In this document: positions 1 to 39,463 of the stretch, in pieces
Layout: every line of letters starts with the position of its first letter
Position numbering within the stretch: position 1 is the first letter of the stretch
Assembly (NCBI GenBank): GCA_035624455.1
Contig: DASPRM010000144.1
Span: forward strand, 1-39,463
DNA from: Terriglobales bacterium
GTDB taxonomy: Bacteria > Acidobacteriota > Terriglobia > Terriglobales > Acidobacteriaceae
Reading direction: 5' to 3'
DNA: 39,463 nucleotides
Position numbers and translations under genes: made by a program
The notes under the pieces: generated by a model
Database searches by the model: none
Told to the model about the DNA's origin: nothing
The model's input: the letters and a program-made list of their open reading frames with translations, nothing else

Positions 1-776
1 CAGAAACCTTCGCCGTGGAAGCTGTTGCTGCCCGACTTCGTCTGTACGGTGACGATCCCAGCCACCGCCTTGCCAAACTCCGCGTCGAAGTTCGACAGCG
101 TCATTTTGGTCTCGGTGATGGCATCCAGGTTGGGGTTGATAACGATAATCCCGAGGATTGGATCCTGGTTGTCGGTGCCGTCCAGTTCGTAGCCTGTGCC
201 GCTGAAGTGCTGCCCGTTCACGAAAATCTGTTGGCTGCCCTGTGGGTTTTCCGTGGAGGCATGATTCCAGCCGACCAGCTTCTGCGTGCCGGGAGACAGT
301 AACTCGAAGGTCGTAAAGTTGCGGTTCAAGATCGGGAGATTTTCGACATACTGCTCGTTGTATGTGGTGGCCACGTCGGCGCGATCGGTCTTCAACTGCG
401 GCGCTTCCGCGCTGACCTCCACCGCCTCGGTGGTTGCACCTAAAGAAAATTGGCCATCTAAGCGAGAACCGGTGTCGGCCGACACCGTGACATTCTTCTG
501 CTCGAGCGTCTTGAACCCCTGAGCCTCAAAACGAACGGAGTAGATGTCAGGAATCAAGTGGGTCACCGAGTAGTTGCCGGTATCGTTGGTAGTGGCTTCG
601 TCAGTGGTTCCCTTGCGTTCGTTAACTACCGTAACCTTGGCGTTCGGTACTGCCGCACCCGAAGGATCAGTGACGGTGCCGAAGATGCTCCCATAAACAG
701 CCTGTGCGGAAGAGGGCGCAGAAGTCAGCACTACCAGCGCCGCCAAAAAAACTGCGATCGTCAATCGTCTGGCCAT
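1..776 (-). CDS. TonB-dependent receptor, Oar-like, N-terminal part (cut by window edge)
   Basis: The reading frame is open from an ATG at 776 down to base 1, giving about 258 residues of a much longer outer-membrane protein. The N-terminus MARRLTIAVF followed by a hydrophobic stretch and SSAQA is a Sec signal peptide. Residues about 25-110 form a carboxypeptidase-regulatory-like (CarboxypepD_reg) beta-sandwich with the usual GTVTDPSGAAVPNAKV opening. After it comes a plug-like region (VNGQHFSGTGYELDGTDNQD, then VTVQTKSGSNSFHG) typical of acidobacterial Oar/TonB-dependent transporters that take up large substrates, often glycans. The substrate cannot be read from this part. An in-frame TTG at 821 could extend the N-terminus by 15 residues and has a better Shine-Dalgarno sequence, but it lies inside a hairpin (see separate entry). 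The family call is firm; the specificity is unknown. Confidence 0.85.
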   Translation of the reverse strand, partial: MARRLTIAVFLAALVVLTSAPSSAQAVYGSIFGTVTDPSGAAVPNAKVTVVNERKGTTDEATTNDTGNYSVTHLIPDIYSVRFEAQGFKTLEQKNVTVSADTGSRLDGQFSLGATTEAVEVSAEAPQLKTDRADVATTYNEQYVENLPILNRNFTTFELLSPGTQKLVGWNHASTENPQGSQQIFVNGQHFSGTGYELDGTDNQDPILGIIVINPNLDAITETKMTLSNFDAEFGKAVAGIVTVQTKSGSNSFHGEGF

Positions 777-817
777 TGTCTTTTCCTTTCCCTGGTAAAA
801 GGAAGGTTGCTTGTATC

Positions 818-849
818 CCAAGCCTTGCTCCTTGCCGATCAAGGCTTGG
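818..849 (-). promoter_or_regulatory. Leader hairpin with Shine-Dalgarno in its loop, upstream of the TonB receptor
   Basis: Perfect 10-bp arms (818-827 and 840-849, CCAAGCCTTG/CAAGGCTTGG) enclose a 12-nt loop. Read on the minus strand the loop ends in AAGGAG, and 6 nt further a TTG (821-819) lies in the 3' arm. That TTG is in frame with the ATG at 776. No U-tract follows, so it is not a terminator. The arrangement suggests structure-controlled initiation, which is inference only. Confidence 0.55.
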
Positions 850-1026
850 ATCGGTTATTAGCAAACAAAAAGTGTTTTGAATGGCAGACAAAAAATGAAA
901 CTAATCTGGCAAAAAGATTTCCTGCTGTGAATACGCGCTGCTCACTCCACAAAGCAGACCGCATGGGGAGATCTCCCTGGCAAAACTATATTGTTAAAAT
1001 TTGATGACCCCTAAAATTTGGCCGAA

Positions 1027-1054
1027 AGTTTACTCCGCTGGAATCGCTTGTCAA
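1027..1054 (-). promoter_or_regulatory. Candidate sigma70-type promoter for the TonB receptor
   Basis: On the minus strand TTGACA (1054-1049) is followed after 16 nt by TAAACT (1032-1027). Transcription would start near 1020 and leave a leader of about 245 nt containing the GGGAGATCTCCC palindrome (966-977) and the hairpin at 818-849. This rests on consensus matching only. Confidence 0.4.
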
Positions 1055-1232
1055 GCTAAACCTTAGGCCAGTTCCGGCTTTTGCCTTTACCTTGCAGGCA
1101 CCGGGCCAAACCCTCCTGCCTTTATTCCTCTAACTTGGAACAGTCGCGCGTGGAAAGTCTACGGATTAATGGAGGCCATTCGGTCGAACCTCCGAAATCT
1201 GGTAGACATCAGAACAGTGGTTGTCGGACTTG

Positions 1233-3068
1233 TTAGTGGGGAGGTGGCTGCAGACTGGGATCGAGTTTCTCGGCTTTCAAGAACTCTGTTTGCGCCTCAT
1301 CCGAGCGACCCTTTCGTTTCAGAGCCAGGGCTAATTGATAGTGAGCCGGCGCATAGTCGGGCGCCAGTCGGATTGCGGACTCAAATTGTGCAATGGCCCC
1401 ATCGATATCCCCCATGTTCAGCAGGCGAATCCCGGAGTTGGTGTTGAAGGTTGCCCCCTGGAGATTGGTTTTGGACTTCATGATCTCGCTTGCGGTCTTT
1501 CGCTGCTCGGCGGCCCCACTGGGATCTCCCATTTGTTGTAGAACCGCAGCCAGGTTGGTGTGCGCTCCCAAAAAGTCGGGTTGCAGCCGGATGGCTTCTC
1601 GAAGCTCCGCTGCGGCCTCTGGGAGCTTGTTCATCTGCTTTAAGACGGTACCCAGAGTGTAATGAGCTTCGGCATAGTCGGGACGGGCGGCGATAGCCGC
1701 TCGCAAGGCTGCAGCAGCTTCGGGGAAATCTCCTTTCTGCCACAGCGTGACGCCGAGAGTGTAGTTGGCATCCGACAGATTGGGATCCAGGTCCAACGCT
1801 TTCTTGAACTCGGCGATCGCCTCCGGCAACTGGTCCTTTAACTTCAGAGCCAGCCCCAAGTTGTAGTGCAGATCGGCACGATCCGGCGCCATTTGCAACG
1901 CGCTGCGAAATTGCTCGATTGCGGCATCGAAATCTGATTTCTGCAGGAAGGCGGTGCCCAGGTTGGCGCGAAACCCGGCGTCATCTGGACGCAGCCGCAG
2001 CGCTTCTCGAAACTCCGCCACCGCGGCGTCGGCTTTGCCGCTCTGGAGTAACGCGAGAGCCAGATTGTTGTGAAATTCAGGATTTGCCGGCTGCAGCTCA
2101 AGACTCTTGTGAAAGGCGGCGATGGCTTTGTCTGTTTCCCCGACACGCTGTGCCAGCAACCCGTACTGCGTCTGGTATTGCGCTGACTTCGGATTCAGCT
2201 CGGCCGCTTTCTGAAAGTGTTTCAGCGCTTCCTGCTGCTGCTTTTGCTCCATCAACAGCATTCCAAGGTAGTACTGCGCAACGTCGTCGTTGGGATTGAG
2301 TTCCACCGCCCGGCGCAGGTGCGACTCCGCCTCGTCCAGAGCTCCCTGCTGATAACGCAGAACACCCAGACGCAAAAACCCCGGTTCATATTTCGAATCC
2401 AATCTGACCGATTCTGCAAAATGGGAGGCGGCCTCATCGGCTCGTCCCTGCTGTATCAGGACCACACCCAATTGATCGTGTAAATCGGGACGCTGGGGCG
2501 CAATCTTCACTGCCGAGCTGAGTTCCTCGGTTGCCTCCTGGAGTTGACCAGCCGAACTGTAGGTCCGGCCCAAGGCTGCATGCACATCAGGATTGCGTGG
2601 TTCCAAAGCGATGGCCTTTTGCAGTGACTCGATGGCCCAGTGGATTTGCCCTTGTTGCGCCAGCGCCATGCCCAGGTTGGCGTGCGCCTCGGCGAGGCGA
2701 GGGTTCAGCACGATAGCTTTACGGAGGTGGGTGATAGCGGGCTCAGCTTCTCCCTGCGCCAGCAGCACCGAACCGAGGTAGTTTTGTGCCCGTGCGTTGC
2801 CGGGCGCTAATTTCACCGCCTCTTCAAAGGCGGCTCGAGCCGCTTTAAGGTCTTTCCCAGCCAGTGCCGCCATTCCCCGACTTAAAGCGGCATCCGCCCG
2901 CGAGGTGGTTTGCGCCTGGCTGAATTCAGGCGATCCCGACGCCAAAGAGTAAGCCAGAAGCGCGCATATCCAGATCCAGGAAGTTTTGATCCGTCCAGAT
3001 TTCAGTGTAGATAGGAACCGCACTGCTCTCTCTGACCGAGCTACCACCGCGTGGGGATTAGGCGCCAT
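1233..3068 (-). CDS. Exported tetratricopeptide-repeat protein (16 TPRs)
   Basis: The 611-residue protein has a basic N-terminus, then a hydrophobic segment at about residues 30-45 ending near SQAQ, so it is probably exported or membrane anchored. From about residue 57 to the C-terminus I count 16 consecutive 34-residue TPR units with the usual pattern (LG..L...G....A...L..A....P). One unit near residues 500-540 is lengthened. TPR arrays bind proteins and carry no catalysis. The start at 3068 is supported by GGAG 5 nt upstream. The gene is divergent from a CRTAC1-like protein across 77 bp; TPR and ASPIC/UnbV proteins often occur together in Acidobacteriota, so the two may act in one envelope assembly (inference). 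Confidence 0.88.
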   Translation of the reverse strand: MAPNPHAVVARSERAVRFLSTLKSGRIKTSWIWICALLAYSLASGSPEFSQAQTTSRADAALSRGMAALAGKDLKAARAAFEEAVKLAPGNARAQNYLGSVLLAQGEAEPAITHLRKAIVLNPRLAEAHANLGMALAQQGQIHWAIESLQKAIALEPRNPDVHAALGRTYSSAGQLQEATEELSSAVKIAPQRPDLHDQLGVVLIQQGRADEAASHFAESVRLDSKYEPGFLRLGVLRYQQGALDEAESHLRRAVELNPNDDVAQYYLGMLLMEQKQQQEALKHFQKAAELNPKSAQYQTQYGLLAQRVGETDKAIAAFHKSLELQPANPEFHNNLALALLQSGKADAAVAEFREALRLRPDDAGFRANLGTAFLQKSDFDAAIEQFRSALQMAPDRADLHYNLGLALKLKDQLPEAIAEFKKALDLDPNLSDANYTLGVTLWQKGDFPEAAAALRAAIAARPDYAEAHYTLGTVLKQMNKLPEAAAELREAIRLQPDFLGAHTNLAAVLQQMGDPSGAAEQRKTASEIMKSKTNLQGATFNTNSGIRLLNMGDIDGAIAQFESAIRLAPDYAPAHYQLALALKRKGRSDEAQTEFLKAEKLDPSLQPPPH

Positions 3069-3083
3069 CGCGCTCCGGGCGCT

Positions 3084-3112
3084 TTGACGTTATCATATGG
3101 TACGCATATTGT
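3084..3112 (+). promoter_or_regulatory. Candidate promoter for the first CRTAC1-like gene
   Basis: TTGACG (3084-3089) and TATTGT (3107-3112) are separated by 17 nt in the 77-bp divergent gap. Transcription would start about 27 nt before the TTG start codon at 3146. Confidence 0.45.
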
Positions 3113-3145
3113 TTTGGTGGTAGGTCCTCACTCAGCGAGCCTGGA

Positions 3146-4891
3146 TTGCTTACTTCCGGTCTGAACTCCCTAATTCCAGCAATCCTGCTGATGCTCTCCT
3201 GGTTGGCATGGCCTGCGCGGGCATGGACGCAGGCTGCATCGGATGGCAGGTCAGTCGCCAACTTCACCGATATTGCTGAAAAAGCCGGCCTGAAGATGTC
3301 CACTACGTTCGGTGGCAAAACCAGCAAACAGTACATCATCGAGACCACCGGGACTGGCGTCGCTATATTTGATTACGACAATGATGGCTGGCCCGATATC
3401 TTCGTTGTAAACGGCACAACGCTGGAAGGTTTTCCCAAGGGGAAGGCGCCCACGAATCATCTTTATCACAACAATCACGACGGCACTTTTACTGACGTGA
3501 CGGAGAAGGCCGGTTTGGCCGCCAGCGGATGGGGCCAGGGTGTCTGCGTGGGCGACTACGATAACGACGGCTGGGATGACCTCTACGTCACTTATTACGG
3601 CAAGAACCTGCTTTATCATAACGAACACAACGGCACCTTTAAGGAGGTTGGCGAATTCGCCGGAGTAGCAGGAAGCGGCAGGGATTGGGGCAGCGGCTGC
3701 GCTTTTGTGGACTACGACCGCGATGGCCGTCTCGACCTGGTGATCGCCAACTACGTCGACTTCGACCTGAAAACCGCACCCAAGCCTGGCGAGGGGACAT
3801 ATTGCTTATGGAAGGGCGTCCCCGTAATGTGCGGTCCGCGCGGGCTGAAGCCGGCGCGAAACATTCTGTATCACAACCTCGGCAACGGCCGCTTCGAGGA
3901 CGTCACCACCAAAGCTGGCATCGACAAGACTGCGGGCCATTACTGCCTAGGTGTTTCGCCACTCGACTACGATAACGATGGCTGGCCCGACATCTACGTG
4001 GCCTGCGACAGCACGCCCAGCATCCTTTATCACAACAATCACGACGGCAGTTTCACCGACGTCGGCATTACCGCCGGCGCCGCGCTTAATGAAGATGGCC
4101 GCGAGCAGGCGGGCATGGGATCGACGGTCGCCGACTATGATGGCGATGGCAACCTCGACATCTTCAAGACGAATTTCTCTGACGATACCTCAACGCTCTA
4201 TCACAACAACGGCAACGGCACGTTTACAGATATGACTTTTGCAGCCGGTCTCGGGCTCAATACGAAATACCTGGGTTGGGGAGCGATGTTCCTGGACTTC
4301 GACAACGACGGCTGGCCTGACATTATGGTTGTAAACGGGCACGTTTATCCGGAGGTTGAGTCTCATCATTTAGGAAGTGATTACGAAGAACCTCGCATTC
4401 TGTATCACAATATAGGGCAGGGAAAATTCCAGGATGTTTCCGACCGGGCAGGTCCGGCTTTCAAGGTGGCTTCTTCCGGACGCGGCTTAGCGGTCGGCGA
4501 TTTGTGGAACGATGGACGCCAGTCGGCAGTGATTACAAGTATGAATGCGCCGGTGAGTCTGCTGGCGAATCAGCAGAAATATCCGAATCACTGGATCGCG
4601 TTTAAGATGGTGGGTACGAAATCCAATCGCGACGGCATCGGAGCGCGCATCACGGTGAAAGCTGGAGCCCGCAAGTGGGTCGATGAGGTCCGCAGCGGAT
4701 CGAGCTACAACTCCAATAGCGATATGCGGGTGCACTTTGGACTGGGTTCTGCTACAAAAATCGATTCGGTTGAGATCCGCTGGCCTAGTGGATTGATCGA
4801 GCGATTCACTGACTTGAAGGTGGATGCGATTCACACGATCAAAGAAGGCAGCGGCGCGAGTGCTGACAAAACGGACAGGTCGGGCCAGTGA
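3146..4891 (+). CDS. CRTAC1-like FG-GAP/VCBS repeat protein with ASPIC/UnbV domain (Sec type)
   Basis: The 581-residue protein starts at TTG 3146; no in-frame ATG lies upstream and the only nearby internal ATG would cut the signal peptide. Residues 1-30 form a hydrophobic Sec-type leader ending PARAWTQA. The body, about residues 40-440, repeats the motif DYDNDGWPDIFVVNG, the calcium-binding blades of an FG-GAP/VCBS beta-propeller, alternating with LYHNNHDGTFTDVT loops. Residues about 500-560 (IGARI to the conserved IRWPSG) are an ASPIC/UnbV domain. The function is unknown; in animals CRTAC1 is extracellular. The protein is a close paralogue of the convergent gene at 5016-6824. The ribosome-binding site is weak. 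Confidence 0.85.
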   Translation: MLTSGLNSLIPAILLMLSWLAWPARAWTQAASDGRSVANFTDIAEKAGLKMSTTFGGKTSKQYIIETTGTGVAIFDYDNDGWPDIFVVNGTTLEGFPKGKAPTNHLYHNNHDGTFTDVTEKAGLAASGWGQGVCVGDYDNDGWDDLYVTYYGKNLLYHNEHNGTFKEVGEFAGVAGSGRDWGSGCAFVDYDRDGRLDLVIANYVDFDLKTAPKPGEGTYCLWKGVPVMCGPRGLKPARNILYHNLGNGRFEDVTTKAGIDKTAGHYCLGVSPLDYDNDGWPDIYVACDSTPSILYHNNHDGSFTDVGITAGAALNEDGREQAGMGSTVADYDGDGNLDIFKTNFSDDTSTLYHNNGNGTFTDMTFAAGLGLNTKYLGWGAMFLDFDNDGWPDIMVVNGHVYPEVESHHLGSDYEEPRILYHNIGQGKFQDVSDRAGPAFKVASSGRGLAVGDLWNDGRQSAVITSMNAPVSLLANQQKYPNHWIAFKMVGTKSNRDGIGARITVKAGARKWVDEVRSGSSYNSNSDMRVHFGLGSATKIDSVEIRWPSGLIERFTDLKVDAIHTIKEGSGASADKTDRSGQ

Positions 4892-4940
4892 TTTTTTCAG
4901 ATTGGCGGAAGTCAGCTTCCAAGACAGAGGAAAAAAACGC

Positions 4941-4998
4941 AAGATCTTTCGACTCGGACGGGGGACCCTTACTCCCCGTCCTCGCTCAAGATGACAGA
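4941..4998 (+). repeat. Palindromic intergenic repeat, copy A
   Basis: This is a 58-bp element between the stop codons of two convergent genes. Inner stem GGACGGGG (4956-4963) pairs with CCCCGTCC (4974-4981) around a 10-nt loop; outer stem ATCTT pairs with AAGAT. Copies B (18851) and C (19640) keep TCTTTCGACTC and TCGCTCAAGA. It may serve as a bidirectional terminator or RNA-processing site. Confidence 0.8.
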
Positions 4999-5015
4999 TT
5001 TCGTGGCCTTGGTGA

Positions 5016-6824
5016 TCATTTCCGCCGCGCCGCCTCCAACTCCAGCGCTTTCACCGAGCCCTTCCCTTCCTCGATCAAATACAGCTTGTTCGCCGCAAGG
5101 TCTTTAAACGTCTCCACCACTCCCGTCGGCCAGCGGATTTCAAGCAGGTCGACTTTGCTGGCTTTCTCCAGGCCAAAATGGATTCGCAGATCGTTTTGCG
5201 AATAGTAGCTGCCGCCGCTGCGCACTTCGTCCAGCTGCTGATGCGTCGCGCCGTCCGCGGCACGCGTCACGCAGCGCAGGCGGGCGCCGATCGCGCTCCG
5301 ATTCGACTTCGTCCCCTTGCACTTCACCTTGATCCAGCTATTGCCGGTATGCGAATCACAGCGCAGAAGCTGCGGCACCTCATTCGTGCAGTTGACGACC
5401 ACGTCCATGTCGCCATCGTTGTCGAAGTCGCCAAAGGCCGCGCCTCGTGCCGGTACTTCCTGCGTAATTCCCGGTCCGCCACGCATGGAAACATCATCAA
5501 ACTTCCCATTTCTCAAATTGTGATAAAGGATCTTTCGCTGAGCGTATCCCGCTTCTGTCTTTAACTGCTCGACTTCTGGATACACGTGTCCGTTGCAGAT
5601 CAAAATGTCTGGCCAGCCGTCGTTGTCATAATCAATGAAGCCAACGCCCCATCCCAGGAAGCGCGTGTTCGCGCCCAGGCCGGAAGAAAACGTCTCGTCA
5701 CTAAACTGGTTGTTGCCACGATTGCGATAGAGCGAGGGCGTATCGCCGGCGAAATTCGTTTTGACGATATCCAGGTTTCCGTCGCCATCGTAATCGGCAG
5801 CTGAAACGCCCATGCCCGCCTGCGGCTTGCCGTCAGCGCTAAGCGCGGCTCCGGAATCGAGCGCAATATCCACGAATGTCCCATCCTTATTGTTGTGATA
5901 AAGGGCGCTGGCGGTGGAGTCGTTGGCCACATAGATGTCAGGCCAGCCATCGTTGTCGAAATCGGCGGTGAGCACCCCCAGGCCATAAGTTCCATTGGCG
6001 ACAGTTATGCCAGCCTTCTCCGAAAGATCGGTGAACGTGCCATTTCCATTATTGTGATAGAGGATGTTTTTGCTGCCCGGCAGTCCCGGGGGCCCGCATG
6101 CCACCATCACGCCCTTGTACAGACAGGGCCCCGATTCCGGCACGGGCGCAGTCGCCAGATCGAGATCGATGTAGTTCGCGACGAACAGATCAAGATGACC
6201 GTCACGGTCGTAGTCCACAAAAGCGCAGCCACTGTTCCAGCGGGTCTTGTTCTGCATGAGCCCAGCCTTCGCAGTTACATCCGTGAAGGTTCCATTGCCG
6301 TTGTTGTGAAAGAGAACGTTCTGACCGAAGTAGGTGACGAACAGGTCATCCCAGCCGTCGTTGTCATAGTCGCCGATGCAGCATCCCTGCCCCCAGCCGG
6401 AACGCGCCAGGCCCGATTTCTGCGTCACGTCGGTGAATGTGCCGTCGCGATTATTTTTGTAGAGATGGCAGACTGGCTCCTGCCCTTTAGGAAATCCTTC
6501 TAAGCGCGTGCCGTTAACTACGAAAATGTCCAGCCAGCCGTCATTGTCGTAGTCGTAGAAGGCGATGCCGCAGCCGGTGGTTTCCAGCAAATATTTGTTC
6601 TTGTGCTCGCCACCGAAAATGGTCTTGGTGTTCAGGCCGGCTTCGCGGGCAACGTTCACGAAACTCACATCCAGCGAGGGTTTTTCTTCCGCCTTGGTAG
6701 CGGGCGCCTGTTGCGCCCACAATCTTTTTCCAAGTCCGAAGCTCGTGGATAAGACCTGTTCCAGTGTGAGTACAGCTGCGGAACGGCTGAGGGAACGGAG
6801 GAATGAGCGTCTGGAAAAGGACAA
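5016..6824 (-). CDS. CRTAC1-like FG-GAP/VCBS repeat protein with ASPIC/UnbV domain (Tat type)
   Basis: The 602-residue protein begins at a TTG (6824). Its N-terminus carries a twin-arginine motif (FSRRSFLR, residues 3-10) followed by a moderately hydrophobic segment, so it is probably exported folded through Tat, unlike the Sec-type paralogue at 3146-4891. Repeated DYDNDGWxDxFVxN blades fill about residues 75-465, and an ASPIC/UnbV domain with IGARLR and IRWPTGVVETF lies near the C-terminus. The two proteins align block by block, which points to duplication. The gene is convergent with its paralogue, with repeat copy A between them, and is separated from the divergent glycoside hydrolase by only 48 bp. 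No clear Shine-Dalgarno sequence precedes the start. The molecular role is unknown. Confidence 0.85.
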   Translation of the reverse strand: MSFSRRSFLRSLSRSAAVLTLEQVLSTSFGLGKRLWAQQAPATKAEEKPSLDVSFVNVAREAGLNTKTIFGGEHKNKYLLETTGCGIAFYDYDNDGWLDIFVVNGTRLEGFPKGQEPVCHLYKNNRDGTFTDVTQKSGLARSGWGQGCCIGDYDNDGWDDLFVTYFGQNVLFHNNGNGTFTDVTAKAGLMQNKTRWNSGCAFVDYDRDGHLDLFVANYIDLDLATAPVPESGPCLYKGVMVACGPPGLPGSKNILYHNNGNGTFTDLSEKAGITVANGTYGLGVLTADFDNDGWPDIYVANDSTASALYHNNKDGTFVDIALDSGAALSADGKPQAGMGVSAADYDGDGNLDIVKTNFAGDTPSLYRNRGNNQFSDETFSSGLGANTRFLGWGVGFIDYDNDGWPDILICNGHVYPEVEQLKTEAGYAQRKILYHNLRNGKFDDVSMRGGPGITQEVPARGAAFGDFDNDGDMDVVVNCTNEVPQLLRCDSHTGNSWIKVKCKGTKSNRSAIGARLRCVTRAADGATHQQLDEVRSGGSYYSQNDLRIHFGLEKASKVDLLEIRWPTGVVETFKDLAANKLYLIEEGKGSVKALELEAARRK

Positions 6825-6872
6825 GGGTGACCCAGTTTTCTCGCGTGCTATGATTCGCCGCTATTCTTTCTG

Positions 6873-9548
6873 ATGAAGGCACCGCTTTTCAAGTCCGCCG
6901 TCACGTCGCCGATTCGCGGCATTGACTCTCGCCTGCAAGGAATTTCTCTCTCGTTGGCTCTACTGGTGCTGATTTACGCCCTGCTCAGCCCCGCATCTGC
7001 TGCTGACCAGCCCAGGCAAACAGCGCAGCCTCTGGAACTCACGCACGCCGTTCAGCCCTGGAATTTCTTATCCGCGGTTGGACAGAGCGCGGGAATTTTT
7101 GGCTACGAAAACGGCACCTTCGAGGCCTGGGTCTATCCGTTAAAAATCTTCCGCGATTTCCACCTTGCATTCCGGCTGCAGGAAGGGCTGATCCCTGGCC
7201 GTGCGATTGCACGAACCGTTACCGTTCGGCCGGAATCCACAACGATCCTCTACGCCTACGATCAATTCAACGTGCGCGAAACCATCTTTGTGCCTGTCCA
7301 TGAGAAGGGCGTGATTATTCGGCTGGAGATCGACAGCTATATTCCGCTCGCGATCGAAGCCAGGCTGACACGTGACTTCCAGTTAATGTGGCCCGCCGGG
7401 CTGGGTGGGACTTACGAATTCTGGGACCGCGATCTCAGCGCCTTTGTCATGGGAGAAGAACAGCAGAAATTTTTTGCGGTTGTAGGATCGCCCAGGTCCA
7501 GCGAGCTGCAGCGTGAGTACGTCACCAACTACGGCATGAATCTCACGACCGCATTTCGCCTGGAGCAGGTCAGCAAGGGACGTTCGGTTCGTTACATCGT
7601 GATCGCCGGCTCGGTCGAGGGACGCAGCCAGGCGGAAAGCACCTACAAACATCTGCTGGACGCTGCCGAGCAGCTGCAGGCAGAGTCTGCTGCCTATTAT
7701 CGTGACTATCTAGATCACACAGTCTCAGTTGAGCTTCCGGACCGTGAGCTCCAGCAGGCTTACGATTGGGCGCGAGTCAGCGTGGTGCAGGGAATGGTGC
7801 GAAATCCTTATCTCGGGACTGGATTGGTCGCCGGCTATCGCATCTCGGGCGAAACTGCTCGTCCGGGCTTCGCCTGGTTCTTCGGACGTGACTCGGAGTG
7901 GACAGATCTCGCCCTCACCGCTGAAGGCGATTTTTCCAACACGCGCCAAGCGCTGGAATTCATCATGAAGTACCAGCGCGAAGACGGCAAAGTCCCTCAC
8001 GAGATCTCGCAGAGCGCGTCCTTTGTCAACTGGTTCAAGGGATTTCCCTACGGCTTCGCATCCGCCGATGCCACGCCATTGCTCATCATCGCCGCTGATG
8101 ACTATGTGAGCCAAAGCGGCGACGTGGCCTTCGCACGCGATCACTGGGACAATCTCTGGCGCGCTCATCAGTTCCTGGAATCCACCAATGACAGCGAAGG
8201 CTTTCCACGAAACGAAGGCATCGGGCACGGATGGGTGGAAGGCGGACCTCTCCTACCTGTGCGCAGCGAACTCTACCAGAGCGGATTAGCGCTAGAGTCA
8301 CTGCGCGCGCTGGCGAATCTGGCCAAGCTTACGGGCAAAGCAGATATTGCCCGCCAGTTAGAAACGAACTTCAGTCAGCGCTCATCAGCATTGAATTCGA
8401 GATTCTGGGTCGCGGACAAAAGCCAGTACGCCTTCGCGATTGGCACCGACGGCAAAGCCATTGCCATTCCAAGTGTCCTGGCAATGGTTCCCATGTGGAT
8501 GGGCGTATTGGATCCGGCAAAATCAAATCAGATGATCGATGCGATCTCGGGCGCCGACCATCTCGCCGACTGGGGGATGCGCATTGTGTCCTCCAGCTAC
8601 GATAAATACGATCCTTCGGGATATCACTATGGCGCGGTGTGGCCGCTTTTTACGGGCTGGGCCTCGGTGGGATCGTATCGCTATCACCGACCGCTTCAGG
8701 GTTTTGAGAACCTTCGCGCCAATGCTCTGCTCACACTCAAGGGCAGTGCGCCCGGACACACCACGGAAGTTCTCTCGGGCGAATTTTTTCAGCAGCACTC
8801 GATCGCGTCTCCCCACCAGATCTGGTCCGCGGCCATGGTGATCTCGCCGCTCTTGCGTGGCTTGATGGGGCTGTCCCGGGATGCTGCGTCCAACACGTTG
8901 AGCCTTGCGCCCCACGTTCCGGCGGACTGGAATTCCTTTACCATGCGCAACGTGAGGCTGCGCGAGGGTTCGATCGATCTGGCCTACTCCGCGGCTGCAG
9001 ATGCGACTGGCGGAGCGAACCAGGTCATTCAACTTGAGGTGAGACGCTCGGGTGGCGGTCAAGATGGGGGCGCCATCGAATTCGCTCCTGCCATAAGTCT
9101 GCGCGCTGAAGTCAGCGGGGCCGAGATCAACGATCGGCCGGTTCCTTTTAAGATGCACCCCAGCCTGAACGATCAGCACGTGCAGGTGCGGGTGCCGTTG
9201 TTTGGCGGACCGACTACGGTTCGCATCCGGTTGCGGCACGATTTCGGCATCGCCGTGCCGGTAGCGCTGCCAGAAGCAGGGGGCAGGAGCCGAAATCTGA
9301 AAGTCGTATCTGAATCTTGGAGCCAGGATCACAATCAGGTGCGATACACACTTGCCGGCCTGGCCGGCGATACCTACGTGCTCCCAATCAGGGGTGCAGA
9401 GGAAATCAAGAACATTGACGGCGGGCGTCGTGAGACTCGCGACGGAAAGGATTTTTTGACGGTTTCGTTCCCTGCCGCCTCGCCTGCTGAATATATTCAG
9501 CAGCAGGTCACAATTCAATTCGTGCCGGCAGGCAGCAGTGCCCGATGA
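6873..9548 (+). CDS. Secreted six-hairpin glycoside hydrolase, glycogen-debranching (amylo-alpha-1,6-glucosidase) type
   Basis: The 891-residue protein has a long basic N-terminus and a hydrophobic core (about residues 25-43, ending ASAADQ), a Sec signal. An N-terminal beta-rich domain (about 50-280) is followed by an (alpha/alpha)6-barrel (about 290-690) with WFFGRDSEWTDLAL and YQREDGKVPHEISQ, signatures seen in debranching-enzyme-like glycosidases. The acidic residues in these motifs may be catalytic, but I cannot assign them with certainty. A C-terminal beta domain follows. It would act on alpha-glucans or related oligosaccharides in the periplasm or outside. The GH13 gene starts 133 bp downstream on the same strand, so the two form a likely operon. 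There is no good ribosome-binding site before the ATG. GH15 or GH63-like membership is the alternative. Confidence 0.7.
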   Translation: MKAPLFKSAVTSPIRGIDSRLQGISLSLALLVLIYALLSPASAADQPRQTAQPLELTHAVQPWNFLSAVGQSAGIFGYENGTFEAWVYPLKIFRDFHLAFRLQEGLIPGRAIARTVTVRPESTTILYAYDQFNVRETIFVPVHEKGVIIRLEIDSYIPLAIEARLTRDFQLMWPAGLGGTYEFWDRDLSAFVMGEEQQKFFAVVGSPRSSELQREYVTNYGMNLTTAFRLEQVSKGRSVRYIVIAGSVEGRSQAESTYKHLLDAAEQLQAESAAYYRDYLDHTVSVELPDRELQQAYDWARVSVVQGMVRNPYLGTGLVAGYRISGETARPGFAWFFGRDSEWTDLALTAEGDFSNTRQALEFIMKYQREDGKVPHEISQSASFVNWFKGFPYGFASADATPLLIIAADDYVSQSGDVAFARDHWDNLWRAHQFLESTNDSEGFPRNEGIGHGWVEGGPLLPVRSELYQSGLALESLRALANLAKLTGKADIARQLETNFSQRSSALNSRFWVADKSQYAFAIGTDGKAIAIPSVLAMVPMWMGVLDPAKSNQMIDAISGADHLADWGMRIVSSSYDKYDPSGYHYGAVWPLFTGWASVGSYRYHRPLQGFENLRANALLTLKGSAPGHTTEVLSGEFFQQHSIASPHQIWSAAMVISPLLRGLMGLSRDAASNTLSLAPHVPADWNSFTMRNVRLREGSIDLAYSAAADATGGANQVIQLEVRRSGGGQDGGAIEFAPAISLRAEVSGAEINDRPVPFKMHPSLNDQHVQVRVPLFGGPTTVRIRLRHDFGIAVPVALPEAGGRSRNLKVVSESWSQDHNQVRYTLAGLAGDTYVLPIRGAEEIKNIDGGRRETRDGKDFLTVSFPAASPAEYIQQQVTIQFVPAGSSAR

Positions 9549-9681
9549 ATTGGGTCATGCTGAACGAAGCATCTATGCATTCTGTCGACGAGCACGGTCC
9601 TGTTAAAGTCACCACGGGCTGGCTGCCGAGGCCAAGAGATGTGAAACTTTAGCGGCTCGTGAACTCGTGTGGGAGGCCCCA

Positions 9682-11391
9682 ATGCGCAAAGCTGACTTAA
9701 CGATTTTCTCTTTCATCGTTTTCTGCTCCACTCTCTTCCCTCAATCCCTGATCGCGCAGACAAAAGCCATTGATGATGAAGGGCACCAGTGGTGGCAGCA
9801 CGCCGTTTTCTACGAGATCTATCCGCGGAGCTTTGCCGACAGCAACAACGATGGCATCGGGGATCTACCCGGCATTACTTCCAAGCTCGACTACCTGCGC
9901 TGGCTTGGCGTCGATGCCATCTGGATCTCACCCATGTTCCCCTCACCACAGGTGGATTTCGGATACGACGTGTCCGACTACGAGAATGTCGATCCGCAAT
10001 ACGGCACCTTGCAAGACATGGACCGGCTCATTGCGGAGGGCCGCCAGCAAAACATCCGCATTATTCTTGATCTGGTGGTTAATCACACCTCAGACAAGCA
10101 TCCCTGGTTTATCGAATCGCGTTCATCGCGCACTAATCCCAAACGCGACTGGTATATCTGGCGTGATGGCAAAGGGCCTGGCCAGCCACCGAATAACTGG
10201 ATCTCGGATTTCGGCGGCTCTGCCTGGCAGTTCGATCCTAAGACGAATCAGTGGTACTACCATTATTTTTACGTCGAGCAGCCAGACCTTAACTGGCGCA
10301 ACCCGGCGGTCGAGAAGGCGATCTTTGACGTTTCACGCTGGTGGTACAAGCGTGGTGTCGCGGGCTTCCGCCTGGACGCGGTGGATACGCTGTTTGAAGA
10401 TCCCAACCTGAAGGACAACCCCGTTACTCCCGGAAAGCTGAGCAAGTACGGCGACCCGGTTGACGAGAGGATCTACAACAAGAAGCTTCCCGAAGTTCAC
10501 GCCGCGCTGCAGCGCTTGCGCGCCGTGGCTGACGAATACAATGCGGTGCTGATTGGCGAAACCTGGACCGACGACATCAACGAATTGAAGCAGTACTACG
10601 GCGAACACGGCAACGAGCTGCATATGCCCATGGACTTCATGTTTGCCAAGGTGGACCGATTGTCCCCATCGGAATTCCGCCGCCAGATCGCAGCGGTAGA
10701 CGGCGCCGGGGGCTGGCCCATTTTCGTGTTCAGCAATCACGACATTCGTCGGGTGTACAACCGCTACGGCGACGGTCAGCACAATGATCAGATTGCCAAG
10801 CTCATGGCCTCACTCTATCTCACGCTGCGGGGCACTCCCATCATGTATTACGGCGAAGAGATTGGCATGGAAAACAACGATCCCAAGCGCAAGGAGGACG
10901 TGAAAGATCCCGCCGGCCGCCGGAGCTGGCCGGAGGACAAGGGGCGAGATGGCGAACGCACGCCCATGCAATGGAGCCCCGCCGAGAATGCCGGTTTCAG
11001 CAAGGCGATTCCCTGGAATCCCGTGGACCCGCGCTACAAGCAATACAACGTCGAGACAGAGAAGAAAGATCCCAACTCAATCCTGAACTATTACCAGCGC
11101 CTGCTCACGCTGCGTCACAACAATCGTGTACTGCTCGATGGGAAATATGTTGCGCTCAACGAGACCGATCCCAACGTGCTGGCCTATCTGCGCTCTTACA
11201 AGGGACAGAATGTGCTGGTGGTGCTGAACATGAGCGGTTCAGCTCAAACCGTGAAGCTTGATCTTAGGGGCCAGCAGGTGAGTGGCACCACCGTCAAAAC
11301 TCTGCTTGCTTCTTATGAAGCCCCGCCAACGAGCAAGACGAAGGAAATGACGGTTCCGGCTTTTGGAGCCTATATAGGGGAGATCAGGTAG
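9682..11391 (+). CDS. Secreted GH13 alpha-glucosidase / oligo-1,6-glucosidase
   Basis: I place the start at ATG 9682, where GGGAGG lies 5 nt upstream and a clean signal peptide follows (MRKADLTIFSFIVF to SLIAQ); an in-frame GTG at 9667 is less likely. The 569-residue product shows the GH13 regions in order: FYEIYPRSFADSNNDGIGDL near the start, LVVNHTSD, GFRLDAVD with nucleophile D232, LIGETW with acid/base E293, and FSNHD with D354. A C-terminal beta-sandwich ends the protein. The pattern fits exo-acting alpha-glucosidases, oligo-1,6-glucosidases and trehalose synthases; with a signal peptide, hydrolysis of malto- or isomalto-oligosaccharides is most likely. It follows the debranching-type hydrolase and probably works with it on starch or glycogen. 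Confidence 0.85.
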   Translation: MRKADLTIFSFIVFCSTLFPQSLIAQTKAIDDEGHQWWQHAVFYEIYPRSFADSNNDGIGDLPGITSKLDYLRWLGVDAIWISPMFPSPQVDFGYDVSDYENVDPQYGTLQDMDRLIAEGRQQNIRIILDLVVNHTSDKHPWFIESRSSRTNPKRDWYIWRDGKGPGQPPNNWISDFGGSAWQFDPKTNQWYYHYFYVEQPDLNWRNPAVEKAIFDVSRWWYKRGVAGFRLDAVDTLFEDPNLKDNPVTPGKLSKYGDPVDERIYNKKLPEVHAALQRLRAVADEYNAVLIGETWTDDINELKQYYGEHGNELHMPMDFMFAKVDRLSPSEFRRQIAAVDGAGGWPIFVFSNHDIRRVYNRYGDGQHNDQIAKLMASLYLTLRGTPIMYYGEEIGMENNDPKRKEDVKDPAGRRSWPEDKGRDGERTPMQWSPAENAGFSKAIPWNPVDPRYKQYNVETEKKDPNSILNYYQRLLTLRHNNRVLLDGKYVALNETDPNVLAYLRSYKGQNVLVVLNMSGSAQTVKLDLRGQQVSGTTVKTLLASYEAPPTSKTKEMTVPAFGAYIGEIR

Positions 11392-11397
11392 ATGGCG

Positions 11398-11425
11398 GCA
11401 GAAAATCCTTTAGCGGGTTTTCTGC
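11398..11425 (+). terminator. Hairpin after the GH13 gene
   Basis: GCAGAAAATCC (11398-11408) pairs with GGGTTTTCTGC (11415-11425) around TTTAGC, starting 7 bp after the GH13 stop codon. No T-tract follows, so it may stabilise the 3' end rather than terminate on its own. Confidence 0.45.
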
Positions 11426-11586
11426 TCCAGCAGCTGCGAAGGACTACACCTTAGCCCTTATTACCCGCGGATTGGAAAGTTCTCCACGATTCGTGTGCTT
11501 CGCCTGTGACGATTCCCTATTCACCCTCTCAGCTTAGCCAGTGGCAGCACATTTGCACGAGGTTCAGCCGATAGTTGGAGGTACTC

Positions 11587-12165
11587 ATGAGATCAACCAT
11601 GACGTTGGTATTTGCCGTGATGCTTTGCGCGGCAATAGCGGGTGCCCAAACCAGGGCCGGAAGTACCGGCATGTCGGGCGCTACCGGTCCGGCAACACCC
11701 CAGGCTGGAACTGCAACGCCTCCCGCGGGAACGGCTACACCGCAAGCGGGCACGGCTGGATCCCCCACCGGAACCGCGACTCCCGCGCCGTCAACAGCTA
11801 CCCCTCCTGCTGGGACTGGCATTTCGCCCACAGGAACGGCGACCCCAACTCCATCAACCGCGACTCCACCGGCAGGAACTGCTACACCCGGGGCTGGACC
11901 TGCGACTCCACCAGCCGGCACCGCGACTCCTCCTGCGGGTAGCGCAACACCGCAGAGTGCGCCGATGACAACCACACCAGGCACACTGCCACCTGCAACT
12001 CCGGGAACGACGCCCGGAACGTTATCTCCTGCCACGCCAGGAAGCACGCCCGGAACGCTGTCTCCCGAGACTTCGCCCGGCACCCAGTCGCCCAGCACTC
12101 AACCTCAGAGCACTACGCCCGCGGCACCATCTGGCACGGATGGAAGAAACAGTCCACCCAGCTAA
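11587..12165 (+). CDS. Secreted low-complexity Pro/Thr/Ala/Gly repeat protein
   Basis: The start at 11587 is set by GGAGG about 5 nt upstream; an in-frame TTG at 11575 is rejected. The 192-residue product has a signal peptide (MRSTMTLVFAVMLCAAIAGAQ). The mature part is disordered: about 13 heptads of the TATPPAG type (roughly residues 34-125), then two or three degenerate 12-residue units of the PATPGTTPGTLS type, then a Ser/Pro/Thr-rich tail. The heptads are encoded by imperfect 21-bp tandem repeats. There are no Cys or recognisable domains. Such sequences can be O-glycosylated stalks or spacers, but the role here is unknown. It is closed by a strong terminator. Confidence 0.7.
   Translation: MRSTMTLVFAVMLCAAIAGAQTRAGSTGMSGATGPATPQAGTATPPAGTATPQAGTAGSPTGTATPAPSTATPPAGTGISPTGTATPTPSTATPPAGTATPGAGPATPPAGTATPPAGSATPQSAPMTTTPGTLPPATPGTTPGTLSPATPGSTPGTLSPETSPGTQSPSTQPQSTTPAAPSGTDGRNSPPS
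11695..11960 (+). repeat. 21-bp imperfect tandem repeats inside the Pro/Thr-rich gene
   Basis: About 13 diverged copies of a 21-bp unit encode TATPPAG-like heptads. The unit length is a multiple of three, so copy-number change would keep the frame. Confidence 0.7.
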
Positions 12166-12219
12166 ATTCGCCCAACCAGGCGACTGAACCGCGTCCAACC
12201 AGACGCCCTACAAACACCA

Positions 12220-12253
12220 ACCCGGCCATAACAGGCCGGGTCTGTTTGTTTGT
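12220..12253 (+). terminator. Rho-independent terminator
   Basis: ACCCGGCC (12220-12227) pairs with GGCCGGGT (12234-12241) around ATAACA and is followed by CTGTTTGTTTGT. It ends the repeat-protein transcript. Confidence 0.85.
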
Positions 12254-12372
12254 GCAGCCGAGGGAAAACCCGCCTGAGCGACGCTGGCACACTCGCGGGC
12301 GCACCCCATCATCGGCAAGCCACTGTACTTCGGCTACGTTGCTCGTTTGCAGGGTGAGAAGTACGCTGCTCG

Positions 12373-12606
12373 ATGATGGCGGACGATCAAAATAGAGGAT
12401 CGGATCCTAGCGCCTCCACAGACCAACTTTCCTCAGGAGCGCGGGACCGTCTGCTCGAAATCCATGAAGAAATTGACGAACTCACGAATCGGCTGGATGA
12501 GATTCTCGTGCAGAGCAAGAGCCTGGAGCAGAAACGCATTCGCCTTCTCCGCCGCATCTCCGAACTGAAAATGGAAGCCGAGGTCATCGCGCAGGATCAG
12601 GAATGA
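12373..12606 (+). CDS. Small coiled-coil protein, unknown function
   Basis: The 77-residue acidic protein has a disordered N-terminus (about 1-22) and then one long amphipathic helix (about 23-77) with heptad-spaced Leu/Ile (RLLEIHEEIDELTNRLDEIL and further), a likely coiled-coil dimer. There is no signal peptide, so it is cytoplasmic. Two adjacent ATG codons (12373, 12376) could start it; a GGTGAGAAG stretch upstream is a distant ribosome-binding site. I do not recognise the family. It stands alone between the terminator at 12220 and the region before the kinase gene. Confidence 0.55.
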   Translation: MMADDQNRGSDPSASTDQLSSGARDRLLEIHEEIDELTNRLDEILVQSKSLEQKRIRLLRRISELKMEAEVIAQDQE

Positions 12607-12636
12607 CCGGCACTCGGTGCGGCGATTCCGACATCC

Positions 12637-12921
12637 TCAGCCGTGACAGCGTGTCTGATCGCCTGGTTGGCTCTTGACGCAGATTGCCGGGATATGGACC
12701 TCGTTATGACCAGCTTCCGAGATCCAGACTTCGATATTGGGTTTCAACTCAAACCAGTATGTCGTTAAATTCGCGTTCGCATCCTCAACGACGACAAGCA
12801 ATGTATTCAATGGCTCCGTTCCCGCATACCCGAAGGCACTCAGCAGGCTGCTTCGGATCCAATTGCCCAGAAACTGGATCTTGAAAAACCGTAAGACAGT
12901 GTGCGCTCCTTGAGCCAGCAT
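12637..12921 (-). CDS. Hypothetical protein, 94 residues (doubtful)
   Basis: The frame starts at ATG 12921 with AGGTGA about 5 nt upstream and encodes a protein with mixed hydrophobic and charged segments (WFELKPNIEVWISEAG in the middle, two Cys near the end). No family is recognised and there is no signal peptide. It lies 146 bp downstream of the kinase gene on the same strand. The protein-like composition and ribosome-binding site favour a real gene, but conservation is unknown. Confidence 0.35.
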   Translation of the reverse strand: MLAQGAHTVLRFFKIQFLGNWIRSSLLSAFGYAGTEPLNTLLVVVEDANANLTTYWFELKPNIEVWISEAGHNEVHIPAICVKSQPGDQTRCHG

Positions 12922-13067
12922 GTATCACCTGCCTGATGTGTGGGTCTTGAGTTGATTTGCGCAGGTTATAGGCCGCCGGCCCGCCGGTGTCAACGATCAA
13001 TATTCAACTACCCTGAACCCAGGGCATCTCGCCAGATGGAATTCGGCTGAAGCCGAGGCGACTTTGC

Positions 13068-15770
13068 TCAGCGCTGCGACGAGGTCATCCGGCGATTAAC
13101 TTCATCGAAAATGTTCGTCACGACATTGAGTTCAGTGAGGGTCTTCGTCTGGTCCACGCCCTCGACCAGCAGAAAATGGCTTCCGTCCGGAGCAACGCTG
13201 TAGGAATGGCCTGGGACGTTGGCAAAAGGACCTTCGAAGAGAAGCCGTGGTCTGCTGGCGGTGAAACGATCGCCAGTCGTGACCTCGGTGACGAACCACC
13301 TGGTGCCGAAGCGATAGAAGAGTTCGCGACCATCGGGGGACCAGAGGGGCTCCTCGCCACCATTGGTTGAAATTCTGATCTTCTCGCCGGCATGGGGAAA
13401 AGAAGTGACATAAACCTCCCAGCCTCCGGACTCGTCGGAGGTGTAGGCCGCCCAGCGTCCATCAGGTGAGAGATCGCCGAGACACTCACTGAAACTGCTA
13501 GTCAGGAATGGAGTCTCCTCGACCGAGACCGCTGTCGAGCCGTCATCTTCCGCAAGGCGCAATATCCAGAGGTCCTCCCTGGTTTCGTCCCCGAGTTTCA
13601 TAACCAACAGCCACTTGCCATTGCGAGATACACCCAAAGGCGAACCCTTGAAACCTTTCGCCCAGTGGGTGACCTGGACACTCTCGCCGCCATCAATTGA
13701 TTGTCGATACAGGTTTGCAATTCCGCTGCGCCAACTCACGTAATAGATGGTATGGCCATCCGGGGCCCAGATTGGAAAACTGCTCCGCTCGTCCGAGGTG
13801 AGCCGGGTGGTGGTTCCGCGAGCTGTGTCGTAGAGCCAAATGTCGGTCCCAGTGAGTGTATTGATTGGGATAACCACGCGCGTACCGTCCGGCGAGATGC
13901 GGAAGGCACTGAAGTCACCAACCGGCCCCTGCAGCGACCGCCTGCTCCCATTGCGATCGACCGCGACCAGCGAGCCCACCGCTCCGTCGCTTCCCGAGGC
14001 ATAAATGAAGGTGCCGTCGGCGGAAAATGTGAACTGCGCGGCGCCATCCCGTTCCGTACGAACGCCATCAAGAAACTGCATTGGCGGGCCAGTCAGCTTG
14101 AGTTTCTGTGCGTCGAAAGGCACAGCCTGCAGGGTGCCTCGACGTGCAAACAGAATATGTCCGGGGGGCAAGAATCGGGGAAATGTTCCACTCCAGAGGA
14201 GGGCGCTTGCTTTCCGGCTGCGCAAGTCATAAACGCCCAGCGTGAAGGTCGGAAGACTGAAGAGCACTCCCTGATTGTCGGGGAGCACGTGAGGAAATAT
14301 GCTGGGCGTGAACTGCCAGTTATTGCCGGTGACTGTCTTGGGCGAGCCTCCGGTTTCTGGAACTCGAAATATTCCGGAGGAGTAATCCGTGGAGAAATAA
14401 ATTTGACCATCCGCTGCCCAACTACCGCCGAAGCCCAGTGTGGCGCCGCATAGGACGATTGGTTGATCTCCGGTGAGAGAGACTTTCATTAACTTGTCGT
14501 GAGCAAAGAAGCCGACCCACCGGCCGTCGGGGGAAAAGAATGGGCTGTGAGCGCCCGCAGTGCCGGGAAGCGCGCGAAATTCAGCCCGCTGCATGTCGCG
14601 AACATATAGCTGGGTATTCCCGTCAACGAAAGCCACGTACACCAAGCTGGCGCCGTCCGGGGAAAGGGCCAGCGAGGCCCGGCCCACGGCAAGCGGCATG
14701 GCCGAGGCGGGTGCGAGCGGAGCATCGCGTGGCAAATTGATGGTGTAGCGCGCCGAGACTTTCAATCCTGGCTGATCGCGCTGGGGAACCCAGCGCAACA
14801 GAGCTGTCGCGATCAGCACGAGTGCAAGCAGAACCCAAGGTAACGGTCGCCGTCGAAAGGCGACCTTGGCAAGGTGCGCGGCGGAATCATCGGCAGACTC
14901 CCGCTTCGACAATATTTCTTCGATCTCCAGCCGCGCATCGCCACTGGCATGGAGACGGTCGCGAGGGTCCTTGGCAAGACATCGACGCAGCAAGTGCAAA
15001 ACCAAGGGCGGAATGTCTGCCGGCAGCGCCGACCAATCGGGCTCTTCCTTTATCACGGCCGCGATTGTGTCGGAGGAGGATGCGCGCTTGAATGCGCAGC
15101 GGCCGGTCAGCATCTCGTACAGAACCACGCCAAAGGCCCAGATATCACAACGGGCGTCAAGTTTAGAACCGCGCGCCTGTTCAGGGCTCATGTAGGCGAG
15201 GGTGCCAACAACGATGCCGGGGCGCGACGTCAGATCGCTTGCGGTCGTGGACGGGTCGCGCTGGCCTGTATCTTTCTGCCGGCGGCCTTCGATGTCCTCG
15301 GCATCAAGAAATCTCGCCAGCCCGAAATCCAGGACCTTTACGGTGCCATCCTGCTTCAGCTTAATGTTGCTGGGCTTGAGGTCGCGGTGGATGATGCCAC
15401 GCTCATGCGCACACTCGAGGGCTTCCGCGAGCTGCCGCGCAATGCGCAAGGCTTCTTCGATCGGAATATTCCCGGCATTTATTCGGTCTGCCAGCGTGGG
15501 ACCCTCAACCAGTTCCATCACCAGGGCGGCGGATGAATTGATCTCTTCGAGGGCGTAAATCGAGGCGATGTTGGGATGATTGAGAGCGGCTAGTGCCTGC
15601 GCTTCGCGATGGAAACGGGCCGAGCCGCGGGCGTCCAGCAGTTCGGGCGCAAGGAATTTGATTGCCACGTCGCGCTCGAGCCGCTGATCGCGGGCGCGAT
15701 AGACAACACCCATGCCACCGGAGCCGAGCTTGTCCAGGACCGTATAATGCTCGAGCCCTTCGCCGATCAT
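13068..15770 (-). CDS. Transmembrane Ser/Thr protein kinase with C-terminal TolB/WD40-like beta-propeller
   Basis: The 900-residue protein has an intact Hanks-type kinase domain at residues about 9-285: glycine loop LGSGGMGVVY (15-24), lysine K38 in VAIK, catalytic HRDLKPSN with D130, DFG at 148-150 and the APE-equivalent MSPEQARG. Residues about 310-326 form one transmembrane helix. The rest (about 340-890) is a beta-propeller of the TolB/PD40 type with repeated SPDGRW, SPDGT and WAPDG motifs, probably periplasmic. This architecture is common in Acidobacteriota, where the propeller may sense ligands and the cytoplasmic kinase signal. Targets are unknown and no partner phosphatase is nearby. 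Confidence 0.9.
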   Translation of the reverse strand: MIGEGLEHYTVLDKLGSGGMGVVYRARDQRLERDVAIKFLAPELLDARGSARFHREAQALAALNHPNIASIYALEEINSSAALVMELVEGPTLADRINAGNIPIEEALRIARQLAEALECAHERGIIHRDLKPSNIKLKQDGTVKVLDFGLARFLDAEDIEGRRQKDTGQRDPSTTASDLTSRPGIVVGTLAYMSPEQARGSKLDARCDIWAFGVVLYEMLTGRCAFKRASSSDTIAAVIKEEPDWSALPADIPPLVLHLLRRCLAKDPRDRLHASGDARLEIEEILSKRESADDSAAHLAKVAFRRRPLPWVLLALVLIATALLRWVPQRDQPGLKVSARYTINLPRDAPLAPASAMPLAVGRASLALSPDGASLVYVAFVDGNTQLYVRDMQRAEFRALPGTAGAHSPFFSPDGRWVGFFAHDKLMKVSLTGDQPIVLCGATLGFGGSWAADGQIYFSTDYSSGIFRVPETGGSPKTVTGNNWQFTPSIFPHVLPDNQGVLFSLPTFTLGVYDLRSRKASALLWSGTFPRFLPPGHILFARRGTLQAVPFDAQKLKLTGPPMQFLDGVRTERDGAAQFTFSADGTFIYASGSDGAVGSLVAVDRNGSRRSLQGPVGDFSAFRISPDGTRVVIPINTLTGTDIWLYDTARGTTTRLTSDERSSFPIWAPDGHTIYYVSWRSGIANLYRQSIDGGESVQVTHWAKGFKGSPLGVSRNGKWLLVMKLGDETREDLWILRLAEDDGSTAVSVEETPFLTSSFSECLGDLSPDGRWAAYTSDESGGWEVYVTSFPHAGEKIRISTNGGEEPLWSPDGRELFYRFGTRWFVTEVTTGDRFTASRPRLLFEGPFANVPGHSYSVAPDGSHFLLVEGVDQTKTLTELNVVTNIFDEVNRRMTSSQR

Positions 15771-15997
15771 AGGCAGACCATTCCCCCGTCTCGGCTCGCA
15801 GGGTAAAGCAGTTGCTGCTCAGAAATCAGTACTTGGCGTCACTGAAAGATGTGGCAAGAAACCGCGGGCCAACCGGAGATTCCAGGAATTTACGAAACTG
15901 TAACTTCCCCTTCGCATATCAGGGAATTCACGGATCCCGGACCAATTCGAAGGGTCTAAAAGATCTACGCCGGGCGGAAACTGCTCACAAGGACCGA

Positions 15998-16036
15998 TTT
16001 TTAAAAGAAAAGCCCGGCCACAGCGGCCGGGCTTTC
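15998..16036 (-). terminator. Rho-independent terminator of glnA
   Basis: On the minus strand AGCCCGGCC and GGCCGGGCT (16011-16019 and 16025-16033) form a 9-bp GC-rich stem with a 5-nt loop, followed by TTTTCTTTT. It lies 22 bp after the glnA stop codon. Confidence 0.9.
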
Positions 16037-16057
16037 AAAGACGAGAGTTCGAGAGTC

Positions 16058-17470
16058 TTAGATGTCGTAGTACAACGCGAATTCGTAGGGATGCGGACGC
16101 AGGCGAACGGCGTTCACTTCCTTGTCGCGCTTGTAGTCGATATAAGTCTTCAGCAGTTCTTCGGTGAAGACATCGCCCTTGAGCAGGAACTGATTGTCGC
16201 GTTCCAGCGCGTTCAGGGCGTCTTCCAGCGATCCCGGCATCGACGGAACCTTGGCCAGCTCCTCTGGACCAAGGTCGTAGATGTCCTTATCCAGCGGCTG
16301 ACCGGGATCGATCTTGTTCTCTACGCCGTCCAGGCCCGCCATCATCATGGCCGCAAACGCCAGGTAAGGATTGCAGCTGGGATCGGGCGGGCGGAACTCC
16401 ACGCGCTTGGCCTTGGGTGACGCCGAATACATCGGGATACGGCATGCCGCCGAGCGATTGCGCCGCGAGTACGCCAGATTAACCGGCGCTTCAAACCCCG
16501 GCACCAGGCGTTTGTAAGAATTCGTTGTGGGAGCGATGATGGCTGCCAGCGCCGGACCGTGCTTAATCAGCCCGCCGATGTACCACAGCGCGAGCTGCGA
16601 TAATCCCGCATATCCTTCTCCGGCGAACAGCGGCTTTCCGCCCTTCCACAGCGACTGATGGGTATGCATGCCGCTGCCGTTATCCTGGAAGAGCGGCTTG
16701 GGCATGAAGGTGACGGTCTTGCCGTACTGGTAGGCGACGTTCCGCACCACATATTTGTAGAGCATCATGTGGTCGGCAGAAGCCAGGAGCTTGTCGAATT
16801 TCAGATCGATTTCCGACTGCCCGCCAGTGGCCACTTCATGGTGATGGCACTCAACCGTGAGCCCGCACTTTTCCATGGTCAGCACCATCTCGGTGCGCAG
16901 GTCCTGATAATGATCGGTGGGCGGAACCGGGAAATAACCTTCTTTATAGCGCGGGCGGTATCCGAGGTTGTTTTCTTTGCGGCCGGAATTCCAGCGACCT
17001 TCTTCCGCGTCAATGAAATAAAAGCCGTGATTCTCACGCTGATCAAAGCGGATATTGTCGAAGATGAAGAACTCAGCTTCCGCACCCATGTAGCAGGTGT
17101 CGGCAATGCCGGTGGAATTTAGATACATTTCCGCCTTCTTGGCAATGTAGCGCGGGTCGCGGTCATAGCGCTGCTTGGTCACCGGATCGATGACGTCGCA
17201 GATCATCACCAGGGAAGGCGTTTCGCTGAAGGGATCCATCATGTACCAGGAGGTGTCGGGAATCAGCAGCATGTCGCTCTCGTGGATGGCGGCCCAGCCA
17301 CGGATGGACGAGCCGTCCATGCCGAAGCCGTCCTCGAACGAGGACTCATCCACCTGGTCCATGGGATAAGAGACATGCTGCCAGAGACCGGGAAGGTCAG
17401 TGAAGCGAAGATCAACGATTTTGGCGCCGTTTTTTTTCGCGAAGTCCAAAACGGCTTTGGGATCAGCCAT
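16058..17470 (-). CDS. glnA: Glutamine synthetase type I
   Basis: The 470-residue enzyme makes glutamine from glutamate, ammonia and ATP and normally acts as a cytoplasmic dodecamer. The start at 17470 ([10 protein letters not shown]) follows AAGGAG by 7 nt; an upstream in-frame extension to 17521 is rejected. The beta-Grasp N-domain contains [10 protein letters not shown], and the catalytic domain contains the metal-binding region [10 protein letters not shown], the [20 protein letters not shown] signature and [15 protein letters not shown] with Tyr398 matches the adenylylation site of the GSI-beta group, so control by adenylyltransferase is likely. Length and motifs are normal. A TACAAT -10-like box lies at 17573-17568 on the minus strand, about 100 bp upstream. 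It is divergent from a LysR gene. Confidence 0.97.
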
Positions 17471-17836
17471 AGATTTCTCCTTGCGCCGCAAAGGGCGCGA
17501 TTTGATGCCTACGCGTTGCAATGAGGGCTCCTAACAGGCGGGCAGCGCGGGGGATACAAAACATTGAATTGTAGTGAACGGGCCGCACAGGGCACGGCTT
17601 GCGGTGATGATAAATGGCTCCGCGGTGGGGTGGGAAATTGATTGTTTTTATGGGAGCGATAAATGTGACTTATACGCCTGCCCGTTTCGGCCTGGAGTCA
17701 GTTGGCGCTTCTCGAAACTTTGCCCCCGCTGGCTGAGGGCTGTTAGCCTGTAATCTCAAGCGAGCAAAGCTTCGACTCCTGTCCACCCGCGTGGTTGGAT
17801 GGAGGGCCAAGTGTATATCGCAGCGGATCTGCGGCT
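17471..17836. other. Divergent glnA / LysR intergenic region
   Basis: These 366 bp carry the regulatory signals of glnA and of the LysR gene. I see a TACAAT -10-like box for glnA (17568-17573, minus strand) without a matching -35, and LysR-type TN11A half-sites cannot be distinguished from chance. No coding frame or riboswitch is recognised. Confidence 0.4.
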
Positions 17837-18784
17837 ATGGACTTCGATCAACTGGAAACCTTCCTGGAAGTGGCGCGGCTGAGCAGCTTCTCGCGGGCAG
17901 CGGAAAAACGATTCCGCACCCAGCCCGCCATTTCAGCGCAGATCCGCGCCCTGGAAGAGGAGGTCGGCGCCAAGCTGCTGGACCGCAGCGGCGGGCGGGT
18001 CTCTCTGACTGCTGCAGGAAAGATATTCCAGAAATATTCCGAGGACACGGTGCAGTCGCGCCGCGATATCGTTACCGCCATCGCAGAGATGGAACGCGTC
18101 CCGCGCGGCGAGATCGTCGTCGGCGCCAATGAAGGCACCTGCCTGCACATCCTTCCCGAAGTCTTTGCCGAGTTTAAAAAGTCCTATCCCGGGGTCGGCG
18201 TGGAAGTCCGGCGCATGGAGACAGCCAAAGTGCTGGAATCTGTAATCGACAATTCCATCGATTTCGGTGTGGTCTCACTTCCTGTCTCTGACAAACGATT
18301 GACCGTTGTGCCTATTCACCGTGATGAATTAGTGGCGATCTGTGCCCCGCGACACGAGCTTGCCAAGACGAAGTCAGTAAGCGTGGCTCAACTGGGAAAT
18401 TACCCGCTGCTTTTACCCAAGCTGGGGCGTACGCGCGAAGCCATCGATGCGGCTTTTGAAGAGAAAGGGCTCACTCCCACTATTTCCATGGAACTTGATT
18501 CCAGCGAGTTATTAAAGCGATTCGTCGCCGCCGACGTCGGAGTGGGATTCATTCCTCGCTCGAACGTGCTGGAAGATGTCCGCGCCAAGGCGCTGGTAGC
18601 GCTTACCCTTTCCGATACCCAGATCCGGCGTGACCTGGCGCTGGTCTTCCGGCGCGACAAGGCTCTGAGCCGCGCTGCGCTCGCCTTCATCGATATTGCA
18701 GTGCGCCGCAGTTCGCTCGAGCAGCCCGTTGCCATGGCCGGGACCGGCAAAACGAAACGCGAGAGTATTTCTCAGTCTCAGTAG
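17837..18784 (+). CDS. LysR-family transcriptional regulator
   Basis: I choose ATG 17837 (MDFDQLETFLEVARL), the usual LysR N-terminus; a TTG at 17795 would add 14 unlikely residues. Residues 1-60 form the winged helix-turn-helix (SFSRAAEKRFRTQPAISAQIRALEEEVGAKLLDR), and residues about 90-295 the periplasmic-binding-protein-like effector domain. The length of 315 residues is normal. It is divergent from glnA and upstream of the polyamine genes on the same strand, so either could be a target; LysR proteins often control divergent neighbours. The effector is unknown. Repeat copy B lies downstream. Confidence 0.92.
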   Translation: MDFDQLETFLEVARLSSFSRAAEKRFRTQPAISAQIRALEEEVGAKLLDRSGGRVSLTAAGKIFQKYSEDTVQSRRDIVTAIAEMERVPRGEIVVGANEGTCLHILPEVFAEFKKSYPGVGVEVRRMETAKVLESVIDNSIDFGVVSLPVSDKRLTVVPIHRDELVAICAPRHELAKTKSVSVAQLGNYPLLLPKLGRTREAIDAAFEEKGLTPTISMELDSSELLKRFVAADVGVGFIPRSNVLEDVRAKALVALTLSDTQIRRDLALVFRRDKALSRAALAFIDIAVRRSSLEQPVAMAGTGKTKRESISQSQ

Positions 18785-18850
18785 CTCATGTTGCGGTTGG
18801 GAGGCGTCAGCTGTCTTGAATTCACCCTTTCGTCTCACGAACGAGACGCA

Positions 18851-18907
18851 AAGGTCTTTCGACTCGGACCGGGGCTGGTTCTCCCGGTCCTCGCTCAAGA
18901 CGACAGA
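18851..18907 (+). repeat. Palindromic intergenic repeat, copy B
   Basis: Same element as at 4941 and 19640. The inner stem is GGACCGGG (18866-18873) with CCCGGTCC (18883-18890), and the outer stem GTCTT with AAGAC. Compared with copy A, both arms carry paired changes that keep pairing. It sits after the LysR stop codon. Confidence 0.8.
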
Positions 18908-18913
18908 CCGAGG

Positions 18914-18927
18914 GAGGCTAGCGCCTC
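18914..18927. repeat. Short palindrome GAGGCTAGCGCCTC, copy 1
   Basis: A perfect 14-bp palindrome directly beside repeat copy B. The same 14 bp recur at 32967-32980 upstream of aceE. Confidence 0.6.
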
Positions 18928-19065
18928 TCGATGAGCGCTGCCCGCTTCTTTTAATATGGTGTAAATTCTTGATCCCCCTCCAAAATTGCCTTGCCTGCTT
19001 TAGACTTGTGCGTGTTACTTTTTCGCCAAAGCATTGAAAGAAATGAGCACGGGAGGAACTAAGAA

Positions 19066-19626
19066 TTGGGAAAAGACATGGTCCCGCGGAGGATCTTTCT
19101 CACCAAGGGTGTAGGCAAGCACAAAGAGCGTCTGACCTCCTTTGAGCTGGCCCTTAGAGACGCCGGCATTGCAGCTCAGAATCTGGTGCGCGTCTCCTCC
19201 ATTTTTCCTCCGAACTGCAAGGTCCTGCCGCGCAAGGAGGGACTGCGCCGACTCTGGGACGGGGAAGTGGTTTTTGCTGTAGTCGCCGAGAACTCCACCC
19301 GCGAGCCTCATCGCCTGCTGGCTGCCAGCATCGGCTTGGCGATACCCGCCGACCGCGGCACCTATGGCTATCTCAGTGAGCATCACTCCTTTGGAGAGCC
19401 GGAAGAGGCTGCCGGCGACTATGCCGAAGAACTGGCTGCGGAAATGCTGGCTACCACGCTGAATGTGGAATTCGATCCTGACAAGTCGTGGGACGAAAAA
19501 AAGCAGATCTATCGTCTGTCGAACAAAATCGTTCGCACCATGAACGTGACCCAATCCGCGGTAGGCGACAAGCGGGGTTTGTGGACTACGGTGATTGCAT
19601 CGGCCATCTTTCTGTTCGATCGCTAG
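19066..19626 (+). CDS. Pyruvoyl-dependent arginine decarboxylase
   Basis: The enzyme converts arginine to agmatine and CO2, the first step of polyamine synthesis. The start is TTG 19066, with GGGAGGA 8 nt upstream; the ATG at 19078 lacks a well-placed ribosome-binding site. The 186-residue proenzyme contains [10 protein letters not shown], where self-cleavage between Ser44 and Ser45 should make the pyruvoyl group on the new alpha-chain N-terminus. The core ([15 protein letters not shown] and the C-terminal [13 protein letters not shown] region) and the short length fit the PvlArgDC family, known from archaea and some bacteria. It heads a region with agmatine deiminase and N-carbamoylputrescine amidase, which use its product. 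It is convergent with the deoxyhypusine-synthase-like gene. Confidence 0.92.
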
Positions 19627-19639
19627 GCCGGTAAAAAAT

Positions 19640-19695
19640 CTGTCATCTTGAGCGAGGACGGGTCACACCGATCCCCGTCCGAGTCGAAAGATCTT
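19640..19695 (-). repeat. Palindromic intergenic repeat, copy C
   Basis: Third copy of the element, in reverse orientation, between the stop codons of two convergent genes. Inner arms GGACGGG (19656-19662) and CCCGTCC (19674-19680) surround an 11-nt loop; the outer ATCTT/AAGAT pairs are present. Loop sequence differs from copies A and B. Confidence 0.8.
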
Positions 19696-19724
19696 GCGGT
19701 TCTGTTTTTGCGGCGCAGTTCACC

Positions 19725-20798
19725 CTACTTCTTTCTCAGGCGTTCCAGCACGGCTCCCGCAACCAAAGGCAGGCCCACCGTGGCGTCGAGAAACACTTCT
19801 CCAAAACGGCCGCCCTCGTCCGGTGGGACGAATTTTCCCCAGGATATCGCCTCGCTGTAGGGACTTCCTGACAATCCGCCCCAGTGCACCGGCTCCGGGC
19901 AGATGCGTACCCCATAGTGATAGCGCTTGAGCGGCAGATCTTCCCCGCCCCGCCGGTGGCGCAATTCGATATAAGGTCCAAACTGCTGCGACCAGTTTCG
20001 CGGCACGCCCCCGCCGATGGTAAGAATTCCCAGCCGTTTCTCCGCCAGCAGCGTCTCAGCGAAATAATTGAGATCGAAGAAAGGATCGAAATGGATCTGC
20101 GGCCGCTTCTGTTTGGCTCTTTTGCGGTTGTGCAAGGCGACATCCAGGCCCAGCTCGGAATCCGTAAACGCCGGGACAAAAACCGGTACTTTCTTCTGGT
20201 ACGCTGACTTCAAAATCCCCCGCTCCTTCACTTTCTCGCTGAGGTATTTCCCGACATCGCGATTTAGCTTGTACGAGCACATCGTCTCTTGGGCGTCCCA
20301 GGCATCTAGTATCTGCGCCACGATCCCTTCCACGAAGTTGAGGTTGGTCTCGGGCTCCAGGGTGTCATAGACGCGGTTGTATCCCGCCTCATAAAGTTCG
20401 ACGTCGTTCATCCTGGCGTCGTATTTGAAATGCGATTTGCCGGCGGCTTCCACCAGCCCGTGTGCCATCAGCGCTCCGGTCGAGACAAGCGCTTTCACGA
20501 TTCCGTGATCGATCAGATCGGCGATCACTAAGCCTTGCTTGGCGACCGTCATAGCGCCGGCGAGGGTCATCACTACAAAACAATCCTTATCGCGCGCCAT
20601 CGCCTCCAGGACATCAGCGGCATCGCCAACCTGCCGCGCGGTAAAAGCCGTGCGGCCCATGGCTCGCACCAGATCATCAATTCCATGGATCGCAGAGAGA
20701 TCCATCGGCTCCAGTGGAACCAGCTTGTCGCGCACCGGGTCATGCAGCTCACGTTCGATACCCGCGCCTTCGTGATTCACAGCAGCCTTCTTCTTCAA
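19725..20798 (-). CDS. Deoxyhypusine-synthase-like enzyme, probable homospermidine synthase
   Basis: The 357-residue protein belongs to the deoxyhypusine synthase family, which uses NAD to transfer an aminobutyl group from a polyamine to an acceptor. The catalytic lysine motif EAISWGKF is present with K322, and the NAD-binding regions (MTLAGAMTVAKQGL, VSTGALMAHGL) are recognisable. Bacteria lack eIF5A, the usual acceptor; in the cyanobacterium Anabaena a homologue is required to make homospermidine, so a small-molecule acceptor such as putrescine is likely. The start is TTG 20798, set by GGGAGG 7 nt upstream. A candidate promoter lies at 20850-20878. It sits within the arginine-to-putrescine genes, divergent from the amidase. 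Exact substrate and product are unproven. Confidence 0.85.
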   Translation of the reverse strand: MKKKAAVNHEGAGIERELHDPVRDKLVPLEPMDLSAIHGIDDLVRAMGRTAFTARQVGDAADVLEAMARDKDCFVVMTLAGAMTVAKQGLVIADLIDHGIVKALVSTGALMAHGLVEAAGKSHFKYDARMNDVELYEAGYNRVYDTLEPETNLNFVEGIVAQILDAWDAQETMCSYKLNRDVGKYLSEKVKERGILKSAYQKKVPVFVPAFTDSELGLDVALHNRKRAKQKRPQIHFDPFFDLNYFAETLLAEKRLGILTIGGGVPRNWSQQFGPYIELRHRRGGEDLPLKRYHYGVRICPEPVHWGGLSGSPYSEAISWGKFVPPDEGGRFGEVFLDATVGLPLVAGAVLERLRKK

Positions 20799-20849
20799 GC
20801 GAGTGCCTCCCTGCCACAGAATCGACCAAACCGGAAATGGAAAACTTCA

Positions 20850-20878
20850 AAGCTATCCAATGGCTATGACCGCGTCAA
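20850..20878 (-). promoter_or_regulatory. Candidate promoter of the deoxyhypusine-synthase-like gene
   Basis: On the minus strand TTGACG (20878-20873) precedes TAGCTT (20855-20850) by 17 nt. The -35 matches 5 of 6 bases, the -10 only 3 of 6. Position is right for the TTG start at 20798. Confidence 0.35.
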
Positions 20879-20942
20879 TGTTCGGTTCAGCGGATTGTTA
20901 ACACCTGATGAATGCGCCCTCCGGAGCCGGCGCAATTCACTC

Positions 20943-20951
20943 TGGTATGCT
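20943..20951 (+). promoter_or_regulatory. Extended -10 element upstream of the aguB-aguA pair
   Basis: TG-G-TATGCT (TATGCT at 20946-20951) resembles an extended -10 box; no -35 is evident. A transcript would begin near 20958, just before the GAGGAGG ribosome-binding site at 20969-20975. Confidence 0.3.
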
Positions 20952-20981
20952 AGAAAATTCGATGCCTGAGGAGGATGGAAT

Positions 20982-21890
20982 TTGGCGGCAGAAGTTTTTC
21001 GCGTGGGCTTGATCCAGATGTCGTGCACGCCCGATCCGGACAGGAATCTGGAGCACGCGATGGACATGGTGCGCGAAGCTGCCGGACGGGGAGCCCAGGT
21101 GGTTTGCCTGCCCGAGCTGTTCCAGACTCAATACTTCTGCCAGAGGGAAGACCACGCGCTCTTCGATCTTGCCGAACCGATTCCCGGCCCGACCACGACG
21201 AAGCTCTCGCAACTTGCGCGGCAGCAGGGTGTCGCGCTGGTGGCATCGCTGTTCGAGAAGCGCGCTCCCGGGATCTATCACAACACGGCGGCGGTCTTTG
21301 ACAGCGACGGAACCCTGCTCGGGATCTACCGCAAGATGCACATCCCCGACGATCCTCTTTATTACGAGAAGTTCTATTTCACTCCCGGCGATCTCGGCTA
21401 CAAGGTGTTTGACACTCGCGTGGGCAAGCTGGGCACGCTGGTTTGCTGGGATCAGTGGTATCCGGAAGGCGCACGTCTGACTTCCCTGCAGGGCGCGCAG
21501 GTTTTGTTTTATCCCACTGCTATTGGCTGGCATCCGGCGGAGAAGGCCGAGTTCGGCAAGGCGCAGTACGAGGCCTGGCAAACCATCCAGCGCGCGCACG
21601 CCATCGCCAACGGCGTGTATGTGGCGGCAGTGAACCGGGTGGGTTTTGAAACTGGCGACGTTCGAGGCAATAAGGCTCCCGGTCAGGGACTCGAATTCTG
21701 GGGTGGCTCCTTCCTGAGCGATCCCTTCGGGCGTGTGATCGCGCAAGCGCCGCACGATCGCGAGGACATCCTGATCGGCGAGATTGATCTGCGCAAGATG
21801 GAAGACGTGCGCCGCAACTGGCCGTTCCTGCGAGACCGCCGCATCGACAGCTACGCTCCCATTACGCATCGTTTTCTCGACCAATCATGA
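20982..21890 (+). CDS. aguB: N-carbamoylputrescine amidohydrolase
   Basis: The 302-residue nitrilase-superfamily enzyme cleaves N-carbamoylputrescine to putrescine, CO2 and ammonia. The catalytic triad is visible: E45 in LPELFQTQYF, K118 in YRKMHIPDDP and C155 in VCWDQWYPEGAR. The motif YYEKFYFTPGD and the length match AguB of plants and bacteria. The start is TTG 20982, set by GAGGAGG 6 nt upstream. The stop codon overlaps the start of the agmatine deiminase gene by 4 bp (ATGA), so translation is coupled. Together with the decarboxylase at 19066 it completes the agmatine route to putrescine. Confidence 0.93.
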   Translation: MAAEVFRVGLIQMSCTPDPDRNLEHAMDMVREAAGRGAQVVCLPELFQTQYFCQREDHALFDLAEPIPGPTTTKLSQLARQQGVALVASLFEKRAPGIYHNTAAVFDSDGTLLGIYRKMHIPDDPLYYEKFYFTPGDLGYKVFDTRVGKLGTLVCWDQWYPEGARLTSLQGAQVLFYPTAIGWHPAEKAEFGKAQYEAWQTIQRAHAIANGVYVAAVNRVGFETGDVRGNKAPGQGLEFWGGSFLSDPFGRVIAQAPHDREDILIGEIDLRKMEDVRRNWPFLRDRRIDSYAPITHRFLDQS

Positions 21891-23056
21891 GAAAGCAGCG
21901 CCGAGGGGTCTCGCCCGGCTTGATGGGCGTTGGCTACCGCATGCCTGCTGAGTGGGAGCCGCACGCTGCCACCTGGCTTGCCTGGCCACACAACCGCACC
22001 GACTGGCCGGGAAAATTTGAGCCCATTCCCTGGGTCTACGCGGAGATTGTTCGACACCTGGCGCGCGTAGAGCGGGTCGAGCTGATCGTTGCCGACGAAG
22101 CGGAAGAAGAGCGCGCTCGCAAGGTACTGTCGAGGGCCGGTGCACTCGTCGATGCCACAGATGAAAAGCGATTGCGCGATATCGGTATTCGCTTCCATCG
22201 CTGGCCAACGAACCGCGTCTGGACTCGCGACTTCGCCGCTATTTTCGTTACTGGCGACGCCGATCGTTCAAGCCGACTCGAAGCCTCGACCGTGCCCTCC
22301 CAATACGAACGATCCTTAACCGCGCTCAACTGGCGTTTCAACGCCTGGGCCAAGTATCCCGATTGGCAGCTCGACAACCAGATTCCCGGCAAGATTGCCC
22401 GCCGGTTGAGGATCTTGGAGATCAAACCAACGGCCGCGAACAATCCCAAGCATTGGGTGGTGCTGGAAGGGGGCAGCATCGACGTAAACGGCGCCGGATG
22501 TCTGCTGACCACCGAAGAGTGTCTGCTCAGTGAAGTGCAGCAGCGCAACCCTTGTCTTTCGCGTGAGCAATTGGAACAAGTTTTTCGTGATTATCTCGGG
22601 ATCTCCAAGGTGCTTTGGCTGGAGCGCGGAATTGTGGGTGATGACACTCACGGCCACATCGACGACATCAGCCGCTTTGTTGCGCGGGACACAATCGTTA
22701 CAGCGGTCGAGCCCGATCCTTCCGATCCCAATCATAGCCTGCTCGCGGAAAATCTCAAGCGGCTGCGCACGATGAGCGATCAGCAGGGAAAGCCTTTCCG
22801 CGTCGTGGAACTGCCCATGCCCGCGCCGGTCATTTTTCGAGGCCAGCGCCTGCCGGCCAGCTATGCCAACTTCTACATCGCCAATCAGACCGTGTTGGTC
22901 CCGGTGTTCAACGATCCCAAGGATCGGCTGGCCCTTAACACGCTCGCCGAGCTTTTCCCTGATCGGCGAGTGATCGGCATCTACTGCGGGGATCTGGTCT
23001 GGGGACTGGGCACGATCCACTGCATGACGCAGCAGCAGCCTGCGGTGAATAAGTAA
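21887..23056 (+). CDS. aguA: Agmatine deiminase
   Basis: The enzyme converts agmatine to N-carbamoylputrescine and ammonia. The 389-residue protein has the peptidyl-arginine-deiminase-like fold signatures: GYRMPAEWEPHAATWLAWPHN at the start, NRVWTRDFAAIFV, DDTHGHIDDISRF with the catalytic His, and GLGTIHCMTQQQP with the nucleophile C379. The ATG overlaps the aguB stop (ATGA). The order aguB-aguA, with the product-consuming enzyme first, is common. It ends against the convergent nuoI gene, separated by 35 bp holding an inverted repeat. Confidence 0.94.
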   Translation: MRKQRRGVSPGLMGVGYRMPAEWEPHAATWLAWPHNRTDWPGKFEPIPWVYAEIVRHLARVERVELIVADEAEEERARKVLSRAGALVDATDEKRLRDIGIRFHRWPTNRVWTRDFAAIFVTGDADRSSRLEASTVPSQYERSLTALNWRFNAWAKYPDWQLDNQIPGKIARRLRILEIKPTAANNPKHWVVLEGGSIDVNGAGCLLTTEECLLSEVQQRNPCLSREQLEQVFRDYLGISKVLWLERGIVGDDTHGHIDDISRFVARDTIVTAVEPDPSDPNHSLLAENLKRLRTMSDQQGKPFRVVELPMPAPVIFRGQRLPASYANFYIANQTVLVPVFNDPKDRLALNTLAELFPDRRVIGIYCGDLVWGLGTIHCMTQQQPAVNK

Positions 23057-23088
23057 TCAGCAATTGACTGCTGAGGGCTGAGTGCTGA
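23057..23088. terminator. Inverted repeat between convergent aguA and nuoI
   Basis: AATCAGCA at the left and TGCTGATT at the right pair around a GCTGA-rich centre in the 35-bp gap, with a short T-run (rightward) and A-run (leftward) around. It could serve as a weak bidirectional terminator. A related GCTGA-rich text lies at about 24300-24366. Confidence 0.4.
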
Positions 23089-23091
23089 TTT

Positions 23092-23553
23092 CTACCTCTT
23101 GTACACGGTGGGCTGGGGGCCCTGCTCCAGGATCTGGCGATCCCAGATGGCACCTTCGCGCGAGTAGTTGGCCATTTCGAAGTCCTGGGTCAGTTCCAGG
23201 GCGTCGGTGGGGCAGGCGTCCTCACAAAGGCCGCAGAACATGCAGCGGCTGGTGTCGTAGGTGAAGGTGGTCAGTTCCTTGCGGCGCGTTTTCTCATTGC
23301 GTTCGGAAGTGACGACAATCAGGTGCTCGGGACAGGCAACGGCACACAGATCGCAGGCGATGCATAGCGTCTCGTTGGTGTCGGGGTTCACATTCAGGCG
23401 CGGTGCGCCGCGATAACGCTCGGCGACGTGCGGGCGCTGCAGGGGATACTGCTCGGTGTAGATCTCCTTCGGATTCTGGTTGCGGAACGTGACCTTCAGG
23501 CCCTGCAGCAGGTCGACCAGCAGGACGTTCTTCAAGGTTTCTTTAAGCCGCAC
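23092..23553 (-). CDS. nuoI: NADH-quinone oxidoreductase subunit I
   Basis: The 153-residue protein carries the two [4Fe-4S] ferredoxin motifs of complex I subunit I: CIACDLCAVACP and CMFCGLCEDACP. These pass electrons from the NADH module towards quinone. The N-terminal segment (VLLVDLLQGLKVTFRN) and EQYPLQRPHVAERYRG are typical of the family; the length is normal to slightly short. No other nuo gene is adjacent on either side, so it is separated from the rest of the complex or is a second copy. It is convergent with aguA and divergent from tadA. Confidence 0.92.
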   Translation of the reverse strand: MRLKETLKNVLLVDLLQGLKVTFRNQNPKEIYTEQYPLQRPHVAERYRGAPRLNVNPDTNETLCIACDLCAVACPEHLIVVTSERNEKTRRKELTTFTYDTSRCMFCGLCEDACPTDALELTQDFEMANYSREGAIWDRQILEQGPQPTVYKR

Positions 23554-23702
23554 GTGGTTTCCCCGTTGGAATGCTTATGCGCCTAGTTTAACCCAGGCCC
23601 GCAAAGGCTGGCTATTGGGCAGAGGGCAATGGCTTAATTGGCTATCTCTGCAACCCCGTCTGTGGTTTTCTCTCGGCAGCCGCTAAACTGGCGAAGAATC
23701 TA

Positions 23703-24197
23703 ATGTCCGACGAACTGTTCATGCAAGCCGCCCTGGGTGAGGCGCAGCAAGCGCTCGCCAGCGGCGAGGTGCCAGTCGGTGCGGTGGTCGTGTGCGATGG
23801 CCGTATTATCGGCCGGGGCAGCAACCGGCCGATCGCGGACTCCGATCCCACCGCCCACGCCGAAATCGTGGCTCTCCGCGAAGCCGGACGCGCCCTGGGC
23901 AACTACCGCCTTGGTGGTTGCGAGATTTACGTGACGGTTGAGCCTTGCGCAATGTGTGCCGGGGCTATCGTGCATGCCCGGCTTAAGCGCCTCATCTATG
24001 GCGCCGAGGACCCCAAGGCGGGAGCGGTGCGCTCGATCATGCAGCTATTAGAGAATCGGCAATTGAATCATCGGGTGGAGGTGACCGCCGGCGTCCTGGC
24101 TGGCCGCGCACAAGAGATTCTGCAGTCTTTCTTTCGCCAGCGGCGCGAGGGATCTGAAAGCCCAAGTGCGGATGCCTCATTCGAGGGGTCATCCTGA
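23703..24197 (+). CDS. tadA: tRNA-specific adenosine deaminase
   Basis: The enzyme deaminates adenosine 34 of tRNA-Arg(ACG) to inosine. The zinc-dependent deaminase motifs are intact: HAEI with H52 and catalytic E54, and PCAMC with C82 and C85. The 164-residue length is typical. The last codons (GGG TCA TCC TGA) lie within a dispersed repeat that begins GTCATCCTGAG, so the repeat supplies the stop codon and the C-terminal tail is probably not conserved. The ribosome-binding site is weak. It is divergent from nuoI and upstream of tRNA-Ser. Confidence 0.95.
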
Positions 24198-24228
24198 GTG
24201 CGCGCCGTGGGCGAAGGATCTCAGCATT
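24188..24228 (+). repeat. GTCATCCTGAG...GAAGGATCTCA type intergenic repeat
   Basis: A 41-bp element beginning GTCATCCTGAG and ending GAAGGATCTCAGCATT. From memory it resembles repeats scattered in acidobacterial genomes. It overlaps the end of tadA. Only one clear copy lies in this window. Confidence 0.45.
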
Positions 24229-24371
24229 GTTCGTACCCCTTTGGTCACCTTAGTCGAAGCACGGACTGCCGTATGCGTTTGCTATGATGATTGTTGCTAA
24301 TTGCCAGCTAGCAATTGCCAAATGCTGACCGCTGGCACCCGATTGCTGAGAGCTGACTACTGATTTGTCGC

Positions 24372-24461
24372 GGAGAGGTGCGTGAGCGGTTGAAACGATC
24401 CGCCTCGAAAGCGGACATACCTGAAAGGGTATCGGGGGTTCGAATCCCCCCCTCTCCGCCA
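24372..24461 (+). tRNA. tRNA-Ser (anticodon CGA)
   Basis: A 90-nt cloverleaf with GGAGAGG/CCTCTCC acceptor arms, discriminator G and an encoded CCA. The anticodon loop CTCGAAA gives CGA, reading UCG codons. The variable arm ATACC-TGAAA-GGGTAT is the long class II type, and the T arm is GGGGGTTCGAATCCCCC. Directly downstream is a T-run (GTCCTTTTTT). Confidence 0.96.
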
Positions 24462-24516
24462 GTCCTTTTTTCTGCTACTTACAGCACCTGGCTATCAACT
24501 GACTACCAAATTCCGA

Positions 24517-24585
24517 TCATCTCACCTTTGTGCGGTGTGCGCTCGCCCAGTCGATGAGCACGAACGGGATGCCGGACATTTGCAC
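24517..24585 (-). CDS. Possible 22-residue peptide after ackA
   Basis: A GTG (24585) lies 5 nt after a perfect GAGGAGGA and opens a frame for a 22-residue peptide beginning MQMSGIPFVLIDWASAHR, closed by TGA at 24517. It begins 19 bp downstream of the ackA stop on the same strand. The ribosome-binding site is among the strongest in the window, but the peptide is short and of unknown family. It could also be a decayed gene start. Confidence 0.3.
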   Translation of the reverse strand: MQMSGIPFVLIDWASAHRTKVR

Positions 24586-24604
24586 GAGAATCCTCCTCAA
24601 TCGG

Positions 24605-25849
24605 TTACGACGGGTGGGGCACGCCCAGGATGACTCGTACAGTGTCCCGCGCGATGAGGAGCTCTTCATCGGTGGGAATGGCATATGCGAGCAAGGTCGA
24701 GCCTTCAGTTGAAATCTTGCCTTCACGAGCGACCATCTCCTGATTCCTGGCCTGGTCGAGACGAAGCCCCGCCCACTCCGTTCCCGCGCAAATCCGTGCA
24801 CGAATGTCCGGCGAGTTTTCGCCGATGCCACCTGTAAAAACGACGGCGTCAGCTCCTCCCATCGCAGCCAGGAATGCGCCAATGTATTTCCGCGCTCGAT
24901 AACAGAAGATTTCGATGGCGAGGCGGACCCGGCGGTCGTCGTGTTCTTTCAACTCGGCCTGCAACTCGCGCATGTCATTGGTGAGGCCAGAAATACCGAG
25001 CAAGCCGGATTGCGTGTTTAGCAGACTGTCCACCTCAAAGGCCGACAGCCCCTCTTTTCTGGCGATGGCGCTGACGACAGCGGGATCGAGGTCGCCGGAG
25101 CGGGTGCCCATGACCAGACCTTCCAGCGGCGTCAACCCCATCGAAGTATCCACGGAGTATCCACCCTTGATCGCGGCGGCCGAGCAGCCGTTGCCCAAAT
25201 GGAGGGTGATGATATTGGTCTGTTCGCGCGTCAGCCCTCGCATGGCGCGATAGCGGAAAGCGACATAGCGATGAGAGGTACCGTGGAATCCGTAGCGGCG
25301 GATGCGGTGGCGTCGATAAAAATGATATGGAATGGCATACAGGTAGGCTTGCTCGGGAAGCGAGGAATGAAATGAAGTGTCGAATACGGCGACCTGAGGA
25401 ACGTCTGCGCCGAATATTTCGCGCGCGGCCTGGATGCCTTTGACGTTGTTGGGATTGTGGAGGGGGGCCAGATCGATACAGTCTTCGATGCCTTTCAAAA
25501 CCCGATCGTCAATCAGGGCAGAGTTCTTGAACATTTCACCGCCGTGCACCACGCGATGTCCCACCGCATTCACATCGGCCGCCTTCTTAATCTCTGCCAC
25601 GCCGGATCGATCCGAAGCGATGTAGCGAACCAAGTAGTCGAGTGCGGCGGGTATATCTCGCAAGGGCGCGGTAAGGGTCACACTTGGCTGGTCGCGGTAC
25701 TTGATGCGAATGATTGCCTCTCCGCCCATACCCTCGACCTCGCCCCGGCAGATGCGGTCGTCTTTATCCTTCCCGATGCGGTCAAGGTCGGTGGCAATCA
25801 CTTGAAATTTCAGAGTGGAGCTACCCGAGTTCAACACCAGAACGTTCAT
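24605..25849 (-). CDS. ackA: Acetate kinase
   Basis: The 414-residue enzyme interconverts acetate plus ATP and acetyl phosphate plus ADP. It shows the acetokinase signatures [11 protein letters not shown] at the N-terminus, [45 protein letters not shown] and [11 protein letters not shown]. The length is normal. No phosphotransacetylase or phosphoketolase gene is adjacent, so the source of acetyl phosphate is encoded elsewhere. The ribosome-binding site (AGCAAAAGCA) is weak. A possible tiny ORF follows. It may work with the pyruvate-to-acetyl-CoA enzymes further right in overflow or fermentative metabolism. Confidence 0.95.
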
Positions 25850-26126
25850 TGCTTTTGCTCAACCTGAATGCAGGAAGCAGGCTTGTTGCGGTTCAGTGAA
25901 ACCGTACGAACTCCCTGAGAAACTCGAGCAAATCACATGGGGTTGCTTGTCATCTGTCCGGGAACGAAAAAGGCCGTTTAGGTTGGACAGACGCCCTGTG
26001 CGCTCTGGGATTGAGGGCGTCCACTTATCTTTCCAGCAAAAGCGAAGGCAACCAGTTCAGCGCTATCCAGAGCAAACCATGCTTGTTCCTGCCTCCGGCA
26101 GCGAGCGCGTTAAGAATCTGGCAAAA

Positions 26127-26930
26127 TCAGCTCCGAGGCACTGGTATCGACACAGCCTGCTGCAGCCTGAACTCGAGCAGAGTCTCGCTTGGCACCTTCA
26201 CTTGATCTCCCTTGGTGATTATTTCCGACCCCGCACCAACCCCGGCACCGGCACCGGCACCGATGGCTGCTCCCTTGCCGCCACCGGCGAGAGCGCCGAT
26301 TACCGAACCCACGGCCGCTCCGCCGACCGTTCTCTTGGCAGTGCTGGCGCCGCGCGACTTGCCGGACAATTCGTAATCCCCCGTGAGAACCGGCACGGTT
26401 TGTCCGTTCACCACAATGCCGGTCAGCTCCAGCCGTAGTTGCGATCTGCCGCTGAACGTGCCCGACGTCTTGGACTCGGCCAGCCGGCCGTAAACGTCTG
26501 CTCCCTTGGGGACCACCACGTTACCGTCCACTACCAAGGGCTCTTCCAGCGAGGCCTGGAAGCGGTCTCCCACGCGGTTCTTGGTGGAATCGATGCCATC
26601 GATGGTGCGGACAGAAATACGCTCTCCCGCAGGGATGGTGACCGACGACGCAGTTGCATTCTCTACCGGTTCGCTGGCCCGCGAAGCCTTGGGTCGTACG
26701 GGCATGTCACTGGCTGCAGTATCGGAATCAAACTTGAGGGAAACGATGTCCGCGACGTTGTAATTCTGCACCGACGAACCGACCTGGAAGCTGACTTCGC
26801 TCTCCGTGCCACCCATGAACTTGCCCTTAATGCGGCTGCCATTCCTCAGCTCCAAAGTATCAGTCCACGCGCTCGAGGCTATCAGGCACAATGCAAAGAC
26901 CAGTCCGAAACTCGACCTGCACTTCATCAT
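26127..26930 (-). CDS. Exported glycine-zipper protein
   Basis: The 267-residue protein has a signal peptide (MMKCRSSFGLVFALCLIASSAWT). Residues about 24-70 (LELRNGSRIKGKFMGGTESEVSFQV) look like a small beta domain. A middle domain (about 95-190) has IPAGERISVRTIDGID and VPKGADVYGRL, similar to TrbI/VirB10-like beta folds. Residues about 197-235 are a glycine zipper (GGAAVGSVIGALAGGGKGAAIGAG) that could insert in or pack against a membrane. Such proteins are common in Acidobacteriota with no known function. The second Met may be the real start, given GGAGAGG upstream. It stands alone on this strand between ackA and a methyltransferase. Confidence 0.75.
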   Translation of the reverse strand: MMKCRSSFGLVFALCLIASSAWTDTLELRNGSRIKGKFMGGTESEVSFQVGSSVQNYNVADIVSLKFDSDTAASDMPVRPKASRASEPVENATASSVTIPAGERISVRTIDGIDSTKNRVGDRFQASLEEPLVVDGNVVVPKGADVYGRLAESKTSGTFSGRSQLRLELTGIVVNGQTVPVLTGDYELSGKSRGASTAKRTVGGAAVGSVIGALAGGGKGAAIGAGAGAGVGAGSEIITKGDQVKVPSETLLEFRLQQAVSIPVPRS

Positions 26931-27045
26931 GACCTCTCCTTCAGACTGCGGGTTACTTCCAGTGGTTTGAGAACTCCAGATTGATTCTCTACGAATAGTG
27001 GCTCTTCCGCCTAGAACTTTGAAGTTGTGAGAGAAGATTCTACTC

Positions 27046-27072
27046 CGGATGGGTGGCCCTTCTGACCATCCG
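27046..27072 (-). terminator. Hairpin downstream of the methyltransferase gene
   Basis: CGGATGG (27046-27052) and CCATCCG (27066-27072) pair perfectly with a 13-nt loop, 63 bp past the methyltransferase stop codon. No T-tract follows. Confidence 0.3.
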
Positions 27073-27135
27073 AAGCTGCTGGCCCGGTGTCACTTCCCAA
27101 TGCTCCAGTCGCTCCGCGTTCCGACCAGGTGCTCC

Positions 27136-27693
27136 TTAGACCTTCCTGAGGACGGCTGCATGACTCCGCCGGATTGCAGGGCGATCTGCGACTACGAATC
27201 CGGCTGCGGCAGCAGCTGACAGTTCCTCCTGCAGCTTGTCTTCATTGACATGCCCCGCAGGTTCGAAAAATAGCATCGTAGCTCCTGGTTTCGCAGCTTT
27301 GGCGGCATCAGCAAAGAATTGCGCGGCGGCTGGCAACTCATGCACCACAGCGGCAGCCAAAATAAAGTGAACCGTCCCGGCAAGATCGGCGATTCCCATA
27401 GAATCGGAGCGGCCAAGGCGCACATCCACGCGATCGAGCAGGCCGGCTCGGGCCAGCCGTCGTTTCAAGCCTGAGATCATCTTGGGCTGGATATCCACGG
27501 CAATCACGCGCCCCGACGGCCCGACCAGGCGCGCGAGTTCAAGCGTAAAGAAGCCCATGCCGGGACCGGGCTCCAGGACCGTCATTCCCTCACGAACGTA
27601 AGGACCCAGAATCTTGCCCGGATCCTGCAAGTAGCGCCGCAACGGGCATGCCAATAAATATCCCAACCACCAGGGACAGACATGATTTGCCAT
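27136..27693 (-). CDS. Class I SAM-dependent methyltransferase
   Basis: I choose ATG 27693 (MANHVCPWWLGYLLACPLRR), preceded by GAGG about 5 nt upstream; a longer frame to 27801 would overlap the divergent promoter region. The 185-residue protein has the Rossmann methyltransferase motif I (VLEPGPGMGFFTLELA), the acidic motif II region (VIAVDIQPKMISGLKRR) and a following LAAAVVHELP segment in place of motif IV. The WW...PLRR...P start is typical of small UbiE-like methyltransferases. The substrate is unknown. It is divergent from the GH5 gene across 96 bp. Confidence 0.8.
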   Translation of the reverse strand: MANHVCPWWLGYLLACPLRRYLQDPGKILGPYVREGMTVLEPGPGMGFFTLELARLVGPSGRVIAVDIQPKMISGLKRRLARAGLLDRVDVRLGRSDSMGIADLAGTVHFILAAAVVHELPAAAQFFADAAKAAKPGATMLFFEPAGHVNEDKLQEELSAAAAAGFVVADRPAIRRSHAAVLRKV

Positions 27694-27789
27694 AGGGGCC
27701 TCGGGAGCCAGAACCTCAGAAGCAGAAGCGTTATATTGATGCGCCGCCCTCATTGGGAGAAGCTGTCGCATCAGGTGAGGAGCTACAGC

Positions 27790-28959
27790 ATGAGCGTTCA
27801 CGGAACAACCTTAAATCTTCTCAAATCCCTGACACTGCTGTTGCCGTCCCATGTTCTCTGCCTTGCTCTCGCCGCACAGACGGGCAGCGCGCCGGATCAG
27901 TCAGTGGCCTTCCGGCGCGCGGACCATCTCAAGCGCGGCATCAACACCAGCCACTGGTTCTCGCAAGTTTACGATCCGAAGGGATATACCCCGGAGCACT
28001 TCCAGGGTTTTACAACGGCTGACGACATCGCTCTCATTCGCCAGATGGGCTTTGATCATGTCCGCTTCAGCATCAATCCCGTGCCCTTCCTGCACTCAGG
28101 CCAATGGGACAACATTCCGGCGGACTACCTGGCCGAGCTGGACAAAGCAGTCAACATGATTCTCTCTCGGGAGCTGGCGGTCATCATCGACCTCCATCCG
28201 GAAAGCGATTTCAAGCGCAAGCTGGCTTCCGACAACGGCGCGGTCGAGCAGCTTGCAGATCTGTGGCGGGCGCTGGCGGCTCATTTCGCTTCCACCGATC
28301 CAGAGCGAGTTTTCTTTGAAGTGCTGAATGAGCCCGAGCTCGAGGACGGTTACCGGTGGAAGGGCATCCAGAGCCGCGTGGTGGCGGCGATTCGCAAGGG
28401 AGCTCCGGGGCACACGATCATCGCCGCCGGAGCGCGCTGGTCTGCCCTTGACGAACTCCTGTTCATGGAGCCGCTTGGATTTGAGAACATCATCTATAAC
28501 TTCCACTATTATTCTCCCCACATCTTCACCCACCAGGGAGCAACCTGGGCGGGCAACTTGCAGCACTACATGAAGGGTGGTGTGCCTTATCCTTCTTCTC
28601 CCGCAATGGCAGGGAAGCTTCAATCGCAGGTTCCCGACGAACTCGACCGTCTTTACGTCACCCGCTACGCCTATGATGCCTGGGGACCAGCGCGCATCGA
28701 GGCAGAGATTGCTCTGGCCGAAGCCTGGGCTCATCAGTACAACGTCCCGCTGACCTGTAACGAATTCGGTGTGTACCGGAATTTCGCCGCGCCCGATGAT
28801 CGCGCTGCCTGGATTCGCGACGTCCGAACTATTTTGGAGAAACACGGCATTGGCTGGACGATGTGGGACTACTCCGGCGCGTTTGGTGTGGTGACGAAGA
28901 AGGACGGCAAAGCCACTGTCGACCATGCCGTCCTCAAAGCTCTCGGGCTGGAGAAGTAA
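27790..28959 (+). CDS. Secreted GH5 glycoside hydrolase (cellulase-like)
   Basis: The start at ATG 27790 is set by GTGAGGAG 7 nt upstream; a longer frame is rejected. The 389-residue protein has a signal peptide (residues 1-30, to LCLALAAQ) and a single TIM-barrel domain. GH5 hallmarks are IRQMGFDHVRFSI, VIIDLHPE, FEVLNEPE with the acid/base E181, IYNFHYYSPHIFTHQG and CNEFGVYR with the nucleophile E325; WTMWDYSGAFG closes the barrel. It probably hydrolyses beta-1,4-glucans or mannans; specificity is not readable. It supports a polysaccharide-degrading lifestyle with the alpha-glucanases at 6.9-11.4 kb. Confidence 0.88.
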   Translation: MSVHGTTLNLLKSLTLLLPSHVLCLALAAQTGSAPDQSVAFRRADHLKRGINTSHWFSQVYDPKGYTPEHFQGFTTADDIALIRQMGFDHVRFSINPVPFLHSGQWDNIPADYLAELDKAVNMILSRELAVIIDLHPESDFKRKLASDNGAVEQLADLWRALAAHFASTDPERVFFEVLNEPELEDGYRWKGIQSRVVAAIRKGAPGHTIIAAGARWSALDELLFMEPLGFENIIYNFHYYSPHIFTHQGATWAGNLQHYMKGGVPYPSSPAMAGKLQSQVPDELDRLYVTRYAYDAWGPARIEAEIALAEAWAHQYNVPLTCNEFGVYRNFAAPDDRAAWIRDVRTILEKHGIGWTMWDYSGAFGVVTKKDGKATVDHAVLKALGLEK

Positions 28960-28971
28960 AGGTGGCTCTTA

Positions 28972-28996
28972 CGATCGCTGTCGCACGACACGATCG
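28972..28996. terminator. Hairpin between convergent GH5 and metallothionein genes
   Basis: CGATCG-C-TGTCG and CGACA-CGATCG pair with one bulge and a very short loop, 12 bp after the GH5 stop. There is no T-tract, so termination is only suggested by position. Confidence 0.35.
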
Positions 28997-29012
28997 AAGG
29001 GGCTAGTGAAGT

Positions 29013-29162
29013 TCACATCGTGCAAGCCGGATGCTTGCAATCGCATTCCAGCTCAACCACGTCTTCATCAGCTGCATCGTGGCAGTATTCGCTGCAGTAC
29101 TCCTGTCCCGCCGCCACTGTGCAGTTGCAACGTTCATGCTGGCACTTCGTACTCTCAGCCAT
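29013..29162 (-). CDS. Bacterial metallothionein
   Basis: The 49-residue product contains 8 Cys and 3 His in the pattern KCQHERCNC, EYCSEYCH, ECDCKHPAC, which matches the prokaryotic metallothionein family (cyanobacterial SmtA has similar CxxCxC and YCSxxC blocks). It should bind several Zn or Cd ions in the cytoplasm. The start at 29162 is set by GGGGAG 7 nt upstream; a longer frame to 29216 is rejected. It lies 127 bp downstream of lpdA and probably has its own promoter. An 8-bp hairpin abuts the ribosome-binding site and an inverted repeat lies at 29213-29232; both may be regulatory. Confidence 0.85.
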   Translation of the reverse strand: MAESTKCQHERCNCTVAAGQEYCSEYCHDAADEDVVELECDCKHPACTM

Positions 29163-29175
29163 AGTGTCGCTCCCC

Positions 29176-29198
29176 GGGAGTGCGTGAAAGGCACTCCC
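29176..29198 (-). promoter_or_regulatory. Leader hairpin next to the metallothionein ribosome-binding site
   Basis: GGGAGTGC (29176-29183) pairs with GCACTCCC (29191-29198) around a 7-nt loop. On the transcript, the hairpin ends exactly where the GGGGAG ribosome-binding site begins. It could hinder or expose initiation. Confidence 0.45.
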
Positions 29199-29212
29199 GC
29201 TTAGCTTTTCGC

Positions 29213-29232
29213 TCATGTTAGATGCTACATGA
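29213..29232. promoter_or_regulatory. Inverted repeat, possible operator for the metallothionein gene
   Basis: TCATGT (29213-29218) and ACATGA (29227-29232) are separated by 8 bp, about 51 bp upstream of the start codon. The geometry fits a dimeric repressor such as SmtB/ArsR, but the sequence is not a close match to known boxes. Confidence 0.3.
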
Positions 29233-29289
29233 AGAGGAGGGATGTCCGGCGACCTGCTGCGGCGACACCAAATTGTCTCAGCTCGCCTC

Positions 29290-30705
29290 CTATCTTTTTG
29301 GCCGATAGATATCAGTGGCGGTTCCGAAGTAGATTTCCGCCGCCTCCATGACAGTCTCGGAAAGTGTGGGATGGGGATGAATGCTCATTTCTAAATCGGA
29401 GACCTGCGCTGCCATCTCCACTGCCAGCACGCCCTCGGCGATGAGTTCACCGGCGCCACGTCCGCAGATGCCTACGCCCAGCACATGCTCGGTCTTGGGA
29501 TCAATAAGCAGCTTGGTCACACCATCGGATCGATCGAGTGTGGTGGCTCTGCCTGAAGCTGCCCAGGGAAAGCGCGCCACTTTGATCTCGCGCTGTTCCT
29601 TTTCGGCCTGCGTTTCAGTTAGTCCGCACCAGGCAATCTCGGGATCGGTAAAGACCACGGCCGGAATGGCACGTGGCTCGAATGCCACTTTCTTGCCGGC
29701 GATGGCTTCGGCTGCTACTCGGCCCTCGTGCGATGCCTTGTGCGCCAGCATGGGCTCACCTGCGACGTCGCCGATGGCGTAAATCGCGGGGTCTTTGGTT
29801 CGGCGCTGCAGGTCCACTTCCAGAAAGCCTTTCTGATTTGTTGTAACCGCAGTCTTCTCCAGGCCGGGGATCTCCGAATTTGGCTTTCGTCCCACGGAAA
29901 CCAGAACGCGCTCGAAGACTTGCTCCGCTTCTTTGACGTCAGGTCCCTCGAGCCGGACGGCAATTCCCTGCCCTGCATCTTTCATCTCTACAACTTTTGT
30001 GTTGACCAGCACCGAGGCCAGCAGCACATCCAAGCGCTTGGCCAGAGGATTTACCAGGTCGCGGTCAACGCCGGGTAGTATGCCGGGCATCATTTCCACG
30101 ACGGTCACCTTGCTTCCCAAAGATGCGTAAACCGAGCCCAGCTCCAGACCGATGTAGCCCCCGCCAACGACGAGCAGGGTCTTGGGAGCGTCCTGCAGTT
30201 CCAAAGCACCGGTGGAATCCATGACCCGCGGATGCTCGTTCAGGAAGCCGGGTACCGTCGCCGGACGCGAACCGGTGGCCAGGATAATGTTGTCGAAGTT
30301 GTGATCGTTCTGCCCGCCGGTAACCTCGGTTACCCGTAGCGTCGTCGAATTGATGAATCCGGCCCTGCCTCGCAGATATTGGACTTTACGCTGCTTGGAG
30401 ATTTGCGCCAGCCCACCGGTCAGCTTGTTGACGACGTTCTGCTTGAAGGTGCGCAGTTTGTCGAGATCAATCTTCGGCAGTCCGAATTCGATTCCCCACG
30501 ATGAGGCGTGTTTGGTTTCCTGCAGCAGATCGGCCACGTGCAGCAAGGCCTTGGAAGGGATACAGCCTTCGTACAGGCAGACTCCTCCCGGGTTCACGCG
30601 ATCATCGATCAGCGTAACTTCTAAACCCAGGTCCGCGGCCATAAATGCCGCGGCGTAGCCTCCGGGTCCGCCTCCAACCACTGCGATCTTCTTGCCCACC
30701 GGCAA
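29290..30705 (-). CDS. lpdA: Dihydrolipoyl dehydrogenase (E3)
   Basis: The flavoenzyme reoxidises the lipoyl arms of the pyruvate dehydrogenase complex with NAD. I start it at TTG 30705, 5 nt after AAAGGA, giving 471 residues; a longer frame to 30951 overlaps the upstream peptidase gene and is rejected. The FAD-binding motif VVGGGPGGYAAAF, the redox-active disulfide GGVCLYEGCIPSK (C43-C48), the NAD-binding VVGGGYIGLELGSVYA and the C-terminal HPHPTLSE active-site His-Glu are intact. It follows the M13 peptidase gene by 25 bp in an apparent operon; aceE and aceF lie on the other strand. Confidence 0.93.
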   Translation of the reverse strand: MPVGKKIAVVGGGPGGYAAAFMAADLGLEVTLIDDRVNPGGVCLYEGCIPSKALLHVADLLQETKHASSWGIEFGLPKIDLDKLRTFKQNVVNKLTGGLAQISKQRKVQYLRGRAGFINSTTLRVTEVTGGQNDHNFDNIILATGSRPATVPGFLNEHPRVMDSTGALELQDAPKTLLVVGGGYIGLELGSVYASLGSKVTVVEMMPGILPGVDRDLVNPLAKRLDVLLASVLVNTKVVEMKDAGQGIAVRLEGPDVKEAEQVFERVLVSVGRKPNSEIPGLEKTAVTTNQKGFLEVDLQRRTKDPAIYAIGDVAGEPMLAHKASHEGRVAAEAIAGKKVAFEPRAIPAVVFTDPEIAWCGLTETQAEKEQREIKVARFPWAASGRATTLDRSDGVTKLLIDPKTEHVLGVGICGRGAGELIAEGVLAVEMAAQVSDLEMSIHPHPTLSETVMEAAEIYFGTATDIYRPKR

Positions 30706-30730
30706 ACGATTCCTTTCTTCCTGATCTTCG

Positions 30731-32845
30731 TTACCACACTTTACACATGTTCCGCCGGACCATGGGCTGTCCGGCTTTGCAGCTAAAGGCCTGCTGAAAT
30801 TCCGGCAGGTTGGAAACGACGCCGTTGATGCGGTACTTGCCGGGAGAATGCGGGTTGGTGATGGCGAGGAGGCGGAGGTTCTCGGGGCGCTGGTTCTCAC
30901 ACGCCCACTGCCCCAGACCGATAAAGAACCTCTGTTCAGGGGTAAAGCCATCGATGGGCTTCAAATTCATTTTGGCCGTGTGCATTCTCCACGCAATCCA
31001 GGCCAGCACGGTCCCGCCCAGATCGGCGGTGTCCTCGCCAAGGGTGAGCTTGCCATTGATTTTGATGTCATCGACGACTACGTAATCCGAATATTGATCG
31101 GAAATGCACTTGGCGCGTTTCTCAAATTCGGCGGCGTCGTGCGCGGTCCACCAGTCGCGAAGGTTGCCTTTGGCATCGAACTGGCGGCCCTCGTCGTCGA
31201 AGCCGTGCGTGAGCTCGTGACCGATGGTGGAACCGGTGTTGCCGTAGTTGGGAGCGTCGTCCAATTTGGGGTCGTAGAGGGGAGGCTGCAGTACGCCGGC
31301 CGGGAAGTTGATATCGTTCATCTGCGGGTTGTAGTAGGCGTTGACTGTTGGTGGAGTCATGCCCCACTCGCCGCGATCCACGGGCTTGCCGATCTTGGCG
31401 AGTTCGCGTCGCGATTCAAACTCGATACCTCTATTCACGTTGCCAATAAAGTCACCGCGCTTGATCTCGAGTTTGCTGTAGTCGCGCCACTTGTCGGGAT
31501 AACCGACTTTATTCACGATGGCATGAAGCTTTTCCAGCGCCTGCTTCTTGGTTTCGGGACCCATCCAGGGAAGACCGTTGATTTCCTGCGCCATAGCCTG
31601 CTCGATTTCGTCGGTCATTTGCACTGTGCGGGCCTTCATATCGGGAGGAAACGTCTTGGCGACGAACACTTGTCCAAGCGCCTCGCCCAAATCGCGGTCC
31701 ACCCAGGCCACGCACTTCTTCCAACGGGGCTGCTGTTCGGCAACACCGCGCAGGTGCTTGCGATAGAAATTGAAATCTTCATCCACAAACTTTGACGAGA
31801 GATAAGCGGCCTTGCCGTGAACCGCGTGCCAGCGAAGATAAGTCTTCCAATCTGCCAGTGATTCGCTTTGCAGTTGCGCCTCCACGGCTTTGAAAAAGTC
31901 TGGCTCCGTGACATTCATGCTCGAGGTGTTCGGAATCCCTTCGAGCTCGAGATAGCGGTCCCAGTTGAAGTGAGGAGTAAGGGCCTTTACCTGCTCCAGG
32001 GTGAGCTTGTGATAAAGCTTGTGGGGATCGCGGCGCTCAACACGTGTAAGGGACGCCTTCGCAAGAGCGGTTTCGATTCGCATGACTGTCCTGGCGTTGT
32101 CGGCGGCAGCGGCTGGAGTGTCGCCGAGCAACTCAAACATCCCCTGGACGTGTTCGAGATATTTCTGGCGAGTCTCCTGCGATTTGGCATCGTCCTTGAA
32201 GTAGTAGTCGCGATCGGGGAGGCCGAGGCCACCCGCGCTGGCGAAGGCGATGACCTGGGTGGAATCGCCAAAGTCCTGGTCCGAGCCAAAGCCGAACAGG
32301 AAGTGACTGCCAGCGGTTTCGAGGTGCTGGCGTCCGAGAAAGGCGGCAACGTCTGCGGTCGACTTTAACGCCGCAATCTCATCCAATTCCGGCTGCAAGG
32401 GAGTGGCGCCCAGCTTCTCCACCGCATCCAGATCCATACAGGAGCTGAAGTAGTCGCCGATTTTCTGCTGCGAGGCATTGCGTCCAGGTTCGGGCTTGGC
32501 CGCATCTTCCAGCAGGCCCCAAAGGAAACGCTGGTTATCCTGGAAGAGTTTGCCATAGACACTCCACGAGGCCTGATCGGCTGGGATGGGGTTGCTCTTT
32601 TCCCATCCCCCGCAGGAGTACTGATAGAAATCCACGCAGGGATCGGCGGTTGGATCCATGGAAGGAATATCCAGGCTGGGCGTGTAGGGCAGCTCGGTGA
32701 GCGGCGTGTCGGCCGTGGCCTTCGCGGTCGTCTGAGAAGCCGGCGGCTGCGACGCAGGTTGTGAGGTGGTAGTCGGTCCACCCTGACTGGCGGCGAATAG
32801 CGAGGACCCGAGGGCAGAACACAGCACGAGGGCGCGAATTTTCAT
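30731..32845 (-). CDS. M13-family zinc metallopeptidase (neprilysin-like)
   Basis: The 704-residue protein has a signal peptide (MKIRALVLCSALGSSLFAASQ), then a Thr/Ser/Pro/Gln linker to about residue 48. The large M13 domain begins with DPCVDFYQYSCGGW. The catalytic zinc motif HELTH is at 543-547, the third zinc ligand is E604 in GEDTADLGG, and the substrate-binding NAYYNP lies before them. The C-terminal CKVW is typical of the family. It cleaves oligopeptides in the periplasm or outside. The gene is divergent from aceE and lies 25 bp ahead of lpdA, so lpdA is probably co-transcribed with it. Confidence 0.93.
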   Translation of the reverse strand: MKIRALVLCSALGSSLFAASQGGPTTTSQPASQPPASQTTAKATADTPLTELPYTPSLDIPSMDPTADPCVDFYQYSCGGWEKSNPIPADQASWSVYGKLFQDNQRFLWGLLEDAAKPEPGRNASQQKIGDYFSSCMDLDAVEKLGATPLQPELDEIAALKSTADVAAFLGRQHLETAGSHFLFGFGSDQDFGDSTQVIAFASAGGLGLPDRDYYFKDDAKSQETRQKYLEHVQGMFELLGDTPAAAADNARTVMRIETALAKASLTRVERRDPHKLYHKLTLEQVKALTPHFNWDRYLELEGIPNTSSMNVTEPDFFKAVEAQLQSESLADWKTYLRWHAVHGKAAYLSSKFVDEDFNFYRKHLRGVAEQQPRWKKCVAWVDRDLGEALGQVFVAKTFPPDMKARTVQMTDEIEQAMAQEINGLPWMGPETKKQALEKLHAIVNKVGYPDKWRDYSKLEIKRGDFIGNVNRGIEFESRRELAKIGKPVDRGEWGMTPPTVNAYYNPQMNDINFPAGVLQPPLYDPKLDDAPNYGNTGSTIGHELTHGFDDEGRQFDAKGNLRDWWTAHDAAEFEKRAKCISDQYSDYVVVDDIKINGKLTLGEDTADLGGTVLAWIAWRMHTAKMNLKPIDGFTPEQRFFIGLGQWACENQRPENLRLLAITNPHSPGKYRINGVVSNLPEFQQAFSCKAGQPMVRRNMCKVW

Positions 32846-32964
32846 GCGTCAGCTCCGGAAGCAAAATCGCCGGGACAGTGTAAATGGACAGAGCGCGGTA
32901 TGGCAGCGGAAAGCGCGAAGTGGGACGAAACGCGAGATCTCAGTTAACGTAGCGTCAACCCACC

Positions 32965-33007
32965 GTCGAGGCTAGCGCCTCGACATGAACGGACGAGACG
33001 TCCGTTC
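32965..33007. repeat. Tandem palindromes upstream of aceE
   Basis: A perfect 20-bp palindrome (32965-32984, GTCGAGGCTAGCGCCTCGAC) is followed by a hairpin with 9-bp arms GAACGGACG/CGTCCGTTC and AGA loop (32987-33007). The core GAGGCTAGCGCCTC also occurs at 18914. They lie in the 246-bp divergent gap between the M13 peptidase and aceE. Confidence 0.65.
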
Positions 33008-33091
33008 CCACGCACTTACCGCCATGCTCTGCCCTCAATCTGATAACATTTTCTTAAGTGTGGGATTGCCTCCGAAGGAACAAAAGCCAAT

Positions 33092-35791
33092 ATGAGCGTC
33101 GAAGTCGAAAGTGTTGCAGTTGATAAGAACGGTCGTGATGGTCTTGAGCTGCTGGAGACTCGCGAGTGGCTGGATTCCATCGATTATGTGGTTCGGCATA
33201 GCGGACGAGACCGGGCCGCGAGCCTGCTGCGCCAGCTGGAACGCCACGCCAAGCAGTCTGGCGTAACTATACCTTTCAGCGCCACCACTCCCTACGTCAA
33301 CACTATTGCTCTGGAGAAGCAGCCCCCATTTCCTGGCAGTCAAGAGATCGAACGGCGAATCAAGAGTCTGGTTCGTTGGAACGCACTGGCGATGGTGGTG
33401 CGGTCGAACAAGCAGGTGGAAGGCATCGGAGGACACATCTCCACCTACGCTTCGGCCGCGACCCTATACGAGGTTGGTTTCAACCACTTTTTTCACGGCA
33501 AGGGAGAGGGCACCGAAGGCGATACCGTGTACTTCCAGGGGCATGCATCCCCAGGAATCTACGCGCGAGCATTTTTGCTAGGACGCATCCCGGTGGAGAA
33601 ACTGCATAACTTCCGCCGCGAACTGGCGGCTGGCGGCGGCTTGTGTTCGTATCCGCATCCCTGGCTGATGCCGGATTACTGGGAGTTTCCCACGGTCTCT
33701 ATGGGCCTGAGCCCGATCATGGCGATCTACCAGGCAAGGTTCAACCGTTACCTTGAGGACCGCGGGCTGAAATCGCCTTCCAACCGCAAAGTGTGGGCGT
33801 TCTTAGGGGATGGCGAAACCGACGAACCGGAAGCCCTGGGCGCAATCACGCTGGCTGCGCGCGAGAAACTCGACAATCTGATCTTCGTTATCAATTGCAA
33901 CCTGCAGCGGCTCGATGGGCCGGTGCGCGGGAATGGAAACATCATTCAGGAGCTGGAATCTGCATTCCGCGGCGCCGGCTGGAACGTGATTAAGGTGATC
34001 TGGGGATCGGACTGGGATCCCATTCTGGCCAAGGACCGCGACGGCCTGTTGATCAAGCGCATGGGCGAAGTAGTCGATGGCGAACTGCAAAAATACGCGG
34101 TGGAATCGGGCGCGTATCTGCGGCAGCACTTCTTCGGAAAATATCCCGAGCTGCTCGAATTGGTGAAGCACCTCTCGGATGCGCAACTGCAGAAAATGCG
34201 GCTGGGAGGCCATGATCCGCTGAAGGTGTATGCGGCTTTCAAGGCGGCGGTCGAGCATAAGGGACAGCCAACTGTAGTTCTGGCGCGAACCATCAAGGGC
34301 TACGGCCTGGGCGAGAGTGGAGAAGGCAAGAACATCACCCATCAGCAGAAGAAGCTGAATGATGAAGAGCTGAAAAATTTCCGCTCCCGTTTCGGGATTC
34401 CGCTTTCGGATGAAGAGTGCGAGCACCTGGCGTTTTATCGTCCTCCTGACGACAGCCCGGAAATGCAGTACTTGCGCCGGCGTCGACAGGAGTTGGGCGG
34501 ATACATCCCCAAGCGCGTAGTCCGCAGCGGGAAAATCCGGCAGCTTCCCCCGTTGGATCTGTGGGAGGAGTTCTACAAAGGCACGGAGGGCCGCACCGCG
34601 TCGACCACCATGGTGTTCGTGCGCATGCTGGCGAAGCTGTTGCGCGATGACAAGATCGGACATCTGATCGTACCCATTGTTCCTGACGAAGCTCGAACCT
34701 TCGGCATGGAAGCGCTATTCCGGCAGGTGGGAATTTATTCTCACGCGGGTCAGCTTTATGAGCCGGTAGATCGCGACACGCTCCTCTACTACAAGGAAGC
34801 CAAGAACGGACAGATCCTGGAAGAAGGGATCACCGAGGCCGGATCGATGTCGTCGTTCATCGCTGCGGGAACCGCGTACGCCACCCACGCGATCAACACC
34901 ATTCCATTCTTCATTTTTTATTCAATGTTCGGCTTCCAGCGGGTGGGCGATCTCATCTGGGCAGCCGGTGACATGCGCACGCGTGGCTTCCTGCTGGGCG
35001 GCACTGCAGGTCGCACGACGCTGGCGGGCGAAGGCCTGCAACATCAGGATGGGCACAGCCATCTGCTGGCGTACTCGGTGCCGAATTGTGTGAGCTACGA
35101 TCCGGCGTTTGCGTATGAGATTGCCGTCATCCTGCAGGATGGGTTGAAACGCATGTATCAGGATGAAGAGAGCATCTTTTATTACCTGACGGTCATGAAC
35201 GAGCAATACGAGATGCCTGCCATGCCCGAGGGAGTGCGCGAAGGGATCCTGCGTGGCATGTATTTGTTCCGCAAGTCGGAGCTGAGGGATGGGAAGGCTC
35301 AGGCACAGCTGCTGGGTTCGGGTGCGATTCTGCCCGAGGTTGTGAAAGCTGCGAAGTTGCTCGAGGAAAAATACGGTGTCGCCTCCGATGTGTGGAGCGT
35401 GACCAGCTACAAGCAGCTGTATAACGACGGCGCGGCAGCAGAACGGTGGAACATGCTGCATCCGGGAGAGAAGCCCAGAGTGCCGTACGTAACCGAGTGC
35501 CTGGAGAATACGGAAGGCGTGATCGTGGCGGCATCGGATTACATGAAGACCTTGCCCAACTCGATTTCGAAGTGGCTTCCGCGGCCGCTGCATTCCCTGG
35601 GAACCGATGGTTTTGGACGCAGCGACAGCCGCCACGCGCTGCGCGACTTCTTTGAAGTCGACGCGCGCTTCGTAACACTGGCCACATTGTCGGAGCTGGC
35701 TCGTGAAGGCAAAGTAAAGATCGAAACGGTGCAGCAGGCGATCAAGGATCTCGAGATCAATCCGGAGAAGCCAAACCCGGTGCTGGCATAA
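33092..35791 (+). CDS. aceE: Pyruvate dehydrogenase E1 component, homodimeric
   Basis: The enzyme decarboxylates pyruvate with thiamine diphosphate and passes the acetyl group to the lipoyl arms of E2. The 899-residue length and single chain show the homodimeric AceE type. Visible features are RDRAASLLRQL near the N-terminus, GHISTYASAATLYEVGFNHFF, the ThDP/metal motif GDGETDEPEALG with NCNLQRLDGPVRGNG, and the C-terminal transketolase-like part with ALFRQVGIYSHAGQLYEPVD and GRTTLAGEGLQHQDGHS. Upstream AAGGA is about 12 nt from the ATG. The aceF gene follows after 121 bp, and lpdA is on the opposite strand 2.4 kb away. Confidence 0.97.
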   Translation: MSVEVESVAVDKNGRDGLELLETREWLDSIDYVVRHSGRDRAASLLRQLERHAKQSGVTIPFSATTPYVNTIALEKQPPFPGSQEIERRIKSLVRWNALAMVVRSNKQVEGIGGHISTYASAATLYEVGFNHFFHGKGEGTEGDTVYFQGHASPGIYARAFLLGRIPVEKLHNFRRELAAGGGLCSYPHPWLMPDYWEFPTVSMGLSPIMAIYQARFNRYLEDRGLKSPSNRKVWAFLGDGETDEPEALGAITLAAREKLDNLIFVINCNLQRLDGPVRGNGNIIQELESAFRGAGWNVIKVIWGSDWDPILAKDRDGLLIKRMGEVVDGELQKYAVESGAYLRQHFFGKYPELLELVKHLSDAQLQKMRLGGHDPLKVYAAFKAAVEHKGQPTVVLARTIKGYGLGESGEGKNITHQQKKLNDEELKNFRSRFGIPLSDEECEHLAFYRPPDDSPEMQYLRRRRQELGGYIPKRVVRSGKIRQLPPLDLWEEFYKGTEGRTASTTMVFVRMLAKLLRDDKIGHLIVPIVPDEARTFGMEALFRQVGIYSHAGQLYEPVDRDTLLYYKEAKNGQILEEGITEAGSMSSFIAAGTAYATHAINTIPFFIFYSMFGFQRVGDLIWAAGDMRTRGFLLGGTAGRTTLAGEGLQHQDGHSHLLAYSVPNCVSYDPAFAYEIAVILQDGLKRMYQDEESIFYYLTVMNEQYEMPAMPEGVREGILRGMYLFRKSELRDGKAQAQLLGSGAILPEVVKAAKLLEEKYGVASDVWSVTSYKQLYNDGAAAERWNMLHPGEKPRVPYVTECLENTEGVIVAASDYMKTLPNSISKWLPRPLHSLGTDGFGRSDSRHALRDFFEVDARFVTLATLSELAREGKVKIETVQQAIKDLEINPEKPNPVLA

Positions 35792-35799
35792 TTCTTACT

Positions 35800-35833
35800 C
35801 CCACCCTCCGCCAAAAGAGGGCGGAAGGGTGGG
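35800..35833. repeat. Palindromic element between aceE and aceF
   Basis: CCCACCCTCCGCC pairs with GGCGGAAGGGTGGG (one bulge) around a short A-rich loop 8 bp after the aceE stop codon; a further CCAC/GTGG pair follows. It may stabilise the aceE mRNA end or attenuate aceF. A related AGGGTGGCCACCCT sits inside aceF at 36622-36635. Confidence 0.55.
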
Positions 35834-35912
35834 CCACCCAAAAAGTGGAGCCAGGAGGGGGGGACACCCGCGTTGACATCGCTGCTGCTGGGGAATGCGA
35901 AAGGGATCGTGA

Positions 35913-37763
35913 ATGAGCACTGAGGTGAAGCTCCCCGAACTGGGAGAGAACATATCGACGGGAGACCTGCTGAAGGTGCTGGTCAAGGTCGGCGACCAGG
36001 TCGCCAAGGACCAGGCCATTCTCGAACTGGAGACCGACAAGGCCGCGGTGGAAGTGCCCAGTCCGGTGCAAGGAACGGTGACCGAGATCCTGGTGAAAGA
36101 GGGCCAGAAGCTTAACGTGGGCCAAACGCTTTTGCAGATCGACGAGAATGGAGCCTCATCAGGAAGCGCCAGAGCCTCAGCCCAACCCGCCGCATCGGCG
36201 GCGCCACGGCCAACCCAGCCGCCGAGGGAGAGAGCAGACAAGAAAGCAGCGCCAGCACCGGGCGCTGCTCCTATGCAGGCGGCAGCCGAAGCTAGGCGCC
36301 AATCGCAGCAACCACAGCCGGAGAAAGTAGAGCCGACAGGCAAAGCGCAAACCCTCGAAGTACGGCTTCCTGAACTGGGGGAAAACATCACTTCCGGCGA
36401 CCTGCTGAAAGTTTTGGTGAAGGTGGGCGATAAGGTCAGCGAGAACCAGGCTCTGCTGGAAATCGAAACCGACAAGGCTACAGTTGAGGTTCCTGCTCCG
36501 GCCGGGGGAGTGGTGAAATCCATCTCTGCTAAAGAGGGTCAGAAGCTCAAAATGGGCGAGCTGCTTCTCGTCCTGGAGACAGCCGGGGCACCGGCAGCGG
36601 CAACTGGCGCAAGTCCTGGCGAGGGTGGCCACCCTTCTCCCGGGACAACCGCAACGCACGTCGGCGAAACTCCTCCCCACTATGCCGGAGCGGAGGAGGG
36701 TATCGGAGCGATTGCAGCCGCCGAGAAGCCCGCCAGCATGGAGCCCTCCATGCCGCCGCCAGCGGTGGAACCACGAGACTACGAATCTGAGAGGCTAAGG
36801 CGGGCGGAAGCTCCTGAAGGCTACATCGCGGCGGGCTCGATGACGGGGATTTCGCCGGCGGAGGTGCCTGCCGCGCCCTCTGTGCGTCGCCTGGCGCGAG
36901 AGATCGGCGTTGATATCACCGAAGTAAAGGGCAGTGGACCCGGCGGACGTATCACTCAGGAGGATGTGAAGGATCATTCGCGGAAGCGAGCCATCGAGGT
37001 CACCGCTCGCGGCGCGATGGGTGCGTCAGTCATTCACGTGCAGCTGCCTGACTTCACGCGCTGGGGTCAGATCGAGCGCAAGGCGATGACGGGCGTTCGG
37101 CGCAAGACGGCCGAGCACATGCAGCAGGCGTGGACGATCCCGCACGTCACCAATCACGATCGTGCCGACATCACCAACCTGGAGGCGTTGCGCAAGCAGT
37201 TCTCCAAGCAGGTGGAGCTGGCCGGGGGCAAACTGACGATGACTGCCATCGCGGTGAAGATCGTGGCCTCGGCGCTCAAGTCCTTTCCGCAATTCGGCGC
37301 CAGCCTGGACCTCGCCAAGCAGGAGGTCGTTTACAAGGATTATGTGCACGTCGGCGTCGCGGTCGATACCGAACGTGGGCTGCTGGTGCCGGTGATCCGC
37401 GATGCTGATAAGAAGAACATCATCCAGATTGCGGTCGAGCTATCGCAACTGGCGGAGCGCGCCCGCGCCCGCAAGCTCGCGCTAGAGGAGATGGAAGGCA
37501 GCGTTTTCACCATCACCAACCTGGGCGGGATCGGGGGCACCAGTTTTACGCCCATTATCAATTCGCCGGAAGTGGCGATCCTGGGAATGTCACGCTCGTC
37601 CTGGGAGCCGGTGTACGTGGATGAGAAGTTCGAGCCGCGACTGCTGCTGCCGCTGTCCCTTTCCTACGATCACCGCATCATCGACGGCGCAGATGCGGCG
37701 CGCTTCCTGCGCTGGCTGTGCGACGCTTTCCAGCAGCCGTTTTTGCTGTCGCTGCAGGGGTAG
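35913..37763 (+). CDS. aceF: Dihydrolipoyllysine acetyltransferase (E2) with two lipoyl domains
   Basis: The 616-residue core enzyme of the pyruvate dehydrogenase complex moves the acetyl group to CoA. Domain order: lipoyl domain 1 (3-77, lipoyl-lysine K43 in ETDKAAVEV), Ala/Pro/Gln linker (80-147), lipoyl domain 2 (148-225, K188 in ETDKATVEV), a second linker, peripheral-subunit-binding domain (about 315-350, VRRLAREIGVDITEVKGSGPGGRI) and the catalytic domain (about 375-616) with DHRIIDGAD containing H587. The second linker (about 230-260, GEGGHPSPGTT region) is encoded partly by palindrome-like repeat DNA. It follows aceE on the same strand. Confidence 0.96.
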   Translation: MSTEVKLPELGENISTGDLLKVLVKVGDQVAKDQAILELETDKAAVEVPSPVQGTVTEILVKEGQKLNVGQTLLQIDENGASSGSARASAQPAASAAPRPTQPPRERADKKAAPAPGAAPMQAAAEARRQSQQPQPEKVEPTGKAQTLEVRLPELGENITSGDLLKVLVKVGDKVSENQALLEIETDKATVEVPAPAGGVVKSISAKEGQKLKMGELLLVLETAGAPAAATGASPGEGGHPSPGTTATHVGETPPHYAGAEEGIGAIAAAEKPASMEPSMPPPAVEPRDYESERLRRAEAPEGYIAAGSMTGISPAEVPAAPSVRRLAREIGVDITEVKGSGPGGRITQEDVKDHSRKRAIEVTARGAMGASVIHVQLPDFTRWGQIERKAMTGVRRKTAEHMQQAWTIPHVTNHDRADITNLEALRKQFSKQVELAGGKLTMTAIAVKIVASALKSFPQFGASLDLAKQEVVYKDYVHVGVAVDTERGLLVPVIRDADKKNIIQIAVELSQLAERARARKLALEEMEGSVFTITNLGGIGGTSFTPIINSPEVAILGMSRSSWEPVYVDEKFEPRLLLPLSLSYDHRIIDGADAARFLRWLCDAFQQPFLLSLQG

Positions 37764-37891
37764 GACGGCACAGCTCATTCTTGGGGTTGCCTTACCCGTT
37801 TCGCTCTCGCTCTCGGAGTGACGGTGGGTAGTCCCGTGCTCCAGCCTATTTGCAATCTCAACCGTCCCCCTGTGACCCTTGACCACCCCAT

Positions 37892-37907
37892 TGTGCTGTT
37901 GATCACA
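37892..37907 (+). promoter_or_regulatory. CRP/FNR-like palindrome upstream of the pyruvate:ferredoxin oxidoreductase gene
   Basis: TGTGC-N6-TCACA differs from the CRP-type TGTGA-N6-TCACA by one base and lies about 115 bp before the start codon. A related half-site TGTGA lies at 37871. Oxygen- or redox-responsive control is a guess. Confidence 0.35.
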
Positions 37908-37937
37908 GTCTTCCTGTACCCATCAGCGCGAGCATAA

Positions 37938-39463
<1,526 letters not shown>

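Follow-up and report, generated by a model that had tools for sequence, protein, structure and literature searches.

A conserved acidobacterial arginine-to-polyamine locus with a deoxyhypusine synthase-like protein: a probable route to homospermidine without S-adenosylmethionine

Introduction

We know of no bacteria with eIF5A. A gene for a deoxyhypusine synthase (DHS)-like protein among genes of arginine and agmatine conversion in an acidobacterial genome therefore raises the question of which polyamine is made there, and from which substrate. The window, the whole stretch of DNA analyzed here, comprises 39,463 nucleotides of a contig from a Terriglobales bacterium. A preliminary description of it had proposed that the DHS-like protein acts on a small polyamine, by implication putrescine, and that homospermidine or a related aminobutylated polyamine is the end product, as in Anabaena. 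The gene families, the conservation of the neighborhood, and polyamine genes elsewhere in the genome were explored, and the result was compared with described systems.

Results

Profile searches placed four genes at 19066–23056 and assigned each clearly to a family, so that the four-gene arginine/polyamine cluster noted before is real. A pyruvoyl-dependent arginine decarboxylase (PvlArgDC, here ADC; 19066–19626, plus strand, TTG start, 186 aa; PF01862) is followed by the DHS-superfamily protein P0002, a member of group B (19725–20798, minus strand, TTG start, 357 aa; PF01916), an N-carbamoylputrescine amidase (NCPAH, AguB-like; 20982–21890, plus strand, TTG start, 302 aa; PF00795), and an agmatine deiminase (AIH, AguA-like; 21887–23056, plus strand, ATG start, 389 aa; PF04371), whose first 4 bases are also the last 4 of the NCPAH gene. 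The interval originally given for the cluster, 18837–23056, holds for the genes, but its first 229 bases (18837–19065) are intergenic and contain one arm of an inverted repeat. This gap separates the ADC gene from the gene directly upstream, which encodes a LysR-family protein (17795–18784, plus strand; PF00126 and PF03466). The latter is a possible regulator of the locus; it reached no NCBIfam cut-off among the 25 matches listed of 52. As the DHS-like gene is opposite in strand to the other three, the locus is not one operon. The preliminary description was silent on this orientation. An Rfam search of 18700–23700 returned no match, and a promoter scan found one promoter-like site against a shuffle mean of 1.2, hence no excess. 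Seven terminator-like sites (shuffle mean 4.5) were left out of the interpretation.

The ADC scored 195.7 bits against PF01862 (E = 5.9e-58, cut-off 22.7) and 116.0 bits against TIGR00286 (cut-off 106.95), and lay just under the cut-off of NF009064 (195.5 versus 207). Alignment to the PDB relative 1n2m located the self-cleavage site at VSS, within a stretch of 11 residues. Two family models over cut-off and the self-cleavage serine make the protein a PvlArgDC, as first read from the VSS site. The AIH matched PF04371 with E = 3.9e-118 and has as PDB relatives 1xkn (2.1e-104) and the agmatine deiminase 3h7c (4.7e-58). Similarly, the NCPAH belongs to PF00795 and is related to 6mg6 (2.1e-88) and to the N-carbamoylputrescine amidohydrolase 5h8i (9.1e-73). 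Both stayed under the cut-offs of their equivalog models, the AIH with 256.7 bits on TIGR03380 (AguA, cut-off 381.8), as did the AIH of a related locus, L225 (261.7), and the NCPAH with 309.4 bits on TIGR03381 (AguB, cut-off 410.25). They are therefore named from family membership, PDB relatives, and genomic context.

P0002 belongs to the DHS superfamily by its family model (PF01916, E = 4e-78; 263.1 bits, cut-off 27), its predicted fold, and its catalytic lysine. This lysine, K322 in the motif SEAISWGKF near the end of the protein, is the one that had been recognized earlier in SWGK, and it was present in all 81 group-B rows of the alignment. The AlphaFold2 model had a pLDDT of 86.5, and a structure search with it retrieved DHS entries at Z of about 32 (1roz, rmsd 2.2 over 305 residues). 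The prediction of a DHS fold is a confident one; the search speaks to fold only and does not discriminate between substrates.

P0002 remained under the cut-offs of all seven NCBIfam models that it matched, including SpeY (NF001980, homospermidine biosynthesis protein; 166.4 bits, cut-off 450), CdmS (NF002699; 203 bits, cut-off 500), and deoxyhypusine synthase (TIGR00321; 184.9 bits, cut-off 304.25). In the tree, it fell into a clade of groups B and B2 (support 100/100), on a deep, long separate branch outside both the SpeY clade (99/99) and the CdmS clade. On score and tree, we rejected the reading of P0002 as a SpeY, and the parallel to Anabaena drawn in the preliminary description is not supported. 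A SpeY does occur in the same phylum, where the protein of locus L083 passed NF001980 with 557.2 bits; that of L077 reached 429.1 of 450. The labels of the group A and SpeY rows are our own, and SpeY rows other than these two rest on the tree.

The residues K87, E148, E215, R298, and E302 of P0002 are invariant and absent from the SpeY, CdmS, group A, and DHS rows, except that group A has Asp at the E302 position in six of seven rows. Furthermore, Gly replaces the Asp of human position 138. The substrate-site residues proposed for CdmS are Ser67, Glu136, Asp143, Phe204, Leu286, and Glu293 (excerpt of PMC10981699); a constant numbering offset placed two of these six in P0002, and the other four were mapped by eye. 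Leu286 and Glu293 are kept (L309, E316), while Phe204 and Ser67 correspond to L218 and V85 in the alignment read by eye. Glu136 and Asp143, proposed for the second guanidino group (same excerpt), fall by eye on E150 and E157, found in 80/80 and 78/80 filled group-B rows; SpeY rows have Tyr (4) or Ala (1) at the first position. This acidic pair is not specific, since DHS rows likewise carry Glu at the E157 position and group D carries it at both. A Leu in place of human Asp243 and Asp316 was dropped as a sign of CdmS: Leu at 316 is shared by SpeY and two archaeal DHS, and SpeY and group A also show hydrophobic residues at 243. The residue counts come from an alignment without seven loci (L064–L070); these sit in a second alignment, in which K87, E148, E150, E157, E215, R298, and E302 were invariant in all 12 rows. 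We did not adopt P0002 as a CdmS, given its score, its place in the tree, and the alignment, in which, read by eye, Phe204 and Ser67 seem to be replaced. The separate branch and the invariant residues absent from the other rows suggest that its substrate could differ from that of both known types. We know of no tested member of this clade.

The same neighborhood was sought in other Acidobacteriota among the best 80 of at least 562 confirmed stretches, which represent the nearest relatives of the DHS-like gene that carry a name (identity 67–80%). Of these loci, 34 extend for 7.3 kb or more to either side. With gene presence called by bit cut-offs of our choice, all four genes occurred together in 27 of the 34; singly, the ADC was found in 32, the NCPAH in 28, and the AIH in 27. 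Among the window's own further neighbors, to which these counts are confined, the LysR gene was present in 18 of the 34, followed by genes for a NuoI-like protein (11), TadA (10), and GlnA (9), whereas ORF26127 (1), AckA (0), and a serine/threonine kinase (0) were rarest. The NCPAH gene was opposite in strand to the DHS-like gene in 65 of 65 cases and, by longest-frame calls, overlapped its start in 10. At three of the 80 loci (L222, L223, and L229), an agmatinase (TIGR01230, 200.8–235.8 bits, cut-off 174.3) replaces NCPAH and AIH at the divergent position, that is, on the opposite strand and upstream of the DHS-like gene, with gaps of 42 to 3932 bases. The kept requirement thus seems to be a de-guanidinating step; of the seven long-flank loci without the NCPAH-AIH pair, only L222 and L229 have the agmatinase. 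Synteny at such identities is partly mere shared descent, but 27 complete loci of 34 is more clustering than chance would give. Gene families and conserved neighborhood bear out a single arginine-to-polyamine locus. B2 relatives had no partner genes nearby (seven loci), and another genome (G007) carries ADC, NCPAH, and AIH together on a contig without a DHS-like gene.

A genomic speD/speE pair, named in the preliminary description as an outcome that would speak against its reading, was looked for genome-wide and not found. SpeD (PF02675) had no match in the whole genome. Spermidine synthase (PF01564) had two, of 805 and 566 aa, below every SpeE cut-off; the former just missed the fused MFS/spermidine synthase model (39.8 versus 40). 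The window's contig had no match to SpeD or the SpeE family in these whole-genome searches, which agrees with the earlier statement that the window holds neither gene. The sole ureohydrolase-family (PF00491) match in the genome is an arginase. The only PF02784 protein is LysA (488.4, cut-off 297.9), which leaves no candidate carboxyspermidine decarboxylase, and that route was set aside. A bacterial homospermidine synthase (HSS) may be encoded elsewhere in the genome: a PF03435 search gave three matches, one of them over cut-off, a 399-aa protein claimed by no NCBIfam polyamine model.

Within the window's taxonomic family, SpeD was found in 0 of 29 genomes and a DHS-like gene in all 29 (group B in 8, CdmS in 19, and group D in 2), with strong and weak matches grouped by eye from E-values. 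An AIH was present in 29 of 29, whichever DHS-like type accompanied it. Across the phylum, 22 of 247 genomes have a protein over the NF002699 cut-off, the window's genome not among them; the label CdmS in these counts rests on the name of that model, which 7 of 14 control genomes matched and 3 passed. In a tree of 29 AIH rows, the AIH of CdmS genomes formed one subclade (100/98); as no more than 9 of the 19 CdmS genomes are represented in it and two of its rows branch outside the main clade, the tree says little beyond that.

Discussion

The locus and its conservation, in a genome where SpeD has no match, nothing passes a SpeE cut-off, and the sole ureohydrolase-family match is an arginase, make homospermidine synthesis without S-adenosylmethionine (SAM) the best reading. 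In either order of steps, the locus probably makes homospermidine from arginine in this way; substrates, product, and step order are what we infer from genes and context. The end product proposed in the preliminary description is upheld as the most economical one. Arginine would be converted to agmatine by the pyruvoyl decarboxylase, and agmatine deiminase and the amidase would take off the guanidino group. P0002, with NAD and an imine on K322, would then transfer a four-carbon amine moiety to a second diamine, giving a triamine.

Putrescine is our tentative first choice for the substrate of P0002, somewhat short of an even chance. Its use, implied in the preliminary description, is put in question by CdmS of Thermus thermophilus, which rejects putrescine and couples two agmatines (excerpt of PMC10981699). 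Caldomycin synthase is a serious alternative model for P0002, and agmatine coupling was not considered in the preliminary description. P0002 would join two agmatines to 1,9-bis(guanidino)-5-azanonane, and AIH and NCPAH would strip both guanidino groups to leave homospermidine. We rank this order, with de-guanidination after coupling, second and hold it possible but doubtful. It gains from the agmatine-only specificity of T. thermophilus CdmS and the near inactivity of the T. thermophilus arginase on caldomycin (both as given in the excerpted PMC10981699), an arginase being the sole ureohydrolase here. The acidic pair E150/E157 also fits, as does the family: 16 of the 19 genomes over the CdmS cut-off lack a PF00491 match and all 19 have an AIH, which is constant across DHS-like types. 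Yet P0002 lies outside the CdmS clade and, by eye, has Leu218 and Val85 at the Phe204 and Ser67 positions, the residue mapping fits by offset for two of six positions only, and the pair is shared with DHS rows and group D. Moreover, 16 of the 19 CdmS genomes lack a PvlArgDC as agmatine source, the agmatinase swap is compatible with both orders, and the excerpted literature on CdmS and homospermidine yielded no description of AIH or NCPAH acting on bis-guanidino triamines. A wider deiminase route in these Acidobacteriota, with group B here and CdmS in other genera of the family both coupling two agmatines and AIH and NCPAH, not a ureohydrolase, uncapping both ends, is rather unlikely in our view. 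If true, the two enzymes would act on a triamine substrate, of which the same excerpts hold no report, and agmatine coupling would have a second DHS lineage in group B, specialized independently.

Nor need the acceptor be a diamine of this pathway. It is unlikely, if conceivable, that P0002 passes the aminobutyl group to some other amine, to an amino acid, or to a lysine in a protein and so makes a product other than homospermidine. The deep B+B2 clade, the invariant charges, and the Gly at human position 138 would suit such a role, and with its two additional basic residues the protein could accommodate a partner that is acidic or zwitterionic; the new charges may, however, merely pair with each other. 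The neighboring genes supply agmatine and putrescine, and only the LysR gene among the further neighbors reaches half of the long-flank loci. That ADC, AIH, and NCPAH make putrescine only, for instance for acid response or nitrogen supply, and adjoin the DHS-like gene by chance is improbable. The opposite strand, the three-gene set of G007, and the B2 loci without partners are in keeping with it, but the ADC and NCPAH accompany the DHS-like gene at 32 and 28 of 34 loci, and the agmatinase that takes the divergent place of the pair at some loci points to a functional connection.

Homospermidine from arginine without SAM, our preferred reading, would give SAM-free triamine synthesis in soil Acidobacteriota a genomic basis. 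The locus marks out a clade of DHS-like proteins whose biosynthetic surroundings are conserved. In the family, three DHS-like types replace one another against a constant AIH, an interchange that permits a direct test of whether AIH and NCPAH process guanidino-triamines. The locus also cautions that a bacterial DHS homologue near putrescine genes is not automatically a putrescine-using homospermidine synthase. Burnat et al. are said to have shown in 2018 that the Anabaena DHS homologue SpeY is required for homospermidine, and P0002 lies far from the model and clade of that protein.

SpeY is described as a homospermidine synthase acting on putrescine (excerpts of PMC9992855 and PMC10407285). 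The preliminary description called the route little described in this phylum, which is right only in part. Open-licence PubMed Central searches (acidobacterial polyamines; PvlArgDC with homospermidine) gave nothing on this locus in the titles and abstract openings of the matches listed, among them PMC11999265, PMC5900883, and PMC9992855. Equivalent gene sets, however, are published (excerpts of PMC9992855, PMC8594446, and PMC10407285). Fonsibacter has a cluster of an ODC-type ADC, AIH, NCPAH, and DHS/SpeY, and Pelagibacter the same with arginase/agmatinase (excerpt of PMC9992855). Like our locus, these clusters bring together the decarboxylation of arginine, de-guanidination, and a DHS homologue, and AIH-NCPAH and agmatinase alternate there as they do between the present loci; the decarboxylase there is PLP-dependent and of another fold, and the DHS homologue is named SpeY, whose model P0002 fails. 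Zymomonas mobilis has the same four functions in a hypothetical arginine-to-homospermidine route (ZMO1020-ZMO1019 and ZMO1369-ZMO1370), with a group IV decarboxylase and in two separate operons (excerpt of PMC8594446). Thermus makes homospermidine via a DHS homologue; CdmS of T. thermophilus (TTHA1570), in the excerpted account, leaves putrescine untouched and joins agmatine to agmatine (PMC10981699). P0002 shares with it the catalytic lysine, a Leu where the human protein has Asp316, and, mapped by eye, the two acidic residues proposed to bind the guanidino group, but differs in clade and, by the same mapping, in Phe204 and Ser67, and Thermus follows coupling with a ureohydrolase. The speDA-speY clusters with speB or aguA/aguB for SAM-free homospermidine (excerpt of PMC10407285) likewise unite a pyruvoyl-dependent ADC, a DHS homologue, and agmatinase or AIH/NCPAH; their ADC derives from SAM decarboxylase, whereas the one here is of the archaeal PvlArgDC family. 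The type of route is already known in other bacteria, and what sets the present locus apart from the systems compared is the DHS-like branch of P0002 together with the archaeal-type PvlArgDC.

Genes of the Locus

The locus lies in the window, which corresponds to contig 144 of a draft genome of 4.39 Mb (166 contigs, 97.7% complete, 1.5% contamination). It encodes a pyruvoyl arginine decarboxylase (ADC, 19066-19626, + strand), the deoxyhypusine-synthase-like (DHS-like) protein P0002 (19725-20798, - strand), an N-carbamoylputrescine amidase (NCPAH, 20982-21890, + strand), and an agmatine deiminase (AIH, 21887-23056, + strand). In a family profile search, strong superfamily-level matches were obtained for all four proteins. 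At the NCBIfam level, ADC was the sole locus protein above a cut-off (TIGR00286, 116 bits, cut-off 106.95) and ranged barely under that of NF009064 (195.5, cut-off 207). NCPAH (309.4, cut-off 410.25) and AIH (256.7, cut-off 381.8) scored below, and P0002 passed no cut-off. Inspection by eye revealed the usual catalytic residues, i.e., the serine of VSS in ADC, the last cysteine of GLGTIHC in AIH, and the nitrilase triad Glu, Lys, and Cys in NCPAH.

The ADC gene is flanked by 57-base inverted arms (18851-18907 and 19639-19695, 81% complementary). Their core, CTTTCGACTCGGAC, occurs five times within the window at up to two mismatches (0.37 expected), so the arms seem to be members of a dispersed repeat, and a mobile cassette around ADC is disfavored.

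Conservation of the Neighborhood

Named genome contigs were scanned with alignment A1 (12 relatives), and the best 80 of at least 562 confirmed relatives were taken. All 80 loci were assigned by name to Acidobacteria or subgroups (e.g., Acidobacteriaceae, Terriglobia, Acidiferrales, Sulfotelmatobacter). Among these 80, many of them truncated at contig ends, NCPAH, AIH, and ADC occurred together in 45 loci, NCPAH and AIH without ADC in 11, NCPAH and ADC without AIH in six, and agmatinase and ADC in two. ADC was the sole partner in 10, NCPAH in three, and agmatinase in one; two loci had no partner gene. NCPAH and AIH were found in 45 of the 56 loci with at least 5.5 kb upstream, and ADC in 54 of the 61 with at least 4 kb downstream.

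The preliminary description had proposed to look for the four-gene neighborhood in other Acidobacteriota, and it was indeed recovered: all three partners accompany the DHS-like gene in 27 of the 34 loci among the best 80 that have at least 7.3 kb on either side (ADC 32, NCPAH 28, AIH 27). Other window neighbors had homologs in these 34 loci at lower counts (NuoI-like 11, TadA 10, GlnA 9, ORF26127 1, AckA and the kinase 0). The LysR gene upstream of ADC (17795-18784), with a homolog in 18 of the 34, is a candidate polyamine or arginine regulator. The spacing between the DHS-like gene and NCPAH reaches 3.9 kb, and the neighborhood has thus been rearranged yet retained. Seven of the 34 loci miss the NCPAH-AIH pair. 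A divergent agmatinase is present in two of these, L222 and L229, and also in L223, where the downstream flank is short. Neither the pair nor an agmatinase at the divergent position was found in L158, L159, L224, and L235; L169 has NCPAH and no AIH.

Type and Active Site of P0002

P0002 scored below the cut-off of each of the seven NCBIfam models that it matches: PRK00805 (230.8 bits, cut-off 434), PRK02301 (207.4, 364), caldomycin synthase (CdmS; 203, 500), TIGR00321 (184.9, 304.25), SpeY (166.4, 450), PRK01221 (123.6, 350), and PRK03971 (95.8, 380). Representatives of other types cleared theirs (L012, CdmS, 606.7; L083, SpeY, 557.2; L004, PRK00805, 436). In a tree of 53 sequences, the clade of P0002 (group B) and the more distant B2 were united with a support of 100/100 (stem 1.73), separate from SpeY (99/99), CdmS (100/100), DHS of known structure (100/99), and group D (100/100). 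The support for group B alone was only 75/75; this tree carries long-branch warnings, and its deep branching order is uncertain. No partner genes were found near the seven B2 loci. The AlphaFold2 model of P0002 (pLDDT 86.5, pTM 0.85) matched DHS structures at Z ~32.

Active-site residues were compared in 81 group B, seven B2, 20 CdmS, five SpeY, seven group A, 10 group D, and three DHS rows. The equivalents of K322 (the predicted catalytic lysine), W320, E316, and D213 were identical in every row. At the position of human Asp243, group B has Leu in 69 rows, P0002 among them, and Ile in 12, whereas CdmS has Phe and SpeY has Met. Human Asp316 is replaced by Leu in B, B2, CdmS, and SpeY and likewise in two archaeal DHS. 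K87, E148, E215, R298, and E302 are confined to B and B2 among the groups compared, the E302 position being Asp in six of seven group A rows. E150 is present in 80/80 and E157 in 78/80 filled group B rows, and the E150 position is Tyr (4) or Ala (1) in SpeY. Mapped by eye, both correspond to the acidic pair proposed for the second agmatine in PMC10981699. Judged from these residues, the pocket appears not to be SpeY-type, yet the evidence does not make it CdmS-type.

Proposed Pathway and Genomic Context

By established chemistry, agmatine loses ammonia through the action of AIH, and NCPAH then frees CO2 and ammonia, which leaves putrescine. In the proposed route, ADC would decarboxylate arginine, and AIH followed by NCPAH would turn agmatine into putrescine. 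P0002 with NAD would then oxidize one diamine, hold the four-carbon imine on K322, and pass the four-carbon unit to a second diamine, yielding homospermidine. For this last step, we infer both substrate and order. Whichever the order of steps, homospermidine is the probable product of the locus.

A genomic speD/speE pair, which the preliminary description had named as another possible source of polyamines, was looked for in the whole draft genome by profile search. SpeD gave no match, and both Spermine_synth matches were under the SpeE cut-off of 249.55 (an 805-aa frame with 96.8, and 39.8 against the MFS_SpdSyn cut-off of 40; a 566-aa frame with 27.3). The sole PF02784 match is LysA (488.4, cut-off 297.9). 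As the sole PF00491 match is an arginase (306.5, cut-off 227.6), AIH and NCPAH are the sole candidates found for guanidino removal from agmatine. One DHS-like gene is present. Given a draft in 166 contigs, a gene may have been overlooked. On contig 47, L262 (679-1878, - strand) encodes a protein of 399 aa that contains a domain of the saccharopine dehydrogenase type. This protein passed the cut-off of no named NCBIfam model and is possibly a lysine dehydrogenase or a polyamine enzyme.

Distribution in the Phylum

Among 247 phylum genomes (completeness of at least 90% requested), 201 had a DS-family match, 60 PvlArgDC (the ADC family), 89 SpeD, and 22 CdmS above cut-off. Broken down by the strength of the DHS-like match, the frequency of SpeD was 34/151 for genomes with a strong match, 22/44 for those restricted to the weak group D type, 1/6 where matches were marginal, and 32/46 where there was no match (strong versus all others, Fisher p = 4e-8, the genomes being related and so not independent). 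Because SpeD occurs in half of the group-D-only genomes, the role of this distant group (e.g., L093, L097, L102) may not be triamine synthesis; L097, the member scanned, passed no NCBIfam cut-off.

In L083, L004, and L005 (genomes G241, G006, and G089), the PvlArgDC, DHS-like, and SpeB-like genes are all on the same strand. The DHS-like protein is SpeY-type in L083 and PRK00805-type in L004, both with agmatinase above cut-off; L005 was typed by phmmer alone. In L078, L088, and L090, DHS-like paralogs adjoin a SpeA homolog, and SWGK is altered to IYGK, NWSR, and VFGK; from these motifs, they are possibly inactive subunits.

The window's taxonomic family bears on whether P0002 could instead couple agmatine as CdmS does, with guanidino removal afterwards. 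All 29 genomes sampled have a DHS-like gene (group B 8, CdmS 19, group D 2) and AIH, and none has SpeD; the DHS-like type was therefore swapped and the deiminase retained, as an agmatine-first order would allow. The 19 CdmS genomes (e.g., G033; L012, L007, L010) all carry AIH, and PF00491 is absent from 16, weak (68-72 bits) in two, and an arginase in one, which also favors it. Against it, 16 of the 19 are without PvlArgDC, and an agmatine source was not found there. In an AIH tree of 29 rows, the CdmS-genome sequences form one subclade adjoining that of the group D genome G007, within a wider set including group B rows and one other-family genome. On balance, we regard the agmatine-first order as rather unlikely.

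Comparison With Published Systems

A polyamine analysis that includes Acidobacteria is cited in PMC11999265 (Hosoya et al. 2006). The literature consulted, PMC11999265 and PMC5900883 included, yielded no account of such an acidobacterial DHS-like clade linked across the phylum with PvlArgDC, NCPAH, and AIH, of the occasional agmatinase swap at this acidobacterial locus, or of CdmS genomes without ureohydrolase; in the open-licence literature, no description of caldomycin was found besides PMC10981699. Published sources describe an equal set of functions for Fonsibacter and an otherwise matching set with arginase/agmatinase instead for Pelagibacter (PMC9992855), a version of the route given as hypothetical for Zymomonas (PMC8594446), and a SpeD-derived pyruvoyl ADC with speY and either speB or aguA/aguB (PMC10407285). 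Since equivalent sets have been published, the pathway type is already known. The window ADC differs in belonging to the PvlArgDC family, whereas the enzyme beside speY in PMC10407285 is SpeD-derived.
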